Positions 1 to 64,000 of a DNA stretch of 64,000 nucleotides are shown here, in pieces. This DNA comes from Acetobacter estunensis (GTDB taxonomy: Bacteria; Pseudomonadota; Alphaproteobacteria; Acetobacterales; Acetobacteraceae), in assembly GCF_011516945.1 (NCBI RefSeq), contig NZ_WOTH01000001.1, positions 62,001 to 126,000 of the forward strand, read 5' to 3'. Below the pieces are notes generated by a model that saw only the letters and a program-made list of their open reading frames with translations, had not been told where the DNA came from and did no database searches. The first letter of the stretch is position 1, and each line of letters opens with the position of its first letter. The position numbers and the translations under genes are program-made.

Positions 1-406
1 TCGGCGCGTTTTCACCAAAGCGCGGCAGGAACTCGATATCTATCGCAAGAATCCCCACAAGGTGACGGAAGAGGAAAAGATCGCTCATGCGGGCGAGGTC
101 GGGGTGATTGACCGGCAGCTTTTCGATTTGTGGCGCGAGACCTCCGAGTTCGAGACGGTGGAGGATTCCATGATGAAAACCACCGGTGTCTTCGGGCTGG
201 CAGGCGCGGTTCTGAGCATCAGCCTGCTATGGTATTCCGGACTGCATTACGATGAGAGCATGTCCATTCTGGGAGAGGCGCTGACAGGAGGTTCTTTTCT
301 GTCGTTGCTGGCCGCGTTCGGCATGAACTTCTTCACGGCTTTTCGGGCCACTCACTATACCCAGCGTTGCAATGAACTTCGGGCGCAGATGCGCAAGCGC
401 CTGTAA
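1..406 (+). CDS. Partial membrane protein, C-terminal part
   Basis: The reading frame is open from base 2 through the window edge to a stop at 404-406, so only the C-terminal part of a longer protein is visible; a GTG at 62 is probably internal. The visible part has a charged stretch rich in Glu and Arg followed by two likely membrane segments, one around the motif VFGLAGAVLSISLLW and one around GSFLSLLAAFGMNFFTAF, and a basic C-terminus. This suggests a membrane-anchored protein with cytoplasmic ends. I do not recognise the family. It converges with the minus-strand MFS gene, 39 bp away. Confidence 0.6.
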   Translation, partial: RRVFTKARQELDIYRKNPHKVTEEEKIAHAGEVGVIDRQLFDLWRETSEFETVEDSMMKTTGVFGLAGAVLSISLLWYSGLHYDESMSILGEALTGGSFLSLLAAFGMNFFTAFRATHYTQRCNELRAQMRKRL

Positions 407-445
407 AGAGACTGCCCCCGCCTTGTGGCGGAGGCAGAGATGTCT

Positions 446-1693
446 TCAGACGATGGGCTGACGGATTTCCTTCTGGCCGCTGCGTTTGAGAAGCAGGAGG
501 GCGAGCAGATAGGTGGCCAGCCCTCCGCAGGACAACACGGCGCCACCAATGCCCAATGCACTGTAACCGAACTGATGCGCGAGCAGCATGCTGCCGAGCG
601 AAGCGCCCAGCGCATTGGCGATGTTGAAGGCAGAGTGGTTGAGGGAGGCTGCGAGAGTCTGGGCCTCTCCTGCAAAGTCCATCAAGCGCGTCTGCAAGGC
701 TGGTCCCAGTCCATTGACGAAAGTGGGCACCAGAAAGACGGTCACCGCCAGCGCGATGGGCTGCTCCAGAACGCAGGCGAAGGTCAGCATGATGATGGCG
801 CTTCCCCCAAGGGCGAGGATTGCCGCGAGATCGAGCTTGCGATCCACGATCCATGCGCCGGCATTGGCTCCGGCCAGCATTCCGCATCCCCATATGACCA
901 TGTAGAGCATCACGGCCCATTCGGGCACATGTGTGACGTTCTGCAAAATGCTTGTGAGATAAGTGTAGATTGCGAACATTCCGCCAAAGCCGATGGCAGC
1001 GGTGAGAAGGGTGAGCAGCACCTGCGTGTTGCCCATGGCGGTCACTTCGTGCAGGGGCGAGTTTCTGCGGTTGGGCTGGTCTGCCGGAATATAGCGCCAC
1101 ACTCCGAAGAAGGTGAGCAGTCCGAAGAGGCCGATAATCAGATAGGCGATGCGCCAGCCGAAATGGTTGGCCGCGAACGTGGAAAACGGCGCACCGATGA
1201 GCGTGGAGATGGCGATGCCTGACAGCACGCGACCAACGGCCCAGCCGCGGCGCGACCGCTCCACCATGGTCGCGGCGACAAGGGCCGAGATGCCGAAGAG
1301 CGCTCCATGTGGCAGGCCGGTAATGAAGCGCGCGACTTCGATCAGGCCCGGCGTGGGCATGCAGATGCTCAGGATATTGCCGAAGACGAACAACAGCAGC
1401 ATCGAGAGCAGCAACTCCTTGCGCGACAGGCGCGCGCCAAGAATGGTGATGAGCGGCGCACCGATCACCACGCCCAGCGCGTAGGCCGTGATGGCGTAGC
1501 CTGCATCGGCATCGCTCAGACCGAGCGATGCCGCAAACTCCGGGAGCATTCCCATGATGGCGAATTCACCGGTACCCACGACGAAGGCGCCGAATGTCAG
1601 CACCCCGATGGCAGCCGTGCGGCCATGAGGGGGCGGGATGAGAGGCGCCGCCGCAGGGGGGGCAGCGTCTGGCGGCAAAGTTTCTGAGGACAT
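446..1693 (-). CDS. MFS transporter, AraJ/NepI-like DHA1 family
   Basis: Major facilitator superfamily permease of about 415 residues with the expected run of hydrophobic helices. The N-terminal half carries the DHA1 pattern GTGEFAIMGMLPEFAASLGL, followed by a short basic loop with RLSRKE between helices 2 and 3 and the motif GLPHGALFG, as in sugar or drug efflux permeases of the AraJ type. The chosen ATG at 1693 lies 22 bp after the stop of the upstream gene; a GTG at 1747 is also possible but would overlap it. The gene is last in an apparent iclR, glcG-like, MFS unit, so export or import of a compound sensed by the IclR regulator is likely. Substrate unknown. Confidence 0.85.
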   Translation of the reverse strand: MSSETLPPDAAPPAAAPLIPPPHGRTAAIGVLTFGAFVVGTGEFAIMGMLPEFAASLGLSDADAGYAITAYALGVVIGAPLITILGARLSRKELLLSMLLLFVFGNILSICMPTPGLIEVARFITGLPHGALFGISALVAATMVERSRRGWAVGRVLSGIAISTLIGAPFSTFAANHFGWRIAYLIIGLFGLLTFFGVWRYIPADQPNRRNSPLHEVTAMGNTQVLLTLLTAAIGFGGMFAIYTYLTSILQNVTHVPEWAVMLYMVIWGCGMLAGANAGAWIVDRKLDLAAILALGGSAIIMLTFACVLEQPIALAVTVFLVPTFVNGLGPALQTRLMDFAGEAQTLAASLNHSAFNIANALGASLGSMLLAHQFGYSALGIGGAVLSCGGLATYLLALLLLKRSGQKEIRQPIV

Positions 1694-1715
1694 GGAGGAG
1701 ATCTCGGAAAAGGGA

Positions 1716-2117
1716 TCAAATATCGGCAAGGGTGCGTGCAGCAACACGCGCTATGGCGATGTCATCCGGGGTGGCGGCGCCGGATACGCCGATGCTGCCC
1801 AACACCGTGCCATCAGTGTTTCTGAGCAGGATGCCGCCGCCGAAGCTGGTCAGGCCATCGTTGGTGTTTTCAAGGGTGTAGGCCTCGCCATCGGGTCGGC
1901 CGAGAACTGCGAAATCGGCGCTGTCCATGTGGAACAGGATCGCTGTGCGCGCCTTTTTGCGGCTGACATCGATCACACCGAGAGGCACGCCCTCCATGCG
2001 GGCGAAGGCCATGGGCCATGCGGCGGCGTCGAGAATGGTGACGCAGACCTGTAACTCAAGTCGTTTCGCTTCGGCCAGAGCCGCGTCCAGCATGGATAGG
2101 GCGGAGGAAAGTTTCAT
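1716..2117 (-). CDS. GlcG/HbpS-family protein
   Basis: A 133-residue protein of the GlcG/HbpS (DUF336) family. Visible family features are the N-terminal helix (SALSMLDAALAEAKRLEL), the strand CVTILDAAAWPMAFARMEG, a central SRKKARTA segment, and the Gly-rich end with FGGGILLR and GSIGVSGA. Members bind haem or small organic ligands, or act as accessory proteins in glycolate and aromatic catabolism clusters. The frame is open further upstream to 2234, but the start at 2117 matches family length. It sits between iclR and the MFS gene, with a probable IclR operator 93 bp upstream. The ligand cannot be told from sequence. Confidence 0.85.
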   Translation of the reverse strand: MKLSSALSMLDAALAEAKRLELQVCVTILDAAAWPMAFARMEGVPLGVIDVSRKKARTAILFHMDSADFAVLGRPDGEAYTLENTNDGLTSFGGGILLRNTDGTVLGSIGVSGAATPDDIAIARVAARTLADI

Positions 2118-2209
2118 GGTCCCGACCTTTGTTGAAAGGAGCGGCAGATTAGCGACGATGTTGGAGAAGGATACGGTAAAAATAGGCCGTAACGGTACAA
2201 GTTCACTTT

Positions 2210-2226
2210 GTTCAGTAGTGTTGAAC
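2210..2226. promoter_or_regulatory. Second IclR-type operator, before glcG-like gene
   Basis: The 17-bp sequence GTTCAGTAGTGTTGAAC matches the perfect palindrome at 2975-2991 at 14 of 17 positions. It overlaps the last codons and stop of iclR and lies about 93 bp upstream of the glcG-like start, where it could control the glcG-MFS part of the unit. Binding by this regulator is inferred. Confidence 0.5.
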
Positions 2227-2937
2227 GCGGACACGCTCCAGATGGCGCATCATGACCCACGCCAGTCGGACGAGACGGTGACGGGGAAGGAGATCGGTGG
2301 GACCAGTGAGGCACAGGCTGGCGCGGACTTCCCCATTCTCCCGCCACGGGACGGCGACGCCATTCTGGCCGGGACGATAGGATTCGAGATCGAGGGCATA
2401 GCCGTGGATACGCACGGCTTCGATCTGGTTCAGAATGTCCGTGTGCAGCGCGCCCGTGCGGGTGCTGAGCACGCGGCGGCCAAGTCCCGGCACGAAGGCG
2501 AGGAAGACGAGGCCTACGGCTGAGCCTTCGAGCGGTTCGCGACGGAGCGGGCGCGAACGTGTTTCGCCAGTGGGTTCCACGATATCGAGATAGGTGGCTT
2601 CATCCCCGCTCGGGACGGCGAGCCATGCCGTGGCGCCACTCTCCCTTGCCATGGTTTCCAGCGTGGGGCGTAAAAGGCTGCGAAGCGCGCTATCGTCTCC
2701 AACAATGCGCGCCAGATTGAGGATGCGTCCTCCGAGATGATAGCGCACGTCTCCCGGCCGTCGCTGGACATAGCCCAGTTGGGTCAGGGTCTGGAGGATG
2801 TTGTGCGCGGTTGTCTTGCCAAGTCCTGAGACGGTGGCGATCTGTTGCAACCGCGCGCCACCGCCTTCCTGTGCGATAATTTCCAGTATGGCGGCCGAGC
2901 GCTCGATGGACTGGATCAGTTTGGGTGGTTTCGACAT
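2212..2937 (-). CDS. IclR family transcriptional regulator
   Basis: A 241-residue regulator with the two IclR domains. The N-terminal winged helix-turn-helix runs over about residues 8-70 (ERSAAILEIIAQEGG, then LQQIATVSGLGKTTAHNILQTL). The C-terminal effector-binding domain covers about 80-235, with LGGRILNLAR at the junction, DIVEPTGETR in the middle and the ending GYALDLESYRPGQNGVAVPW that precedes the final strand. It is the first gene of a minus-strand unit with the GlcG-like protein and an MFS transporter. A perfect 17-bp palindrome sits 38 bp before its start codon, which suggests autoregulation. The effector is unknown. Confidence 0.93.
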   Translation of the reverse strand: MSKPPKLIQSIERSAAILEIIAQEGGGARLQQIATVSGLGKTTAHNILQTLTQLGYVQRRPGDVRYHLGGRILNLARIVGDDSALRSLLRPTLETMARESGATAWLAVPSGDEATYLDIVEPTGETRSRPLRREPLEGSAVGLVFLAFVPGLGRRVLSTRTGALHTDILNQIEAVRIHGYALDLESYRPGQNGVAVPWRENGEVRASLCLTGPTDLLPRHRLVRLAWVMMRHLERVRVQHY

Positions 2938-2974
2938 TCGGTGACGTATTCCATAAGGCGTGATGCCTCTCGTC

Positions 2975-2991
2975 GTTCAACAATGTTGAAC
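2975..2991. promoter_or_regulatory. Perfect palindromic operator upstream of iclR
   Basis: GTTCAACAATGTTGAAC has 8-bp arms around a single central base and lies 38 bp upstream of the iclR start. IclR regulators bind palindromes of this size, and a degenerate copy occurs before the next gene at 2210-2226. The sequence is directly visible; the binding partner is inferred. Confidence 0.6.
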
Positions 2992-3382
2992 ATATGCTCG
3001 GGTGTGAGTGAAGCTTCAGCCGAAACGGCCCTTGCTACTATGAAGGCCGATTTTCCGCAGGAATGGTTTCTTTCCATAAAGTGTGACCATTCCCTATCTG
3101 TGCATCAATCGACAGGCGACATCATGAGTGTCGGTGTGATTTCGGACATCGGGGGATGGCACTTGCCGGTCTGCGATACAGCATAGGGAGGTGCGGTCGA
3201 ATCTTGGCGGCCGCTGGATATGTTGGGGTAAATTCGATCAATCCGTGGTTGTCACGGAAGACCATGGGCAAGAAATTGGCCGTCGGCTTCCAATGGGCAG
3301 TCCCGATGTCCCCGCATTGGGCTGCCGTTTCAGACATAAAATCTCTCGCCAGTTCCCTGCTGCTGACGTCCGCAACAGCCTC
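2992..3382. other. Intergenic stretch without recognised gene
   Basis: About 390 bp between the iclR operator and the end of the FUSC gene. Several short frames exist here, but none has a recognisable domain, a convincing ribosome binding site or a codon pattern like its neighbours. It probably holds the iclR promoter and the FUSC 3' end. Confidence 0.4.
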
Positions 3383-5620
3383 TTACGAGAATACCGGATC
3401 CAGATAGGGGCTGGAGGCGTCGAAAAACAGCCGGTTCTCCGCCAGTTCTTCCGCGATGACCTGTAGGCTGGCCAGTGCGCGCAGGATTTCCACGCGACGG
3501 CTCAGATTGGTTTCATGCTGTTCCAGATGTGTGAGGGCGTTCACGGCCATCAGGGTGGCGCGTTCCGTGCGCCCATAATGCCCACCATAGCGTCCCGTGA
3601 ACTGGGCCATGCGGCCGAGCATGTCCTGAATGTCGCGGGCGGCTGCGGGCGGTAGTTCATTCCGGACGAGGATTCCACGTAGGTTGAGGATGGCCAGACC
3701 GACGGTCATGCCGGACAGAACACCGCGCAGATAGGCGTCAATCACTGGCCCACGTCGGCCCGCCACGGTGTTGAGCAGGCGGACCATGCGTTCCACGCTC
3801 ACGCCAATCACATCGCGCGGCATGAGGATGTAGCGTTTTTTCGCCAGCCCACGCAGCATCTGGAGGATCTGGACGCGCATGTTCCAACGCACGCCATCCG
3901 GGTCCAGCGGCAGGAATGTGCGATACATCCATGTGCAGAATGCCATGGCGAGGCACAGTGGCATGGCAGTGTTGAAGAACAGGATTTCGTCCGTGCGACC
4001 CTGATTGAGCGGACCGATAAGGATGGTCAGGAAGAGGTTGTAGGCGACCGCGCCAAGGATCATGCGGGGATTGGAGAAGGCAAGGCCGCCAAGCATCATC
4101 GGGGGCACCAGCACCATGGCGAGCATTTCGTAGACGGTCACGGCGGGCACGGCCCAGAAGGTGATGATGAGCGCGACCGCCGAGACGCACACCGCGCCGT
4201 GGAAAAAGGCGCGGCTGGCCATGGCGGGCGTTTCCAGTGTGGAGAACAGTGAGCAGACGATGCCCACGAACATCATGAACACCAACCCGTCCGGCCAGGC
4301 GGTGGTGATCCATATGACGCCCGCGAGGAACATCGACACGCTGGCGCGCAGGCAGTTCGCAGTCGCGATGTGCCAGTCACGCCATGTCTGGATGCGGTAG
4401 CGAAAGCGGTCATGCGCGGGAGGATTGCGGCTTTCTTCGAACTGGGTAAGGGACGCATCCAGCCCGTCGAGCATGCCGCCCAGAACATGAATGGTCTGGC
4501 CTTCACGGGTGACACGTTCCTCCAGCGCCGTATCCACTGGCGGATGCGTGACCATATCCATTTCAAGGGCCAGACAGTCGGCGGCGTCCACGCGGGTCGC
4601 CGCGCGGAGTTCGGCCAGATCGGTCATGACGTTGGGAAAGTCGGACGGATTTTTCAGGCGGTCGGGCAGGGAGAGGAGGAAGTTGCTCCCGCGGTCGGCA
4701 ATTTTCTGCCAGCGTTGCCCGTGGGCAGCGGGATCGCGCATCAGTGCCGAGAGGTTGAGGCCGCAGGAAAAGAGATTGACCACGCCGGCCAACGCGGCAC
4801 GGGCGTGGTCGCCTTCGTGGCCGTGACGGCCCATTTCCACTTCCGCGAACTCGATCTGATCGCCCATGGCCGCCATGGCCGCCATCATTTCGGGAGAGGT
4901 GTTGAGCGCGTCCGGCTTGCCTTGCAGCAGAGCGGCCAGGGTGTGGCACACGCGGTCCATGGCCGCGATGAAGTTCTCCGTCAGGCGGTCGCGCGCGCGT
5001 TCCGTCAGTTTGAACTGGAACAGCGAGGAGATGACGGTTTCGCAGGTGATGCCGAGTGTGATGTAGGTCGCACGTGAGGCGGCGATCATGAAAATGTGGT
5101 GTGGATCGGCGGACCCGTCGAGCGCGATGATGGTGAGGGTGAAGCCGCTCGCGCGCATGCCGTGCATACGATAGTTGGTCATCGCGGCCGGGCCGGGCAG
5201 TAGTGTGCCGATGAAGCACAGGATGCCGATTGCCGCTGAGAGCAGCAGGATGAACATGAGCGGTTGCTGGGGTGTGGCGGCCACCAGCGCGATGGCCACG
5301 AATGTGCCCACCACCATTCCGAACATATGCCATCGGGCCTTGGCCAGCGATTTGCCGCGTGAGCCCTGCGCGATCATCCACACCGTAAGCGGTGCCCATT
5401 GCGGGCTGCCGAGTTCCCACCATAGCGCGATTCCCAGCGCGATGAGGGCGGCGAGAGTGGTCCGCAGCGCGTAACCGAAATTGAAGATATCGGGGGCGAT
5501 CAGCCAGCGCAGACGCCCCATCCACCCGGACATGAGCGGAGCGGACAGGCCGGTGCGGGCGAGAAGGCTTTCAAGGGCGACCAGCAGAGGGTGTTTTTCG
5601 GGAATGGCCCCGCCGCTCAT
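3383..5620 (-). CDS. FUSC family inner-membrane transporter
   Basis: A 745-residue protein with the duplicated FUSC (aromatic acid exporter/YccS-like) layout: about six membrane helices near residues 30-190, beginning FNFGYALRTTLAALIALGIALWW in two adjacent stretches, then a long soluble helical part, a second helical bundle near 400-540 (LRASVSMFLAGVIWITTAWPDG) and a C-terminal soluble domain. The repeated motif SPQWAPLTVWMIAQ is the conserved FUSC element. Family members export aromatic carboxylic acids or other weak acids, often with a periplasmic adaptor and an outer-membrane factor. No such partner is adjacent, so function is inferred from family only. It follows apt on the same strand with a 141-bp gap. 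Confidence 0.88.
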   Translation of the reverse strand: MSGGAIPEKHPLLVALESLLARTGLSAPLMSGWMGRLRWLIAPDIFNFGYALRTTLAALIALGIALWWELGSPQWAPLTVWMIAQGSRGKSLAKARWHMFGMVVGTFVAIALVAATPQQPLMFILLLSAAIGILCFIGTLLPGPAAMTNYRMHGMRASGFTLTIIALDGSADPHHIFMIAASRATYITLGITCETVISSLFQFKLTERARDRLTENFIAAMDRVCHTLAALLQGKPDALNTSPEMMAAMAAMGDQIEFAEVEMGRHGHEGDHARAALAGVVNLFSCGLNLSALMRDPAAHGQRWQKIADRGSNFLLSLPDRLKNPSDFPNVMTDLAELRAATRVDAADCLALEMDMVTHPPVDTALEERVTREGQTIHVLGGMLDGLDASLTQFEESRNPPAHDRFRYRIQTWRDWHIATANCLRASVSMFLAGVIWITTAWPDGLVFMMFVGIVCSLFSTLETPAMASRAFFHGAVCVSAVALIITFWAVPAVTVYEMLAMVLVPPMMLGGLAFSNPRMILGAVAYNLFLTILIGPLNQGRTDEILFFNTAMPLCLAMAFCTWMYRTFLPLDPDGVRWNMRVQILQMLRGLAKKRYILMPRDVIGVSVERMVRLLNTVAGRRGPVIDAYLRGVLSGMTVGLAILNLRGILVRNELPPAAARDIQDMLGRMAQFTGRYGGHYGRTERATLMAVNALTHLEQHETNLSRRVEILRALASLQVIAEELAENRLFFDASSPYLDPVFS

Positions 5621-5719
5621 GCCTGTACCCCGTAATGCTTCCGAAACCCGACTGTCATGGCCTTTGCCTTACACCAGCCGCGTTTCAAGCATGTATCGAC
5701 GGGATGAATAACTCAATTC

Positions 5720-5752
5720 CCCGTTGGCGGAGGCTGGAATGCCGCCAACGGG
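5720..5752. terminator. Hairpin after apt, weak terminator candidate
   Basis: CCCGTTGGCGG and CCGCCAACGGG form an 11-bp perfect stem with an 11-nt loop just past the apt stop on the minus strand. The run that follows is not T-rich, so this may be a stability or attenuation hairpin rather than a strong terminator. Confidence 0.45.
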
Positions 5753-5761
5753 TGAGTGGAT

Positions 5762-6289
5762 TCAGTCTTTGTATGTGAGAAGGGCGTGAAGCGGTACGTC
5801 GATCTTGTCGCGACCGCGCAGTCCTGCCAGTTCGATCATGACGGAGGCGCCCACGACATTGGCGCCGGCCTTGCGCAGCAGGGCGATGGAGGCGGCCAGC
5901 GTGCCACCGGTGGCAAGAAGGTCGTCCGTGACCACCACGCGCTGACCGGGCTTGATGGCTTCTGCCTGAATGTGCAGGCTGTCGGAGCCGTATTCCAGAT
6001 CATAGGACAGGGACACTGTCTCGCCCGGCAGCTTGCCCGGTTTGCGCAGCATGATGATGCCGCAGCCCAGCCGTGTGGCGAGGGGAGCCGCAGTCAGGAA
6101 GCCTCGGGACTCGATGGCGGCCAACTGGTCCGGCTGCCACGGCATGACGGCGTGGGCCATGCGGGAGGTGGCGAGCTGCCACGCATCCGCGTTCCGCATC
6201 AGGCTCGAGATGTCATAGAAAAGGATGCCCGGCTTGGGGAAGTCGGGGATGTTGTCGATATATTGCTTGAGATCGATGTCGTCGTTCAT
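5762..6289 (-). CDS. apt: Adenine phosphoribosyltransferase
   Basis: A 175-residue enzyme that makes AMP from adenine and PRPP in purine salvage. The type I PRTase fingerprint [13 protein letters not shown] is present at about residues 125-137 with the two consecutive acidic residues, and the N-terminal motif [14 protein letters not shown] matches Apt, as does ESRGFL, which holds the adenine-site loop. Length is typical of the family (170-180). It lies between the histidine kinase gene and the FUSC gene on the same strand, with gaps over 100 bp on both sides, so it is probably transcribed by itself. Confidence 0.96.
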
Positions 6290-6463
6290 GAAGCCGTGCC
6301 GGAAGCGGGGTTGAGAGGGCGGGCCGCTGCCGGATGTTCATCGTGGCGGGAGCGAACCGGTTCACACAAGTGCCGGGGCTGTGCTGGCGGCGCGGACACT
6401 ACCCCCCGTGTCGATGGGGGGCAAGACTCTCGCTCACTCTCATGTGAGACCGGGCGCGTGAGG

Positions 6464-8701
6464 TCAGGCGGAGATGCGTTCTTCCATGGCGGCACTGACG
6501 GCCTTGAGCAGCCCGTCACGACGGAATGGCTTGGGCAGAAGCTGGACTGCGGGCGGTGCGTTTGCCGGGCGGGGGCCATCTGCCGTGAAATCGCCGGACA
6601 TGCAGACGACGCCAATCATCGGCAGCCGTTCGCGCAGCAGGGTGGCCAGACGGAAACCGTCCAGCAGGCCGGGAAGCTGGATGTCGGTCACGAGAAGATC
6701 GTAGCTGTTGCCCGCATCTTCCACGAGATCGAAAGCGGCTTCGCCATCGGCGGCTTCCGTCACGCGGTATCCGCCCAGACCGAGGATCGTGGCCACGATA
6801 TCGCGGATGGCGGGGTCGTCTTCCACGACCAGAGCGCGGAACGTGGCCGCTGCGGGTGCGCTTTCCGGTTCCCTTACAGGTGATGGTCTCTGCTCGACGG
6901 CGCGGGGCAGCCACAATGTGATCTGGGTTCCTTCGTCGGGCGCTGAAGCCACGACCACGCGCCCTCCGCTCTGACGACAGAAATTCACCACCATCGCCAT
7001 GCCCAGACCGGTGCCGGCGCCTTCGTCCTTGGTGGTGAAGAAAGGCTCGAAAAGCTGCTGAAGCACCTCCGGCCCCATGCCGCACCCTGTATCGCTGACG
7101 TCGATGCGAACCCATGCGCCCGCAGGCAGGGGCGTGCTGTCAGAGGCGACACGTAGGGCGCGGTCGGAGTCCACTGGGAGGGCCAGCAGGTTCATGCCGG
7201 TGGAGAAGCTGACATTCGCGGCGCGGATGCTGACGGTGCCGCCCTTTGGCATGGCGTCACGGGCGTTGATGGCGAGGTTGAGCAGCGCGCTTTCGAGTTG
7301 CGCCGGATTGACCTGCACTGGCCAGATGGTCTCGGCCTTGTCGCAGTTTACAGCGATACGCGGGCCGATTACGCGGGCGAGCAGATTGCTGGTCAATGCG
7401 AAGATGTCGGCCAGTCGCACCGTGTCGGGCGCGGGTTTCTCGCGGCGGGTGAAGGACAGGAGCTGGCCGGTCAGGGTTTCGGAGCGGCGTGCGGCGTGGG
7501 CTGCGGCTTCGAGGCAGGTCTGGCGACGGGCCATGTCCTGCGCGCTGTCGGCTTCGGACGCGAGTTCGAGATTGCCGAGGATGATGGTCAGCAGATTTTT
7601 GAAATCGTGCGCGATCCCGGCGGTGAGTTGCCCCACGGCGCGGAGCTTTTGCGCTTCTCCCAGCGCCCGCTCGCTGCGCAGACGGAGCGTGATGTCGTTG
7701 GCGGTGAGCACGAAGCCGCGGCGGTCTTCGGCGTCGGGCACATCGTCAGGGGCGAAGAACAGGGTGCGGCAGAGTTCGAGATCGGCGCCGTTGATCCCGC
7801 GACATTCCACCATGACGGGCAGGGCGCATTCGCCGCGTTGGAGCGCACGTTCGACATGGGTGAAGGGCTCGAGCAGCGGACGGCCATCCACCACAAGGGC
7901 ATCGCTGAGTTTTTCGTAGGACATTTCCTGATGGAGAAAGCCGTCTTCCAGCCCGAGTGTCGCACCGAAACGGTCGTTCCAGTGGCGCAGGCGGCCTTCC
8001 GTGCTGAACACCGCGACGCCCATGGTCAGGCTGTCGAGCACCGCGCGAAGCTGAAGGGCGAGGTTGCGGCTGCGAGCCTCTGCGCGGGCTGCGGCGAGGG
8101 AGGTGCGGTCGAGCACCCAGCCGGCGGTGATCATGATGAGCACGCCGATGACGATGCCCAGCGCGTCGAGCCGTTTCTGCCAGCTCGTATTGCGCAGCAT
8201 GTCGGCCAGCCGCCCTTCGCGTTTGGCGGTGTCCACGCTGCTCAGGGTTGTCAGCGCGTCATCGAGTTCCGCAAGCGTAGTGTCGGTTTCGGTGTGGATC
8301 AGGGCGTCATGGGGCGTGGCCTGCCAGTCGGCAATGCGGTCCAGCGCGTGACCCATCTGGTCGAGGCTGGGTGGATGGGTGTGACTGAGGCGTTCCTGCA
8401 GGGCCACGACGGACGGGAAGGCTTCGCGGGCGGTGGCGATGGCGCCGATGGCATGGACGAAACAGGTGGCGTCGCTGTCCTCATGCCGGGCCAGCCATGC
8501 GAAATGACAGATGCGCGCGGTGCCCACCTCTCGTTCCAGATCGCGCATATAGGCATCGGCTCCGGCACTCTGGCGATCGAGCTGACCATGTCGCGCCATC
8601 TCGTTGCCCAGCTGCATCGCCAGCGTTCCGAAGGTGACGATGAGCAGTGCGGCGCCGAGGAGGGCGAGCACATGGGCCCGTTTGGCCGGATGACGTGCCA
8701 T
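6464..8701 (-). CDS. Hybrid sensor histidine kinase with receiver
   Basis: A 745-residue membrane sensor. A helix near residues 10-32 and another near 183-204 flank a periplasmic region of about 150 residues with no recognised fold. A PAS-like domain follows (about 215-345, MGVAVFSTEGRLRHWNDRFG). The phosphoacceptor box GIAHDFKNLL puts the histidine near 365. The ATPase part shows the N box NLAINARDAMP, DTGCGMG, and FFTTKDEGAGTGLGM. The C-terminal receiver carries VVEDDP and the phosphoacceptor Asp in LLVTDIQLPG, near 672, then MSGDF and KPFRRD. No separate response regulator gene is adjacent, so output through an unlinked partner is likely. The signal is unknown. Confidence 0.93.
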   Translation of the reverse strand: MARHPAKRAHVLALLGAALLIVTFGTLAMQLGNEMARHGQLDRQSAGADAYMRDLEREVGTARICHFAWLARHEDSDATCFVHAIGAIATAREAFPSVVALQERLSHTHPPSLDQMGHALDRIADWQATPHDALIHTETDTTLAELDDALTTLSSVDTAKREGRLADMLRNTSWQKRLDALGIVIGVLIMITAGWVLDRTSLAAARAEARSRNLALQLRAVLDSLTMGVAVFSTEGRLRHWNDRFGATLGLEDGFLHQEMSYEKLSDALVVDGRPLLEPFTHVERALQRGECALPVMVECRGINGADLELCRTLFFAPDDVPDAEDRRGFVLTANDITLRLRSERALGEAQKLRAVGQLTAGIAHDFKNLLTIILGNLELASEADSAQDMARRQTCLEAAAHAARRSETLTGQLLSFTRREKPAPDTVRLADIFALTSNLLARVIGPRIAVNCDKAETIWPVQVNPAQLESALLNLAINARDAMPKGGTVSIRAANVSFSTGMNLLALPVDSDRALRVASDSTPLPAGAWVRIDVSDTGCGMGPEVLQQLFEPFFTTKDEGAGTGLGMAMVVNFCRQSGGRVVVASAPDEGTQITLWLPRAVEQRPSPVREPESAPAAATFRALVVEDDPAIRDIVATILGLGGYRVTEAADGEAAFDLVEDAGNSYDLLVTDIQLPGLLDGFRLATLLRERLPMIGVVCMSGDFTADGPRPANAPPAVQLLPKPFRRDGLLKAVSAAMEERISA

Positions 8702-8773
8702 CGCGTGTTTCGTCCGTTGTTTGACAGACGTGATAGTCGCCGCAACTGGGCGGCATCCGTCAACCCCGCAGAT

Positions 8774-10057
8774 TTACTTCCCGCGTGGACGCAGGGGCAG
8801 GGTTGCGACCATCATCAGGGCACCGAGCAACATGCCGATCGTCATTGGCATGGGACTGCCCTCCCGCGGAAACACCTGTGCGGAGAGGATTCCGATGAGG
8901 CCGCCCGTCAGGGCGCCGAAGACATACTGCATGGTGCCCGCGAGCGCGGAGGCCGCGCCAGCCACCTTTGCGTGATCGGCCAAGGCTCCCATCATGGCAT
9001 TGGGGTAGATGATGCCTGTAGCGCCGAGGGCCACGATCATGGTGCCGATGGTGACGACGGCTTCCAGTGAAATGCCGGGTGGAAGCGGCATATGCCCCGA
9101 AACCCACAGCGAGACGCCCAGCAGCGCCAGCGATCCGCCTGCGGCCAGCATGACCGCTGCGGCGAGCAGTCGCTCAGGGCTGAAATGATTCACGAGCATG
9201 CCGTTGAGCTGGGACGCGCCAATCATGAAGATGGCGAACAGGCCGAACAGCATCGAGAAATGCAGGGGCGTAAAACCGAATCCATTGATGAAAACGGGTG
9301 ACGCGGCGGTCAGGTAGCTGAACGACATGAAGGTGGAGAAGCCCACGATCAGAGCGTGAGAGAGAAATCCCCGGTCCTTGAGCAGCCCGACATAGCGCGT
9401 CACCAGCGAAATGGGAGAGAGTCGCGAGCGCAGGTCGGGCGCGAGGGTTTCAGGCAGGAGGCGGATTACGAGCAGGGTGCAGAGCACGCCATAGCCCGTT
9501 GAAGCCCAGAAAATGACGCGCCACGAGACGAACGTCACCGCGACGCCTCCGAGCATGGGGGCAAGGATGGGCACCACGCCCATGACCATGACGAGCCGCG
9601 ACATCATGCGTGCGCCCGCCCGCACATCCGGCACGAGGTCGCGCACGCAGGCCGTGGGGATGACCAGACTGGCCGAGGCTCCGAGGGAAGCGACGAAGCG
9701 ACCGCCGAAGAACGTGTAGATGTCGGGAGCGGCGGCGCAGACGGCGGAGCCGAAGGCGAAGATCAGGTTGCCGATGATAAGCGGTGCCCGCCGACCGAAG
9801 CGGTCCGCCATTGGTCCAACCGTGAGCTGACCGATGGCCAGCCCTATGAACCAGATGGAGAGGGTCTGCTGCACGCCCGCAAGATCGGTGTGGAGATCTT
9901 TCACCATGATCGGGAAAGCCGGCAGATAAATGTCGGTCGCGATGGGACCGGCAGCGGTCAGGAAGCCCAGAAGGATGGGCAGCCACCATGGCAGCGCGCC
10001 CGTGGGATTGGGGGGCCGGAAGGTGTGGAAAAGCTTGGGCTGGCCGTTGGCAGGCAT
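8774..10057 (-). CDS. Bcr/CflA family drug-resistance MFS transporter
   Basis: A 427-residue, 12-helix MFS protein of the Bcr/CflA (DHA1) type. Diagnostic segments are TDIYLPAFPIM in helix 1, the signature GQLTVGPMADRFGRR between helices 2 and 3, FVASLGASASLVIPTACVRDL around helix 4, and motif C-like GVVPILAPMLGG in helix 5. Members export drugs or peptides from the cytoplasm by proton antiport. It lies 72 bp upstream of the histidine kinase gene on the same strand. Co-regulation is possible but not shown. Confidence 0.92.
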   Translation of the reverse strand: MPANGQPKLFHTFRPPNPTGALPWWLPILLGFLTAAGPIATDIYLPAFPIMVKDLHTDLAGVQQTLSIWFIGLAIGQLTVGPMADRFGRRAPLIIGNLIFAFGSAVCAAAPDIYTFFGGRFVASLGASASLVIPTACVRDLVPDVRAGARMMSRLVMVMGVVPILAPMLGGVAVTFVSWRVIFWASTGYGVLCTLLVIRLLPETLAPDLRSRLSPISLVTRYVGLLKDRGFLSHALIVGFSTFMSFSYLTAASPVFINGFGFTPLHFSMLFGLFAIFMIGASQLNGMLVNHFSPERLLAAAVMLAAGGSLALLGVSLWVSGHMPLPPGISLEAVVTIGTMIVALGATGIIYPNAMMGALADHAKVAGAASALAGTMQYVFGALTGGLIGILSAQVFPREGSPMPMTIGMLLGALMMVATLPLRPRGK

Positions 10058-10184
10058 GCCGACTCCGCGATGTGGGCACAGGATGGCGCAGACCCTACGG
10101 TGTAAATATGACCGTTTTGATCACGGGTCCGCTGGGTGAAGGTAGGCGGGCGATGAAGATATGTGTCGGAAGGGGTGGGTTGCT

Positions 10185-10949
10185 TCAGGGGTATGTCTGA
10201 GGTGGTTCTGCTGCCGTGGATGAACGGCGGAGAAGCCACATACCCAGAAGCCCCGAAATGAGGAAGAGCAGCGCAGCCATCACGATCCGTCCTCGTCCGT
10301 CAAGCTGTACGCCCGAGCCGAGCAGCACGAAAATGATCGTCTGTGGCAGACTGCCCACAGTGGTGGCGGCGACAAAGGGCGTGAAAGGCAATCCGCTCAC
10401 ACCTGCGAAGAGATTGAGCAGCAGCGATGAGCCGACTGGCAGCAGGCGCAGCGTGACGATGGTGGTGAACGGATGCTGCTGTGTCGCGCGCCCGAGATGG
10501 GCGAGTCGGCGTCGGAAGCCCTGTGGAGGCATTGCGTTGTCTCTGATGCCGAGCCTCTGTTGTGCCCAGTGACGACCGCCCCAGCGTGCCCAGCCGAAAC
10601 AGGCGGCGGCTCCCATCACGGTGGCCAGCGTGGCGAGCAGTGTGCCTTCCATCAGACCGTAGGCGAGGCCGGCGGCGAAGCAGAGTACCTGACGGGGAAG
10701 CCCGAAGAGGCACCATAGCGCGCCACACACTGTAAAAAGGCTTCGTCCCTTCAGGCCGAGCCGCAGGGTGGCGGTGTCATCGAGCAGGTGGCGGAACCCG
10801 GGCACCGAGGGCAGGAGCAGTGCGCCACAGGCGAGGACCAGCAGCATCAATGCGGGTCGCAGGAGAGTGGAGATGCCCTGCCTTATGTCTTTGGAGCCGG
10901 AGGGCGCGTCAGATGGCGCGGGAGGCTCTAGCGGCGCGATGTCGGGCAT
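10185..10949 (-). CDS. TVP38/TMEM64 (VTT/DedA-like) membrane protein
   Basis: A 254-residue inner-membrane protein of the TVP38/TMEM64 group. It shows the family pattern of GLPRQVLCFAAGLAYG near residues 78-93, a Gly-rich central helix, a loop with QQHPFTTIVTLRLLPVGS, and FTPFVAATTVGSLPQTIIFVLLG near the C-terminus. Members of this VTT superfamily are linked to lipid scrambling or transport, but no substrate can be assigned. The N-terminus is Pro-rich and cytoplasmic. The gene starts 57 bp from the divergent ctaA, so the two share a promoter region. Confidence 0.85.
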   Translation of the reverse strand: MPDIAPLEPPAPSDAPSGSKDIRQGISTLLRPALMLLVLACGALLLPSVPGFRHLLDDTATLRLGLKGRSLFTVCGALWCLFGLPRQVLCFAAGLAYGLMEGTLLATLATVMGAAACFGWARWGGRHWAQQRLGIRDNAMPPQGFRRRLAHLGRATQQHPFTTIVTLRLLPVGSSLLLNLFAGVSGLPFTPFVAATTVGSLPQTIIFVLLGSGVQLDGRGRIVMAALLFLISGLLGMWLLRRSSTAAEPPQTYP

Positions 10950-11005
10950 GGCGCGCGCGGTAACACCTCCTTGCCCGCGATTGCAAGAGCGCGGTAGAGG
11001 GGCGC

Positions 11006-12121
11006 ATGTCCAATACGACCTCTTCGGGCGCGCAGGCGGCCCGACTTTCGGATTCGACCGTGATCGACGGCATGTCGATGCGCGATCGCAGGCGCGTTTC
11101 CAACTGGCTGCTGACGATCTGCGTCATGCTGCTGGGCATGATCGCCCTGGGGGGAGCGACGCGCCTGACGGGTTCGGGCCTGTCGATCATGGACTGGCGT
11201 CCCGTCACGGGGATGCTTCCTCCGCTCAGCCATGCGGAGTGGGAGCGGCAGTTCGAACTCTACAAGGGTATTCCCCAGTACAAGATCCTGCATGAAGGCT
11301 TCGGCCTTGCAGGGTTCCAGAAGATTTTCTGGGCCGAATGGATGCATCGTTTCTGGGGGCGCGTCATCGGGCTTTACCTGCTGGTGCGACTGGTGATCTT
11401 CGCAGTTCAGGGGGTGCTGACGCGCGGTCTGATCCTGCGGCTGGCGTTCTTCTTTGTCCTCGGCGGCCTTCAGGGGGCGATCGGCTGGTTCATGGTGGCC
11501 TCGGGGTTCCGCCCGGACAGCACGGCGGTCGAGCCGGTGCGTCTGGTGCTGCATCTGGGCATGGCGCTGATCCTCTACGGCGCGATCCTGTGGACGGCGC
11601 TTTCGGTGCGCTATCCCACGGTGGAGCCTGTGCCGGATCGTGCGGGCGGTCGCCGCACACGCATGGCGTTGCATGCGGCGCTGGGTCTGGTGGGGCTGAC
11701 CATCGTGGCGGGTGGCTTCACGGCGGGTACCCATGCGGGTTTCTCCTACAACACCTTTCCGCTGATGGACGGTCATCTGGTGCCGGAAGGCTACGCGCGG
11801 CTGCATCCGTTCTGGTTTAACTGGATCGCGAACATTCCTGCCGTGCAATTTGATCATCGCCTGCTGGCCACGCTTACGGTGCTGGCCATCGGGCTGACGG
11901 TGTTCTTCGGCATGAAGGCAAATCTGGGACCGCGCGCGCATGCGGCTGTGGCGCTTATGGGCTGGGCTGTGCTGATTCAGTATGCGCTGGGCGTGACGAC
12001 GTTGCTGCTGGTGGTGCCGGTGTGGGCCGGGACGATTCACCAGACCTTTGCGGCGGTGCTTCTGGGTGTGGGGATATATGCCATGCACGCATTGCGTGGC
12101 GCGAAACGTACGCGGTGGTAA
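11006..12121 (+). CDS. ctaA: Heme A synthase, COX15/CtaA type 2
   Basis: A 371-residue integral membrane enzyme that oxidises the C8 methyl group of heme O to make heme A for aa3- or ba3-type terminal oxidases. The family start is clear: [22 protein letters not shown] in adjacent segments, then a conserved loop [16 protein letters not shown] and the EWMHRFWGR segment with a haem-ligand His. Later segments [21 protein letters not shown] and FDHRLLA supply the other paired histidines. Eight hydrophobic helices are expected. It is monocistronic, divergent from the VTT gene, and ends at a strong terminator. No ctaB or oxidase gene is in view. Confidence 0.96.
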
Positions 12122-12192
12122 GGTTGGGTCGTCAGCCGGTGTGCTGCCTCGGGGAGGGGCGCGCCGGGCTGGGCAAGGAATGAGGATATTCG

Positions 12193-12224
12193 CGGGCTCC
12201 TGGTCTGGATCAGACAGGAGCCCG
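12193..12224 (+). terminator. Rho-independent terminator of ctaA
   Basis: A near-perfect stem of 14 bp with one bulged G (arms 12193-12207 and 12211-12224, loop GAT) is followed by TTTTCGTTTTTTC. It lies between the convergent ctaA and SGNH hydrolase genes. Confidence 0.88.
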
Positions 12225-12237
12225 TTTTCGTTTTTTC

Positions 12238-12876
12238 TCAGGCGCCGACGGGCAGAGTGACGTTTGCGAGGCCCGCGATCCAGCGCGCCAGAGCCTCTCC
12301 CAAAAGCGTGTAGCCGAAATCGCCCAGATGCAGCCCGTCGGGTGAAAGGGCGTCGCGTTCGATGTGGTGCTCTTGGCACCACTGTTTCATGGCGTTGTAA
12401 CGGTCGAAGCAGGGAACGCCGAGTTCGATGGCCAGCGCCGGCACGGCATCGCGGAACGCGGGGAAGTTGGGCAGTTCCTCCAGCATCTTGCACCATTGCG
12501 GGCCGATCATGGCGAGATCGCAGCCCTGACGACGGAGCATCTGAAGGTCATCGCGGGTCAGGTCGATGAAGGTGGAAACGGGCTCTTCTTTCCACACATC
12601 GTTGGTGCCGCCCTGCCAGATGACAAGATCGGGGCGGTCGTCGATCACCTGTTGCAGGCGCTCGTGCATTTCGGGCGCGCCGTTGCCGCCGATGCCACGG
12701 TTGATGACGGTCAGACCACCTGAGGCGGCTGGGGCGAACGTGCGCTCGAAGACGGGACACAGACCATGCTCAGGCGCGCTGGCGCCAATACCCTCCACGG
12801 TGGAAGAGCCGAAGAGGCAGATCCGGACCGGTTCGGAGTCCGCCAGCAGGCGGGTGAGGCGGGGAAGTGTGTACAT
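12238..12876 (-). CDS. SGNH/GDSL-family hydrolase
   Basis: A 212-residue soluble esterase-like protein of the SGNH superfamily. Block I is CLFGSSTVEGIGAS with the nucleophile Ser in GSS (about residue 24), block II has the Gly of RGIGGNGA, block III is the Asn of WQGGTNDVW, and block V is SPDGLHLGDFGY with the catalytic Asp and His near residues 183-186. No signal peptide is visible. Substrates in this group range from lipids to acyl-sugars, so the reaction is an ester hydrolysis of unknown substrate. Its neighbour on the same strand is OpgC, an acyl-modification membrane protein, 34 bp upstream, which suggests linked roles in acylation and deacylation. Confidence 0.9.
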   Translation of the reverse strand: MYTLPRLTRLLADSEPVRICLFGSSTVEGIGASAPEHGLCPVFERTFAPAASGGLTVINRGIGGNGAPEMHERLQQVIDDRPDLVIWQGGTNDVWKEEPVSTFIDLTRDDLQMLRRQGCDLAMIGPQWCKMLEELPNFPAFRDAVPALAIELGVPCFDRYNAMKQWCQEHHIERDALSPDGLHLGDFGYTLLGEALARWIAGLANVTLPVGA

Positions 12877-12910
12877 GCGTGAATGTCCCTGACAGATGGG
12901 GCGCGAAAGA

Positions 12911-14092
12911 TCAGGCCGCGGCTTTACGGTGAGCGGCGGCCTGCGCCCGCGCGCGATTGCGTTTGCGTTCGTACACCACGGTCACGCCGTAGAGGATTGC
13001 CAGTCCGGCACAGTTGATGACCACCTGAAACAGCCAGCCTTCGCCAAAGGTGGTGAAGATCAGTCGGCCAATCAGATCAAGGACGGTGCCCACGGTGAAG
13101 ACCTCCAGCGAGTGACGGCCGCACAGGGCGAGCGCCTGTCCGAAACGGGTTTCGGAAAAGCGTTTTGCGAGGGGGGAGGACTGGACGAGATAGAAGATGG
13201 CCAGCACATCGAGCAGGCGCAGCGGGGCCAGCGTGCTCTTGTCGGGTGAAGGCAGGGCGAGTGGGCGGATGACGGGCAGACCCCACTGGGTCCACGGAAA
13301 GGCTTCGAACAGCGAAAAGACGAGATAGAGACCGCAGGCCACTTTCAGCCATGGGAAGGCAGGCAGATTGCCGTTGTATTTTTCCGCTTCGATGGCACCG
13401 AACGCGCCGATCATGAAGAGGAACTGCCACGCCAGCGGATCGAAATACCAGCCGTCCGGGTCCAGCCAGTTGGGGAAGTTCACGTCCGGGTCGATGTTGA
13501 TGAGCAGCCAGAGTGCGGCTGACAGGCCGAGCGCCAGCCAGCGGTTGAATTTCAGCACCACGTACATGAGCGGAAACGCAGCCAGCAGCACCATGTAGAG
13601 CGGCAGAATGTTGAGGTTGGATGGCAGGGCATTGAGCAGGAATACGCGCCAGAAGCTGGAGATGCCGTGGGCCAGTTCGGGTTCGAGGAAATCGACCGGA
13701 ACGGGTGTGAACTGTCGCCACGTGAGGATGATGGCGATGAAGGCCATGATCATCAGGGTCTGGGAGACGTAGAGCTTTACGCAGCGTTTGGCGAGGCGCG
13801 TGAGCGTCTCGCGTGTGCCGTAGCGGGGAAAGCCACGTCCGTATGCCAGCCACGAGGCGTAACCGGCCAGCAGAACGAAGATTTCGGCGGCGTCCGCGAA
13901 GCCGAGATTGCGCAGGGTCAGCCGGTTGAGGAGGTTCTGTGGCATGTGGTCCACGAACATCATCAGAAGTGCGATGCCGCGCAGTGCATCGATGCGGTGA
14001 TCGCGGGTACGGGCAGGACGAGCGACCGAAGGTGTGGCCGTGGTGGGCTGGGCGCCTGCTGGCAGGGTGGCGGAGGAAGGGATGACCGTCAT
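12911..14092 (-). CDS. opgC: OpgC-like membrane acyltransferase
   Basis: A 393-residue integral membrane protein of the OpgC family, which adds succinyl groups to periplasmic glucans. The N-terminal block RDHRIDALRGIALLMMFVDH, with its Arg and His residues, is the family signature, followed by AAEIFVLLAGYASWLAYGRG. About ten hydrophobic helices can be traced. The C-terminus is short and basic (KRNRARAQAAAHRKAAA). It is transcribed with the SGNH hydrolase. No opgG/opgH glucan synthase is in the window, so the acyl acceptor could also be another polysaccharide. Confidence 0.85.
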   Translation of the reverse strand: MTVIPSSATLPAGAQPTTATPSVARPARTRDHRIDALRGIALLMMFVDHMPQNLLNRLTLRNLGFADAAEIFVLLAGYASWLAYGRGFPRYGTRETLTRLAKRCVKLYVSQTLMIMAFIAIILTWRQFTPVPVDFLEPELAHGISSFWRVFLLNALPSNLNILPLYMVLLAAFPLMYVVLKFNRWLALGLSAALWLLINIDPDVNFPNWLDPDGWYFDPLAWQFLFMIGAFGAIEAEKYNGNLPAFPWLKVACGLYLVFSLFEAFPWTQWGLPVIRPLALPSPDKSTLAPLRLLDVLAIFYLVQSSPLAKRFSETRFGQALALCGRHSLEVFTVGTVLDLIGRLIFTTFGEGWLFQVVINCAGLAILYGVTVVYERKRNRARAQAAAHRKAAA

Positions 14093-14311
14093 ATCCTGTC
14101 CCGTAAGGGTTCCGGCTGTAGCGGATCTCCGCTGGTGCGGGCGCGTTTATCGTGCATCGGGTCATGAAAGACCAGTGCTGCGGCACGTTCCTGTACAATG
14201 GATAATGTTTCGTTCATGCACATAATCGGATGGTGGCCCTGAACTTGTCCGCTGGTCTGCGGTCCCCATTTTGGTCATACAGACGCGCTTCGGCAGAAAA
14301 AGGACATTCTC

Positions 14312-15421
14312 ATGACGCAGCGACACATTCCCTCACGTGAGGACATCGGACGTGTGCTGGGCGGCGTGATCGGCGCGCAGGCGGGCGAGGATGTGGCTGT
14401 GGAGTCCTGTCGCGTCGAAGGTGAGCGGCTGCTGGTGACGCTCAGTGTGCCGCAGGCGCTTGCGGCGCGGATGGGGGACATCGCGCCGCGTCTCGAATCG
14501 GTGCTGGCGAGTGCTTTTCCGGGCTGGCAGCCGCGTGTGGTGTTGACCGCGCATCGGACGACGACAGCCACCGCTCCGCCATCACGGGCTTCGGGGGGCG
14601 GACACAGACCGCTTGGGGGCGTGGGACATCCGGAGGCGGCGGATGCGCCGCTTCTGCCGGGTGTGAAGGCGGTCATTGCCGTGGCGTCCGGCAAGGGTGG
14701 AGTGGGCAAATCCACAACGGCGGTCAATCTGGCGGCGGGACTGGCGCTGGAAGGGTTGTCGGTGGGGTTGATGGACGCGGATGTTCATGGACCGTCGCTG
14801 CCGCGGATGCTGGGGATAAAGGCAAAGCCCGAAGTGCGGGATGGGAAGCTGATCCCGCTGGAGGCGTGCGGTCTGAAGGCCATGTCCATCGGCATGATGG
14901 TGGATGAGGAACAGGCCATGATCTGGCGTGGTCCGATGGTGATGGGGGCAATCGGTCAGCTTCTGGGGGATGTGGAGTGGGGTGCGCTGGATGTGCTCGT
15001 CATCGACATGCCGCCGGGCACGGGCGACGCGCAGTTGACGCTGGCGAAGAAAGGAGTGCTGGGCGGGGCGATTATTGTCTCCACGCCGCAGGACATCGCC
15101 CTTCTGGACGCGCGGCGCGGCATTGCGATGTTTGGCAAGACGAACGTGCCGGTGCTGGGGATTGTGGAGAACATGTCCTATTTCTGCTGTCCCAATTGTC
15201 ACCACCGGACGGAACTGTTCGGGCATGGTGGTGCACGCGATGAGGCACGGAAGCTGGACGTTCCGTTTCTGGGCGAGATTCCGCTGCTTGCGGACATTCG
15301 CATGAGCGCCGATGCGGGGCGTCCGCTTGTGATTGCAGCACCGGACAGTGAGGGAGCGCAGGCCTATCGTGGGCTGGCGCGCACGGTTGCGGGGACGCTC
15401 AGGCGTCTGCCGGGACGTTGA
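14312..15421 (+). CDS. mrp: Mrp/ApbC family iron-sulfur carrier ATPase
   Basis: A 369-residue P-loop ATPase that carries and transfers iron-sulfur clusters. An N-terminal DUF59-like domain spans about residues 1-85. The deviant Walker A ASGKGGVGKSTTAVNLAAG lies near 128-146, followed by GLMDADVHGPSLPRMLG. The motif VIDMPPGTGDAQLTL is the conserved Mrp block, and the cluster-binding CPNC pair occurs in MSYFCCPNCHHRTELFG near residue 292. The gene is divergent from opgC with a 219-bp gap and ends at a bidirectional terminator. Confidence 0.95.
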   Translation: MTQRHIPSREDIGRVLGGVIGAQAGEDVAVESCRVEGERLLVTLSVPQALAARMGDIAPRLESVLASAFPGWQPRVVLTAHRTTTATAPPSRASGGGHRPLGGVGHPEAADAPLLPGVKAVIAVASGKGGVGKSTTAVNLAAGLALEGLSVGLMDADVHGPSLPRMLGIKAKPEVRDGKLIPLEACGLKAMSIGMMVDEEQAMIWRGPMVMGAIGQLLGDVEWGALDVLVIDMPPGTGDAQLTLAKKGVLGGAIIVSTPQDIALLDARRGIAMFGKTNVPVLGIVENMSYFCCPNCHHRTELFGHGGARDEARKLDVPFLGEIPLLADIRMSADAGRPLVIAAPDSEGAQAYRGLARTVAGTLRRLPGR

Positions 15422-15440
15422 GGTTGCAGGCAAAAGAAAA

Positions 15441-15465
15441 GGGCCGGGAACATGCGTCCCGGCCC
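15441..15465. terminator. Bidirectional terminator between mrp and small gene
   Basis: GGGCCGGGA (15441-15449) pairs with TCCCGGCCC (15457-15465) around a 7-nt loop. The plus side is followed by TTT. The minus side is followed by TTTTCTTTT, giving a strong terminator for the convergent minus-strand gene. Confidence 0.85.
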
Positions 15466-15504
15466 TTTGGTATTCCGACCTGCTGAAAGGTCAGATGCGC
15501 ATTC

Positions 15505-15843
15505 TCAGTTGGCGCTGTCAGTCGCCGTGCTGTCGGTCGTAGCCGTGCTCTTCTTCGCCTTGTGCGTGTGATGCTTGTGCGACTTCTTGTGAGCGCGGTG
15601 CTTGTGATGCGTGGTGGACTCGGTGGCCGACTTCTCGCCTTCAGCGGCGGGAGCGGTCTCGGAGGGAGCCGGGGTGGCGGTCGGAGCCGGGCCGGGGTTC
15701 GTCGTGGCGTCCGGAGCGGGGCTGGCGGGAGCTTCCGTCGTTGCGGCGGGAGGTGCCGTTTCCGTCTGGGCAAGAGCCGGTACGGCTGTCGCGCCCGTCA
15801 GGGCCACGATGGAAAGGGCTGCGAAAAGGCGCGATGACTTCAT
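15505..15843 (-). CDS. Small secreted Ala/Pro/Thr- and His/Lys-rich protein
   Basis: A 112-residue protein starting MKSSRLFAALSIVALTG, a clear signal peptide ending at about AVPALAQ (residue 26). The mature part is low complexity: a Pro/Ala/Thr/Glu linker, then a basic tail with repeated His-Lys groups (THHKHRAHKKSHKHHTHKAKK), then Ser/Thr/Ala to the end. I chose the ATG at 15843 because the longer frame from 15909 adds residues before the signal peptide. Function is not known. The His-rich tail could bind metal or anionic surface polymers, but this is only a guess. It ends at the shared terminator with mrp. Confidence 0.75.
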   Translation of the reverse strand: MKSSRLFAALSIVALTGATAVPALAQTETAPPAATTEAPASPAPDATTNPGPAPTATPAPSETAPAAEGEKSATESTTHHKHRAHKKSHKHHTHKAKKSTATTDSTATDSAN

Positions 15844-16015
15844 GAAACAGTCTCCAGAAACTCCGGTCCGGCAATTATCGGTACGGACCAGTGGCGGTTG
15901 TTTTATCATTCGTCTCGAATAGTGTCTCGTATTAAGTTTTCATCATGCCGTCATCTTGCGACAGGGTCGCCATAATTCGATCACAATAGCCGTTTTGGGC
16001 TGCTGCAACTGAGTT

Positions 16016-16996
16016 TTAATTAAGAAAACCTGTCGTTTTCATTTCTGGACCGGGTGGGCGGGTCAGGAGTTGCTCCGTCGCGTCTTTCAGAGCGATGCGG
16101 CCGGTGACGACATTGGCGACGGCCTCCATCACGGGCACGCTCACCTGCTGCCGAGCGGCAAGTGTGGTCAGTGCTTGTGAGGTGGCCACTCCTTCGGCTA
16201 CGCCGCCAGCCGCTTTTTCCGCGTCGTGAGGCGACATTCCTTCTCCCAACGCATGACCGACACGAAAGTTACGCGAAGATGTTCCTGTGCAGGTGAGGAG
16301 AAGGTCGCCCATGCCTGCGAGACCGGACATGGTGGCGGCCTTGCCACCCAGCGATTCAGCCAGACGGCTGATTTCCGCCAGTCCGCGTGTGACGAGGGCG
16401 GCGCGTGCGTTTTCCCCCAGACCCGCGCCGATGGTGGCTCCGGCTGCAATGGCGATGACGTTTTTGGCGGCGCCTCCAAGCTGAACGCCGATAACATCGG
16501 TGCTGTCATAGAGTCGGAAGGTGGATGTGCCGAGACCATCGGCCAGATGGCGGGCAAGTCCGTCTTCCTTGGCCGCGATGACGGCAGCGGCGGGAAGGCC
16601 TGCTGCGATTTCGTGCGCGAAGTTCGGTCCGGACAGCACGGCGCCAGCATGACCGGGTTTTACATCGGCAAGAATGTCGAGGGGGAAGTGCAGGCTGTCG
16701 GGACGCACGCCCTTGCAGCACAGGACAAGAGGGGAGGCCGTGTCCAGCCGAGCCAGAACGATGGCGAGATGTTGCATGGGCACGGCCACCAGCGTCATGT
16801 CCGCGTCCACTGTCAGGTCATCGGTGACATTGATGGAATCGGGCAGGGGGTGTGCGCTCAGGCGCGGCATTGCGCCGTTGGCCAGACGTGCTGTTGGGTC
16901 ACGCGCCCATAGATGGACAGCCGCGCCTGTGCGGGCTGCCTGAAGGGCGAGTGCCAGTCCCCATGAACCGGCTCCGATGACGGCAATGCGCTTCAT
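16016..16996 (-). CDS. gpsA: Glycerol-3-phosphate dehydrogenase [NAD(P)+]
   Basis: A 326-residue cytosolic enzyme that reduces dihydroxyacetone phosphate to sn-glycerol 3-phosphate for phospholipid synthesis. The N-terminal Rossmann motif IAVIGAGSWGLALA opens the protein. The middle has VLSGPNFAHEIAAGLP, and the signature lysine of the active site is in LGGAAKNVIAIAAG, followed by GLAGMGDLLLTCTG and SRNFRVG. The start at 16996 overlaps the rlmJ stop by 4 bp (ATGA), showing translational coupling. A longer frame from 17011 adds five residues and is less likely. Confidence 0.96.
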   Translation of the reverse strand: MKRIAVIGAGSWGLALALQAARTGAAVHLWARDPTARLANGAMPRLSAHPLPDSINVTDDLTVDADMTLVAVPMQHLAIVLARLDTASPLVLCCKGVRPDSLHFPLDILADVKPGHAGAVLSGPNFAHEIAAGLPAAAVIAAKEDGLARHLADGLGTSTFRLYDSTDVIGVQLGGAAKNVIAIAAGATIGAGLGENARAALVTRGLAEISRLAESLGGKAATMSGLAGMGDLLLTCTGTSSRNFRVGHALGEGMSPHDAEKAAGGVAEGVATSQALTTLAARQQVSVPVMEAVANVVTGRIALKDATEQLLTRPPGPEMKTTGFLN

Positions 16997-17844
16997 TCCG
17001 GGACGACCCATTGTACGGAGGTTTCCGTGTCTTCAGTGCCAAGATGTTGCCGCAGGACCGTCAGGACGGCGGCGGCCTCTTCGTCAAGCTGGAAAGGTGG
17101 GTTGGCGATGAGCAGACCGCAACCGTTCAGACGTGTGGGGTCGAGCGGTGGGCGCAATGTGAACTCGAGCGCGAGCAGCTTGCGCTGTCCGGCGTCTTTC
17201 AGCGTGTTGAAAAAGGTGCGGACGGGTGTGCGGTGTTTGATGGGATACCACACCGCCATGACGCCGGTGGGAAAGCGTTGACGGGCTGTGATGATGGCGT
17301 GACTGAGGGCGGCGAATTCGTCGCGCTGCTCGAAGGGTGGATCCATCAGGACGAGACCGCGCCGGGCGGTTTTTGGAGGCAGCAACGCGGTGATGGCTTC
17401 ATAACCGTCGCGGGCATGGACGGCGACAGCGGGATTGCGGCGGAACAGGCGCCGGAGGATGGGCTGGTCTTCCGGGTGACGTTCGCAGCAGGCCAGCGTG
17501 TCACCGGGCCGTAGCAGGCGGGCGATCAGTTCGGGGGAGCCGGGATAGAACAGCTTTCCGTCATGCTCGCTGATGACATCATGCACGATGCGAAGCCAGT
17601 CACGCAGGGGACTCAAAGCTGGGAGTTCGGGATTGAGGCCCAGAAGGCGGCCGATACCATCGCGCCATTCTCCAGTGGCCTGGGCTTCAGGTCCAGAGAG
17701 GTCATACAGGCCGATGCCGGCATGGGTGTCCAGCACGGAGATGGGTGTCTCCTTGCGGGTGAGCAGGCGCAGGAGAGTGACAAGCAGGGCATGCTTCATC
17801 ACATCTGCGAAGTTTCCGGCGTGGTAGGCGTGGCGGTAGTTCAT
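16993..17844 (-). CDS. rlmJ: 23S rRNA (adenine-2030-N6)-methyltransferase
   Basis: A 283-residue SAM-dependent methyltransferase that modifies A2030 of 23S rRNA. The start MNYRHAYHAGNFADVMKH is the RlmJ signature. VLDTHAGIGLYDL is the SAM-binding loop and LVLMDPPFEQ is the DPPF catalytic motif near residue 167. Length is typical (about 280). It is the first gene of a coupled rlmJ-gpsA unit. Its first 22 bp are the attachment site of the element to its right, so the coding sequence is intact but its native promoter has been displaced about 3.2 kb; the original upstream region now begins at 21050. Confidence 0.95.
   Translation of the reverse strand: MNYRHAYHAGNFADVMKHALLVTLLRLLTRKETPISVLDTHAGIGLYDLSGPEAQATGEWRDGIGRLLGLNPELPALSPLRDWLRIVHDVISEHDGKLFYPGSPELIARLLRPGDTLACCERHPEDQPILRRLFRRNPAVAVHARDGYEAITALLPPKTARRGLVLMDPPFEQRDEFAALSHAIITARQRFPTGVMAVWYPIKHRTPVRTFFNTLKDAGQRKLLALEFTLRPPLDPTRLNGCGLLIANPPFQLDEEAAAVLTVLRQHLGTEDTETSVQWVVPE
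17823..17844. repeat. Left attachment repeat (attL core), in rlmJ start
   Basis: These 22 bp are identical to 21028-21049 and comprise, on the minus strand, the ATG and the first six codons plus one base of rlmJ. The integrase gene starts 157 bp to the right. Insertion here kept the gene intact by rebuilding its start. Confidence 0.85.
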
Positions 17845-17872
17845 AAAAACCCTTTAAAATCAATAGGTTATT
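17845..17872. repeat. Left end repeat next to attL
   Basis: Directly after the att core lies AAAAACCCTTTAAAATCAAT with AGGTTATT. A near copy occurs in the same orientation at 20983-21012, just inside the right att, differing by a 2-nt insertion and two substitutions. It is probably a recombinase or accessory-factor site used at both ends. Confidence 0.6.
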
Positions 17873-17886
17873 TTGTGTCAACCCCG

Positions 17887-17984
17887 TTCACGTGCTTTCA
17901 CGTAGCGTGTTAACCCATTGAAAATAAACAATTCCTAAAAGTGGGTTTTCACGTTTTTCTTTCACGTAAAGGCGGCTTTCACGT
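17887..17984. repeat. Five TTCACGT direct repeats, probable arm-type sites
   Basis: TTCACGT occurs at 17887, 17897, 17948, 17961 and 17978, all in the same direction, between the att core and the integrase start. A sixth copy at 18058-18064 lies in the integrase gene. Related sequences (TTCACGC at 20961, TTTCGCGT at 20971) occur near the right end. Short direct repeats in this position are typical of integrase arm-type sites. Confidence 0.6.
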
Positions 17985-18000
17985 TCATAGGTCAGAGAAA

Positions 18001-19334
18001 ATGTCAACGCCTTATTCCATCTTTCGTCGCCCTGACTCCCCTTCATGGTGGGTATCTTTCACGTGGAGGGTTCTAAAAACCCCGATTTCGGATCTTCCAG
18101 ACACAACAATATCAATGAGTTATCATTTTAAATTGGCTGTAAAAGAGGGTTTTTCGAACCCTCCACGTTACCGAATGTCGGCTTAATCAGAGAAAGCCTC
18201 AAAACCACCAACGCCACAGAGGCAAAGGAAAAGGCAGCGCAGGTCTATTGGACGACCAAAGCCAAGCAGGAAGCCGGTATCCCATTAAAAAACAAAGCCA
18301 TCTCTGAACTGATTCCAGCTTATGTCGATTTCCTAGATGGGCGGCTGTTAGCAAAGAAACTCACCAAGTCACGCCACCACCAGCACAAGCAGTTCATCAA
18401 GACCTATTTTGCAGAGTATTTTGCAAAGAGGTCGCCATCCACACTGGATACTCAATCACTCAATAAGTTTTTTGAGTGGCGCTGCAATTATTGGCTAACT
18501 GGTCCCGGAAAAGACCAAGAGTTCCGAATGGTGAACCGGTTAGGACGACCTGTAAGACGTGCCATTCCTCAATCAGCCAAAGTCTATCCCACCTCATCCA
18601 CATTGGAGGCTAATCACTCCGCCACTTATCTCTTTCTCAAGTGGCTACATGACAACGGACACCTCCGCCTTATTCCGACATGGGACAGACCCAAGCCTGT
18701 ATCAGCGGCAAGGCCATCTTTCACGGAGGCCGAACTGTCCATCTATATGCAGCAAGCCCAAGCAGACATCATCGCACCAAACCTGAACCAAAGAGAACGA
18801 TATGACCGCGTTCTGATATGGGCCTTTTCAGAGTTCATGGTGCATAGCGGCTTGCGCCCCACAGAGGCACTACGCCTGAAATGGAAAGATGTTCTCGACT
18901 GGGACAAAGATGTCCTATCAGATTTTAAATTATTGGTTCATGGAAAAGGAAAATACCGAACGGCCATTCCATTTCCTGCCGCTAGTGCGGACCTCTCCAC
19001 CATGTGGGTTTTGTTTGAAACGCATTTTGGACATGAACCCACCAGAGATGATTTTGTTTTCTGCAATACCTCACGCAAGAAAACGGAATACACCAATGTC
19101 CTGATGAACAGGATTCTTGAAAAAACCAACCTACAGACAGACTATCGCGGCATCCGACGCACAACCTATTCCTTTCGGCACTACTACATCACGAAACAGC
19201 TTGAGAGGGGCGTCGATGTTTACCTCATAGCCAAAGCCTGTGGCACCTCACCTGAACAAATCAGAAAGCATTATGACCACTCATCGCTTGACCAATACCG
19301 AGACAAGCTGATTCCCGAAGCCTTTAGGATATAA
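18001..19334 (+). pseudogene. Tyrosine recombinase/integrase, split by insertion
   Basis: The N-terminal piece from ATG 18001 reads STPYSIFRRPDSPSWWVSFT and then runs into a 100-bp inverted-repeat insertion. After it, another frame continues with RESLKTTNATEAKEKAAQVYW and stays open to 19334. Removing 104 bp (insertion plus one ACGT copy) joins both into a single 409-codon frame, the usual integrase size. The catalytic domain shows the first Arg in HSGLRPTEALRLKW, a Lys in HGKGKYR, SFRHYYITKQL for the RHxx region, and the C-terminal nucleophile in IRKHYDHSSLDQYRDK. A shorter product from ATG 18528 (268 residues) could keep the catalytic domain but would lack the arm-binding region. Confidence 0.85.
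18065..18164. mobile_element. 100-bp MITE-like insertion in integrase gene
   Basis: The ends are inverted repeats, GGAGGGTTCTAAAAACCC at 18065-18082 and its complement at 18147-18164, 18 bp with one mismatch. ACGT flanks both sides (18061-18064 and 18165-18168), as a 4-bp target duplication would. No reading frame inside encodes a transposase, so it would depend on one elsewhere. Because ACGT is itself palindromic, the ends could also be read as 22-bp inverted repeats without a duplication; the exact repair of the integrase frame favours the duplication model. Confidence 0.75.
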
Positions 19335-19350
19335 AACAAAAACCATCATC

Positions 19351-19653
19351 TTACATCTCATCAGTGGGAAGAAGCAGCTTCGCCTTAGACACGTCCTTGG
19401 GTTCCTCGGCCAGTTCTGCCACCAGTCGCAATCTGTCATAGCGTGAGGCATCAGCCAGCATCCATGAACCAAGCTGGCTTCTATGAGAGGCGTTGCCGTG
19501 CTGATAGACAGCCTCACGAACAGCACCACTCCTGTCATTAACCAACGCATTTCTGTCTGTGTCAGTCCCATGAACAGCAATGGCTAATCTGACTTCTGCC
19601 GACCTATGGCCGACAAAACCAGCACGGGTTACGCCATCCATATAAGGCACCAA
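19351..19653 (-). CDS. Small HEAT/LRV-repeat-like protein
   Basis: A 100-residue frame (GTG at 19653, or ATG at 19641) that ends 17 bp past the integrase stop, on the opposite strand. The core looks like short helical repeats of the HEAT or LRV kind: EVRLAIAVHGTDTDRNALV, then AVREAVYQHGN, then DRLRLVAELAE. No catalytic motif is seen. Two near-identical 37-bp repeats and a 23-bp palindrome lie 20-140 bp upstream and may be its operators. A regulatory or protein-binding role within the element is possible, but function is unknown. Confidence 0.55.
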   Translation of the reverse strand: MVPYMDGVTRAGFVGHRSAEVRLAIAVHGTDTDRNALVNDRSGAVREAVYQHGNASHRSQLGSWMLADASRYDRLRLVAELAEEPKDVSKAKLLLPTDEM

Positions 19654-19670
19654 TTCACGTCGATAATAAT

Positions 19671-19790
19671 ATGAACTGGGTATGATACATCCAATTCAAA
19701 TTATTAACGCCTTATATGGACGCCATATAAGGCCGCTACAGCCGTTTATTAAATGAAATGGGTATGATACCTCCCATTCAAATAATTTAA
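19671..19790. repeat. Two 37-bp direct repeats with GTATGATAC palindrome
   Basis: Copies at 19671-19707 and 19753-19790 share TGGGTATGATAC and ATTCAAAT, differing at a handful of positions. Each contains the 9-bp palindrome GTATGATAC. The repeats lie directly upstream of the minus-strand gene 19351-19653, so they look like tandem operators. Confidence 0.6.
19710..19732. repeat. Perfect 10-bp-arm palindrome
   Basis: CCTTATATGG and CCATATAAGG are separated by ACG, between the two 37-bp repeats. Part of the arm (CCATATAAGGC) recurs at 19638-19648 over the start of the small HEAT-like gene. Confidence 0.6.
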
Positions 19791-19855
19791 ATGAGTTCTT
19801 GTCTGACTGATATATATCTGAACCGAAACGAGAGGTGGCTACCTCTATTATAGGT

Positions 19856-20187
19856 GCCGATAAGGTGGTGCAATGTACCACATATATATGTGTGTTTTTT
19901 GAAAAACCGGTGATGAAGTAGTCCTGTAAACCACTGATTTGCCATTTATATAGGTCAGACATTTCGGCGTTTTGGGGGGGGTATCGGCGGGTTATCGGCA
20001 CCTTATCGGCGCTATAAAAATGAGTGTTTATCTATTAAAAATGGCTGTTTTCTCCCGTTTTTCATTCATTTATATATATAAAAAAGAGGGAAGTGCCGAT
20101 AAGCCGATATCTTTTACATAAATTAGCTTAGGGATAATTTTTTACAAAAAAGCCATAGGGGAACAAAAACATCCAAAAGATATCGGC
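19856..20187. repeat. Iteron-like TATCGGC array
   Basis: The heptamer TATCGGC or its complement occurs at 19856, 19982, 19993, 20004, 20095, 20103 and 20181, with one more at 20953. The three copies at 19982-20010 are spaced exactly 11 bp. The surroundings are very AT-rich, with a TATATATATAAAAAA tract near 20070. This is the architecture of iteron origins or of multi-site operators. No Rep protein is recognised in the element. Confidence 0.55.
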
Positions 20188-20569
20188 ACATAGCGGCATA
20201 AGATGGATTCGGTCTGACCAATACCAGCACCATCGCATTATGGATGAGGTTTCCTGTCCGTAAGATGGGCAATAAGAGGGGCAAGGCTTAAATCCCCTGC
20301 ACTACCTCCGCAGAGAACTGCCATAAATCACCAAAGGTTCGGTTCCTACATAAGAAACCAAACGCTTGTCTCATCCAGAAACCAGCGCCAGCTTGTCAGA
20401 GTGATGGAGTCGGTTAAACCGATAGCATCACCCATTCACAAGCAGGACGAACCAGCGGCAAGGGCATCTCACAGGGCTACCCCCCATACCCCTTTGGGAA
20501 AAACCACCCCCTATGACCATCGCGGTTCCCACGAAGTTTTCCCTTGTCCCATTTTTTTCACTTTGAAAA
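20188..20569. other. Element interior without recognised gene
   Basis: About 380 bp to the right of the iteron-like array. Frames here are short, antisense to the small gene at 20570-20836, or lack a ribosome binding site. A degraded gene or a structured RNA cannot be excluded. Confidence 0.35.
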
Positions 20570-20836
20570 TCAATATTCATCATAGGCAATTTTGTCCCAT
20601 CCCCATGGGCTGGTGTCGTCCACCAGATGCAAGGCTACAGGACTACCGTTGTCTGCATGGATACCGGCGTTACCCATCGCATCCTTAATGGCCTGAATAT
20701 CAGCCGGAGACAGGTTCAAAGTCTCATTGCCAGAGGTATGAACACTGATAGCAGACACGCCCTGCCTAACAGCCTCCGCTATCGCCTGAATGTCGGCTTG
20801 TGACAGATGAACCATTACGTCTTGTGCGGTAGCCAT
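20570..20836 (-). CDS. Small element protein with repeated ADIQAI motif
   Basis: An 88-residue protein starting at ATG 20836 behind a strong GAGGGGCGAGGG ribosome binding site. The sequence contains an internal duplication: LSQADIQAIAEAVRQG and LSPADIQAIKDAMGNAG, separated by a short strand-like segment. The C-terminus is acidic with several Trp and Tyr residues (TSPWGWDKIAYDEY). No known domain is recognised. The good start signal, biased composition and internal repeat support a real gene. It could be a cargo or regulatory protein of the element. Confidence 0.6.
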   Translation of the reverse strand: MATAQDVMVHLSQADIQAIAEAVRQGVSAISVHTSGNETLNLSPADIQAIKDAMGNAGIHADNGSPVALHLVDDTSPWGWDKIAYDEY

Positions 20837-20982
20837 CCCTCGCCCCTCTAATTCGTTCAGGGGTGTTCATACCTGTCCTCATTCGAGACAGGGAGAGGCT
20901 TGACGAATCGACTCTAAATTGCGAGAAATAAGAAGAGTGGCATGGCTAACATGCCGATAGTTCACGCTGCTTTCGCGTGAGG

Positions 20983-21012
20983 AAAAACACCCTTTAATAT
21001 CAATGGGTTATT
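20983..21012. repeat. Right end repeat inside attR
   Basis: A near copy of 17845-17872 in the same orientation, followed by 15 bp and then the right att core. See the left end repeat. Confidence 0.6.
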
Positions 21013-21027
21013 GCGCACCTACGGCAC

Positions 21028-21049
21028 GGTAGGCGTGGCGGTAGTTCAT
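21028..21049. repeat. Right attachment repeat (attR core)
   Basis: Identical to 17823-17844. It retains the first seven codons of rlmJ in minus orientation, and the sequence from 21050 on is presumably the original rlmJ upstream region, now detached from the gene. Confidence 0.85.
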
Positions 21050-21116
21050 GAGATGTGTTGTAGCTCAAGCGAGGATATGCGTCATCTCTTAACGGCGCGT
21101 TTTCATGTGCTGGGTG

Positions 21117-21854
21117 TCATGCTGGTAACTTTTTCGGCGGGATCCACCGGCCGGGATTTGCGCGCCAGTCCCGCCAAGCTTCTTCCAGATAAGGGAGCAC
21201 TTCGAACAGGGCCATGGCACCGAGCGAGGAGACTGCATAGCACAGGCCAAGCGGTTCCCGTTTGAAGCGGGGTGTCTGCGCAGGGAGTGTTTTCTGTCCG
21301 AGTAATGCCATGAAATGCGGCCAGCGCAGTACCGTTACAAGAGAGACAGCGAGCAATGGCACCATTTCGAGGAAGCTATGGACATGCTGCTCTACAGGTT
21401 GCACGTCGCGACGGGTGACAGCGTAGGTGACATCCCACATGGCTGTGGCTTCATGTGTAAAGAAAGCGGCAATCATGAGGGAGAGAACCGGCGCATCGAT
21501 TTCAAGAAACAGTCCGGCCAGAACGGGAATGGCGGCTTCCCCCAGCAGCATGAGGTGAATGGCGGTTTCCTTGAGGCCTGTCGTGTGTTCGATATCCGTA
21601 CGACGGTGACACCACCAGTCTGTCAGGCCGGCCGCGAGCCACAGAGGAATGACGAAATACTGAATGGTACGCCGCACAATTCCCTGAGTGTGATCGGGTT
21701 CGGCAGGAGGGGATGTGGTGGTTTGAGCAGTGGGCTCGCTTGTGGCCGTTCGCCGTCCTCGCCGCCAAGCGAAATAACCGGCAGCGAGAGACGCCACTGC
21801 GGCAGACAGCATACCGGTCGCATAGAATTTCAGGAAGTTGGTAGGCTGAATCAT
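21117..21854 (-). CDS. Conserved membrane protein, unknown function
   Basis: A 245-residue integral membrane protein. After a short N-terminus there is a helix (GMLSAAVASLAAGYFAW), an Arg/Thr/Pro-rich loop, then about five further hydrophobic segments with conserved-looking polar residues in between: TDWWCHRRTDIEHTTG, EATAMWDVTYAVTRRDVQPVEQHVHSF and YLEEAWRDW. The His, Asp and Glu residues in these loops could bind metal or haem, but I do not recognise the family. Its start overlaps the stop of the PfpI-like gene by 4 bp (ATGA), so the two are translationally coupled. Confidence 0.75.
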   Translation of the reverse strand: MIQPTNFLKFYATGMLSAAVASLAAGYFAWRRGRRTATSEPTAQTTTSPPAEPDHTQGIVRRTIQYFVIPLWLAAGLTDWWCHRRTDIEHTTGLKETAIHLMLLGEAAIPVLAGLFLEIDAPVLSLMIAAFFTHEATAMWDVTYAVTRRDVQPVEQHVHSFLEMVPLLAVSLVTVLRWPHFMALLGQKTLPAQTPRFKREPLGLCYAVSSLGAMALFEVLPYLEEAWRDWRANPGRWIPPKKLPA

Positions 21855-22429
21855 GAGACAGCACTTTTGGAGAACAGGTTGACGGCGGCAGGACAGAACG
21901 CTTTCAGATCATTGGGGTTGCGTGATGTCACGAGGTTGCCGTCCGTCACGACGGTTTCATCCACCCAATGAGCGCCGGCATTCGTGAGATCCGCTTTCAG
22001 AGAAGGCCATGAAGTCATGGTGCGGTCGCGCACACCTTCGGCATTGATAAGCGGCCATGCACCATGACAGATGGCGGCAATCGGTTTTCTCTCGTTCACA
22101 AAGCTGCGGACAAAGGCAACTGCCTTGTCGTTCATGCGAAGATGATCTGGGTTGGTGGTGCCGCCGGGAAGAAGGAGGCCATCGAAATCCTGTGCCTTTG
22201 CTTCATCGACTGTTTGATCCACATCGTATTTTCGTGTGGGCGTAATATCGGCTTTCATGGCCTGGATTTGGCCGGGCTTGAGAGAGACGAGAACCGTGCG
22301 GATGCCAGCTTCGTGCAGGGCCTTGGCTGGCTCTGTCATTTCCACTTCTTCGACACCGTTGGTGGCGAGAATGGCGATGGTCTTACCGGCGGACTGAGGA
22401 TTGTGCGGGGAAGATGGAGTTACCGTCAT
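21851..22429 (-). CDS. DJ-1/PfpI family protein
   Basis: A 192-residue class I glutamine amidotransferase-like protein of the PfpI/YhbO type. It begins with the strand KTIAILATNGVEEVEMTEP, in which the Glu near the start is the conserved acid. DGLLLPGGTTNPDHLR leads to the nucleophile elbow AICHGAWPLINA with Cys near residue 123. Members act as glyoxalase-like deglycases, proteases or chaperones in stress. It is the upstream partner of the membrane protein 21117-21854. Confidence 0.92.
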   Translation of the reverse strand: MTVTPSSPHNPQSAGKTIAILATNGVEEVEMTEPAKALHEAGIRTVLVSLKPGQIQAMKADITPTRKYDVDQTVDEAKAQDFDGLLLPGGTTNPDHLRMNDKAVAFVRSFVNERKPIAAICHGAWPLINAEGVRDRTMTSWPSLKADLTNAGAHWVDETVVTDGNLVTSRNPNDLKAFCPAAVNLFSKSAVS

Positions 22430-22612
22430 CGTGCGTCATCTCCTTATGACCGGAGGGTCGATCGATTCAGGAAAGCTATGGATTTTTCATATGCTTTCGA
22501 AGACTCCAACGGGACAGAGATGAGGATGTTTCATTGGAAAATGAATGGCGGGGTTGCGCGTAGCGAAAAATAGGCCGGATGTCCGGATGAGATTTGCTCA
22601 CGCTGTTAATCT

Positions 22613-24241
<1,629 letters not shown>

Positions 24242-24300
24242 TTATGGCTAACACATTTCTGCACTCAGAGCAGAGTTGGGTGGGCAGGGGAAAATGATGG

Positions 24301-25756
24301 TTACGCCTTCACGTCTGCGGGAGAAAGGCAGGTGGATTTTTCATCGCCTTTCAGCCGCAGGACGGAGGTAGCTGGAGCCTGAAATTCCCACATGACGCCA
24401 TCTTTTTTCAGATCGTAGTGGACCTTTCCGCCACGCAGGGTGCGGGGGTTGTGTTCGATAACGATCGAACCGAAGCCGCGGCGTGCGGGAGGCATGACGC
24501 TGGGGCCGCCGGTTTCGGCCCAGCGCAAGAAGAAGGTGGTTGCGTCGGATTGGTCTGTCGTTCCCCATTTCTATGGTGACGGTTCCGCTGAGGGTGGAGA
24601 GGGCGCCATATTTGATGGCGTTGGTGGTCAGTTCGTGAATGGCGAGGCCCAGACGTTCGGCGGCATCGGGCAGGAGGCGAAGGGTGGGATCACCCCGAAA
24701 GACGGTCTGATGACCGGCGCTGTCACCTGAGACGGCGGTCTGGGTCATCAGCAGGTCGGAGATGGAGGCGCCGATCCATGCGCCCTGAAGTAGAATGTCC
24801 TGACTGCGGGAAATGGAGCAGACGCGCCGTGTAAGGGTTTCCACAAAGGGTTCGTCCGGGTTGGGGACGGAGCGGCGGATGAGCGCCTGAATCACGGTCA
24901 GGAGGTTGCGTGAGCGGTGGTTGAGTTCGTGCAGGAGGATGTCGATCTGGCGACGATTTTCGTGGGCCAGTGTCACGTCGCGTGAGACGCAGAGGATGGA
25001 GCGCACACTGCCATCGGTTGACGTGATGGGGGTGAGCATATTGTCCCAGTAGCGTGGTTGTTCACCCGGTACACGGCTTTCGCCGGGGAAGCGGGCGTTT
25101 TCACCTTGTGCTGCGGTGTCCAAGGCTTCCTGTCCTTCGGGGTGGACCTCGGGTGGGAGGAGCGGCAGCCACTCCATTCCGAAACCGCTGTCGGGATCGA
25201 CGTTGAGGGCCTCGCATCCTGCGCGGTTCATGTGGACGAGGGCGCCCTGTGCGTCGATGACCTTGATGCAGTCCGGGCTGGCATCGAGCATGTGAGAGAT
25301 CAGCGCGGCGCGTTTCTCGTGCCCGATTTCCTGCTGTTTGCGGGTGTGGATGTCGGTCAGGATATGGAGCCAGAACCTGAGGTCGCCCTGTTCATTGTGG
25401 TCGGGAACGATGCGCAGGAGGAACCAGCGCGGTGACTGTCCCGGTGCGCGCAGGCGCAGATCGGTTTCGGTGGACTGGCGGGTGGCGTGCGCTTTTCTCA
25501 GCGTGCGCAAAACGTGAAGCCGGTCTTCCGGTGCCACGCTGCGGAGCCATTCGGCATTCTCCGACAGGCCGAGGTGGCGTGCGGTGCGCCATGCGTTGTT
25601 GCTCCAGTGAGCGTGACCGTCCGCGCTGGTGACGCAGATGAGGTCGGGCATCAGGTCGAGGGTGAGGGTAGAGAGTCCGGCCAAAGATGTGGCGTGCGCG
25701 TGAGGAAGGCCGTCTGTGGCGCGCACTGTCTCCTGAGTGGCAGAGAAATGGGACAC
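24301..25756 (-). pseudogene. PAS-HWE histidine kinase with 1-nt frameshift
   Basis: The N-terminal part from 25756 reads two PAS-like domains (about residues 25-140 and 150-265), then the HWE-type phosphoacceptor helix HELNHRSRNLLTVIQAL with His near 280, and the N box AIHELTTNAIKYGALS. Around the C run at 24563-24566 the frame breaks. The true ATPase end continues in another frame: FFLRWAETGGPSVMPP, then RRGFGSIVIEHNPRTL, to a stop at 24301. One surplus G in that run on the coding strand explains it. Without correction the kinase loses its G boxes and would be dead. Either an inactivating mutation or a homopolymer sequencing error. Confidence 0.8.
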
Positions 25757-25894
25757 GTTCGACCTCCTCGCGCTGCTGACCCATCAAATTAGAGATGAAT
25801 CTCTAATTTGAGATTTACCGGGCGGCGGTGGGACAGGACAAGGAGTTGGGAATGGTTCTCCGTGCCTGTCTCACCTGCAACGCGCCACCGGGTG

Positions 25895-28300
25895 TCAATG
25901 TTCCGCGGGTGTGTCCGCGAGCGTGTAGGCTACGATGTAGTCTCCCAGCTTCGTGCCGAACGAACCATGGCCGCCATCGGCGGTCAGCACGTATTGTTTG
26001 CCATTCGCCTCATACGTCATGGGTGTGGACTGGCCACCAGCGGGGAGGCGGTCCTGCCACAGTTGTGCGCCGGTGGTGACGTCATAGGCGCGGATATAGG
26101 CGTCGGCGGTGGAGGTCAGGAACGCCACGCCGCCCGCCGTGACGATGGGGCCGCCAAGGGAGGGGATGCCGACCTTGAAGCCGATGGGTAACGGGGAATT
26201 GTCACGGGTTGTGCCGTTACGGTGCATCCACATGATGCGGTTGGTCTTCAGGTCGATGCCCGCGACATAGCCCCAGCCGGGCTGTTTGCAGGGAATGCCC
26301 AGCGGCGAGAGGAAGGCGTGCAGGTCCACGCCGTATGGCGTGCCGTATTGTGGCTGCACGCCGCTCTCCGAGCCGGATGGTCCGGCGGCGGCATCAGGTG
26401 AAGCAGGATTGTTCGGGCCGCGCGGAATGAGCGTGGAGACGAAGGGGATGGCGATGGGATTGGCAAACGCCACCTGCCGCACCGGATCGACGGCGAGCCC
26501 ACCCCACTCGAACATGCCGAGATTGCCGGGGAAGACGAGCGTCCCTTGCAGGGAAGGTGGTGTGAACGGTCCCTCATAGCGCAGGGATTTGAACATGATG
26601 CGGCAGACCAGTTGGTCCAGCATGGTCGCACCCCACATGTCCGCGTCCGTCAGCTTGTTCTTGGGACGGAAGGTGAGGTCCGAGAAAGGCTGTGTGGGAG
26701 AGAGGTGATCGCCCGGGGCGGCGCCCTGTGGCACGGGTGTTTCGGGGGCTGGGACGACAAGTTGTCCGGTGCGGCGGTCTAGCACGAAGATGTTGCCGGT
26801 CTTGGCGGGGGCGTAGAGCGCGGGGATGACGGTGCCGTCGGGACGGTGAATGTCCACAAGGCTGGGCTGGGCGGGGATGTCCATATCCCACAGATCATGA
26901 TGGACGGTCTGGTAGAACCAGACTTTCCGGCCGGTGTTGGCGTCGAGCGCAAGGATACCGGAGGCGTAGCGTTCCTGATCCGGTGTGCGGTGACCGCCCC
27001 AGATGTCGGGGGTGGCGACGCCGGTGGGGATGTAGATCAGGCCCAGCTTGCGATCATAGGATGAGGTGATCCACGAATTGGGAGAGTTGGCCACGAAGTG
27101 ATGGGTGGCGGAGGGCATCTCGTTCGGGTCGGGATTGCCCGGATCGAAGGCCCAGACAAGCTGGCCGGTGCGCAGGTCGTAGGCGCGGGTGACGCCGGAG
27201 GGCTCGTGTGTGGAGTAGTTGTCGGTCACGGCGCCGGAGATGATGACGACCTTGTCGGTGACGACGGGCGGCGAAGTGGGTTCGTAGAAACCGGGCGTGC
27301 GCATGGGCATGCCCTCGGTGAGGTCGATTGCGCCATTGCGACCGAAGCCGGTGCAGAGCTGACCGTTCGCGGCGTTCAGCGCGATGAGGCGCCCGTCGTT
27401 TGTGGGCAGGAAGATGCGTTCGGCGCAGTCATCCGCGGCAGGTGTGTCCATGGGCGGCGTTGCGGCCCACGACACACCGCGACAGGTCATATGCTGGAAG
27501 GTGGCGTTGTAGGTGATCTTGGGATCGAACACCCAACGCTGCTTTCCGGTCGCGGCGTCGAGCGCGAAGACAAGCTGGTGGGGCGAGCAGAGATAGACGG
27601 TGTCGTGGATCTTGATGGGGGTAACTTCATCGGTGATTTCGACGGGATCGTCGGCGCGTTTGAGGTCGTGGGTGCGGAAGGTCCACGCGACCTTGAGCTG
27701 CTTCACATTGGCAGGCGTGATCTGTGCGAGCGGGGAGTAGCGGTCTCCGAACTGGGTGCCGCCATAAGCGCTCCAGTCCTCAGGAGGCTTTTCGTCGGCA
27801 TCGGCGGGAGTGACGGAAGCGGTGGCCTGGGGCAGGGAGCCGGTGCGGTCCTGTGGATCCTGCGTCAGGGCATAGCCGAACACGGCGATGCCAGCGACGA
27901 TGCTGGCGGCGAGAGGCGCGCGGGCGCGGGAGGCTTTGGGGCCGAGATCGCGGGTGACGAAGGGGAGCAGGAGCCACAGGCCGAGCGGCAGGATGATGTC
28001 GCCCCGTGGTGCAAGCGTCCAGAAATCGAAGCCAGCTTCCGTAACGGCCCAGATGAGTGTGGCGGCGACAAGAGCGGCGTAGAGCCACCATGCCGCAAGG
28101 TTGCGCTTCCACAATAGGACGGCAACCACAAGCAGCGCGAGGCCGCAGGGTGCGTAAAACAGCGAGCCGCCGAGGGTGGCCAACCATGTTCCGGCGCCGG
28201 CAAGGACCAGCCCGAGTGCGCCGGTTGCGAGTGCTGTTGCCGTCAGAATGAAACCGGGCCTGCGCGCCGCTTTTGTCGTCATGAATTGATGGACCTGCAT
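25895..28300 (-). CDS. gcd: Membrane-bound PQQ-dependent glucose dehydrogenase
   Basis: An 801-residue quinoprotein that oxidises aldoses in the periplasm and feeds electrons to ubiquinone. The N-terminal 150 residues form about five membrane helices, the quinone-binding anchor. The rest is the eight-bladed PQQ propeller. DWSAYGGTQFGDRYSPLAQI opens it, VHHDLWDMDIPAQPSLVD holds the conserved Asp region, GNLGMFEWGGLAVDP follows, and the C-terminal TADGGHGSFGTKLGDY is intact. Length agrees with Gluconobacter and E. coli enzymes (about 800). It is divergent from 28642-29478 across a 341-bp AT-rich region. This is a hallmark enzyme of acetic acid bacteria. Confidence 0.96.
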   Translation of the reverse strand: MQVHQFMTTKAARRPGFILTATALATGALGLVLAGAGTWLATLGGSLFYAPCGLALLVVAVLLWKRNLAAWWLYAALVAATLIWAVTEAGFDFWTLAPRGDIILPLGLWLLLPFVTRDLGPKASRARAPLAASIVAGIAVFGYALTQDPQDRTGSLPQATASVTPADADEKPPEDWSAYGGTQFGDRYSPLAQITPANVKQLKVAWTFRTHDLKRADDPVEITDEVTPIKIHDTVYLCSPHQLVFALDAATGKQRWVFDPKITYNATFQHMTCRGVSWAATPPMDTPAADDCAERIFLPTNDGRLIALNAANGQLCTGFGRNGAIDLTEGMPMRTPGFYEPTSPPVVTDKVVIISGAVTDNYSTHEPSGVTRAYDLRTGQLVWAFDPGNPDPNEMPSATHHFVANSPNSWITSSYDRKLGLIYIPTGVATPDIWGGHRTPDQERYASGILALDANTGRKVWFYQTVHHDLWDMDIPAQPSLVDIHRPDGTVIPALYAPAKTGNIFVLDRRTGQLVVPAPETPVPQGAAPGDHLSPTQPFSDLTFRPKNKLTDADMWGATMLDQLVCRIMFKSLRYEGPFTPPSLQGTLVFPGNLGMFEWGGLAVDPVRQVAFANPIAIPFVSTLIPRGPNNPASPDAAAGPSGSESGVQPQYGTPYGVDLHAFLSPLGIPCKQPGWGYVAGIDLKTNRIMWMHRNGTTRDNSPLPIGFKVGIPSLGGPIVTAGGVAFLTSTADAYIRAYDVTTGAQLWQDRLPAGGQSTPMTYEANGKQYVLTADGGHGSFGTKLGDYIVAYTLADTPAEH

Positions 28301-28641
28301 GTGAGTAATGTGGGGTGGAAGAAAGTGGATTGGTCATACGGTGTCAATGGTGAGGCATCGGTGGATGGGGTGTGAAGTGTAAAATCTCTTTTCGTTTCAA
28401 TGAGGAGATGAAATTTTACCTGAAGTATTGCGTTTTATTTCATATTATTCAGAGGATATTTTTGTTTCTGTTAACTTTGACGATGTTTGGAGAATTTTCT
28501 GCCGTTCATGTTGGGTGTGGGATACAGCTCGTGTGATGGATGTATCGACTTCGGGGTGGAACCGTGTCTTTTTGTCGGCGTGTCGGGCGCGTGTCCGGCG
28601 TTTCCTTTTTGGCCCCTGCACGGCATAGCCGGATGGAGAGC
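28301..28641. other. AT-rich divergent promoter region of gcd
   Basis: This 341-bp stretch between divergent genes is clearly AT-rich compared with both neighbours. It contains T tracts near 28430-28475 and a TTGACG near 28477. It probably holds both promoters. No operator palindrome stands out. Confidence 0.4.
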
Positions 28642-29478
28642 ATGTCCTTTCAGCTTGATGTTCCAAGAGCGTCCGATGCTCAGCTTGCCGCTCTGTTCCA
28701 CAACATCATGGTGGACGACGAGATCGACCTGTCCGTCTTGTGTCCGGATGACGTTTCGCCCCGCTGCACGGAAGAAGAATTGCAGGCGTGCTATCGTCTC
28801 TGTTGGCAGTTGCTTGAGCGCGGCGTGGATCTGAATGCTTTTCGCCGTCTGATCGTCCGCATTGCGCTCACGCGGTCTCCCGATGCAGAGGAACGCGCCG
28901 CTTTCAAGAAGGTTCGGGCGCGCTTCAAGCATATGCGTTTTGCCTGCTCCAATTTCGATCGCCGCCACCGTTACCCCCGGCAGCTTCATTTCATCACCAG
29001 CATCATGGGGTTCTTGCAGGACGCCTTCAAAAACGGGCAGCAGCTTCGGACTGTCTGGCTGGCTGTTGTGCTGCGGCTGGCTCTCACGAGAGGGCCTTTT
29101 GCCATGATCCGGCATCGTCTGGCGGCCTTCCAGCCGACCACGCCGGACGAGTTCATGACGTTCCAGAAAGCCGAGACCGGAAAGTTGGCGGCGGCTCTGG
29201 AGGGTGAAAAGCCGATTACGGGGCGGCAGTTTCATGCCCTGCGCAAGATCATCAGTCGCCGGACGGCGTTTGTGGATACGCTGCGTGTCGTCCGCCCGTC
29301 CGTGAAACTGAATGCGCTGTCGCTTTATCTCGCCACCATCAACGGGCTGATGGGGGACATGCATGACGAGTTGATCCTCAAACAGGTGCGGGGCGAGTGG
29401 GATTATCATGAGGGACTCTTTGTTCTGCCCGATGAAATTTCCAGTCGCCTGCGGATGCTGGTCAGCCGTTCCGTGTAA
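28642..29478 (+). CDS. Conserved helical protein, unknown function
   Basis: A 278-residue soluble protein, mostly alpha-helical, starting at ATG 28642 behind GGAGAG; the frame is open from 28540. It reads MSFQLDVPRASDAQLAALF and is rich in Arg and Leu, with several RxxL/IxxxR patterns (AFRRLIVRIALTRSPDAEER, VVLRLALTRGP). No domain is recognised, and no signal peptide or membrane helix is seen. The repeated xRLALTRxP segments (near residues 81-86 and 149-156) suggest two related helical halves. It is divergent from gcd. Confidence 0.7.
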   Translation: MSFQLDVPRASDAQLAALFHNIMVDDEIDLSVLCPDDVSPRCTEEELQACYRLCWQLLERGVDLNAFRRLIVRIALTRSPDAEERAAFKKVRARFKHMRFACSNFDRRHRYPRQLHFITSIMGFLQDAFKNGQQLRTVWLAVVLRLALTRGPFAMIRHRLAAFQPTTPDEFMTFQKAETGKLAAALEGEKPITGRQFHALRKIISRRTAFVDTLRVVRPSVKLNALSLYLATINGLMGDMHDELILKQVRGEWDYHEGLFVLPDEISSRLRMLVSRSV

Positions 29479-29566
29479 TTGTGTCTCCCTTGCGGGAGGC
29501 CTTGACGGTGAGGCATCGTGAAGATGTCCGGTCGTCGATTGTGGCGAGCGGTCGTGAGGACGAAAG

Positions 29567-29773
29567 ATGATGCGTTCGCGAGTTCTGTCAGCCTGTTTCG
29601 GGCTTGCCATGATGGCGTGTGCCAGTGTGGCGGTTCCTTCTTCTTTCACGGTGATGAGTGTGGCCCATGCGGCGCCAGCGTGCCGCGATGCGAAGGGGAA
29701 ATTCACGAAATGTCCGCCGCCCCGTCCTCCGCGTTGTCGGGATGAGCGCGGCAAGTTCACACGATGCAAGTGA
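29567..29773 (+). CDS. Small secreted protein with duplicated CRDxxGKFTxC
   Basis: A 68-residue protein starting at ATG 29567 after GAGGACGAAAG. The N-terminal signal peptide ends near residue 36 (SVAHAA). The mature peptide is about 32 residues and contains two copies of the same motif, CRDAKGKFTKC and CRDERGKFTRC, joined by a Pro-rich linker PPPRPP. Two cysteines per copy could form small disulfide loops. I do not recognise a function. It lies 10 bp upstream of the hexosaminidase gene, suggesting a shared transcript. Confidence 0.7.
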   Translation: MMRSRVLSACFGLAMMACASVAVPSSFTVMSVAHAAPACRDAKGKFTKCPPPRPPRCRDERGKFTRCK

Positions 29774-29783
29774 TCGCAGGCGT

Positions 29784-31898
29784 ATGAAGCGGGGTTGTAT
29801 CGTCGGGGTGTTGGCGCTGGTGGCGAGTGGGGTTGTCTTCCCATTTGCGGCTGAGGCGACCGATACCGGTCGGTACCCCCTGATGCCGTTTCCTTCTTCT
29901 GTCACATGGAAGGGGGGGACGGCAGCGCCCTGCGCCCGGGTTGAGGTGACATGGGCCACTGCACCGACGCCGTTACTCCGGCGTGCAGCGGTGCGGTTTG
30001 ATCATCGGGTGAGCGCTCTTGCAAAAAGTGGGGCGGTCTGCTCGCTCTCGGTGCGTTATGCGCCGGATGCCGGATGGCTGACAGTGGCCGCGCGCGAGCA
30101 CTATCGGCTTGAGATGACAGGGCGACATGCGACGCTGGAAGCCGATGGACCGGCGGGTGTTCTGCGCGGGCTGGCGACGGTTCTTCAGTTTCGTGCATCT
30201 TCGGATGGGGGGGTGGAGTTCCCTGCGGCTGTGTTTGACGATGCGCCGCGTTTTGCGTGGCGTGGCATTGTCATTGACCCCGTGCGGCATTTCCTGTCGG
30301 TGACGACCATCGAGCGTCAGTTGGACGCGATGGAACTGGCCAAGCTGAATGTGCTGCATCTGCATCTGAGCGACGGTACGGCGTTTCGTGTGGAAAGCCA
30401 TCGTTTTCCCCGGTTGCAGCAGGTGGCGTCGCACGACCGGTATTTCACGCAGGCCGATATCCGGCATCTTGTGGCTTTTGCCGCGGATCGGGGTATTCGC
30501 GTGGTGCCGGAGTTCGATGTGCCGGGGCACGCGCGCGCCATTTTGGAGGCGTATCCCGAGCTGGCGGCACGACCGGAGACGGTGGCGACAGGCAATCCGA
30601 ACAATCCCGCGTTGGACGTGACCAATCCGCGTACGCTGGCTTTTGTAAAAACGCTTTTTTCTGAGATGGTGCCGCTTTTTCCCGATGCTTACTTCCATGC
30701 AGGCGGGGATGAGGTGGTGGCGTCGCAGTGGACCGGATCGCCCCGGATCGCGGCATGGATGCAGACGCACGGATACCGGGATGCCGCAGCATTGCAGGCG
30801 GTTTTCACCGAACAGGTGCGGCAGGTGCTTACCTCTCTGGACCGTACGATGATCGGGTGGGACGAGGTGATGACGGCGCCGGTGCCCCGGTCGGTGGCCG
30901 TGGAAGTCTGGCGGGCCTCGAAATGGACGGGCGAGGCCACGGCGACGGGGCATCCGACGATTGTCGCGGCTGGGTATTATCTCGATCTTCTGCGTCCAGC
31001 GCGACAATCTTATGAAGTGGACCCGTTTGATGTGAAGGCCGAGGGTATGTCGGCGGCGGAACTGGCGGCGGCACAGCGCAAGCATTTTCCGCATGCGGAG
31101 GCGTTTGCCATGGACCCGCAGGCGCGTGCGCTCGATGCGGAGCAGGAGCGTCATGTGCTCGGTGGGGAAATGCCGTTATGGACGGAAGAAGTGTCCGAAC
31201 CCATGCTGGACGGGCGGTTGTGGCCGCGTGCGGCAGCGATTGCCGAGCGACTGTGGTCTCCGGCGTCCGTAAGGGGTGTGACGGACATGGAGCGGCGTCT
31301 TCCTCTGGTGGAGGATGAACTGGAGCGGTTGGGACTCAGGACTCAGCACGAGCGGACGGCGATGATGGCTGGTCTGGCGGGAACGGATGTGGAGCCGGTT
31401 CGCACGTTGCTCGACATGACAAGTCCTATTCGGAATTATGGTATCAACCGGATGGCGAAGACAGCGGGTGAGGCTCTGCTGACATGGCCGGTGGCGATTG
31501 CGGTTCCTGATAATGCGGCGGCACTCCATTTCAATGCGCTGGCGCTGGCTTATGCACGGGGGGAGCGCTCGGTGCGTCCGGAACTGGAAGCGGTGCTGGT
31601 GAAATGGGCGACCAACGATGCGGCTTTTGCTTCGGTGGCGGAGCGTTCACAGGCTTTGATGGATGTTCGTCCGATTTCACGACAGTTGTCACAACTTGCG
31701 AGTGTTTCTCTCAAAGCATTGCGTGGAGAGACTGATGCGGGCTGGCGGATGGACGCGGAGCGGCTGTTGGCCGGACAGGCCGAGGCCTTGGCGTCCTGTT
31801 CGTGGAACGTATTGCCCGGTCCGGGTGTGCCCCCGGCTGGTGGGCTGTTGATCGATATCGTCCCAGGCGTACGGGCGCTTGTGCAGGGTGTGCGATAG
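29784..31898 (+). CDS. GH20 beta-N-acetylhexosaminidase
   Basis: A 704-residue secreted glycosidase that releases terminal N-acetylglucosamine or N-acetylgalactosamine from glycans, acting in the periplasm or outside. The signal peptide MKRGCIVGVLALVASG runs to about AAEA (residue 24). A GH20b-like domain precedes the TIM barrel, which begins FAWRGIVIDPVRHFLSV near residue 155. LAKLNVLHLHLSD and PEFDVPGHARAILEAYPEL are family blocks, and the catalytic Asp-Glu pair is in YFHAGGDEVV near residue 310. A longer frame from 29658 overlaps the preceding gene and is rejected. Role: chitobiose or peptidoglycan sugar turnover, to be inferred. Confidence 0.93.
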   Translation: MKRGCIVGVLALVASGVVFPFAAEATDTGRYPLMPFPSSVTWKGGTAAPCARVEVTWATAPTPLLRRAAVRFDHRVSALAKSGAVCSLSVRYAPDAGWLTVAAREHYRLEMTGRHATLEADGPAGVLRGLATVLQFRASSDGGVEFPAAVFDDAPRFAWRGIVIDPVRHFLSVTTIERQLDAMELAKLNVLHLHLSDGTAFRVESHRFPRLQQVASHDRYFTQADIRHLVAFAADRGIRVVPEFDVPGHARAILEAYPELAARPETVATGNPNNPALDVTNPRTLAFVKTLFSEMVPLFPDAYFHAGGDEVVASQWTGSPRIAAWMQTHGYRDAAALQAVFTEQVRQVLTSLDRTMIGWDEVMTAPVPRSVAVEVWRASKWTGEATATGHPTIVAAGYYLDLLRPARQSYEVDPFDVKAEGMSAAELAAAQRKHFPHAEAFAMDPQARALDAEQERHVLGGEMPLWTEEVSEPMLDGRLWPRAAAIAERLWSPASVRGVTDMERRLPLVEDELERLGLRTQHERTAMMAGLAGTDVEPVRTLLDMTSPIRNYGINRMAKTAGEALLTWPVAIAVPDNAAALHFNALALAYARGERSVRPELEAVLVKWATNDAAFASVAERSQALMDVRPISRQLSQLASVSLKALRGETDAGWRMDAERLLAGQAEALASCSWNVLPGPGVPPAGGLLIDIVPGVRALVQGVR

Positions 31899-31900
31899 CG

Positions 31901-34900
31901 TCAGGGGCGTGCGGCGACTTCTCCGCGGCCACAGAAAGCGTCTTCGGTGAACAGGGCGTCGGCAATATCCGGTGACAGCAGGAGAGCGCCTTCTTTGAGG
32001 GCTTTGAGAGGCGTGAGGGCGGCTGTGGGACCATGCGTGAGAGCCGGGAGAATGTGCGGCCCGTAACTGTCGAGCAGATCTGTAAGGAAGGATTCTGCGC
32101 CGTCGATGATGCGCGTCAGGATGGGGAAATGGTGCTGGCTAAAGCCTTTCGGTCCCGTCAGAGGCACAGGGGGCGTGCGTGTCGTGTCGTAGCCGATGGT
32201 CTGACCGCATGGGCCTGTGAGGATCGATTCGAGAAAAATCGAGTGATCGACGCGGAAGGTTGTGGCGGCCGTATCGGCGGCCAGCAGTCCGAAGGCGAGG
32301 CCGCCGGTCTTTTCCACACGCCGGGTGCCGGGCTCGGCGGCCATGTAGAACCCTGTCAGTGGTTGGCCAAGGACGGTCTGGAGGTGGCGTTGGATGGTGG
32401 CGCCATATCCGACGTCCACGACGCCGTGACGGTTGCCGTCATGCGTTTCCATTCCCTGCGCTGCGGCGAAAGACAGCAGCGCCTCGCGTGTGAGGGCGGC
32501 CTGTCGCTCGATCTCTGGGCGTAGGAGGAGAGTGAGGCTGCGGGTGGTTGCGCGATCTTCGGGCAGGGCGATGGGAAGATCGTGGAGAGAGTGGTCGGGG
32601 GGCAACACGAGGCCCAGACGGGCTTCGAGCAAGGCGGCCATGGTGCCGCGATAGCCATCACCGCTGCGGGCAAGGATGTCGGGATCGAAACGGACCGCCT
32701 GTGCCGCGCTTATGGCTACACGGCGCGAGATGGGGAAGACGCGGCCTTCGGGAAGGTCGGGTCGCCAGCGTTCGCGCAGACGGGTGTAGAGGCGCTCAAG
32801 GAAGACGCCTTCGCGTGAGAGAAAATATAGCCGGTCCAATTGCGTGAGAGCAGGATGGAGGGCGAGGCGCGCGAGGAAGGTTGTGAGCAGGGGACCGAGC
32901 AGGACGCGTCCGACCGTTTCAGGATGATCGAGCGTAATGGGTGCGGTAAGGCTGTCTGTGCGGGTTCCCGGTGTGGGCGGGAAGAGAAAAGGCGAGCCGA
33001 AGAGATCGGTGATGAGCGGCCCGAGGAGCAGGTCTCCGGCGAGGCGATGCTGTTGCGTCAACTGAGCGGAAGCGCCGGGTGGGGCGGCGAGACTGGCGTG
33101 TACCAAGGGACCGAGCGGAGAGAGACGCAGTCGGTTGAGACCGGAGAGGACGTGCTGGTGGCGAATGCCGAGATCGGCGGTGCGCTGGATGTCGGCCTGT
33201 TCGTTGTCGCCCACATGAAGAAGCGTTGTCGTGTCCTCCCGTGCCTTGAGGAGATCCCACATATCGCCTCGGTCTTTGCGGGCAAGGTGCTCGGAGGAGA
33301 GAGAGATTTCGTCGATCAATGGGGCGATGCCGGTGCGTTCCAGCACGGGATCGAGTTCGGCGCGGGTGAGATAGGTGTCGCTGACGAGCAGAGTGCGGCA
33401 CCCGGCGTTGCGGGCTGTGCGGAGAGCGTCGATGACACGTGGACGGGGGCGCAGGATGGCCTGATCGATCCGGATTTCTTCAGTGCGGGCGAGATCGAGA
33501 GCTTCTCGGGGCCAGTCGGTGAGGGTGGTGAGGGCAGCGTGAATGTCGGCCAGAGTGACGTCATCGGTGTCGAATTTTGCCTTGCGGGCAAGGTGCTCGG
33601 CCTTGCTGCGGAGCGTGACGAACTGCTGGCCCGGCGGGGAGAGCGTAGGAAACGTGCGGGCGAGGCGATCGGCCACGGTGTAGTGCACCGTATCGGAGGT
33701 GAGCGCGATGCGGGTGAGCAGCGTGTCGAACAGGTCGAAGGACACGGTTCGGGCTGTTCGGATTTCGGCATCGAGGGTGGATGGGGTGATGCGTTCGTAG
33801 AGATCGAGGTTCTTACGCCCTGTGCCGATGCGGATGAGACCGGCGCTGCGGTCGTATTCATCGACGCGGTGACCGGTCGCGCGTGCAACGAGGCTCAGGC
33901 AGCGCTCGATGGCATGGGCCAGCGTGCTGTCGGTCTGACCTTGTTCGAGGGGAAAATCCTCGGATGTCCAAGGAAGGTTCAGGAGGGGTGCGAGGGCACT
34001 TGTGCGTGCCCAGAACATACCGCCGACCGGATAGTCGAAATAGCCCGCAGGTGGCGTGATGTTCAGGCGCTTGAGCAGGGGAACGGCCTGTGGAGCGTTG
34101 GTGAGCCACGTCCAGGCCCACCATGGCACGGCGGGGCCGGGAGCGGGTTGGAGGAGGCCGAGTGTGGGATCGTCCGTGAAGCGGCGGATGATGCCGGCGA
34201 TTCCTTCTTGTGTGGGAAGGAGGTTGTTGAACAGGGTCGTGCGCCAGCCGTGCTGCTCTGTTCCGGTATAGAGCGATTTCTTGGTGTGCAGATGCAGCAG
34301 CAGATCGTGACCGAGGATGGCGTTGCGAAAGAGCGAAAGCAGGGGGCCGAAATTGCGTCCCCGGTTGGGCGCTGTGCGTATGAGGACAGTGGCGTTTAGT
34401 TCGGCATCTTTCAGAAGATGCTTGATGTGACGCTGTTTTTCGTCCGTATCCGTGCTGATGAGAAGGGTGGTGCGGCAGGGAAAACCATGCAGGCGTGGCA
34501 GGATGTCGTGTTCGAAAACATCCACATGGTAGGCGTGGATGGCCACTGCGATGGAAGGGCAGGGGGCTGGCAGCGGCGTGAGGCGTGTGGGTGTGGTGGG
34601 ACCACGGTCATTGTGCAGGCCGCGATCTTCCACACCTTCGGCGCTGCGTCCTTCCGCGATGCCCTGCGTGAGATAGTGCAGGAGAGCGTTGTCGATGCCG
34701 GGAACGAGGTGCCAGCACTGGGTGAGGTAGCGGTCCGTGCAGAAGAGAGGACCGGGATTGAGGTGGCGACGTGTGCCTTCGGTGAGGAAATGCGCCACGA
34801 GATCGGGCGTGTCACGTTCGTGTTCGGGCAGACGGGCACGGTACCATGCGGCGTCGAACAGGCCGGAGTGGGCGATAAGGCTGTGTGGGTCCGTGCTCAT
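31901..34900 (-). CDS. RgpF-like plus HAD-like glycan protein, 999 residues
   Basis: A large two-module protein. Residues about 100-350 resemble the RgpF (rhamnan synthesis F) family: AVAIHAYHVDVFEHDILPRL, LISTDTDEKQRHIKHLL, RTAPNRGRNFGPLLSLF and LLHLHTKKSLYTG. From about 385 a HAD-like module follows with SFDLFDTLLTRIAL (motif I), LLVSDTYLTRAEL (motif II) and LLHVGDNEQADIQ (motif IV). A C-terminal third has no clear assignment. The N-terminus has the short motif GLFDAAWYRARLPE seen in surface-glycan proteins. Start chosen at 34900, 12 codons inside the longer frame. A role in polysaccharide assembly is inferred. Confidence 0.75.
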   Translation of the reverse strand: MSTDPHSLIAHSGLFDAAWYRARLPEHERDTPDLVAHFLTEGTRRHLNPGPLFCTDRYLTQCWHLVPGIDNALLHYLTQGIAEGRSAEGVEDRGLHNDRGPTTPTRLTPLPAPCPSIAVAIHAYHVDVFEHDILPRLHGFPCRTTLLISTDTDEKQRHIKHLLKDAELNATVLIRTAPNRGRNFGPLLSLFRNAILGHDLLLHLHTKKSLYTGTEQHGWRTTLFNNLLPTQEGIAGIIRRFTDDPTLGLLQPAPGPAVPWWAWTWLTNAPQAVPLLKRLNITPPAGYFDYPVGGMFWARTSALAPLLNLPWTSEDFPLEQGQTDSTLAHAIERCLSLVARATGHRVDEYDRSAGLIRIGTGRKNLDLYERITPSTLDAEIRTARTVSFDLFDTLLTRIALTSDTVHYTVADRLARTFPTLSPPGQQFVTLRSKAEHLARKAKFDTDDVTLADIHAALTTLTDWPREALDLARTEEIRIDQAILRPRPRVIDALRTARNAGCRTLLVSDTYLTRAELDPVLERTGIAPLIDEISLSSEHLARKDRGDMWDLLKAREDTTTLLHVGDNEQADIQRTADLGIRHQHVLSGLNRLRLSPLGPLVHASLAAPPGASAQLTQQHRLAGDLLLGPLITDLFGSPFLFPPTPGTRTDSLTAPITLDHPETVGRVLLGPLLTTFLARLALHPALTQLDRLYFLSREGVFLERLYTRLRERWRPDLPEGRVFPISRRVAISAAQAVRFDPDILARSGDGYRGTMAALLEARLGLVLPPDHSLHDLPIALPEDRATTRSLTLLLRPEIERQAALTREALLSFAAAQGMETHDGNRHGVVDVGYGATIQRHLQTVLGQPLTGFYMAAEPGTRRVEKTGGLAFGLLAADTAATTFRVDHSIFLESILTGPCGQTIGYDTTRTPPVPLTGPKGFSQHHFPILTRIIDGAESFLTDLLDSYGPHILPALTHGPTAALTPLKALKEGALLLSPDIADALFTEDAFCGRGEVAARP

Positions 34901-34966
34901 GGCCTGATTTCTGTCATGCCGGGCGGAGTGGGGCAATCGCTCTCAACCGGCGTGACGGACGGCATG

Positions 34967-35857
34967 TCACCATACGAAGGCAGGGACCGTGGCGATGGGG
35001 GCGAGACCGGCGCCGTCGGCTTCTTCCTGCGCAAGTGCGGGATCGTTGCCCAGTCCTTCGCCATGGATGCCGCCAAGTACCCACAGGGCGTCGATGCCGG
35101 TTGTCTTGGCGCCCCGGATGTCGGTGGCGAGGGCGTCTCCCACAGCGATGATCTTCTCGCGTGGCATGTCGAGGGTGGCGAAGACGGGTTCGTAGACGGG
35201 CGCGAAGGGTTTGCCGATCCAGTGGACGACGCCTCCTTTTTCCTCGTAGGTGCGGGCAAGGAGACCGGCACAGATGAGGCGCACACCACCGCGGATCACT
35301 TCCATGTCCGGGTTGGCGCAGACCATGGGCAGATCGCGCACGGCGCAGGCGGCCAGCGGCTCAAGGTAAGGCTCGATGTCGGTCTGACCGCGCTCCTGAC
35401 TCGGGCCGGTGTTGAGAACGAAAGTGGCGTCGGCCGGGTTCTTCACGAGTTCGACGCCGAGCCCTTCGAACAGGGCGAGGTCATGCTGCCCTCCGATATG
35501 GAAGACGCGGGTGCCAAGATTCTTGGCCCATGGCCAGCGGTTTGCCGCCGAGGGCTGGCTGCTGTTGGCGAGAATCTGCCACGTTACTTCCCCGCTGGTG
35601 ACGAGGCCGTCATACAGTTCGTCAGGAACGCCCATGGTGCGCAACTGGCGTCGGACGACATTGGCCGGGCGTGGCGCGTTGGAAAGCAGGACGATCTTCT
35701 TGCCCGCTTTCCGAAGGGCGGTGAGACATTCCAGCGCGCCGGGGAAGGGTTTCACGCCGTCGTGGACCGTGCCCCACAGGTCCACGATGAAGCCGTCATA
35801 ACGGGGGACGAGGGGCGCAACACCGCTGAGTACGTCCATGGGGCGGCGGGTGGTCAC
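34967..35857 (-). CDS. HAD hydrolase, TIGR01459/NagD-like
   Basis: A 296-residue class IIA HAD phosphatase. Motif I is FIVDLWGTVHDGVKPFPGA, where the usual second Asp of DxD is replaced by Trp-Gly (DLWGT), as in the TIGR01459 subgroup. Motif II is IVLLSNAPRP, and motif IV lies in VGDALATDIRGAKTTG. It is the gene downstream of pyrD, with a 4-bp overlap of its start and the pyrD stop, and is followed after 66 bp by the RgpF/HAD gene. The substrate is unknown. Confidence 0.88.
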   Translation of the reverse strand: MTTRRPMDVLSGVAPLVPRYDGFIVDLWGTVHDGVKPFPGALECLTALRKAGKKIVLLSNAPRPANVVRRQLRTMGVPDELYDGLVTSGEVTWQILANSSQPSAANRWPWAKNLGTRVFHIGGQHDLALFEGLGVELVKNPADATFVLNTGPSQERGQTDIEPYLEPLAACAVRDLPMVCANPDMEVIRGGVRLICAGLLARTYEEKGGVVHWIGKPFAPVYEPVFATLDMPREKIIAVGDALATDIRGAKTTGIDALWVLGGIHGEGLGNDPALAQEEADGAGLAPIATVPAFVW

Positions 35858-36915
35858 AGATCGGCTCCCTTCAGGTCGGCGATGGTCTCGATGCCTTCCT
35901 CGCGCAGAATGGTCTGCATTTCGCGTTTGAGGCGAGGCAACAGGGCCGGGCCATCATAGGCGAAGGCTGTGTAGACCTGCACGAGATCTGCGCCTGCGCG
36001 GATGCGGGCGATGACGTCGGCGCCTGTCTCGATCCCGCCGCAGCCAATGAGAGCGATGCGACCGTTCACGAGACGGGCGACGTCATGCAGAAGGCTGAGG
36101 GCGCGGCTTTTGAGCGGTCGGCCGGACAGGCCGCCCGCTTCGGACGCGAAACGACTTTTCAGATCAGCCGGACGGGCGAGAGTGGTGTTGCTGATGATGA
36201 GGCCCTGTGCGCCACCGGCGATGGCCGCTTCCACGATGGGGCCGATTTCGTCCTCGGAGAGATCCGGGGCCAGTTTGATAAGCAGCGGTGGTCGTGTGGC
36301 ATGGGCGGCCGAGATAGCCCCGAGCAGTTCGGTCAGGCGTGCGGCACCCTGAAGGGCACGCAGGCCGGGGGTATTGGGTGAGGACAGGTTGAGGACGATG
36401 TAGTCCACGTAGTGCTTCACACGCCCGATGAGGGCCGGGTAGTCACGCTCGGGAACGGCGCCGACCTTGTTGATTCCGAGATTTGCACCGACCGGCACGC
36501 TGGGGTGGAAGCCTTTTCCTCTGTGCAGGCGGGCGAGACGCACGGTGAAGCGGTCGATTCCCTGATTGTTGAAGCCCATGCGATTGATGACGGCGCGGTC
36601 TTCATCCAGCCGGAACAAGCGCGGTTGCGGATTGCCGGGCTGCGGACGTGGGGTGACGGTCCCCGCTTCCACGAAACCGAACCCGAGGCGTGCGAGCGGG
36701 CGTAGGACGCGGGCATCCTTGTCAAAACCTGCCGCCATGCCGATCGGGTTGGGGAACCGCATGCCCAGCGTGCGCACGGCCAAGGCCGGATCATCCTTGG
36801 GATGTGTGACCGGGATGCCTACGCCCAGAGAGAGGGCCTCGATGGCCAGACGATGGGCCTGTTCGGGGTCAAGTTTCCGCACGAGCGGCAGCAGGGAGGA
36901 GGTGATGTCTGTCAT
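35854..36915 (-). CDS. pyrD: Dihydroorotate dehydrogenase, quinone type
   Basis: A 353-residue class 2 enzyme of pyrimidine synthesis that oxidises dihydroorotate with ubiquinone at the inner membrane. Evidence: FPNPIGMAAGFDKDARVL, FVEAGTVTPRPQPGNPQPRL, NRMGFNNQG, the block YIVLNLSSPNTPGLRALQ, and LIGCGGIETGADVIARIRAGA near the C-terminus. The N-terminal helix expected for class 2 is present (residues 1-40). It overlaps the HAD gene by 4 bp, so the pair is coupled. Confidence 0.95.
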   Translation of the reverse strand: MTDITSSLLPLVRKLDPEQAHRLAIEALSLGVGIPVTHPKDDPALAVRTLGMRFPNPIGMAAGFDKDARVLRPLARLGFGFVEAGTVTPRPQPGNPQPRLFRLDEDRAVINRMGFNNQGIDRFTVRLARLHRGKGFHPSVPVGANLGINKVGAVPERDYPALIGRVKHYVDYIVLNLSSPNTPGLRALQGAARLTELLGAISAAHATRPPLLIKLAPDLSEDEIGPIVEAAIAGGAQGLIISNTTLARPADLKSRFASEAGGLSGRPLKSRALSLLHDVARLVNGRIALIGCGGIETGADVIARIRAGADLVQVYTAFAYDGPALLPRLKREMQTILREEGIETIADLKGADL

Positions 36916-37065
36916 GGGGCGGATGCTGCCTCAATGCGTCCGGTCTGAAAAGGGGATTGGCTGTGTGGGTGTGGAATGGGGTTGGTGTCCCATTTGTCTT
37001 ATCAAGTGGTTTATTTCAGGTATTCGATTGATGAGGTGAGTGGGGACACTTAACAAAAGGACATG

Positions 37066-37125
37066 ATTGCACGAACTGATGTGCAATTCCCCACGAATTT
37101 ACTTGAACGGGCGTGCATTTGCACG
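37066..37125. promoter_or_regulatory. GTGCA/TGCAC palindromes upstream of phage HTH gene
   Basis: ATTGCAC and GTGCAAT (37066-37072, 37081-37087) are separated by 8 bp, and CGTGCATTTGCACG (37112-37125) is a perfect palindrome with a 2-nt centre. All four half-sites share TGCAC and lie 35-94 bp before the HTH gene start, as repressor operators would. Confidence 0.5.
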
Positions 37126-37159
37126 ATTGCGCGCTGGTTCTTCATGTCCGGGTTGTCAC

Positions 37160-37441
37160 ATGGCAAAGAAATTTGATGAGCAAGAGCGCCTGCGCTGCAT
37201 GGATGCACTGCGTGTGTGCCAGAAGAAGCGCATGTCCATTCGGGAAATGGCCCGACATATTGGGGTCAGCCGCAGTTACATTCATCGTCTGACTGTACAG
37301 ATGGGCGTATCATGCGGTGCGATGCATTCGGCCACCGAGAGACGCAAGGAAGCGGGTTGGGAGCCTCTGGCCCCCGGTAGCGCGATTTCCTGCGAAGCGA
37401 TTGGACTGAAGTCATTCGGGTTCTCTTCGGCTTCGCGTTGA
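37160..37441 (+). CDS. Phage HTH DNA-binding protein
   Basis: A 93-residue protein with a clear helix-turn-helix at about residues 20-45 (SIREMARHIGVSRSYIHRLTVQMGV) preceded by a basic helix. The C-terminal tail is short (GWEPLAPGSAISCEAIGLKSF). The start at ATG 37160 is chosen because residues before it in the open frame (from 37067) overlap the operator region. It is the first gene of the phage-like module and may be its regulator. Fold assigned with fair confidence, role inferred. Confidence 0.65.
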   Translation: MAKKFDEQERLRCMDALRVCQKKRMSIREMARHIGVSRSYIHRLTVQMGVSCGAMHSATERRKEAGWEPLAPGSAISCEAIGLKSFGFSSASR

Positions 37442-37484
37442 AACATCGTGTTCCCGGGTATCGGATTCGAAAATTTTGCCTCCC

Positions 37485-37943
37485 ATGAAGAAGAAGCGCC
37501 GGCCCCTGACGGATTCCGAATTTGATTCCCTGTGTGAATGTATCTCAGGAAATGGAAATATTTCTGAGTGTCTGCGGACAATTGGGGCGTCTTTGTCGTC
37601 TCTTTACTTCTATCTGAAGACAAATCCTGACGAAAGGGAACGGATCACGTTGGCGCGTGGTCTCTTTCATGACGATCTGACCTCATCGGTGCGGGATTTG
37701 GCTTTGTCTGGTGTGAAGAGTGTGTCCATTCGTAGAAAAAAGGGAGAAGGGAACGAGGAAATTGCGCCGAATGTGCTGTTGTTGCTGGCTGTTCTCAAAG
37801 AACACTCCAGTCGTCTGGCCCGCGATGAGAAGAACGATCTCGTGCGGGCGTTAAAGTCCACCGATCGTGGGCGAGGGGATGTCATGCGTGAGGAGATTCT
37901 GTCTGACGCGCCACCGGGTCGGATCGATATCGGGAAAAAATGA
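37485..37943 (+). CDS. Putative small terminase subunit
   Basis: A 152-residue protein directly upstream of the large terminase, which it overlaps by 4 bp (ATGA). The N-terminal half has a helix-turn-helix-like stretch ISECLRTIGASLSSLYFYLK with the small-terminase context TNPDERERITLARG. The C-terminal half is helical and charged. Position and HTH fit a DNA-recognising small terminase subunit, but the sequence is not distinctive enough to be certain. An in-frame TTG lies 9 bp upstream of the chosen ATG. Confidence 0.65.
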   Translation: MKKKRRPLTDSEFDSLCECISGNGNISECLRTIGASLSSLYFYLKTNPDERERITLARGLFHDDLTSSVRDLALSGVKSVSIRRKKGEGNEEIAPNVLLLLAVLKEHSSRLARDEKNDLVRALKSTDRGRGDVMREEILSDAPPGRIDIGKK

Positions 37944-39283
37944 CGGCTGGACGAAAGAATACAAGGGTATCTCTGACCAATCCGCAGATGACGATCTATC
38001 AGGCGGGTTGGAAGGAACAATCCCGTTTTCGTGTTGCGGTATGCGGACGACGATTCGGGAAGACGTTTGAAACGACAGAAGAAATAAGGCGTGCGGTTCG
38101 TCTTGCCGTGGAGCGCCGGATCTCCGTCGACAACGAGATCTGGTATGCGGCGCCCACCTTTCGCCAGGCGCGGAAGATATTCTGGCCAAAACTGAAAAAG
38201 TTTTTCCCACCATCATGGTTGTGGACAAAGCCACGTGAGTCCGATCTGTCCATGGAGGTGGGGCCATATCGACATGTGGTTCGGGTCGTAGGTCTTGAAA
38301 ATTATGATGCCTTACGAGGTTCGGGTCTGTTTTTCTTTGTGGGAGATGAATGGGCGGATACGCGCCCGGGTGTGTGGAACGAGGTTATTCGACCTATGCT
38401 TTCGACGGCACAGGGGCATGCGCTGTTCATTGGAACTCCAAAAGGGCGCGATCATTTTCATGAAATTTATGAAAAAGGTCAGGATGGACCGACACATGAG
38501 CGCGGATGGTGGTCATGCTCCTACACCACGATTGAAGGAGGGAATGTTTCTGAAGAGGAGATCGCGTCTGCGCGCAGTTCACTAGATCCACGGCAGTTTC
38601 GTCAGGAGTATGAAGCGTCTTTCGAAAGTTTCGCAGGTCAGTGCATTTACGCGTTTTCGCATTCTGGGTCTATTAAAGATCGAACCTATGATCCGGATAG
38701 TCCGGTTTTTATTGGGTTGGATTTCAACATCAATCCTATGTCTGCCACGGTCTGGCAGGAGCAGGAGACGCCAGAAGGAGAGACGATCACGTTCCAGATT
38801 GACGAGATCGTTCTTCCCACCTCCAACACGGATGAGATGGCGAAAGAGATTGTTGTGCGATACGGAATCAGGGCATCGGATTTTTCGGGTAATGCCACCG
38901 TACAGGCAGGACATATTTCGGTTTATCCAGATCCTTCCGGTGGGTGTCGACGCACGTCCTCTGGTGGAAATACGGATATTTCCATTCTGAAGTCCTATGG
39001 ATTGACGGTGGTAACCCGGCGAAAGGCACCTGCCGTGCGGGACCGGTTGAATTTTACAAATTCCATGTTCCTTACCTCATCGGGGAAGAGACGGGCATTT
39101 GTATCACCAAGGTGCACACAAAGCATCGAAAGCTATGAACGATACGCCTATCTCGTGAATTCTTCGGAGCCGGATAAAAGTGGAGGGTACGATCATCTGG
39201 TCGATGCGACCGGATACTACCTTTTCTTTCGTTTCGCATCCCAAGCCGTTGATGGCAGTCGTTTGAGATTTCTTGAGCGTTAG
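37940..39283 (+). CDS. terL: Phage large terminase subunit
   Basis: A 447-residue packaging motor ATPase and nuclease. Walker A-like VAVCGRRFGKTFETTEE lies near residues 33-49, Walker B with the catalytic acids in FFFVGDEWAD near 133-142, and a coupling motif in ALFIGTPKG. The RNase H-like nuclease domain begins near residue 255 with VFIGLDFNINPMSATVW (first Asp), and the C-terminal GGYDHLVDATGYYLFF supplies a further Asp. Length and layout fit headful phages of the contractile type. Start overlaps the small terminase stop. Confidence 0.92.
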   Translation: MTAGRKNTRVSLTNPQMTIYQAGWKEQSRFRVAVCGRRFGKTFETTEEIRRAVRLAVERRISVDNEIWYAAPTFRQARKIFWPKLKKFFPPSWLWTKPRESDLSMEVGPYRHVVRVVGLENYDALRGSGLFFFVGDEWADTRPGVWNEVIRPMLSTAQGHALFIGTPKGRDHFHEIYEKGQDGPTHERGWWSCSYTTIEGGNVSEEEIASARSSLDPRQFRQEYEASFESFAGQCIYAFSHSGSIKDRTYDPDSPVFIGLDFNINPMSATVWQEQETPEGETITFQIDEIVLPTSNTDEMAKEIVVRYGIRASDFSGNATVQAGHISVYPDPSGGCRRTSSGGNTDISILKSYGLTVVTRRKAPAVRDRLNFTNSMFLTSSGKRRAFVSPRCTQSIESYERYAYLVNSSEPDKSGGYDHLVDATGYYLFFRFASQAVDGSRLRFLER

Positions 39284-39306
39284 GCAATCTGAAAAGGTAG
39301 TAATCA

Positions 39307-40812
39307 TTGGACTGGAAGGAATTGAAGCGGAGCATGATGTTCCCGTCCCGGTATTCTCACCGGACACGCGAACTTCTGGCTCTTGAGCGTGTTCTTGACG
39401 GTACGCTGTACGATCATATCCATCATCCGTTTTTCAGAAGTTGCGACACGGATGGTACCTATATTCCCATAAACAGACGGCGTCCCTCGGTCAGGTCGAA
39501 TCTGTGTAATGTTGTTGTAGATGATTCGGTCTCTCTTCTGTTTGGAGCCTCGCATTGGCCATCGGTCACGGTCCATGGAGCAGATGAACAGGCCAATCAC
39601 CAGGCGGAAAACACGATCCGTCAGATTGTGAAAGCCATGCATCTGTCCTCTCTCATGGAGCAGGCGGCCGTCATGGGATCGGTTGGTTCTGTGGCGATTC
39701 TCGTGCAGGTGATTGAGAACGAACTCGTCATCGAGATCAAAAGAACCTGTTTTCTGGAACCGATATTTTCTTTGTTTGACGCCTCCAGACTGATCCGTGT
39801 TCGTGAGCAGTATATTGTTGATGCGGAAGGATTGAGACGGGCTGGTTTTGGCCAGTTTGAGGCCGGGAATTACTGGTTTACTCGTGATTTCACGGAACAG
39901 GAGACAATTTGGTACCAACCGATCCGCGTCGATGCCTGTGTCGGTATGCCGGATGACCTTGTGCGTGACGACGAGCGGTCTCTTGTGCATGGGTTGGGAG
40001 TGGTGCCGGTTGTATGGATCCGGAATCTTCCCGGAACGGACCCTGTATATCCAGAAGGGAAATGTACATTTGCCGCGGGTATCGATGCTATGATCGATGC
40101 TGATTATCTTTTGTCGCAGACGGTACGAGGGCTGAGATATTCCGCCGATCCGACGATGGTACTGTCGGTTGATGAATACATGATGCCGGGCGGAGGCATT
40201 CCTCCCATTACTAAGGATGCGTCGAACGCTATCGCTCTCCCACAGGGCGGCGAAGCCAAACTTCTTGAGATCAATGGAACAGGTGCGGCGGCGGCACTCA
40301 ACATGTGGGAATCTTTGCGGTCGCTTGCCCTTGAGGCCATGCATGGAAATCGTGCGCATGGCGACAAGGTTTCGGCAGGTCAGTCGGGACGTGCAATGGA
40401 GTTGATGTGCCTCGGTCTGACCTGGCTTACCGGACGGCTGCGACGGTCTTATGGAGAGTTCGGTCTGTTGTCAGTCATCAGACTTATTGCTCGTATCAGC
40501 CAGATTGTTCCGGAACTGACTATACGCGGCAAACAATATGGTCCCCTGGAGTTAGAGAATCTTTCACTGGTGTGGCCACCATGGTTTGAACCGACATTTG
40601 GGGACATGCAGACTATGGCCAATGCGGTACAGGCTGCCAGGTCTTCAGGTTCAGTGTCCGTTGATACGGCGGTCAGAATGATGCGGCCTGCAACGCATGT
40701 TCAGAATGTTGGTGAAGAAATCAACAAAATACAAAACGATTTTGAGTCGCACGATGCCCGTCTGTCTGCCCTGTCGGGCACAGTCGAGGACCGTGACATG
40801 ACTGAGGTTTGA
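39307..40812 (+). CDS. Phage portal protein, SPP1 gp6-like
   Basis: A 501-residue portal. It has the expected N-terminal wing, a central region RRPSVRSNLCNVVVDDSV and the helical part FAAGIDAMIDADYLLSQTVR, and ends with a helical crown. The start is a TTG behind AAAAGGTAG, or possibly the ATG pair at 39334. It directly precedes the scaffold gene (stop and next start TGAATG), as in many tailed phages. Twelve-fold ring function inferred from position and family. Confidence 0.8.
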   Translation: MDWKELKRSMMFPSRYSHRTRELLALERVLDGTLYDHIHHPFFRSCDTDGTYIPINRRRPSVRSNLCNVVVDDSVSLLFGASHWPSVTVHGADEQANHQAENTIRQIVKAMHLSSLMEQAAVMGSVGSVAILVQVIENELVIEIKRTCFLEPIFSLFDASRLIRVREQYIVDAEGLRRAGFGQFEAGNYWFTRDFTEQETIWYQPIRVDACVGMPDDLVRDDERSLVHGLGVVPVVWIRNLPGTDPVYPEGKCTFAAGIDAMIDADYLLSQTVRGLRYSADPTMVLSVDEYMMPGGGIPPITKDASNAIALPQGGEAKLLEINGTGAAAALNMWESLRSLALEAMHGNRAHGDKVSAGQSGRAMELMCLGLTWLTGRLRRSYGEFGLLSVIRLIARISQIVPELTIRGKQYGPLELENLSLVWPPWFEPTFGDMQTMANAVQAARSSGSVSVDTAVRMMRPATHVQNVGEEINKIQNDFESHDARLSALSGTVEDRDMTEV

Positions 40813-41413
40813 ATGGAAACCATGCATACATACGTGCGCTGTCCCGATGACGGATCCGGGAGCGCTCCGGCTCCGGAGGTCTCGGCGTCTTCTTCTGCCT
40901 CATCCGGTCTGCGATCAGCGGCTGACAGCGTAGCGGATGCTTTTTCGAACCAGCTGGCGCAGGCCCAGGCGGATCTGGTGGAAGCGCGGGCACGTGCGGC
41001 CGCTATTGAGGCGGAACTGACGCAAGTGCGTAATGAAGCCCAGACAACCGCCGAGGCCCGAGCGATGGAGATTGCCGGAGTTCGTAAGGATGCTGCCATT
41101 CGCACGGCGGCTGTTACTTCGGGACTCGTGGACATGGAATGTCTTCCGCTGCTCGATATCGCATCTATTTCTGTTGATGAAAGCGGCAATGTCTGTGGTG
41201 TTGAAGAGGCATTTGAAGAACTGAAAGAAAAAAAAGCCATTTCTTTTTTCTGGCGCCAAGGAAAACTCGACACGTGTCAGCGGGACAGCAAAGCTTGCCT
41301 CGGCTCCGCGTGCGAAAAGCGTGTCCTCGGGCTCTATTCGTGACCTTTCCGAAGGTGAATATCGCCAGTCATTGAAGAAGCTCGCGCCATCCTACGCGCG
41401 TCGCTACAATTAA
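40813..41413 (+). CDS. Phage scaffold-like protein with frame break
   Basis: The first frame from ATG 40813 encodes about 145 residues: a Ser-rich start, a coiled-coil region (FSNQLAQAQADLVEARARAA and following), and DMECLPLLDIASISVDESG, typical of head scaffolds. Near 41228-41249 an A8 run and a T6 run interrupt it. The continuing sequence in another frame, SGAKENSTRVSGTAKLASAP and ending SLKKLAPSYARRYN at 41413, is clearly the natural C-terminus. The uninterrupted frame instead ends at 41343 with an unrelated tail. A one-base indel in a homopolymer is the simplest reading; a programmed -2 or +1 shift cannot be excluded. Confidence 0.65.
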
Positions 41414-41425
41414 GGATATTCCTAC

Positions 41426-42793
41426 GTGACGATTGATAATTTTCCATCACAGCTTCAGCCTATCATTCAGCAGGGTTATCTGGCCCGTGAATTTTCTGCT
41501 GGTCTTCAATCCCGTATTGCCTTTCGTGCTATCGCGGATCGGGAAGTCTTTCCAAACCGTGTCGGTGAGACGATCACCAAGACGCGTAAAGGGCTGAAAT
41601 CTCCTGTGACGACGCCGATGAATCCGTCGCAGAATGTCAATTTCGACAATGGCCTTACGCCTTCGACGTGGAGTGTCGAACAGTACACACTGACCATCAA
41701 TCAGTATGGCGACACCATTGACCTGAACGTTGTCAGCGAAGGCGTCGGAATTGCCGATCAGTTCCTCGCTAATGCCAATACCAATGGTATTCAGGCTCTT
41801 CAGTCACTGGACCGGATTGCGCGTAATGCGCTGTTTGGCGGGGGTGTCGGTGGTGTGGGTGGTTACATGGGAGGTAATACCTGTGTCACTACAGCTCTCG
41901 GTTCGAGCAGTACGCAGGTGGCTGTGGATGATATCCGTGGTTTCGAAAGGCTGGTAAATTCGACCGGACAGGTTGTGTCGGTGGCGCAGTCCGCTGGCAT
42001 GACGGTGACCATCGGAAGCAATGCCTACACGCTTGTGTCGGTGACGGCGGATAGCGTGAACACGTCCACTGCTCCTCTGGGGCAGTCGGGGACATTGACG
42101 CTGTCCACCTCGGTATCAGTCAGTGATGGCGCAGCGGGCAGTCCGGTGGTCAGCTCCACGGCGCCGCTGGTTCTGCGTCCCAACAACCGTCTTACGACGG
42201 CCCAGCTTGTGGCGCCTACGGGCAACTATGGATCCAGCAACTATGTCACAGGTGACACGCTGGGCATCCAGACGGTTCTGGCAGCGGTTGCGGCTTTGCG
42301 TATGAACAATGTTCCGACAATCGATGGTGCTTATCACTGTTATCTGGACGATCAGCAGATGCTTGGTCTTTTCCGCGATGGAGACTTTAAATATCTCTAT
42401 CGAGGTGCCTACGGAAGCGATACCTATCGGGCAGGTTCCGTTGTGGAGCTTCTTGGTGTTCGTTTCATCCCGACGACGGAAGCACCTTTGCAGGCGTCCC
42501 TTGGGGCGGGAGTCATTCATCGTGCCATCGTTTGTGGTCAGGGCGCGTTGATCGAGGGCGATTACAGTGGTGCTCTTGAACTTCCTGATAGCGAGCGATC
42601 GCTGGTCGAGAACGTAGATGGTATCATGATGGTCACACGTGAGCCCCTGGATCGTCTGAAACAGATGATCGCTCAGTCGTGGTACTGGATCGGCGGTTTT
42701 GCACTGCCAACCGACGCAACCGTCAACCCGACAATTATTCCGACTTCGACCAACAGTTATCTTAAACGCGGTGTGGTTATCGAGAGTCTGTAA
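41426..42793 (+). CDS. Major capsid protein
   Basis: A 455-residue head protein, GTG start 12 bp after the scaffold stop. The N-terminal arm (MTIDNFPSQLQPIIQQGYLA) and P-domain-like segments FRAIADREVFPNRVGETITK and VPTIDGAYHCYLDDQQMLG indicate an HK97-fold capsid of the N4-gp56-like kind. Residues about 180-255 form a Ser/Thr/Val-rich insert (STSVSVSDGAAGSPVVSSTA), probably a surface insertion domain. No separate decoration or protease gene is seen in the module. Confidence 0.85.
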   Translation: MTIDNFPSQLQPIIQQGYLAREFSAGLQSRIAFRAIADREVFPNRVGETITKTRKGLKSPVTTPMNPSQNVNFDNGLTPSTWSVEQYTLTINQYGDTIDLNVVSEGVGIADQFLANANTNGIQALQSLDRIARNALFGGGVGGVGGYMGGNTCVTTALGSSSTQVAVDDIRGFERLVNSTGQVVSVAQSAGMTVTIGSNAYTLVSVTADSVNTSTAPLGQSGTLTLSTSVSVSDGAAGSPVVSSTAPLVLRPNNRLTTAQLVAPTGNYGSSNYVTGDTLGIQTVLAAVAALRMNNVPTIDGAYHCYLDDQQMLGLFRDGDFKYLYRGAYGSDTYRAGSVVELLGVRFIPTTEAPLQASLGAGVIHRAIVCGQGALIEGDYSGALELPDSERSLVENVDGIMMVTREPLDRLKQMIAQSWYWIGGFALPTDATVNPTIIPTSTNSYLKRGVVIESL

Positions 42794-42852
42794 CGTGGCA
42801 TGACCGGTGGTTCCTTGGTTATGGAATTACCGGTCATTGAAGGGATAGGGAC

Positions 42853-43248
42853 GTGAGCGACGTTGCGCCACAAACCGAACTGACGGCAGGCGAGAAAGTG
42901 GATATCCGGCGTTATTGCTGGTATCCACTTCTGGGAAATGGCCATGGTTTCGGTTTTTTTTGCGACTATTCAAACCGATGCTCGATTGAGTATCGAATGA
43001 ATACATTATCCTCTGAAGAAATTAACGTCGTGCGTCGTATGTTAACGACCCTTATGTCGTTGGAAACAGGGCCTGCAGCTTCGGCGTCCAATCTGGACAC
43101 CGACAAGGCATCGGTGTGGACACATAATAAGGACGAGGTTGCACAGAGAATTGGTCTGTTCAACCAGCAGAGATTTGAACTTGTTCGTTTTCTCGGGGTG
43201 CGTCCCGGTCCTGCCTGGCAATCAACGGATATCAGGCTCGTAGTCTGA
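42853..43248 (+). CDS. Phage connector-like protein
   Basis: A 131-residue protein in the head-tail connector position, between the capsid and the neck genes. The start is GTG after AGGGATAGGGAC. It is helical in its second half (SSEEINVVRRMLTTLMSLE, NKDEVAQRIGLFNQQRFELV) and ends in a short beta segment. No domain is recognised; the assignment rests on position and length. Its stop overlaps the start of the next gene by 1 bp. Confidence 0.6.
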   Translation: MSDVAPQTELTAGEKVDIRRYCWYPLLGNGHGFGFFCDYSNRCSIEYRMNTLSSEEINVVRRMLTTLMSLETGPAASASNLDTDKASVWTHNKDEVAQRIGLFNQQRFELVRFLGVRPGPAWQSTDIRLVV

Positions 43249-43925
43249 TGGACCTTTCTTTATTACAGCAAAAAATTTCATCCGGTCTGACTAAGGCTGC
43301 TTCGATCGCGGGCGTTCCTGTAATGCGGAAGCGGCCACAGGAAGCATTTGATCCTCTTGGAACGGGTGATTCAATTGCACTGAAAAGTCTGTTTGACATG
43401 TCAGCTTCTTTTCCAGGAACTTCACCTGATACATGGGGGCATGTCTCCCTCTTTGCCTCAGTGAATAGTGATATCTTGGTTGGAGATTATCTTCAGGTCA
43501 TCCCGGATTCTGATCTTCCTACTCTCCTGACCGATACCTATTTCGTGGCTCGTACAGAGCCTGCTCGGCCGTCTCTTGTGATCATGACAAATGCTGTCAT
43601 TTCTTTTTTGCAGTCAGATTCATCATTGGATGATGACGATTTCGGTTTGCGTGTACCTCAGGGTCCTGTCAGGAAAGATGACATTTCAGTGGCTACAGGT
43701 TGGCCTGCATCAATGTTGCGATCTGGTGGCGGAGGAAAGTCAACGACTGATCTGGGAACGGACGTCAGGGTGGCGGGATGGGAGATCCTTATGCCTGTGA
43801 TTCCAAGGGTGAGGATCCATGAAGGACTGCGTATGCAGGACGAACACAATAACTTTTTCCATGTGTGTTCCGTTGAGCAAACGCCTTTTGGTCTGCGTAT
43901 CGAAGTGACAGCGGATCAGACGTGA
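43248..43925 (+). CDS. Phage head-tail connector/neck protein
   Basis: A 225-residue protein with mixed alpha/beta composition. A helix at the start (LSLLQQKISSGLTKAASIAG) is followed by strand-rich parts (TWGHVSLFASVNSDILVGDY, VAGWEILMPVIPRVR) and a Gly-rich loop (RSGGGGKSTT). This looks like a small ring-forming tail protein. Overlaps the next gene by 4 bp. Exact role unknown. Confidence 0.6.
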   Translation: MDLSLLQQKISSGLTKAASIAGVPVMRKRPQEAFDPLGTGDSIALKSLFDMSASFPGTSPDTWGHVSLFASVNSDILVGDYLQVIPDSDLPTLLTDTYFVARTEPARPSLVIMTNAVISFLQSDSSLDDDDFGLRVPQGPVRKDDISVATGWPASMLRSGGGGKSTTDLGTDVRVAGWEILMPVIPRVRIHEGLRMQDEHNNFFHVCSVEQTPFGLRIEVTADQT

Positions 43926-45826
43926 TGACAATTGCTCAGGTTGAACAGCATCTGGCACAAGTCATCGCGGAACGGATTTATCCCCAGACCGATATTGGAT
44001 GCATGCGTTCCAGTATCGGTTTGGATGTCAAGGTGGCGCGTGGGGAACCTCAGCAGACGGAACTGCAAAAGGATTTGATGTCGCTCACGCCGGTAGGATG
44101 GATTGTCGTCAATCAGGCGGAAGGCCAAGTGACAGACAAGACACGCTATCGGCGTGACTGGCGGAAAGCCAAGAAGCAGTTTTGTTTTGGGCTGGAAGCC
44201 GTCAATGCACGCGATGGATTTTCCACCACGTTTGTGGGAACAGCACAAACTGATGGTGTGGCTGGTATCGAGATTGAGGGTATATCCTATCCCATTGAGG
44301 TGAAAAAAGGGCAGGGGGCCACTCTGGTAGCGCAGAAGATTTCTGCACTTGTGGCATCTATTGGGCGTTCGACCTGTACATGTATTGAATCGACGCTGAC
44401 GAGCACGACAGGAACCGTTCTCATTGGAAAAGCGTCTGGGCGTCTCCTCTTGCAACGGGAAACTGGCCGGTCAGATGTAAGTTTTATCATCTCCTTATAT
44501 GCACCCTCCATTTTTCATCGTGATTCCATGGAGAAAGCGGTGATGGATGCTGTTTTGGAATGTAATGATTTTTCGTTGGCCCAGGTTGATACGGGGAATT
44601 TTAGATTTTGTGGGCGTAAACTCAATAATGCCAACCTGAATGCCAATGTATATGGGCTTGAACTCGAATGGAGGGCAGAAATTGCTTTCAGCGAGGCGTT
44701 ACTTACCGTGCCGGTTATGTGGACGACTGGGGTGGTCAATGACGTCCTGACATTAGGTACCAAGGAAGGCTTGAATATCTCGGATCTACCTCCTATGGGA
44801 GCATTCCGACAGGACTTCTGGTATAATATGACACGTTCTGTGGACCAGCAATGCGCAACCGCTCTTTCTGATGCTCAGTGGTCTGATCGACTTCCTGTCA
44901 ATACACTGACGTCTCCTTCCGGGAGTGTGTCATGGCCTGTGGCGGATCAGGCGGTTATGGATGTAGAAATTACGTCGGCAGTGCAATGCGGCTTGTCATT
45001 CTGGATTTTCGATACAAAGTTCTGGTTGGATGGGAAGGGAGATGATTTCTCCCTTTATCTTTCCAGTGCACAAAAGAACGCATTGAAATTCGGTTTTCTT
45101 GTGCATTTTGAGCAGATTGTTGCCGGCCATCAACCTGAATACGAAATATATTTAAATGATCCAAGCCATTTCTTGTTTGGGGACGATCGTCCTCTTTTGT
45201 GTCTTGGTATGGAATCGATGGATATTTCGTTATCGGAAGTTAATATTGTAGCCGACTACATAAGAAAAATTCGAAAAGAAAGACTGTCTGAAAATTTGTC
45301 CAATCCTTATGTTCTTCTCGTGCCATCACCTGTCAGTGTTCAAAGTGAAGTAGAGCGCATGCGGAAAAAAGTTGGTGCGGACGCAATTGCAGCAGGAAAT
45401 ATTGCCCAACCGATCATAGAACCAACTCCTTATTCCGAGTTGGCAATAAGTGTAAAAAACGATTGGCAAGACAAAGAAAAAAGCGGTTCTCCTATAATTC
45501 CTGTGGCGATGATGGGATGGGACAGGCGACCATTGGCGGATGTTCCGCAAGCATTATTTCCACTCAGAGAGAATGAAAATAGAGATTCATTTTATGAGGA
45601 AAATATAGAGGCTTGCGCGGAACTTGTTCAGGATCTTCTGAATTTTTCCAGAAATTCTGGAAGCGTTTCGGCAAAAGTAGGTCTTATCAATGCATGGAAT
45701 GATTTTATCGAAGGTACATGGCTAGCGCCTACCCGTGGGGACACGGATATGGATGAAACGCGCGTGATGTGCGTTGCGCACAAGATCGAAGAAATCAAAG
45801 CTGCGGATATTTTTCCTGACGTATGA
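43922..45826 (+). CDS. Phage neck/tail protein fused to GH99/WbsX-like domain
   Basis: A 634-residue protein made of two parts. Residues 1-280 are phage-like (FSLAQVDTGNFRFCGRKLNN, LELEWRAEIAFSEALLTVPV), in tail-completion position just before the sheath. From about 295 the sequence resembles family 99-type glycosidases and WbsX-like domains: DAQWSDRLPV near 317, DVEITSAVQCGLSFWIFDTK, then IIPVAMMGWDRRPLAD, and LINAWNDFIEGTWLAP near 590-606, matching the AWNEW-EG end motif with Asp for Glu. The composition is more AT-rich than host genes. A glycan-acting domain on a neck or tail protein is inferred; catalytic residues were not confirmed. Confidence 0.65.
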   Translation: MMTIAQVEQHLAQVIAERIYPQTDIGCMRSSIGLDVKVARGEPQQTELQKDLMSLTPVGWIVVNQAEGQVTDKTRYRRDWRKAKKQFCFGLEAVNARDGFSTTFVGTAQTDGVAGIEIEGISYPIEVKKGQGATLVAQKISALVASIGRSTCTCIESTLTSTTGTVLIGKASGRLLLQRETGRSDVSFIISLYAPSIFHRDSMEKAVMDAVLECNDFSLAQVDTGNFRFCGRKLNNANLNANVYGLELEWRAEIAFSEALLTVPVMWTTGVVNDVLTLGTKEGLNISDLPPMGAFRQDFWYNMTRSVDQQCATALSDAQWSDRLPVNTLTSPSGSVSWPVADQAVMDVEITSAVQCGLSFWIFDTKFWLDGKGDDFSLYLSSAQKNALKFGFLVHFEQIVAGHQPEYEIYLNDPSHFLFGDDRPLLCLGMESMDISLSEVNIVADYIRKIRKERLSENLSNPYVLLVPSPVSVQSEVERMRKKVGADAIAAGNIAQPIIEPTPYSELAISVKNDWQDKEKSGSPIIPVAMMGWDRRPLADVPQALFPLRENENRDSFYEENIEACAELVQDLLNFSRNSGSVSAKVGLINAWNDFIEGTWLAPTRGDTDMDETRVMCVAHKIEEIKAADIFPDV

Positions 45827-45849
45827 TTTCATAACATCAAGGGCATAAA

Positions 45850-47415
45850 ATGGGTATCATTACTCAATCTGGAACGCTGAATACAGCTTCCCTCGTGGTT
45901 CCGGATCTCTATGTGCAGATCCAGACAAATGGTAGCACGTCACTTTCTGGAGCGCAGACAAATGTCATTGGCGTTGTGGGAACAGCGTCGTGGGGACCGG
46001 TAAATACACCTCTGGTTTTTGGTACGTCCGCTGAACGTATCGTGGCTTTCGGTCTCATGCAGACGAACCAGTTCGATCTGGCCACGGTCGTTTCCACAGC
46101 GATTTTGCAGGGAGCCTCCAGTTTCGTTGGTGTTCGCGTAACCGATGGTACGGATGCTGCTGCATCCGCGGCTCTGCTGGCCGATGAAAATGGTGCGACT
46201 TACCCTGTGTTGCTCTCTGCGCGTTATACGGGGACATCAGGTAACACCATTACGGCGGCGCTTTCGGCTGGCTCGGCGTTGAATACGTGGAAGCTTACGG
46301 TTTCCATGCCAAACAGTATTCCTGAGACGTTCGATAACATAGCGGTCGGAAGCGCCCCTGCTGATTTCTGGGCGGCTCTTGTGTCGGCTGTCAATAATGG
46401 TGTGTCAAACGCCCGTGGACCGAGCAATATCGTTGTGGCGGCTTTGGGTGCCGAAACGAGCGTGGCACCAACGGCAATAGCGAACATCACCCTCGTCAAT
46501 GGCAAGGATGGCAATACAGGGGTTGTCGCAGAAAATCTTGTGGGCACAGATGGTGTCACCCGTACGGGCATGTATGTCCTGCGCGGACAGGATTGCAGCA
46601 TTGGCGTGTTGAGTGGCGTAACGGACAGCTCCACATGGTCCGTGCAGGTGGCTTTTGGCGTGGCTGAAGGTCTTTATATGATTTCCGGCGGTCCGGCTGG
46701 GCAGGCGATTTCCGATGCACTCGCCAGCCGCACTAATGCGGGAGTGGACAGTTACGCCCTCAAGGTCATGTTTGGCGACTGGATATATTGGTATGATTCA
46801 GAAAATTCATTGACAAGATTGGTGTCACCAGCAGGTTTTGTCGCAGGTCGTCTTGCGTCTCTGTCGCCGCAACTGCCCAGTCTGAACAAGCAGCTTTATG
46901 GCATTGTCGGGAGTCAGAAGAGCGGTTTGACGAGTACGGGTCAGACTCTGACGTATTCGTCCTCTGAATTGTCTTCGCTTTTTGAGAACGGTTTCGACGT
47001 CATCAGCAATCCGGCTCCTGGAGGGAGTTACTGGACGGTGCGGGGTGGATTCAACTTTTCCAGCAATTCTGAAATTGATGGCGATGAATACACCCGTGTA
47101 AACAATTTCATTGCCCGTACGATTTCGGACGGTATGGGCATCTACATCGGTGAGCCGATTTCTCCCACCCTGTTCCGCAATATTGAAGCGACACTGACAG
47201 GTTTTTTGTCCGACCTGCAATCGCAAGGTGTGATTGGCACGGAAGATGGCAGCGTGGCCTATTCGGTTACGTGTTCATCATCGAACAATCCACAGTCCCG
47301 TGTGGCTCTTGGGTTTGTGCAGGCCGATGTCAGCGTGACCTATCTCGGCGTGAACAGGAAGTTCATCGTGAATATTGATGGAGGGGCCGACGTGACCGTG
47401 GCCAGCGCATCGTGA
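45850..47415 (+). CDS. Contractile tail sheath protein
   Basis: A 521-residue sheath subunit. The N-terminus GVVGTASWGPVNTPLVFGTS is the classic sheath start and GYxVGVRVTDG-like sequence follows. A large Ser/Thr-rich variable middle is typical. The C-terminal domain includes GGFNFSSNSEIDGDEYTRVN and FNxxARTISDGMG-like blocks, then strands for interaction with the tube (ADVSVTYLGVNRKFIVNIDGG). Its stop overlaps the tube start, GTGA. This defines the phage as a contractile-tailed myovirus type. Confidence 0.9.
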   Translation: MGIITQSGTLNTASLVVPDLYVQIQTNGSTSLSGAQTNVIGVVGTASWGPVNTPLVFGTSAERIVAFGLMQTNQFDLATVVSTAILQGASSFVGVRVTDGTDAAASAALLADENGATYPVLLSARYTGTSGNTITAALSAGSALNTWKLTVSMPNSIPETFDNIAVGSAPADFWAALVSAVNNGVSNARGPSNIVVAALGAETSVAPTAIANITLVNGKDGNTGVVAENLVGTDGVTRTGMYVLRGQDCSIGVLSGVTDSSTWSVQVAFGVAEGLYMISGGPAGQAISDALASRTNAGVDSYALKVMFGDWIYWYDSENSLTRLVSPAGFVAGRLASLSPQLPSLNKQLYGIVGSQKSGLTSTGQTLTYSSSELSSLFENGFDVISNPAPGGSYWTVRGGFNFSSNSEIDGDEYTRVNNFIARTISDGMGIYIGEPISPTLFRNIEATLTGFLSDLQSQGVIGTEDGSVAYSVTCSSSNNPQSRVALGFVQADVSVTYLGVNRKFIVNIDGGADVTVASAS

Positions 47416-47837
47416 CAACACCTTATACCCTTGGCCGTCAGGGCTCGATCATTCTTGTCTGGAATGGTACGCGTGTGGATTTGCAGGATGTAGTGGATTT
47501 TCACGCCCAGCAGGAAATCCATGTTCAGCGCGCCAATCCGCTGAATAAACCACCTATCGAATTCAACACGCCTGCGGGTTGGAGGGGCAGCTTCACTCTT
47601 GATCGCGCGAATGCCGCACTTGATACGCTGTTCAATGAGGACGAACTGGCATTTTGGAATACAAACACCATCTCTTCCGGTGTGCTTTATTGCTATATTG
47701 AAGAAAATGATGGGTCAACCTCAAAATTTGAGTATAGCGGTGTCACACTGGCGTTCACGAATGCGGGGAAATTCGATGCCAATAGCATCGTTTCGCAATC
47801 GGTGACCTTTTTCGCCAGTCAGAGGCGTGCCATCTGA
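47412..47837 (+). CDS. Tail tube protein
   Basis: A 141-residue beta-rich protein directly after the sheath. The region QQEIHVQRANPLNKPPIEFN followed by GWRGSFTLDRANAALDTLF, with LAFTNAGKFDANSIVSQSVT, has the strand pattern and length of contractile-phage tubes. Start is GTG within the sheath stop. Forms the rigid tube inside the sheath by position. Confidence 0.8.
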   Translation: MTTPYTLGRQGSIILVWNGTRVDLQDVVDFHAQQEIHVQRANPLNKPPIEFNTPAGWRGSFTLDRANAALDTLFNEDELAFWNTNTISSGVLYCYIEENDGSTSKFEYSGVTLAFTNAGKFDANSIVSQSVTFFASQRRAI

Positions 47838-48315
47838 TGAGCCAGGCTGGAAATGATACGGAAATTGTCACAGCGGAAGGACGGAAGCTGTCCTATCGTG
47901 AAATGAATCCGGGAGAGATCCTTGATTTTCTTCTGGCTTGTGGAAGTGAGGGAGCCCGCAACGAAGCGTATCTGAATGCGGCTCAGGCATGGTGCTCGGT
48001 GCGGGCCATCGATGGCATTCCTGTTCCTTTTCCTTCCAGCCGAAATGGCATCCGTGATCTGGTCAATCAGATCGGGGCGGATGGTATCGACGCCATTGAA
48101 CGGCATTTGCAGGTCGATGATGAAGATCAGGTCCACGACATAAAAAACTAGCAACCTCTCCATCCATGTGGACCATCATGATGCTTCTCAAGGCGAATGT
48201 TCCTTATGAAATCATCATGAAATGGGACTGGAAAACACGTGCCGCTGCTCTCGTGGTTGCCGGCACGATGGATGGAGGGGAGTTCTCATGGGAAAATCTC
48301 TGCTGGAGGGAGTGA
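47837..48315 (+). CDS. Tail assembly chaperone with -1 frameshift extension
   Basis: The zero-frame product is 104 residues (47837-48151), helical and acidic, with ...LVNQIGADGIDAIERHLQVD at its C-terminus. It ends ATA AAA AAC TAG. A -1 slip at A AAA AAC bypasses the stop and continues without interruption to 48315, adding 55 residues (LATSPSMWTIMMLLKANVPY and onward through WDWKTRAAALVVAG). The total is 159 residues. This is the arrangement of lambda G/GT and P2 E/E', where the long form recruits the tape measure protein. Position between tube and tape-measure slot fits. Confidence 0.8.
48142..48148 (+). promoter_or_regulatory. A AAA AAC slippery site
   Basis: The heptamer is in correct register (X XXY YYZ) and directly precedes the TAG stop of the chaperone. 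It is the same heptamer type known from efficient -1 frameshift sites. The downstream RNA structure was not calculated. Confidence 0.75.
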
Positions 48316-48350
48316 GCCTTCCTGCGGGAAGGTATGTGGAGTGATCGGAA

Positions 48351-49439
48351 ATGTTTCGGAGAAGGAGCGACAGCCACGCACAGCGGCGTGTGACCGGACG
48401 AAAAGGAAGTGTGGCTCGCGCTTCTGAGATTGGTCCAGGCGCGGCTCGCCTTATGCCCCGTTTTTTGCGGCGGGGGCAGAACCTTCATGATGAAATGGAA
48501 GGCAGAGTATCTGTCCTGCGTCGAGAAGCTTCTGTCTCGCCTGCGCCTTCAATGGATAGGTCGGTGCGTAATCATGCATCTTCACTGATTCTACGCACTG
48601 GTGTTCGTCGGATATCCTCGACTTCCGAAAGACCGTGGAGAGCAGAGGTTCGTGAACCAGAAAAAGTTTCTTTAATATCTAAACAGCGAGCACGGCAGAG
48701 TTTCTCTATTGCGTCTTTTGTTCACAGAGAGACACACGCGCGGCGTATGGAACATTTTCCTGTCCGTGCAATTGGTAATTTGAGACCTACGACTTTTTCA
48801 ACCGATCGCATGTTGCGTGCTCACATTCCACGTATATCAAAGACAAAAGGAGAAATTAAAGAACGCAATGGATTCGTCATCACTCCGAGGGTGTCAATTT
48901 CACGCACGATCAGAACACCTTCGAGTATGATTCCCTCTGAGAAAAACAAGCAAAGTTATATTCTCCGTCCTCATCAGAATCCGTCTCGAAGAGCCTCGAT
49001 AGAAGCACGATTTATTCGCAAATCCATACCGAATGGAGGCATGGACAGCGTTATGAGACATGGTCGGAAACAGAAGGATGCACTTTTGCGGAGTTTTGGA
49101 GAACGCACGAACTCGCATGAGAGCACGATGCCTCATTTTGGTGGAACGTCTCGTCCGGATGCGCCGTCTCACTCTTCCCCGTTTTCGTCAAGTTCCCCAC
49201 GCCAGAACGGTCTTGCCGCAGCGGCGCGCTCGCCTTCACCTTTCATGCCGAAAAAAAACGGTGATCTATCGTCTTCTCGAAGTTCGGAACACGGACAAAC
49301 CATGAAAGACCATCAACCTCATGCTGATCTACGCCGCATGATGATGACTGAACTTCAGGGTATTCTCTCGGCACCTCCCACAATGTCACCGCTGTCGTGG
49401 GTGCAGGCAACTCCCAGCTATCCGGGGTTTCATATCTGA
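48351..49439 (+). CDS. Arg/Ser-rich protein in tape-measure position
   Basis: A 362-residue frame between chaperone and gpU-like gene, where a tape measure protein would stand. The sequence is extremely rich in Arg, Ser and Pro (for example RRISSTSERPWRAEVREPE and SHSSPFSSSSPRQNGLAAAA), has no clear hydrophobic helix and is short for a tape measure. It may be a truncated or unusual tape measure, or a DNA-binding or disordered structural protein. The start is ATG after GGAGTGATCGGAA. The C-terminal 14 codons are next to the overlapping gpU-like gene. Existence as a real gene is likely from position and continuous frame. Confidence 0.55.
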   Translation: MFRRRSDSHAQRRVTGRKGSVARASEIGPGAARLMPRFLRRGQNLHDEMEGRVSVLRREASVSPAPSMDRSVRNHASSLILRTGVRRISSTSERPWRAEVREPEKVSLISKQRARQSFSIASFVHRETHARRMEHFPVRAIGNLRPTTFSTDRMLRAHIPRISKTKGEIKERNGFVITPRVSISRTIRTPSSMIPSEKNKQSYILRPHQNPSRRASIEARFIRKSIPNGGMDSVMRHGRKQKDALLRSFGERTNSHESTMPHFGGTSRPDAPSHSSPFSSSSPRQNGLAAAARSPSPFMPKKNGDLSSSRSSEHGQTMKDHQPHADLRRMMMTELQGILSAPPTMSPLSWVQATPSYPGFHI

Positions 49440-50356
49440 TGAGTCTTCTGGGTGTTGTTGGAGCGATCGGGGCGGCTCTGGGAAGTCAGGCCTTTCGTCT
49501 GGGAAATGTCGTATTTCTTGATACCGAGGTGCCGTCCGCGCTCAGTTGGGGTGGCTATCAGGCAACCTCGACGTTTTTTCAGCCGGGTGGTGGAAAAGTT
49601 GTCGTTCTTGGGGGGTATTTCGATGAACCCCTCGTCTGGAACGGCATATTCCGGGGCAGCACTGCGCTTGCGCGTGCCCGCACGCTCGATGCCATGGCGC
49701 GCAGTGGCTCCGAATGGGTCTTTTCGGGAGGAGGAGTCGTTCGGCAGGTGGTCATAACCGCTTTCGAAGCGGCTTATACGGAAAACGGAACGGTCATTCC
49801 TTATCAGATTGCCTGTGAGGTGATACCGCAGGCGGCAAATACGCTTTCGTCCACGCGCTCGGTTCTCACCAGTCTGATCGGGACACAGGCGACGAATGCG
49901 CTGGGGGCCATATCGGGCACATTTACAAGTCTTTCGTCGTATGTCTCGGCAGCATCATCGTCACTTTCGTCCTATGCGGGTGAGATTACACCGCTGGCGA
50001 ACCTCTTTGGGAGTGGCGGGAGCGTGTCCAGCCTGTCTGCCACTCTCTCTGGGATTTCGACGCAGGCGAACGCGCTTTCGTCGTTGAGCAGTAACGCGAC
50101 GCTTACGACACTGGGAAGCAGCATCACGGACGCGGGGACGTCCGTTTCGTCCCTGTCGGCAACCTCGGAAACTGAACTGGCGTCCATTGCGGCCAATGCG
50201 AACGGCAATATCGTTTCAGACGGCTCATCTCTGATTGCCGCCATCTGCCATTCCGCCACATCATCCTCTTCGTCTCTGGCAGGATCTTATTTGAATCAGG
50301 CTAATGGCACGATCGAAACCATTACGGGAAATTCCATTCAGAGCGCACAACCATGA
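49439..50356 (+). CDS. gpU-like tail protein
   Basis: A 305-residue protein, start ATG 49439 overlapping the previous stop by 1 bp (TGATG). The N-terminal third resembles P2 gpU-type baseplate/tail proteins: ALSWGGYQATSTFFQPGGGK, VVVLGGYFDEPLVWNGIFRG, ARARTLDAMARSGSEWVFSG. The C-terminal two thirds are Ser/Thr/Ala-rich with LSSLSSNATLTTLG-like repeats, longer than usual gpU. It precedes the LysM protein, as U and X are neighbours in P2-like tails. A longer frame from 49397 is less likely. Confidence 0.7.
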   Translation: MSLLGVVGAIGAALGSQAFRLGNVVFLDTEVPSALSWGGYQATSTFFQPGGGKVVVLGGYFDEPLVWNGIFRGSTALARARTLDAMARSGSEWVFSGGGVVRQVVITAFEAAYTENGTVIPYQIACEVIPQAANTLSSTRSVLTSLIGTQATNALGAISGTFTSLSSYVSAASSSLSSYAGEITPLANLFGSGGSVSSLSATLSGISTQANALSSLSSNATLTTLGSSITDAGTSVSSLSATSETELASIAANANGNIVSDGSSLIAAICHSATSSSSSLAGSYLNQANGTIETITGNSIQSAQP

Positions 50357-50559
50357 CAAATGTATATGAAAGCCAGACCATTACCGTGAGCCCCGCGGAT
50401 ATTTCCCTGTGGCATGTGGCCGCGAAATATCTTGGTGACGCGACGCAGGCCAATCGCATCATGGATGTGAACGGCCTGTCCGAGACATGGGTGACGGGGA
50501 CGCTCACCCTGCAATTACCCCCTTATGACAGCAGTCAGACGGGCGGTCTCAGTACCTGA
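50353..50559 (+). CDS. Tail protein X, LysM-like
   Basis: A 68-residue protein with the compact LysM fold, starting MTNVYESQTITVSPADISLW and having YLGDATQANRIMDVNGLSE in the middle. In P2-like phages gpX joins the hub to the tail. It overlaps the gpU-like stop by 4 bp and is the last phage gene. A hub (gpD) would be expected next, but the sequence goes straight into the hairpin and the TonB receptor gene. Confidence 0.8.
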   Translation: MTNVYESQTITVSPADISLWHVAAKYLGDATQANRIMDVNGLSETWVTGTLTLQLPPYDSSQTGGLST

Positions 50560-50601
50560 GAATATGGGTCTTTCTTCGTTATGGAGGAAAGACCCATATT
50601 C
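50560..50601. terminator. 15-bp hairpin between phage module and TonB gene
   Basis: GAATATGGGTCTTTC (50560-50574) pairs perfectly with 50587-50601 around a 12-nt loop. It lies between the convergent LysM and TonB receptor genes, so a bidirectional terminator is likely, although T runs are short. Confidence 0.6.
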
Positions 50602-50603
50602 CA

Positions 50604-52847
50604 TCAGAATCGTTGCGAGATCCCTGTCAGGATCGTGCGGCGAAGTCCATATTGTGGCGCGCCGACACCGATGCCATCGCCACTGCGCAGCATGTAGCGT
50701 TTATCGAACAGATTCGTGACATCCAGACGGAGTTCCGTGCGCTTGAGCCAAGGCGTGTGGAAGAGATTCTCGAACGACTGCACGATACCAAGATTGAACG
50801 TGGCGTATTGAGGGACGGAGGCGCCGTTGGGTGTGGCTCCGTCCATTCTCAGGCCGCTGCCATAGACCATCGTGGCGGACAGTCGCAGAGGGTGATCCGT
50901 CTTGTGAAAGATGGTGTAACTGGCACCTGCGGACGCTGTCCATCTCTGGTCATGGTCCAGATGCACCCAGTGGCGACTGATATAGGCCAGATCGGCCGGA
51001 TCGAGATTCCACTGTGCCGAGACGATGTCCTTGCCGATCGCGCGTGACCACGAAAAATTGCCATAAACGCTGAATGGACCGCGCGAATAATCGGTGGCGA
51101 ATTCGAAACCATGCACCTGTCCACGTCGATAGTTGAACGCGGACAGGATGATTGGGGAGCCGAACTGACCTTCATCGATCATGTTGCGGGCAAGTTTAAC
51201 ATACGCATCGAATGAGGCGTGCCAGCCGGGCAGAAGATCCTGTGCGAACCCGGCATCGAAGTAATGATCGCGCTCGGCTTTGACCATCGAGTTCCCGAAA
51301 TTGGCAGGCTCTCCCGAAGTCGCCGCGTATTTGCCAAGCTGGTTCGTCGCCACGAGTTCGAAGGGTGGTGGTGTGAAGTAGCGGGAATAGCCCGCATGGA
51401 ACGTGCCACCTGTCCATGGACGCCAGACGACATTGATGCGTGGACTCACCTGTTTGGAATGGGTGTATTCATCCACTCCATCAAAGCGCAGGCCGTAATT
51501 CACTGTCAGATTATGGAGAGGGCGCCACTCGTCCTGCGCGTAAAGTCCATACACCCAGCCGGTGCGGCCCGTGCCGTCATGAATGGACGCGGTGGCCCCA
51601 TCGAAGACCGCGTTGCCGTCCTGATCCGTGCCGGTCTGCGTGTAGACGGTGGAATCCATCTTGGCGATCGTGCGTTCGACATAGGCCTGATATCCAAAGC
51701 GCAGCGTGTGACGCGGTGCGATGCGCCATGTGAGATCGCTCTGTGACCCGGAAGAAAACACGGAGCGCTGCGCGCGCTGGGCAATCCCGTTATAGACGAG
51801 ATCACCCAAGGGATCGGGGGAATAGCCCAGCGAGCTGTAACGCACGATGGCCGAGGATTGCAGGCTGAGTTTCCCCATCTCCTTCTGGAGTGAGAGAATG
51901 CCGAAATCCGTGATTTCCTTCTGGTGTTCATCCAGCGAAGCGCTGTCCACACTGCCATAAAGCCGCTGCGCCAGGTCGCTTCCCATATAGGTCGGGTTGG
52001 CAAACTGTCGCTGCTGACCGGGATTGTTGGGAAGCTGATATTCCGCGTTGGACACGCCGGCAGTAAAGCTGATGCGGGTGTCGGCGTCCGCCGTGTAACG
52101 CAGATGTCCCAGAAAATGGTACTGATTGCTCAGGTCGTGCAGGGCGTTGAAGCTGGGTGTCGGGTTCTCGATGCCGACCCGATTATGAACGAAATCCGCC
52201 GTTGCGAAATAATCCCATTTGCCCGTGTGGCCGCCATATTGAAGCGAGGGCAGCATATAGTCCCGGGCGCCGCCATAAACCGACGCATTGCCACCTTCAT
52301 CCGACGTGCCGTTCTTCGTGGTGATGTCGATCACACCTGCCTGAAGAAAGCCGTATTCGCTGGGGAGCGCGCCTGTCGTCAGCGACATGGAGTGCGCGAA
52401 ACGTGTCATCAACGCCTGCCCGAATACACTCAGCCCTTCCGGCAACATCACGCCATCGAGCCGGAACTGCACTTCATTGTGGTCACCACGGATATGGATC
52501 TGTCCGTAACTGTCCTGCGCCACGCCGGGGGCCTGCAACAGGATGGTGGTGAGGGGCGCATTGTCACCACCCGGAATCCGTTCGATGTCCTGTCGGGAAA
52601 ACCGATACACGGTCGCACCCGTGGAGGGCTGAAGGCTTGCGCGCTGACGGTCGAGATGTGCGGTGACGATGATGTGGTGATCGCGCGCCGAGGCATCCTT
52701 TTTGGTCTTTGATGTGTTTTCGCTCGTGCTCTGATCCGTGACATCCGTGCTGGCAACGGAGGCGGCTTCGACAGGTGTCGTTTCGCCCAGAAAAAGGAAC
52801 GGACTGGCAAGCAGAAGCAGGGCGGGAGTGCGGAGTGATGTGTTCAT
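50604..52847 (-). CDS. TonB-dependent receptor
   Basis: A 747-residue outer-membrane receptor. Signal peptide residues 1-29. The plug domain spans about 60-185 with QDIERIPGGDNAPLTTILLQ and IHIRGDHNEVQFRLDG. The barrel follows with repeated aromatic strand ends, and the C-terminal ends RRTILTGISQRF, with the terminal Phe required by the BAM machinery. Substrate not evident (siderophore, haem and sugars are all possible). A 12-bp palindrome lies 43 bp before the start. It stands next to the phage module and is convergent with it. Confidence 0.92.
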   Translation of the reverse strand: MNTSLRTPALLLLASPFLFLGETTPVEAASVASTDVTDQSTSENTSKTKKDASARDHHIIVTAHLDRQRASLQPSTGATVYRFSRQDIERIPGGDNAPLTTILLQAPGVAQDSYGQIHIRGDHNEVQFRLDGVMLPEGLSVFGQALMTRFAHSMSLTTGALPSEYGFLQAGVIDITTKNGTSDEGGNASVYGGARDYMLPSLQYGGHTGKWDYFATADFVHNRVGIENPTPSFNALHDLSNQYHFLGHLRYTADADTRISFTAGVSNAEYQLPNNPGQQRQFANPTYMGSDLAQRLYGSVDSASLDEHQKEITDFGILSLQKEMGKLSLQSSAIVRYSSLGYSPDPLGDLVYNGIAQRAQRSVFSSGSQSDLTWRIAPRHTLRFGYQAYVERTIAKMDSTVYTQTGTDQDGNAVFDGATASIHDGTGRTGWVYGLYAQDEWRPLHNLTVNYGLRFDGVDEYTHSKQVSPRINVVWRPWTGGTFHAGYSRYFTPPPFELVATNQLGKYAATSGEPANFGNSMVKAERDHYFDAGFAQDLLPGWHASFDAYVKLARNMIDEGQFGSPIILSAFNYRRGQVHGFEFATDYSRGPFSVYGNFSWSRAIGKDIVSAQWNLDPADLAYISRHWVHLDHDQRWTASAGASYTIFHKTDHPLRLSATMVYGSGLRMDGATPNGASVPQYATFNLGIVQSFENLFHTPWLKRTELRLDVTNLFDKRYMLRSGDGIGVGAPQYGLRRTILTGISQRF

Positions 52848-52889
52848 TGTGGGTCCGTGTTGTCCTGATCGAATACCTCCTACACAAGT

Positions 52890-52901
52890 ATGTTATAACA
52901 T
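52890..52901. promoter_or_regulatory. ATGTTATAACAT palindrome upstream of TonB receptor
   Basis: A perfect 12-bp palindrome 43 bp upstream of the receptor start, overlapping a likely promoter. It does not match a Fur box. It may be a dimer operator. Confidence 0.45.
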
Positions 52902-52969
52902 AACAGAATAAGATGATGCGCAATCGGAACGCGACGCCGAACTGTGGCAATTCTGCACGGCCAATACGC

Positions 52970-53004
52970 AGGAAGGCCCGCAGAACCTGTCTGCGAGCCT
53001 TCCT
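52970..53004. terminator. Hairpin after sugar porter
   Basis: AGGAAGGC (52970-52977) and GCCTTCCT (52997-53004) pair, extended by CGCAG/CTGCG, downstream of the sugar porter stop on the minus strand. The T run is short, so termination is only moderately supported. Confidence 0.5.
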
Positions 53005-53058
53005 CATGTACCGTCATTTTTCCGGATTTCTTAAAGAAATCCGAAGGATATGTGCCAG

Positions 53059-54519
53059 TTAGACGTTGTCGATAATCCGGGGACTGTGACCGAGGCGCGG
53101 GCGGAATGTGCCCTTTCGGAGTGTGGTTTCGATGTCCTCAAGGGAGGCTCCCGCCGTCTCGGGCACCAGCAGCCAGACGAAAATGACGCTCGCCAGATTA
53201 ACGCCCGCGTAGAACCACATCGTGCCGCCCAGTGTGAGAAACTGCACAAGCTGAAGCGTTGTGGCCGTGACCAGCAGGTTGCTGCCCCAAAGCATTGCCG
53301 CGTGCGCGCTGGTGGCGGCGCCACGCATGGGCAGCGGGAACATCTCGGCGCCCGTCAGCCAGCCCACAACCTGAATGCCGCCCGAGTTGAACAGCATGAA
53401 GAGCAGGAGGAAGGCGACGACACCGTAGCTGCCGATGGTGCCGGCGGCTGGGTGCATGGAAAAGCACAGACCCAGCCCCACCAGACTCAGCACGGCACCC
53501 GGTCCCATGATGAGCATCAGGCGGCGACGCCCGACGCGGTCCACAACCATGCAGCCGATGAACGTCATGATGCAGTACACAACCGCCAGACCGAGGCTGG
53601 CCATGAGCGACCACTCCGGACCGAAGCCCGCATCCGTGAGGAAGGTGGGGGTGTAGTAGATCATCATCTCAAGCCCGCCGGCCTGCGTGAAGAACGCCAC
53701 ACCAAGTGCTGCCACAACGGCCGGGCGCACCCACGCATGCCGCAGCCCTTTCCATCCCTTTTCGGAGGGATCGTTCCCCTTGTTGAGATTGCGGTGAATC
53801 TCGTGGGCTTCTTTCTGGAGGCTTTTGCGGTTGGTGCGGATACGGCTGAGCTGTTCGACCGCTTCATGCAGGCCTTCGTTGCGGGCCGTCCAGCGCGGAC
53901 TCTTGGGTAGAAAGAACATGACGATAAAGACGAAGGCCGCGGGCAGGGCGGCGGCGGCTACCATCGGACGCCACCCCAGCGAATCCTTCATCGCAAGACC
54001 GGCTATGTTGGCAAGCAGAATACCGATGCCGATCGCCACGTTGAACATCGTCACCAGATTGCCGCGACGCGCGGGTGGGGCCAGTTCGGAAATGTAGGTC
54101 GGCACCACCTGTGTCGAGCCGCCGACGGCAAGCCCAAGGAAGAGGCGGGCAATGATCAGGGTGGTCACGTCCGGCGCAAGAGCGCAGGCAATGGCGCCAA
54201 CGACGAAAACGGCCGTCACGAAGATGACGGTCGCGCGGCGGCCAAACTTTTCGGACGACCAGCCAAAGCCGATCGAACCTACGGCCGCACCGGCAAGAAT
54301 GGAGGATGCCACCCATTCCTGTTGAGTGATCGTGAGATGGAAATCGCGGGTGATGAGCAGAAGAGCACCGGAGATGATGCCTGTATCGTAACCGTAGAGG
54401 CCGCCACAAATGGCGGCCACGACGGCTGCGATCCACAAGGTCCTGCTGGCAGTAGGAGATATTTCCGCAGCGTCCACGGCGGCTGCGACAATGCGTGGCA
54501 GGGGGGGCTTTGTCTTCAA
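53059..54519 (-). CDS. Sugar porter family MFS transporter
   Basis: A 486-residue 12-helix transporter of the sugar porter family. Signatures: GYDTGIISGALLLI in helix 1, RLFLGLAVGGSTQVVPTYISEL in two blocks, PKSPRWTARN at the central loop (PESPRWL-like), the long cytoplasmic loop with three helices (residues about 210-260), and PETAGASLEDIE near the end. The central VGWLTGAEMFPLPMRGAATS is the second-half sugar porter signature. It imports hexoses or polyols by proton symport. With gcd, this fits sugar use in acetic acid bacteria. Confidence 0.93.
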   Translation of the reverse strand: MKTKPPLPRIVAAAVDAAEISPTASRTLWIAAVVAAICGGLYGYDTGIISGALLLITRDFHLTITQQEWVASSILAGAAVGSIGFGWSSEKFGRRATVIFVTAVFVVGAIACALAPDVTTLIIARLFLGLAVGGSTQVVPTYISELAPPARRGNLVTMFNVAIGIGILLANIAGLAMKDSLGWRPMVAAAALPAAFVFIVMFFLPKSPRWTARNEGLHEAVEQLSRIRTNRKSLQKEAHEIHRNLNKGNDPSEKGWKGLRHAWVRPAVVAALGVAFFTQAGGLEMMIYYTPTFLTDAGFGPEWSLMASLGLAVVYCIMTFIGCMVVDRVGRRRLMLIMGPGAVLSLVGLGLCFSMHPAAGTIGSYGVVAFLLLFMLFNSGGIQVVGWLTGAEMFPLPMRGAATSAHAAMLWGSNLLVTATTLQLVQFLTLGGTMWFYAGVNLASVIFVWLLVPETAGASLEDIETTLRKGTFRPRLGHSPRIIDNV

Positions 54520-55010
54520 GTTGGCTGATCCTCCATTCTGTTGGCGGGGCGGTCGTTTTTCCGGATGACCCGGAGACGCGCGTCTTCAGGCAGAAAGTTT
54601 CCGGGGTGGTGGAACCACGCCCTGTTGCCAGCCTGTAGGGCCGACAGAGGTGGAAAGAGGGTTAGGAAACGCCCCCGGATGATGCCTGAACACGCTCTCT
54701 TCTATCACATGTTCATATTTTCGTGAACATGAAAGTTCCACGCAGAAATACGTGTCGATGGACTCTCTGAAAAAGCGGTTGGATGTTGAGACGTTCCGGG
54801 TCGTTCGATGCGGTTTTTATCTCCTGAATCCTTCGTGTATTCAGGTGGTGTAGCTCTGTTTTGTCTGACTGTTCTCGTGTCGTGAGCCATTGTTATTGTC
54901 GAACCGAGGATAAAATAGTGTGTGCCATAGTCTGTGATTCCAGACACGTAACGACACACATTTCGCGAAGTTGCCTCTCCCACATTTTTGCGTTCACCCC
55001 CGGCACGAAA
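54520..55010. other. Intergenic region without recognised gene
   Basis: About 490 bp between the sugar porter start and the terminator of the glycine-zipper gene. Short frames here lack ribosome binding sites or homologous features. Probably contains the sugar porter promoter. Nothing else was seen. Confidence 0.35.
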
Positions 55011-55038
55011 AAACCCGCGTTCCGAAGAGCGCGGGTTT
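55011..55038 (-). terminator. Terminator of glycine-zipper gene
   Basis: AAACCCGCG and CGCGGGTTT pair with a 10-nt loop. On the minus strand, the stem is followed by TTTTTTCG, a typical rho-independent terminator, 30 bp past the stop. Confidence 0.85.
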
Positions 55039-55068
55039 CTGAAACTCAGGATGTAAGGAATAAAGGGC

Positions 55069-55461
55069 CTACCAGACGCCATAGCCTCCGTAGCCGCCAT
55101 AGACGGGGGCGACAGGCGCTACCGGATAAGCCGGGACGACATAAGTCGGGGGCGGCGGTGGTGGGGGCGGGGCATACACCATTGCGGGCGGCGGAGAATT
55201 GGCGATGGCCATACCCGCGAGCGTGCCTACGGCGAGTCCTCCGATAATACCGCCTGCAACGAGGCCGCCTTCACCGCGTGAATGGTGATGCCGCCATTCG
55301 CCCGGTCCCGGGCCACCCCAGCGGGGGCCGCCGCCCCAGCCGGGACCGCCCGGCCCCCCACGCCACGGCTGAGCATGAGCCGTGGCGGGAAGGGCGGCGG
55401 TGCCGGCCAGAGCGCCCAGAAGGGCGGGAAGGATGAGAAGGGTGCGAAGATGTCTGTTCAT
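55069..55461 (-). CDS. Small secreted Gly/Pro/Tyr-rich protein with glycine zipper
   Basis: A 130-residue exported protein. Signal peptide about residues 1-30 (MNRHLRTLLILPALLGALAG). A Gly/Trp/Arg-rich segment, GGPGWGGGPRWGGPGPGEW, and an HHHS cluster follow. A hydrophobic glycine-zipper (GGLVAGGIIGGLAVGTLAGM) spans about 65-85, then a Pro-rich stretch and a Tyr/Gly-rich end (YGGYGGYGVW). Glycine zippers insert in membranes or polymerise, so an envelope protein is likely. Function unknown. Confidence 0.75.
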   Translation of the reverse strand: MNRHLRTLLILPALLGALAGTAALPATAHAQPWRGGPGGPGWGGGPRWGGPGPGEWRHHHSRGEGGLVAGGIIGGLAVGTLAGMAIANSPPPAMVYAPPPPPPPPTYVVPAYPVAPVAPVYGGYGGYGVW

Positions 55462-55609
55462 GTCTGTCTGCCTCGGATCAGGTCAAAGGACCGTGTCCTG
55501 TTCATGGCGACATGAAAGGCCTGATTCGTGGCGAATTCCGGGCGCTTTCGGTGAAAACGCCGTCATCTTCCGGCCATGCGCCCGCTCCCGGAAGAGCGGG
55601 ACAACGCGC

Positions 55610-56083
55610 TTACAACTCGGATGCCGCTTTTTCCACGAGCGCCGCATGTTCGGCAGGTTTGACCTTGCGCCAAATCGCCTTGATGAGGCCGTCTGCGCCG
55701 ATCAGGAACGAACTGCGCTCCATGCCCCAATATGTGCGGCCATACATGGATTTCTCCACCCATGTGCCATAGCGCTCGGCCAGCGCATGGTCCGCGTCGC
55801 TCGCCAGAGGAAAGGCAAGATCGTATTTGTCAGCGAAGCGGTCGATCTTCGTCACCGGGTCGGGACTGACGCCAATGACCGTCAGATCGAGCTTTGCTAG
55901 TGAAGGCAACGCCTCCTGAATGCCGCAGGCCTGCGTGGTGCAGCCCGGCGTATCCGCCTTGGGATAGAAATAGAGCAGGTAGGGATGACCTGCGAGGTCC
56001 GCGCTCGAGACCGTGCGGCCACGGCTTGCGGGAAGGGAAAAGCTCGGGGCCTTGTCGCCCACTTTCAGGGGTTCGGTGCTCAT
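55610..56083 (-). CDS. bcp: Peroxiredoxin, Bcp type
   Basis: A 157-residue thiol peroxidase that reduces peroxides using thioredoxin. PKADTPGCTTQACGIQE contains the peroxidatic Cys (about residue 45) and a second Cys five residues later as in 2-Cys Bcp. GVSPDPVTKIDRFADKYDLAFP follows, and YGRTYWGMERSSFLIG is the typical block. Start chosen at 56083; a longer frame from 56110 is less likely. It is 38 bp upstream of glnE's end, same strand. Confidence 0.94.
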   Translation of the reverse strand: MSTEPLKVGDKAPSFSLPASRGRTVSSADLAGHPYLLYFYPKADTPGCTTQACGIQEALPSLAKLDLTVIGVSPDPVTKIDRFADKYDLAFPLASDADHALAERYGTWVEKSMYGRTYWGMERSSFLIGADGLIKAIWRKVKPAEHAALVEKAASEL

Positions 56084-56120
56084 GCCGTCAGCCTGCCCGA
56101 GCCGCCGCACGCGCGCAATA

Positions 56121-59100
56121 TCAAGAGTCAGGCTCCACAGATCCGATCAGCCGCACGAACAGGACGCGCACCGTTTCCGCCAATTGCGTCACATCCGTTG
56201 CCAGCACGTCGATGCCCGACACGTTCATGCTCCGGCATAGCAGATCGAGCGTTGCGGGCGGCAGGTCTTGGGCAGGGTCGGTGGGCGGCGTGGGACCGCA
56301 CAATAGGCGCAGCACACTTTGCAGACTGCGCCAGTATTCATCGGCGGTGATCAGCACCTGCGCGTCGTCTCTGGAAATGACTTTCTCGCGCGCCAGCAGA
56401 TGAAACGCCTGCGCCGTGACGGGCGAACGGGCTTTCGCCGTTCCCGCCACAAGCTGAAGCGTCTGGGCGATGAACTCGACTTCCATCAGGCCGCCTTCCC
56501 GACGCTTGATGTCCCATGGACTGGAGGGCGGCAGATCCCGGGCAAGACGGTGACGCATGGCGGCGGCGTCAGCACGCAGTTTTTCTGGCGGGCTGTCGGA
56601 CCGCAGGGCGAGAGCCGCATCGAGATCGGTCAGCCACGTCTTTTTCAGCCGTGTCCGCGTTCCCCGTTCGCCCACCTGCGTGATGAACCGGGCCCGCGTC
56701 AGCGCCATGCGCTCCCACGTCCACGAATCCTCGGCATGATAGCGGCGGAAGGCGGACAGAGGGACCGCCACAGGTCCGGCGGCGCCGGAGGGACGCAGCC
56801 GCATGTCCACGGGGTAGAGCGGTCCCTCCGCATCGGGCGCGGTAAGGGCGGCGATGAAAGCGTGTGAGAGGCGCAGGTAATATTGCGAAACGCTCAGGGA
56901 TTTTCCGCTTTCCTGCGCTGGCGTGCTCTGCATCACGTCTTCGGGATGATCGAAGACCAGCATGAGATCGAGGTCGGAGCCGGCCATCATTTCCCGCGAG
57001 CCGGCCTTGCCCAGCGCCGCCACCGCCATGCCGCCGCCCTTTACATGGCCATAGCGGGTGCGATGTGTCTCGAACACGCAGTCCAGAAGAACGCTCATGA
57101 CGGCATCGGCCATCGCGGTCCGGTCGTGGGCGGCGGTGTCTTCGTCCACTCGCCCTTCCAGACGCGCGACCGAGAGACGAAATTCTTCCGCCCGTACCAC
57201 CGGACGCAGCCGCATGACCAATGTTTCCAGATCCGGCTTCTCGTCCGCCAGAAGCTGCACCTGCCGGGGCGCAAGAGCGGGGGCGGAGGAGATGTCTTCA
57301 TCCTCTTCTTCCTGCACTTCCAGCAACCCTTCGAGGGCCGAAGGCGTATCAGCCAGATGACTGGCGAGAAACGGCGAGGCATCGAAGATGGCGGCGATCC
57401 GCTCAAGAAGGGACGGATTGCGCTCCAGAAGGGAGAGAAGCTGCACGCCCGCGCGTTGCCGGGAGAGCAACGTGTCGAAATGGCGCAGGCAGGCGAGCGG
57501 ATCGCGTCGGGCCATGAAGCTTTTCAGCAGAGCCGGCAACAGGCCGCGCAGGAGTGCGTGGGCACGTTCCGAACGCAGGGCGCGGCGGCTGTTGCCAGCC
57601 CAATGCTCCATGATGGACGCCGCCGCCACGCAGTCGGTGTCGGGAAAGCCAAGCTCGCCCAGCCGCGCGGGAAGATCGTCCGCACCCAGATCGAGATCGG
57701 CTTCCTCGGCGGCGGTCGCGCGGGTGGGGCTGCTGAAATGATGCTCGAAAATACGCCGCGCCGCGCGCATCTGCGGGAGCAGGTCGAGTGCGAAATCTCC
57801 ACCGCTGGCATAGCCGAGGAAGATGGCCAGCGCGTCGAACCGCTCCACCGTTGTGGGAAGATCGTGCGTCTGCTGATCGGCGCGCATCTGCACGCGATGT
57901 TCCACCTCGCGCAGAAGGCGGTAAGCCCGCGCCAGCACCTGCGCATCCTCGCGCGGCATATGGCCCGAGCGGGTGAGGGTGCGCAGCGCGCCCAATGTGG
58001 TGCGGTCGCGCAGGCTGGGCGTGCGACCGCCCCAGACAAGCTGCATGGCCTGCGCCACGAACTCGATCTCGCGAATGCCCCCCTCTCCCAGCTTCACGTT
58101 GTGGCCGAGCAGCCACTCCATTCCGGCGTCCGGGTCCAGCAGCGTTGTGTCGGGCATGGCGGCCAGCCCGGTGCGACCGGGTTTGCGGTGACGGTCGATC
58201 TTGGCCTTCATCGCGTGGATGTCGTCGATCAGCGCGAAATCCAGATGCCGCCGCCAGATGAAGGGATGGATCGCACGCAGGAATTCGCGCCCGAGCGTGA
58301 GGTTGCCCGCGACAGGCCGCGCCTTGGTCATGGCGGCGCGTTCCCATGTCTGGCCAAGACTTTCGTAATAGGCGATGGCGGCAGGCAGGGAGACGGCGAG
58401 CGGTGTGGCGGAAGGATCGGGGCGCAGGCGCAGATCGGTGCGAAAGACATAGCCGTTGGCGTCATGCGTCTCCATCAAACGCACGAGATCGCCGGTCAGG
58501 CGGATGAACATCTGCCGGGCCGTGTCGGGATCATCGTGCAGTTCGGCGTCGAACAGCACCACGAGGTCGATGTCGGAGGAGAAGTTCAGCTCCCGCGCGC
58601 CCAGCTTCCCCATCGCCAGCACGACATATCCGCTCTTCCATGTCGGGCGTCCCGGGTCGCGCAACGACAGACGTCCTGCATCATGGGCGGCACGCAGAAG
58701 GTGGCGCACGGCGGCGTCCAGCGTCACTTCGGCCAGACGGCTGAGCGTCTGCGTCACGGTTTCCAGTGGCCAGAACCGACCGATATCGGCCAGTGCGCAG
58801 GTCAGGGCGACACGGCTCTTGGCATGGCGCATGGCGGCGCAGAGCGAATCGCGGTCCACGGTGGGCGGCAACGCTTCGACGGCGGCCAGCGTCGCCTCGG
58901 CAAAGGCGTCCGGTCCTTCTCTCAGCAGGGTGGCGAAATCGGTGGGCGCACGGAGGATCAGGTCCGCCAGATAGGGGCTGTTACCGCCCACACAGGCAAG
59001 CAGCGCTGCGACGTCGGGATGATCGGGCAGGGCAGGGTCGAGACCGGCCTCCTGCCAGCGGGGCAGAAAATCGTCGAGGAAGTTGCGTACCGCCGTCGCG

Positions 59101-59195
59101 TCGGTCGGCGAGGGCCAGCGGGCCTGAGGCCAGTGCGGCTGATGGCGACGCAGCCGCGCGGTGTGTGCAGAGGTTTCGCCATCCTTTGGGCGCAT
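56121..59195 (-). CDS. glnE: Glutamine synthetase adenylyltransferase/deadenylase
   Basis: A 1024-residue bifunctional enzyme that attaches and removes AMP on glutamine synthetase in response to PII. The N-terminal deadenylase nucleotidyltransferase domain is GARELNFSSDIDLVVLF near residue 200, and the C-terminal adenylylase domain is GSREMMAGSDLDLMLVFD near 735, both with the DxD pattern. Helical linkers lie between. The longer frame to 60101 is antisense to the AsmA-like gene and is rejected; ATG 59195 begins MRPKDGETSAHTARL. Divergent from the AsmA-like gene by about 150 bp. Confidence 0.94.
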   Translation of the reverse strand: MRPKDGETSAHTARLRRHQPHWPQARWPSPTDATAVRNFLDDFLPRWQEAGLDPALPDHPDVAALLACVGGNSPYLADLILRAPTDFATLLREGPDAFAEATLAAVEALPPTVDRDSLCAAMRHAKSRVALTCALADIGRFWPLETVTQTLSRLAEVTLDAAVRHLLRAAHDAGRLSLRDPGRPTWKSGYVVLAMGKLGARELNFSSDIDLVVLFDAELHDDPDTARQMFIRLTGDLVRLMETHDANGYVFRTDLRLRPDPSATPLAVSLPAAIAYYESLGQTWERAAMTKARPVAGNLTLGREFLRAIHPFIWRRHLDFALIDDIHAMKAKIDRHRKPGRTGLAAMPDTTLLDPDAGMEWLLGHNVKLGEGGIREIEFVAQAMQLVWGGRTPSLRDRTTLGALRTLTRSGHMPREDAQVLARAYRLLREVEHRVQMRADQQTHDLPTTVERFDALAIFLGYASGGDFALDLLPQMRAARRIFEHHFSSPTRATAAEEADLDLGADDLPARLGELGFPDTDCVAAASIMEHWAGNSRRALRSERAHALLRGLLPALLKSFMARRDPLACLRHFDTLLSRQRAGVQLLSLLERNPSLLERIAAIFDASPFLASHLADTPSALEGLLEVQEEEDEDISSAPALAPRQVQLLADEKPDLETLVMRLRPVVRAEEFRLSVARLEGRVDEDTAAHDRTAMADAVMSVLLDCVFETHRTRYGHVKGGGMAVAALGKAGSREMMAGSDLDLMLVFDHPEDVMQSTPAQESGKSLSVSQYYLRLSHAFIAALTAPDAEGPLYPVDMRLRPSGAAGPVAVPLSAFRRYHAEDSWTWERMALTRARFITQVGERGTRTRLKKTWLTDLDAALALRSDSPPEKLRADAAAMRHRLARDLPPSSPWDIKRREGGLMEVEFIAQTLQLVAGTAKARSPVTAQAFHLLAREKVISRDDAQVLITADEYWRSLQSVLRLLCGPTPPTDPAQDLPPATLDLLCRSMNVSGIDVLATDVTQLAETVRVLFVRLIGSVEPDS

Positions 59196-59345
59196 TGTGC
59201 CTTTTCCTGTAGAAGCGCCACGGATGCGGTCGGTGGGGGAGAAAAAAGAGGTGCGTCGCGACATGGGCCTGATCGGTGGAGGTCTTGTACAGGGAAGCCA
59301 GCGAGTGAGGTCTGAAGGAGAGAACGTGCCAGCAGGGTGGGGTCG

Positions 59346-62300
59346 ATGAGCGGTTCCGGTCAAGACAGGGACGAACATCCCGCGTCCGGAATCGTGGTGT
59401 CCCCCCGTCCCCGCCGACGATGGGGGCGCCGGGTTCTGCTTGCGGCCGGCGCGATGGTCGGTGTACCGCTGCTGGCCGGAGGCGGCGTGCTGCTCGCCAT
59501 GTTGGCGGGGCCGGTGGATGTCACGCCGCTTGTGCATCTGTTCCTGCCCGTCACGGTGGAAGGGGGCGGGCACGGCCAGCCCCCACGCGGACGGCTGGAT
59601 GTGGGACACGCGCAACTGCGCTGGAACAGCCTGCGGGACGGGCTGACCTCTCCCGTCCTGCTGGAACTGACGGATGTGCGAATACTGGACGCGCAGAACC
59701 GGGTTGCGGACAGTCTTGCCTCCGGCGCCATCGCGTTGGACGCCCTGCCGCTTTTCCGTGGCGGTCTGTCGCTGACCGATTTGCGGGTGACGGGCGCGCA
59801 GATCGCGCTGCGACGTGACGCGCAGGGCAATATCGATCTCGATCTTCCGGGAGAGGCTTCCGGCAAGGGCGGTGGTTTTCCTCCCATCGGCATCAAACAT
59901 CTCCGGCGGCTGGTGCTGGCGCAGACGCATATGGTGCTCAGGGACGATGTGACGGGACAGGTCTGGACCGTGGACCCGGTGGATGCGGACCTTACGCCTG
60001 TGGTGGTGAAGCGCCGTCACGGGCTTTCGGGCGCTCTCACCCTGGGCATGACGGGAGCCCCCGCCGATTCCGCGACCTCTGTTCTGCCCGTATCGCTGCA
60101 TCTAAGTGCAAGGGGCGAACTGTCCGCCGATCAGGCGCTGCACTGGCATGTCACGCTCGATCCGGTGACACCCGCAGGCTTTGTCAGCCTCGCGCCCGAA
60201 CTGAAGAAAGTGCAGGCGCCCATCGGTCTGGATGCGGATGTGATCCTGCAGGCGGGAAAGCGCGCGTGGTACATGATGCCGCGTGAAGCCGTGGCGCATA
60301 TCGCGCTCGGCACGGGTGAAATCCGGGCGGCCGGTTCCACGCTCTATCCGCAGAATGGGCAGGCCACTCTGCATATGACGCTGGGTGAGCAGACGAAGGC
60401 GGGCTGGCCCGCCCACCTGTCGCTCGATTCCTTTGCGGTGCAGTTGCGGCCGCCCCCACAGCCCGTCGTCGTGCCGGTGGCGCAGGAAGGAAGCGTGCAG
60501 TCGGCCACAACGTCTTTTGCCGCATCGGCCTCCACGCCATCATCAAACGAAACGCCCCTTCCGCCCCCGGTGCTGACGGCCACAGGCGCTGTTGACTGGC
60601 GCGATCTCGCAGTGCCGGGCGCCATGACAGGCACGCTCGACACCGGCCTTTCGGACGTCCCGTTCGACCGGGTGGCGGATTACTGGCCAGCCAAGGCCGC
60701 GAAAGGCGCGCGGCGCTGGGTGTCGCGCAACATCACGGCGGGCACGATCGAGAACGTGCATGTCCGGTTGGGCATCGGCCCTGACCGCACGGGAAAATCT
60801 CCCGATGTCGTCAGTGTCTCTGGCGGGCTGGACGGCAAGGGAATGGACGTCCACTGGTTGCGCCCCATCGCGCCGATAAAAGGCTTGGACGCGCATCTGG
60901 AATTTGTGGATCTCAAGACCATCCGCATCGATTTCGCCCATGGCTATCAGCCCACCACACGCACGCTGGCCAGTGTGGGCACGACGGGCAGCGGACGTCT
61001 GGAGGTGCAGCCGGGCAGCATGATCATCAGCGATCTGGACAAGAAGGATCAGATCGGAACCATCGAGATCGGACTGAACGGAGACCTGCGCGACCATTTC
61101 GCGCTTCTGTCCGAGCAGCGGCTGCACATTCTCTCGAAGCACCCACTGCCTTTCGATCATCCCCGTGGCTATGGCGCTGTCCACTTCACGCTCAGCCTGC
61201 CGCTGATCGCAAGCGTGACGACCGACCAGATGACGCTGAACGGCCATGCCCATCTCACGCATGTGCATCTCGGCAATGTGGCCCTGCAGCGCAACGTCGA
61301 TGGCGGAACGCTCGATTCCGATGTCACGATGCACGGCATGACCTTTACCGGCGGCGGCGTGTTCAGCCACATTCCTGCGGATGTGAAAGGCATGATCGAC
61401 TTCGACCGTGTGGCGCCCGGACAGGCGGTCGATCATATCGTGACGCATCTTCACCTCACGCCCGAGACGGTCGCGGCCGCGGGTATTCCGGTGCAGGATC
61501 ATGTTTCGGGCCGGGCCGAGCTTCAGGTGGACTATTCCGTCATAAAGCAGGCTCATGACCGGCTCGCTCTCGACCTGAATCTCAAACAGGCCGGCATCCA
61601 TATTCCCCTGTGGAGCAAGGCGCCCGGACAACCCACCACTGTGCATGCCGACCTCCAGCTTGAAGGGGGCAACATCGTGTCCGCTTCCGGCATCCGCGCG
61701 CAGGGGCCGGATCTCGATGTCAACGGTGAGGCACATCTGCGTCCGGGGCGCGTGCCGGAACTCGATGTGCCGGCTTTCCGTGTCGGTCGCTCGACCGGTT
61801 CGGCCACGCTGTTCCTGCCGAAGCGAACATGGGAGCCGATCACGGTGCGGATCCGCGCCAATGATCTCGACCTCAGCCCGTTAGTGGAAACCAACACAGC
61901 CGCTGAGCCTGCTGGGAAAGCCACCACCCTGCATGTTCCCCAGGCGGCCAGCGGCAAGGTGAGCGGGCCACCGCAGCGTCCGTGGGTGATCGATCTGAAG
62001 GCGGACCACATTTATTACGGGCGCGACAAGCGTATCGGTGGCGTGGACGCCTATTTCGACCATAACGGCGTGCGCATCGAGCGTATGCGTTTCGCCATGA
62101 CCGAACCCTCGGTCGCGCAGGTGGACATCGTCCCCGATGGGAACCGTCGCAAGCTGGTGGCAGACATTCCCGATTTCGGCCAACTGCTCGACCGCATGGG
62201 CGTGACCGACATGATGGTCGGCGGCCATGCGGTCTTTCACGGTCATTTCGATGACCAGCAGCCCACCGCGCCTTTCAAGGGAGCGCTCAAACTCTCGCCC

Positions 62301-62723
62301 TTCACCATCCGTCACGCTCCCGGTGCGCTTCTGGTGGCGCGCAGCCTGTCGATCTATGGCTGGCTCAATTCCCGCGATCACTCGGAGTTCGAGGTCCAGC
62401 GGTTTGAAATGCCGGTGAAGTTCGCCGATGGCGTCCTGCATATCCGCGACGGTCGCGCCGGTAACGGCGCGCTGGGCGCCACGCTGGAAGGGCCGGTCGA
62501 TCTGGACAAAGGCACGATGCAGCTCTCGGGCACCATCGTGCCGGCTTTTGCGATCAACGAGATTCCCGGCGAGATTCCCGGCGTCGGGCACCTTCTCGCA
62601 CCCGAGAAAGGGGGTGGGTTGCTGGCGGTGAAGTTCGCGCTCGACGGACGCATCGACAAACCCGCGTTCTCCGTCGAACCGCTGACGATCTTTCTTCCCG
62701 GCATCCTGCGCAACATGTTCTGA
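59346..62723 (+). CDS. AsmA-like/DUF3971 giant envelope protein
   Basis: A 1125-residue protein with an N-terminal membrane helix (VLLAAGAMVGVPLLAGGGVL) and a long periplasmic beta-rich body, as in AsmA/YhdP-like proteins that move or order phospholipids between membranes. Conserved parts include VTGAQIALRRDAQGNIDLDL near 145-165, ARRWVSRNITAGTIENVHVR near 455-475 as in the DUF3971 family, and a C-terminal PGALLVARSLSIYGWLNS block near 985-1002. The start is ATG 59346, with GTG 59337 as alternative. Divergent from glnE. Confidence 0.85.
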   Translation: MSGSGQDRDEHPASGIVVSPRPRRRWGRRVLLAAGAMVGVPLLAGGGVLLAMLAGPVDVTPLVHLFLPVTVEGGGHGQPPRGRLDVGHAQLRWNSLRDGLTSPVLLELTDVRILDAQNRVADSLASGAIALDALPLFRGGLSLTDLRVTGAQIALRRDAQGNIDLDLPGEASGKGGGFPPIGIKHLRRLVLAQTHMVLRDDVTGQVWTVDPVDADLTPVVVKRRHGLSGALTLGMTGAPADSATSVLPVSLHLSARGELSADQALHWHVTLDPVTPAGFVSLAPELKKVQAPIGLDADVILQAGKRAWYMMPREAVAHIALGTGEIRAAGSTLYPQNGQATLHMTLGEQTKAGWPAHLSLDSFAVQLRPPPQPVVVPVAQEGSVQSATTSFAASASTPSSNETPLPPPVLTATGAVDWRDLAVPGAMTGTLDTGLSDVPFDRVADYWPAKAAKGARRWVSRNITAGTIENVHVRLGIGPDRTGKSPDVVSVSGGLDGKGMDVHWLRPIAPIKGLDAHLEFVDLKTIRIDFAHGYQPTTRTLASVGTTGSGRLEVQPGSMIISDLDKKDQIGTIEIGLNGDLRDHFALLSEQRLHILSKHPLPFDHPRGYGAVHFTLSLPLIASVTTDQMTLNGHAHLTHVHLGNVALQRNVDGGTLDSDVTMHGMTFTGGGVFSHIPADVKGMIDFDRVAPGQAVDHIVTHLHLTPETVAAAGIPVQDHVSGRAELQVDYSVIKQAHDRLALDLNLKQAGIHIPLWSKAPGQPTTVHADLQLEGGNIVSASGIRAQGPDLDVNGEAHLRPGRVPELDVPAFRVGRSTGSATLFLPKRTWEPITVRIRANDLDLSPLVETNTAAEPAGKATTLHVPQAASGKVSGPPQRPWVIDLKADHIYYGRDKRIGGVDAYFDHNGVRIERMRFAMTEPSVAQVDIVPDGNRRKLVADIPDFGQLLDRMGVTDMMVGGHAVFHGHFDDQQPTAPFKGALKLSPFTIRHAPGALLVARSLSIYGWLNSRDHSEFEVQRFEMPVKFADGVLHIRDGRAGNGALGATLEGPVDLDKGTMQLSGTIVPAFAINEIPGEIPGVGHLLAPEKGGGLLAVKFALDGRIDKPAFSVEPLTIFLPGILRNMF

Positions 62724-62821
62724 CGCGGCCTCCCTTTGCCGGGTGGGGAGGGCGTGCCTATATGTCCGTCACAATGAATGTGGCCTGCCCGGGCCACTTG
62801 CCAGAGGAAAAGGAGAACGCC

Positions 62822-63805
62822 ATGTCGGGAACGCAGGACGCGACCGCAAAGCAGCTTGTGCCGGTAACGGTGCTGACGGGTTTTCTCGGCGCGGGCAAGA
62901 CCACGCTGCTCAACCACATCCTCACGGCCGAACACGGCAGGAAATACGCTGTCGTCATCAACGAATTCGGTGAACTCGGCGTGGACAACGACCTCGTGGT
63001 CGATGCCGACGAGGAAGTGTTCGAGATGAACAACGGTTGCATCTGCTGCACCGTGCGCGGCGATCTGATCCGCATTCTCGGCAGCCTGATGAAGCGGCGC
63101 ACGAAGTTCGACGGCATCATCGTGGAGACCACCGGTCTGGCCGATCCGGCTCCCGTGGCGCAGACTTTCTTCGTGGACGAGGATGTGCGCGGCAAGACAC
63201 GACTGGATGCCGTCGTCACGGTGGTGGACGCCTACAACGTGCTGGCCACGCTTGATGAAAGCCCCGAGGCCGTGCATCAGGTCGCGTTCGCGGATGTCAT
63301 CATCCTCAACAAGACCGACCTCGTGGACGAGGCGAAGCTTGAGGAGATCGAGAAACGTCTGCGTCAGATCAACGCCCATGTGCGTATTCATCGGGCTGTG
63401 CGCGGCGATGTTCCGTTGACGGATGTGCTCGATCAGGGCGGCTTCGATCTTCAGCGCGCGCTGGCCTATGAGCCGGACTTTCTCGAAAACACCGAACATT
63501 CTCACGAGGAGGGCGTCACCAGCATTTCCCTCTCCGTGAAGGAACCTCTGGACGAGGGGCGTTTCCATGCGTGGATCAGCGCGCTGCTTCAGGAGCAGGG
63601 CGGCGACATCCTGCGCACCAAGGGTATCCTCGATTTCAAGGGGCGTGACGAACGGTTTGCCTTTCAGGCCGTGCACATGATGGCGGATGGGGATTTCATC
63701 GGCCCGTGGAAGGCGGGGGAGCCGCGTGAGTCACGACTGGTGCTGATCGGGCGCAACCTCAACCGTCCGCGTTTGCGTCGTGGTCTTGAAAGCTGCCGGG
63801 CCTGA
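62822..63805 (+). CDS. CobW/G3E family GTPase, metal chaperone
   Basis: A 327-residue P-loop GTPase of the COG0523 family. Walker A GFLGAGKTTLLNHIL lies near 19-33, the switch with EFGELGVDNDL, the metal-binding CxCC motif NNGCICCTVRGD near 72-83, and NKTDLVDE as the guanine-specificity motif. C-terminal domain about 235-320. Function: delivery of zinc or another metal to a client. Start ATG 62822 has the ribosome binding site AAAAGGAGAA. Followed by a probable WD40 protein, the pairing seen in many alphaproteobacteria. Confidence 0.93.
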   Translation: MSGTQDATAKQLVPVTVLTGFLGAGKTTLLNHILTAEHGRKYAVVINEFGELGVDNDLVVDADEEVFEMNNGCICCTVRGDLIRILGSLMKRRTKFDGIIVETTGLADPAPVAQTFFVDEDVRGKTRLDAVVTVVDAYNVLATLDESPEAVHQVAFADVIILNKTDLVDEAKLEEIEKRLRQINAHVRIHRAVRGDVPLTDVLDQGGFDLQRALAYEPDFLENTEHSHEEGVTSISLSVKEPLDEGRFHAWISALLQEQGGDILRTKGILDFKGRDERFAFQAVHMMADGDFIGPWKAGEPRESRLVLIGRNLNRPRLRRGLESCRA

Positions 63806-63843
63806 ATGACGGTTTTTGAAAACACACCGCAAGGAGAGTGGAC

Positions 63844-64000
63844 ATGAGCGAGACGGGAGCGGGCTTCCCTTCTGTGGTGGAGAGTCGCGGCGCGGAGTGC
63901 ACGATCGAAGGGCATGTGACGGCTTGCTGCGCGGCCCGCGACAATCGCAGCTTCGCTTTCGCGACCGGTGAGGGCGATCTGCTGATCGCGCCGCGCGAAA
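63844..64000 (+). CDS. Probable WD40-repeat protein, N-terminal fragment
   Basis: An open frame from ATG 63844, behind CAAGGAGAG, continues to the end of the window. The visible 52 residues begin MSETGAGFPSVVESRGAECT and include HVTACCAARDNRSFAFATGE, the shape of a WD40 blade. Together with the adjacent COG0523 gene this matches the usual CobW/WD40 pair. Incomplete. Confidence 0.6.
   Translation, partial: MSETGAGFPSVVESRGAECTIEGHVTACCAARDNRSFAFATGEGDLLIAPRE

Follow-up and report, generated by a model that had tools for sequence, protein, structure and literature searches.

A tail terminator fused to a GH99/WbsX-like barrel in a dispersed, vertically inherited contractile element of Acetobacter

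Fibres and baseplates are the parts of a phage particle on which carbohydrate-active domains are expected. The polysaccharide-acting parts of RcGTA, the gene transfer agent of Rhodobacter capsulatus, include capsule-binding head spikes, a tailspike that degrades biofilm (TspA), and a TIM barrel on the baseplate (PMC13420450). Lactococcal 936 phages carry carbohydrate-binding modules in their neck passage structure (PMC6669499); these are glycan-binding domains at a phage neck, as in the case described here, but they are binding modules rather than an enzyme fold and belong to another host and virion. Gene transfer agents are recognized in genomes by endogenized phage structural genes, often at several loci, and by vertical inheritance with co-diversification with the host, while experimentally they are defined by particles that deliver the random host DNA they contain (PMC9662315).

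We analysed a 64,000-nucleotide stretch of Acetobacter DNA (the window) that contains a phage-derived element, known from its genes alone, in which a predicted tail terminator continues into a glycoside-hydrolase-like barrel. Like RcGTA, the element occupies dispersed loci, is inherited vertically and has its fibre gene off the main cluster; unlike RcGTA, it encodes a contractile tail, bears its barrel on the neck rather than the baseplate, and draws on other capsid and tail gene families. The closest isolated phages by capsid are the prophage-derived Komagataeibacter phages phiKX1 and phiKX2 (53 kb), whose capsid is 66% identical to that of the window element. phiKX1 has a similar order of head and tail genes and a terminator homologue that, in contrast with the window protein, is about 293 aa long and lacks the barrel, while phiKX2 was compared by its capsid match only. 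No description of such an element in Acetobacter turned up in the set of papers that was searched.

The neck gene and its predicted domains

A single open reading frame on the forward strand (43922-45826; GTG start, next ATG at 43925) encodes a 634-aa protein, for which a structure model built from an alignment of 23 sequences had a mean pLDDT of 83.6. The initial annotation had described a GH99/WbsX-like domain at 44797-45826 (residues ~293 to the stop) fused to a phage neck/tail protein, and the C-terminal motifs on which it relied (DAQWSDRLPV, GLSFWIFD, GWDRRPL and NAWNDFIEG) are all present in this frame. The protein is divided as follows:

43922..44707, forward strand: predicted tail terminator domain, residues 1-262 (phrog_13532; model of the domain alone; VIA)
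44708..44782, forward strand: linker, mostly disordered, residues 263-287 (pLDDT <50 for residues 269-287)
44783..45826, forward strand: predicted GH99/WbsX-like (beta/alpha)8 barrel, residues 288-634 and stop (8 strands; GH99 matches; hhalign to WbsX)
45701..45712, forward strand: D594-F-I-E597, at the position of the GH99 dyad E-x-x-E or GH71 dyad D-x-x-E (sequence, alignment)

Residues 1-273 matched phrog_13532 (E 6e-17) and the next gene matched the tail sheath family phrog_23 (E 4e-43), in agreement with the earlier statement that the N-terminal part is phage-like and lies just before the sheath. When the N domain was modelled alone, VIA aligned it with the tail terminators of T5 (p142, Z 14.4), lambda (gpU, 13.6), RcGTA (12.7), Mu (12.4) and phage 812 (11.3), and it also matched the R-pyocin tail terminator, with all listed terminators at Z 11-14; phage neck proteins also ranked high in Foldseek. 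The fold in the model and the gene position before sheath and tube support a phage tail terminator, and with it the neck placement first proposed. The window protein differs from the T5, lambda, Mu, phage 812 and RcGTA terminators in a beta-rich insertion at about residues 98-172, which resembles a tail-sheath domain (Z 5-6), and in its C-terminal barrel.

Structure prediction had been suggested as a check on the GH99/WbsX assignment, and the model contains a TIM barrel, with regular beta/alpha strands at residues 292, 360, 389, 423, 463, 488, 525 and 587 within residues 288-628. The top PDB matches in Foldseek were GH99 enzymes (E 7e-9 to 1e-7), and VIA-align of the barrel likewise ranked GH99 first (Z 20-23 over 281-294 residues), followed by GH71 (about 18) and all others (about 15 or less), which supports a predicted fold nearest to GH99 and then GH71. 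The GH99 endo-alpha-mannosidases/mannanases BtGH99, BxGH99 and human MANEA, and OpGH99A (5ngw), align over the whole length of the (beta/alpha)8 barrel and, as in the window, bear the dyad after strand 8; the window barrel departs from them in its 12-14% identity, the absence of a Pfam GH99 match, an Asp for the first Glu and its fusion to a tail terminator.

Profile comparison also linked the barrel to WbsX (hhalign 95.7%, E 8.7e-9), with the window's AWND-FIEG falling on AWNE-WAEG in the NAWNE-xx-EG motif of host WbsX proteins, which supports the GH99/WbsX-like fold. The Pfam WbsX family (PF14307) gave a weak match to the last third of the protein (16.1-17.7 bits, below the gathering cut-off of 25.1), and Acetobacter WbsX proteins are, unlike the window gene, large host proteins at other loci. 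The GH71 alpha-1,3-glucanases AnGH71C and Agn1p have the D-x-x-E dyad in common with the window. Unlike GH71, the modelled window protein stops about 35 residues past the dyad, in a helix, with no C-terminal beta-sandwich, and most of its relatives carry E-x-x-E; the window Asp is therefore probably derived.

Other searches were silent. PADLOC and NCBIfam returned no usable match, and the full-length protein matched nothing among isolated phages or, as a single-sequence query, among viral contigs, where relatives appeared only through profile searches. Against PDB sequences the barrel found nothing significant (best profile match OpGH99A, E 0.35), and GH99 PF16317 had no match at E 1 in a Pfam scan of the protein and none in a search of the window genome. 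A GH99 Pfam search of 142 class and 398 phylum genomes gave zero matches, but its controls were silent too, so this result carries no weight as to absence.

Our first search recovered the full protein from five more Acetobacter genomes at 35-39% identity and the neck part only from five; profile searches added Acetobacter species, Acetobacteraceae MAGs and viral contigs, so that the aligned fusion is found in 17 distinct loci including the window. In the further Acetobacter species the two-domain protein runs without stops or frameshifts, and a chance fusion via recent deletion was ruled out by this conservation. The alignments thus indicate that the fusion is real and old. In genome G012 a transposase-like gene (359 aa) interrupts the terminator gene (L011:2178-3420, same place in L022), which leaves one element copy with a broken neck gene.

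The barrel occurs without the neck part in two relatives. In Methylocapsa sp. S129 (L045:9881-11029) it has a leader-like N-terminus and stands beside dTDP-rhamnose genes, neighbours that hint at a polysaccharide substrate; on a 71-kb viral contig (L056:9983-11086) it adjoins a 427-aa gene without a family match, with several tRNA genes close by. Distant relatives are encoded on Bradyrhizobium plasmids, and three of these four are annotated as GH99-like. Among autonomous relatives, the barrel is missing from the two terminators compared, those of phiKX1 and of an Acetobacter prophage (G066); a search of the remaining two Acetobacter prophage genomes (G061 and G067) with the barrel profile gave no match.

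An element at three loci

The fusion gene belongs to an element at 37067-50559, between pyrD and a TonB-receptor gene (flank names read from the sequence). Around the fusion gene it comprises:

37067..37441, forward strand: small HTH-like gene, left end of the element (weak phrog HTH/terminase-small matches; conserved in 12 loci)
37476..37943, forward strand: terminase small subunit, weak (phrog_4044, E 0.017; conserved)
37940..39283, forward strand: terminase large subunit (phrog_2, E 5e-38)
39307..40812, forward strand: portal protein (phrog_145, E 4e-9)
40813..41343, forward strand: small head gene in scaffold position (order conserved in 21 loci; putative role from position)
41426..42793, forward strand: major capsid protein (phrog_1357, E 4e-52)
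42853..43925, forward strand: two head-tail joining genes of 131 and 225 aa (phrog_14539, phrog_14605; putative adaptor/stopper by gene order)
45850..47415, forward strand: tail sheath
47412..48151, forward strand: tail tube (phrog_12993) and gene in tail assembly chaperone position (phrog_20383), putative roles by order after the sheath
48351..49439, forward strand: Arg/Ser-rich 362-aa frame in tape-measure position (no family match; composition)
49397..50559, forward strand: 319-aa tail/baseplate gene and LysM-like tail gene (phrog_21362, phrog_36820), the last phage genes before host DNA

Several of these genes vary among relatives. The frame in tape-measure position is poorly conserved (dN/dS 0.62 vs A. 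estunensis), and the proteins encoded at this place in phiKX1 and in the G066 prophage are 742-776 aa long. In A. oeni, the homologue of a 68-aa gene in the region of the 319-aa and LysM-like genes matches phrog_28233 and, with a weak match, baseplate hub. A short frame at 48124-48312 overlaps the end of the chaperone gene, with conservation of 57-73% across most Acetobacter loci; it may be a frameshifted chaperone extension of the type seen in other phages. The terminase large-subunit gene is broken in L015:18364 (-), L019:3440, L020:16368 (-), L021:16916 (-) and L022:3369. The break, found in at least five species, falls within the Walker B region (GLFFF* / FFLGDEWADT), on a conserved stretch of ten T, a site at which the window terminase (38318) and others have in-frame variants; by its sequence it looks like programmed slippage and may control packaging. 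Two MAG relatives have a longer large subunit (L042:2108-3877, L043:1749-3809), with an intein-like stretch right after Walker A in L043.

The window element has no integrase, replication or lysis genes, and no integrase was seen on the contigs of MAG copies. Integration targeted to a tRNA was rejected, since the window contains no tRNA gene and most element loci have none either. A viral-contig relative of the element carries a GH108 endolysin right after its baseplate genes (L054:14223-14927), with none in the Acetobacter loci examined.

The LysM-like gene leads straight into the baseplate genes in A. oeni, A. musti, A. nitrogenifigens, A. sacchari and strain DsW_063. The window element ends at the LysM-like gene, and its genome carries the baseplate genes on another contig (G000:C16; gene J 71% identical to that of A. 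oeni). Head and baseplate are also split in seven other genomes, MAG G030 being left out of this judgement because its head contig ends there. At a third locus, G000:C27, host genes surround a tail fibre homologue; such a homologue is present in all 15 element-bearing genomes, adjoining baseplate gene J in G030. In the window genome the fibre gene is immediately followed by a 145-aa gene (L218:7819-8253) with a dN/dS of 0.04 vs A. estunensis. Neither lysis nor regulatory genes were detected at any of the three loci. Phage-derived structural genes are thus endogenized at three loci (the window on C1, the baseplate on C16 and the fibre on C27), as the genomic definition of gene transfer agents describes. 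Because baseplate and fibre are encoded at other loci, we ruled out both a truncated element that has lost its baseplate and a fibreless particle whose neck barrel is its only glycan-acting part.

The element has largely followed its host. By ClpB, the 15 element genomes were the closest of 49 within the window's clade (the ClpB gene of G034 is in pieces), and by PyrD 14 of 15 were nearest to the window, the exception being MAG G030 at 69%. A tree of concatenated element proteins shared 8 of 11 splits with the ClpB tree, and element and ClpB distances were correlated (Mantel r 0.83; none of 5000 permutations as high), the host tree in these comparisons being that of the single gene ClpB. The five species without the barrel have the same host neighbours at the baseplate locus in 5 of 5 cases and at the head locus in 4 of 5, and the MAG relatives L043 and L044 share host flanks too. 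Most genes had dN/dS values of 0.02-0.15, with purifying selection at all three loci in the window lineage; the capsid is 85-89% identical across the host clade (dN/dS 0.016 vs A. estunensis). Vertical inheritance and co-diversification with the host, the other genomic mark of gene transfer agents, are therefore found here, with one host gene for the tree. Of the earlier label "phage neck/tail protein", the neck assignment holds, but the gene does not sit in a plain prophage: it is part of one of three dispersed, vertically inherited loci.

These observations bear on two other readings of the element. It could be an ordinary decaying prophage, with the barrel having served a temperate phage as a glycosidase of its virion and the window showing a remnant that lost baseplate and fibre; the missing integrase, replication and lysis genes, the end after the LysM-like gene, the degenerating glycoside-hydrolase domain (below) and the capsid kinship with phiKX1 and phiKX2 are all compatible with this. 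However, the genome does carry intact baseplate and fibre genes at other places, under purifying selection, and the element tracks host clade and tree with a strongly constrained capsid, so we consider a decaying prophage unlikely. Alternatively, the particle could be no gene transfer agent but a headed bacteriocin, a PBSX-like killer particle whose neck barrel aids in reaching or recognising targets. A contractile tail, a fibre at a separate locus and vertical inheritance would suit such a particle, and the Walker B frameshift in the terminase of at least five species could reduce packaging. Yet the terminase, portal and capsid genes are intact in the window and conserved, and the frameshift sits on a conserved T10 run that could be read through by slippage; a killer particle appears improbable on this evidence. 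We instead favour, as the probable though far from certain reading, a domesticated, contractile, gene-transfer-agent-like element whose tail terminator bears a GH99-superfamily barrel on a flexible linker, the barrel of the window copy being degenerate. The genes, loci and inheritance described above are the genomic part of this reading, while a particle and DNA transfer would follow by analogy.

Active site and wear of the barrel

The catalytic dyad is E-x-x-E in GH99 and D-x-x-E in GH71 (PMC11025385, PMC12394665), and Asp as the first dyad residue is almost exclusively a GH71 trait, GH99 having Glu (PMC12394665). Of the 17 fusions, 13 have Glu as the first dyad residue; the window and A. estunensis have Asp, A. 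conturbans has Asn and A. oeni has Gln, while the second Glu is invariant (19 of 19). The window dyad, D594-F-I-E597, thus lacks the two Glu of GH99 and has the D-x-x-E of GH71. A check of the catalytic Glu positions, proposed with the initial annotation, therefore came out in favour of the second (E597) and against the first (D594).

We compared the 77 barrel columns that are invariant among the 13 E-type fusions: 49 are kept in the window, 45 in A. conturbans and 74 in A. oeni. The residues lost in the window include A362, C391, Y492, Y590, E594 and G599, which are kept even in distant stand-alone relatives. In relative-rate tests the window barrel showed 110 vs 23 changes (p 5e-14) and its neck part 25 vs 14, which was not significant; the A. 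conturbans barrel showed 118 vs 13, with its neck part not accelerated. The barrel tree places the window and A. conturbans together with distant stand-alone relatives, probably through long-branch attraction, although a domain swap may be an alternative source of this grouping. The barrel is missing altogether in five related species.

The ancestral E-x-x-E barrel looks enzyme-like from these alignments. Because the dyad is altered and other conserved residues are lost, the barrel has evolved fast and related species have dispensed with it, catalysis by the window barrel is doubtful, and it is probably a weak or dead enzyme. The enzyme activity first attributed to the domain is accordingly not borne out for the window copy, whose first catalytic Glu is replaced by Asp and whose pocket is altered. 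Some constraint on the window barrel nevertheless remains, as indicated by its dN/dS of 0.28, below 1, vs A. estunensis.

That constraint and the near-exclusive GH71 occurrence of a first-position Asp, common to the window and A. estunensis, could mean that the barrel is still active and has switched to a GH71-type, inverting Asp-x-x-Glu mechanism, perhaps with a new substrate; D298, R296, E349, D364, D487, D534, R536 and E597 are kept. But A. conturbans has Asn at this position with an equal loss of invariant residues, only the barrel domain evolves fast, and five related species have lost it, which together make such a switch unlikely.

Proposed role of the barrel and its significance

The terminator of phage 812 forms a hexamer in contact with the first sheath disc (PMC12886913), from which we infer six barrels around the neck. 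By analogy with this and other solved necks, a terminator hexamer atop the tail would place a ring of six barrels beside the first sheath disc, each hanging on its linker away from the tube and beside the sheath top. The contractile head-and-tail particle would be put together from three loci, with head, neck and tube from the window, the baseplate from elsewhere and the fibre from a third place. The ancestral E-x-x-E barrel would most likely have cleaved or trapped alpha-linked glycans of the producer's kin (EPS, capsule or O-antigen), and this action may have helped particles to exit the cell or to pass surface polysaccharide. In the window lineage the base would have become Asp, with pocket residues changed and fast barrel evolution, while in related species the barrel disappeared; the window barrel was probably retained as a glycan-binding or structural decoration.

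We further propose, tentatively, that this Acetobacter clade makes a three-locus contractile gene transfer agent with six GH99-type barrels at its neck, which would clear a way for particles through the surface polysaccharide of the producer community, a function not previously described for the neck, and that some species, the window's included, are losing the enzyme.

The fusion is a new combination of known parts, and the dispersed contractile element around it is of greater interest. A glycoside-hydrolase barrel on a tail terminator is in an unusual place and would show that an enzyme can be carried without touching the receptor apparatus. The relatives also form a natural series of one domain, with the dyad intact, the dyad altered and the domain lost. 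In acetic acid bacteria, which are harmless and easy to culture, a co-inherited contractile particle encoded at dispersed loci would extend the lineages that resemble gene transfer agents by a contractile one.

Follow-up and report, generated by a model that had tools for sequence, protein, structure and literature searches.

The stretch of DNA analysed here, the window, comprises 64,000 nucleotides from Acetobacter estunensis and contains, within a cluster of tail genes, an ORF of 104 codons (47837-48151) that ends in ATA AAA AAC TAG (48140-48151). The question that this locus raises is whether some ribosomes leave the zero frame at the end of this ORF and continue in the overlapping -1 frame, joining two open frames into one protein. 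The initial annotation, made from the letters alone, had proposed such a shift, and its reading of the frames holds on inspection: A AAA AAC is an in-register heptamer that adjoins the zero-frame TAG, and the -1 frame, counted from 48148, is open for 55 codons up to the TGA at 48313-48315, which predicts a long form of 159 residues (104 + 55). The features on which the argument turns are the following:

45850-47415, + strand: tail sheath gene (phrog_23, E 3.9e-43)
47412-47837, + strand: probable major tail tube gene, from its position after the sheath gene (phrog_12993, a family with no assigned function)
47837-48151, + strand: zero-frame ORF, proposed short form of the tail assembly chaperone, 104 aa (ORF reading, phrog_20383, AF2 model)
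48142-48148, + strand: slippery heptamer A AAA AAC, abutting the zero-frame TAG (sequence; conservation)
48148-48315, + strand: T domain in the -1 frame, 55 codons plus TGA, predicted C-terminal part of the 159-residue form (profile; AF2 model with mean pLDDT 80)
48149-48154, + strand: 6-nt spacer TAGCAA, including the zero-frame stop at 48149-48151 (sequence)
48155-48165, + strand: putative stimulatory stem, 5' arm CCTCTCCATCC, with 2 further pairs, to 48167, in the window copy (folding, covariation)
48270-48280, + strand: putative stimulatory stem, 3' arm GGATGGAGGGG, which follows the 5' arm by 104 nt (folding, covariation)
48351-49439, + strand: ORF of 362 aa in the tape-measure position, its identity suggested by that position

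The evidence points to a programmed -1 frameshift in a tail assembly chaperone gene, a mechanism of a known kind that is accompanied here by an unusual conserved stem; we put the probability of this reading at about 0.9. Most ribosomes would read the zero frame and stop at the TAG at 48149, giving the 104-residue form. A minority, with AAA and AAC in the P and A sites, would slip back by one base, re-pair on A AAA AAC and would go on through the 55 codons of the -1 frame to give the 159-residue form, which would carry the T domain at its C-terminus. The 5' arm of the stem begins 6 nt past the heptamer, which would place it where the mRNA enters a ribosome that has paused over the slip site; there the stem, whose structure is supported by folding, codon shuffles and covariation, probably acts as a stimulator of the slip. 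If lambda G/GT is a guide, the role of the short form may be to coat the tape measure protein and that of the T domain to recruit the tube subunits.

Taken alone, the motif proves little, since an in-register slippery heptamer with a -1 extension occurs at 4 of the 241 ORF ends in the window, counted on both strands for frames open over 100 codons or more, many of which are not real genes, with the heptamer within the last 12 codons and an extension of at least 40 codons. What lifts the chaperone site above chance is the conservation of the heptamer in relatives together with a skewed choice of synonymous codons at the site. Another ORF end, near 17279, carries G GGA AAG 3 bases before its stop and a -1 extension of 77 codons.

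With regard to the relatives, when the short-form protein alone served as the query, 25 of 100 relative genomes gave a match. A profile built from 18 sequences (A1) matched 161 of 397 genomes of the family and only 3 of 385 at class level, two of which also belong to the Acetobacteraceae, so that the short-form family is essentially confined to this family. The loci compared are a sample: 30 came with the family profile search, 80 more were fetched from the places that it listed, and the remainder derive from the first single-protein search and from the Komagataeibacter phage phiKX1. Nine loci were skipped (L001-L005 and L007-L010; seven repeats under other identifiers and two spurious matches) and L034 and L035 gave no profile match. 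The 139 loci with a chaperone match were reduced to 132 once identical ones had been removed. According to a T-domain profile, the T domain lies in the -1 frame in 130 of these distinct loci and in the +1 frame in 2.

The initial annotation had made its proposal depend on the survival of the heptamer in relatives, and a canonical in-register heptamer is indeed kept in 129 of the 132, nearly all of them Acetobacteraceae, so that both marks of a G/GT-type gene, a conserved T ORF in a shifted overlapping frame and a heptamer in register, are present across the sample. These relatives are not independent, with 94 distinct T N-termini among the 129. The heptamers are A AAA AAC (76), G GGA AAC (50), A AAA AAT (2) and A AAA AAA (1), and they abut the zero-frame stop in 117 cases, precede it by 18 nt in 10 and by 39 nt in 2. 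Three loci were set aside from this count. L121 has no heptamer; L054 keeps the heptamer and the hairpin arms and loses the frame of its T domain further on, perhaps through an indel; and L040, a divergent relative also devoid of a heptamer, has its T domain in the +1/-2 frame. In L040 an ATG in the T frame of the overlap is preceded by GGAG, and its T domain could possibly be reached by an independent start or by another kind of shift.

The codon choice at the slip site is strongly biased. Glycine at the first slip codon is encoded by GGA in 50 of 50 cases, as against 47 of 353 (13%) elsewhere in the same ORFs, and lysine at the slip site by AAA in 79 of 79, as against 130 of 293 elsewhere; the third position of the first slip codon is constrained by coding in the zero frame alone. 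The A-site codon is AAC in 126 relatives, AAT in 2 and AAA in 1, and it is never AAG. The genome of the window encodes tRNA-Lys with the anticodons TTT and CTT and tRNA-Asn with GTT, and the presence of the CUU-anticodon tRNA may make AAG a poor slip codon. In E. coli, A AAA AAC is less prone to shifting than A AAA AAG (PMC5009743). Given the UUU and CUU forms of tRNA-Lys in the host, the choice of AAC and the complete absence of AAG at the A site invite an explanation in terms of decoding.

The initial annotation had also suggested a fold calculation for the RNA downstream of the slip site. A structure exists there, and in the window it is seen only if more than 110 nt are folded. The segment 48153-48290 folds at -55.4 kcal/mol (z -4.86, with none of 200 shuffles as low), pairing 48155-48167 with 48268-48280. 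In the window, folding just the 42-92 nt that follow the heptamer gives nothing significant (z 0.26, 0.77 and -1.37), so the stem needs its distal arm. With a 6-nt spacer followed by a stem that is seen in both folding and covariation, the window has the layout of a bipartite -1 PRF signal; across relatives the stem starts 5-7 nt after the heptamer, and the usual spacer between heptamer and structure is 5-9 nt (PMC7618472).

The relatives fall into two clades with respect to this structure. The long-range stem, with its 3' arm some 104 nt downstream, is that of clade A (15 loci, the kind found in the window). In the 114 loci of clade B the pairing is local, a hairpin of GGCACCCC/GGGGUGCC whose distance from the heptamer is about that of the 5' arm in clade A. 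Compared with codon-sampled controls that preserve the -1 protein, z falls below -1 in 15 of 15 clade A loci (mean -2.32) and in 112 of 114 clade B loci (mean -2.88). Unconstrained RNAalifold recovers the pairing of columns 8-17 with 122-131 in clade A and of columns 8-15 with 47-54 in clade B, the latter in an alignment (A3) of 112 of the 114 sites from which L038 and L039, with the heptamer 39 nt before the stop, were omitted. In these alignments 97.0% of the cells of the clade A stem are paired, as against at most 66.1% when it is slid, and 93.4% of those of the clade B hairpin, as against at most 50.6%.

Furthermore, two pairs of the clade A stem join third codon positions of both arms and change together, with mismatches in none of 30 cells. 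Codon 5 pairs with an Asp codon as A:T in 9 loci, G:C in 5 and G:T in 1, and codon 4 with the first Gly codon as T:A in 10, C:G in 3 and T:G in 2, so that compensatory synonymous changes such as CCA:GAT to CCG:GAC and TCT:GGA to TCC:GGG are found; the two pairs account for 4 and 5 changes on the tree of the zero-frame protein. Most pairs of the clade B hairpin core show no covariation, the core being highly conserved. In clade B, Gly17 is GGG in 108 of 114 loci, as against 68 of 305 in the rest of the T ORFs, and Val18 is GTG in 114 of 114, as against 135 of 342. A search of Rfam gave nothing near the gathering scores. A terminator was considered and rejected, as the + strand has no terminator-like site and the single weak match on the minus strand compares with 0.8 expected.

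The initial annotation had called the -1 extension a plausible part of a chaperone, and its conservation as a protein agrees with this. The T frame is under purifying selection, with a mean dN of 0.168 and a mean dS of 0.95 over the 25 unsaturated pairs of the 78 in the Acetobacter clade, and searches of Pfam and PHROGs with the T domain gave no match. The MFS row of the dN/dS table (7.83) was discarded because its slice was out of frame. The short form matches phrog_20383 (E 3.5e-14), a PHROG of unknown function, and has no match in Pfam. Its AF2 model, from an alignment of five sequences, has a mean pLDDT of 79.4, the five models ranging from 47 to 79. In the fold comparison no solved chain reached Z 5; among the three closest are YqbN, a skin-element chaperone (3klu; Z 4.6, rmsd 3.7, 82 residues aligned), and gp13, the tail assembly chaperone of HK97 (2ob9; Z 3.8, rmsd 4.4, 89 aligned), both with weak scores. 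In BFVD the top match is an unnamed phage protein (E 7.1e-6), and a named chaperone appears only at E 0.019.

The gene order also gives some support to a role as chaperone, with the sheath and probable tube genes upstream and, in phiKX1, a tape measure profile (phrog_28, E 1.3e-6) downstream after one gene. In the window, the ORF at 48351-49439 has no profile match, tape measure profiles included, and only 24-59 C-terminal residues of it align in six relatives. This ORF evolves fast, with a dN/dS of 0.62 and 12 gapped bases between the window and A. estunensis.

Frameshifting in tail chaperone genes is established (PMC5009743, PMC10885494, PMC3711429) and has been measured at 6 and 7% for two such genes (PMC3711429). 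In lambda G/GT, where the slip site is G GGA AAG, a short chaperone and a -1 T domain likewise lie among the tail genes (PMC5009743, PMC7618472). The locus described here differs from it in using A AAA AAC or G GGA AAC, mostly abutting the stop, and in having a contractile-tail cluster, a conserved downstream stem and two parts neither of which matches Pfam. Both of these heptamers have been reported at the counterpart genes of archaeal siphoviruses (PMC5009743). In that case, however, the hosts are archaeal and the tails are of the siphovirus type. The signals of IS1, whose slip site is A AAA AAC, and of the IS3 family are also bacterial -1 sites with downstream RNA. In signals of the IS3411 type the second element lies 44-104 nt further on (PMC5009743), but there the contact is an apical-loop/internal-loop interaction, whereas here it is a plain long-range stem that closes most of the -1 ORF.

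With regard to tail genes, the one stimulatory structure met in the literature searched is that of corynephage phi16, where a slip site and an H-type pseudoknot are predicted in the tail assembly genes (PMC5506516); it is a single-genome prediction with another slip sequence, for which the accessible text of that paper gives no comparative support, whereas here some 130 homologous sites provide comparative evidence. The closest described phages are phiKX1 and phiKX2 of Komagataeibacter, direct relatives with the same gene order and a chaperone that is 41% identical, and phiKX1 carries the heptamer and the clade B hairpin. The parts are annotated there as hypothetical proteins, and since the phiKX1 record lists the two as separate entries, the suspicion of the initial annotation that pipelines would miss the long form fits this case. 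A word search of the paper on these phages (PMC8566455) returned none of the terms 'frameshift', 'slippery' or 'chaperone', and in the literature located by our search, as far as its accessible text goes, neither the stem nor the slip sites described here were met in connection with acetic acid bacteria.

Other explanations of the joined frames have to be weighed. The T ORF could be a separate gene, on which ribosomes initiate independently or reinitiate after terminating at the TAG, with the heptamer incidental. The two ORFs abut, the window has an ATG in the T frame at 48166, the annotators of phiKX1 placed a start there, and L040 has its T domain in another frame with no heptamer. However, an SD-like 4-mer before an ATG or GTG of the T frame was found in 0 of the 129 relatives, for which reason an own start was rejected, and 72 of the 129 have no ATG or GTG at all in the T start region. 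Codon 7, the ATG of the window, is Met in only 3 of 26 T sequences, and the synonymous choice that maintains the heptamer also speaks against an incidental motif, which makes a separate gene very improbable. Slippage of the RNA polymerase on the A6 run, rather than of the ribosome, would be another source of the -1 event, and the six-A run before the C and the stop is what suggests it, slippage at A/T runs being known in bacteria. Runs of six are, however, short for RNA polymerase slippage, and in 50 of the 129 relatives the same place is taken by G GGA AAC, a heptamer free of long homopolymer runs, with the same hairpin; a stem about 6 nt downstream, moreover, suits ribosomal frameshifting. 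Transcriptional slippage thus seems scarcely credible as the source of the shift.

More weight has to be given to the possibility that the frameshift is real and the stem is not its stimulator. It would then be a by-product of coding, or serve mRNA stability or the translation of the next gene, and stems can protect mRNA. Against this, the codon-sampled controls lose most of the stability although they preserve the protein, the + strand carries no terminator-like site, and in the loci with the stop 18 nt further on the distance of the hairpin is fixed to the heptamer and not to the stop; a role of the stem other than stimulation is accordingly held to be unlikely. It is also rather improbable that the window copy belongs to a dying prophage remnant in which the site has no present use. 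The module stops at a TonB receptor gene without baseplate genes, and the T frame has a dN/dS of 0.53 between the window and A. estunensis, a value that rests on only 3 changes. The neighbouring structural genes are nevertheless strongly constrained (0.02 for the tube and 0.06 for the sheath, between the window and A. estunensis AV380), both genomes share the same junction, and the baseplate genes that the module lacks occur as open frames at another place in the genome.

A programmed frameshift remains the preferred reading, and the question follows of what the surrounding module is. The head-tail module spans 37476-50559. A block of five baseplate genes (hub, spike, W, J and I-like), identified by homology to A. 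musti baseplate proteins, lies on a different contig of the same genome (G000:C16:22241-25395; L185 8220-11988). Where both modules are on one contig, they are separated by about 167 kb (G012), 108 kb (G017) and 148 kb (G032), and in A. musti they are contiguous. GTAs are mostly inherited vertically; here, one of the two host flanks is conserved across the 5 sister genomes in the comparison, and the junction is common to the window and A. estunensis. In keeping with a GTA, the module genes are endogenized in the host genome at separate loci, which, together with the purifying selection on the structural genes and the split TerL described below, suggests a domesticated, possibly GTA-like particle; GTA particles carry random host DNA (PMC9662315).

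In five sister Acetobacter genomes, TerL consists of two overlapping frames in a -1 relation that meet at T10-TAG, a conserved run of ten T with the AG of the TAG stop coming straight after it (L188 near 5375, L194 near 3446, and L186, L192 and L193 on the minus strand). Both parts are strongly constrained (0.05-0.10 for pairs with finite dS), so TerL in these genomes is likely to be made by ribosomal or transcriptional recoding. For the window such recoding was rejected, its TerL being one intact frame. A wider proposal, which we advance tentatively and at somewhat less than even odds, would bring these observations together: the frameshift may serve a host-domesticated, two-locus, contractile GTA-like particle of Acetobacter, its stimulator may have switched between a local hairpin and a stem of about 104 nt with the 5' arm kept by the slip site, and the TerL of one sublineage may have become recoded at T10. 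In this split and selected element, industrial acetic acid bacteria have a candidate for a domesticated particle.

Upstream of the sheath gene, the window also contains an ORF of 634 residues (43922-45826). Over its C-terminal part it matches a WbsX-like glycosyltransferase weakly, at an E of 0.008 that falls below the cut-off. Conservation across the five sister genomes in the comparison extends over the first 280 or so residues, and the remainder aligns in only one of the five.
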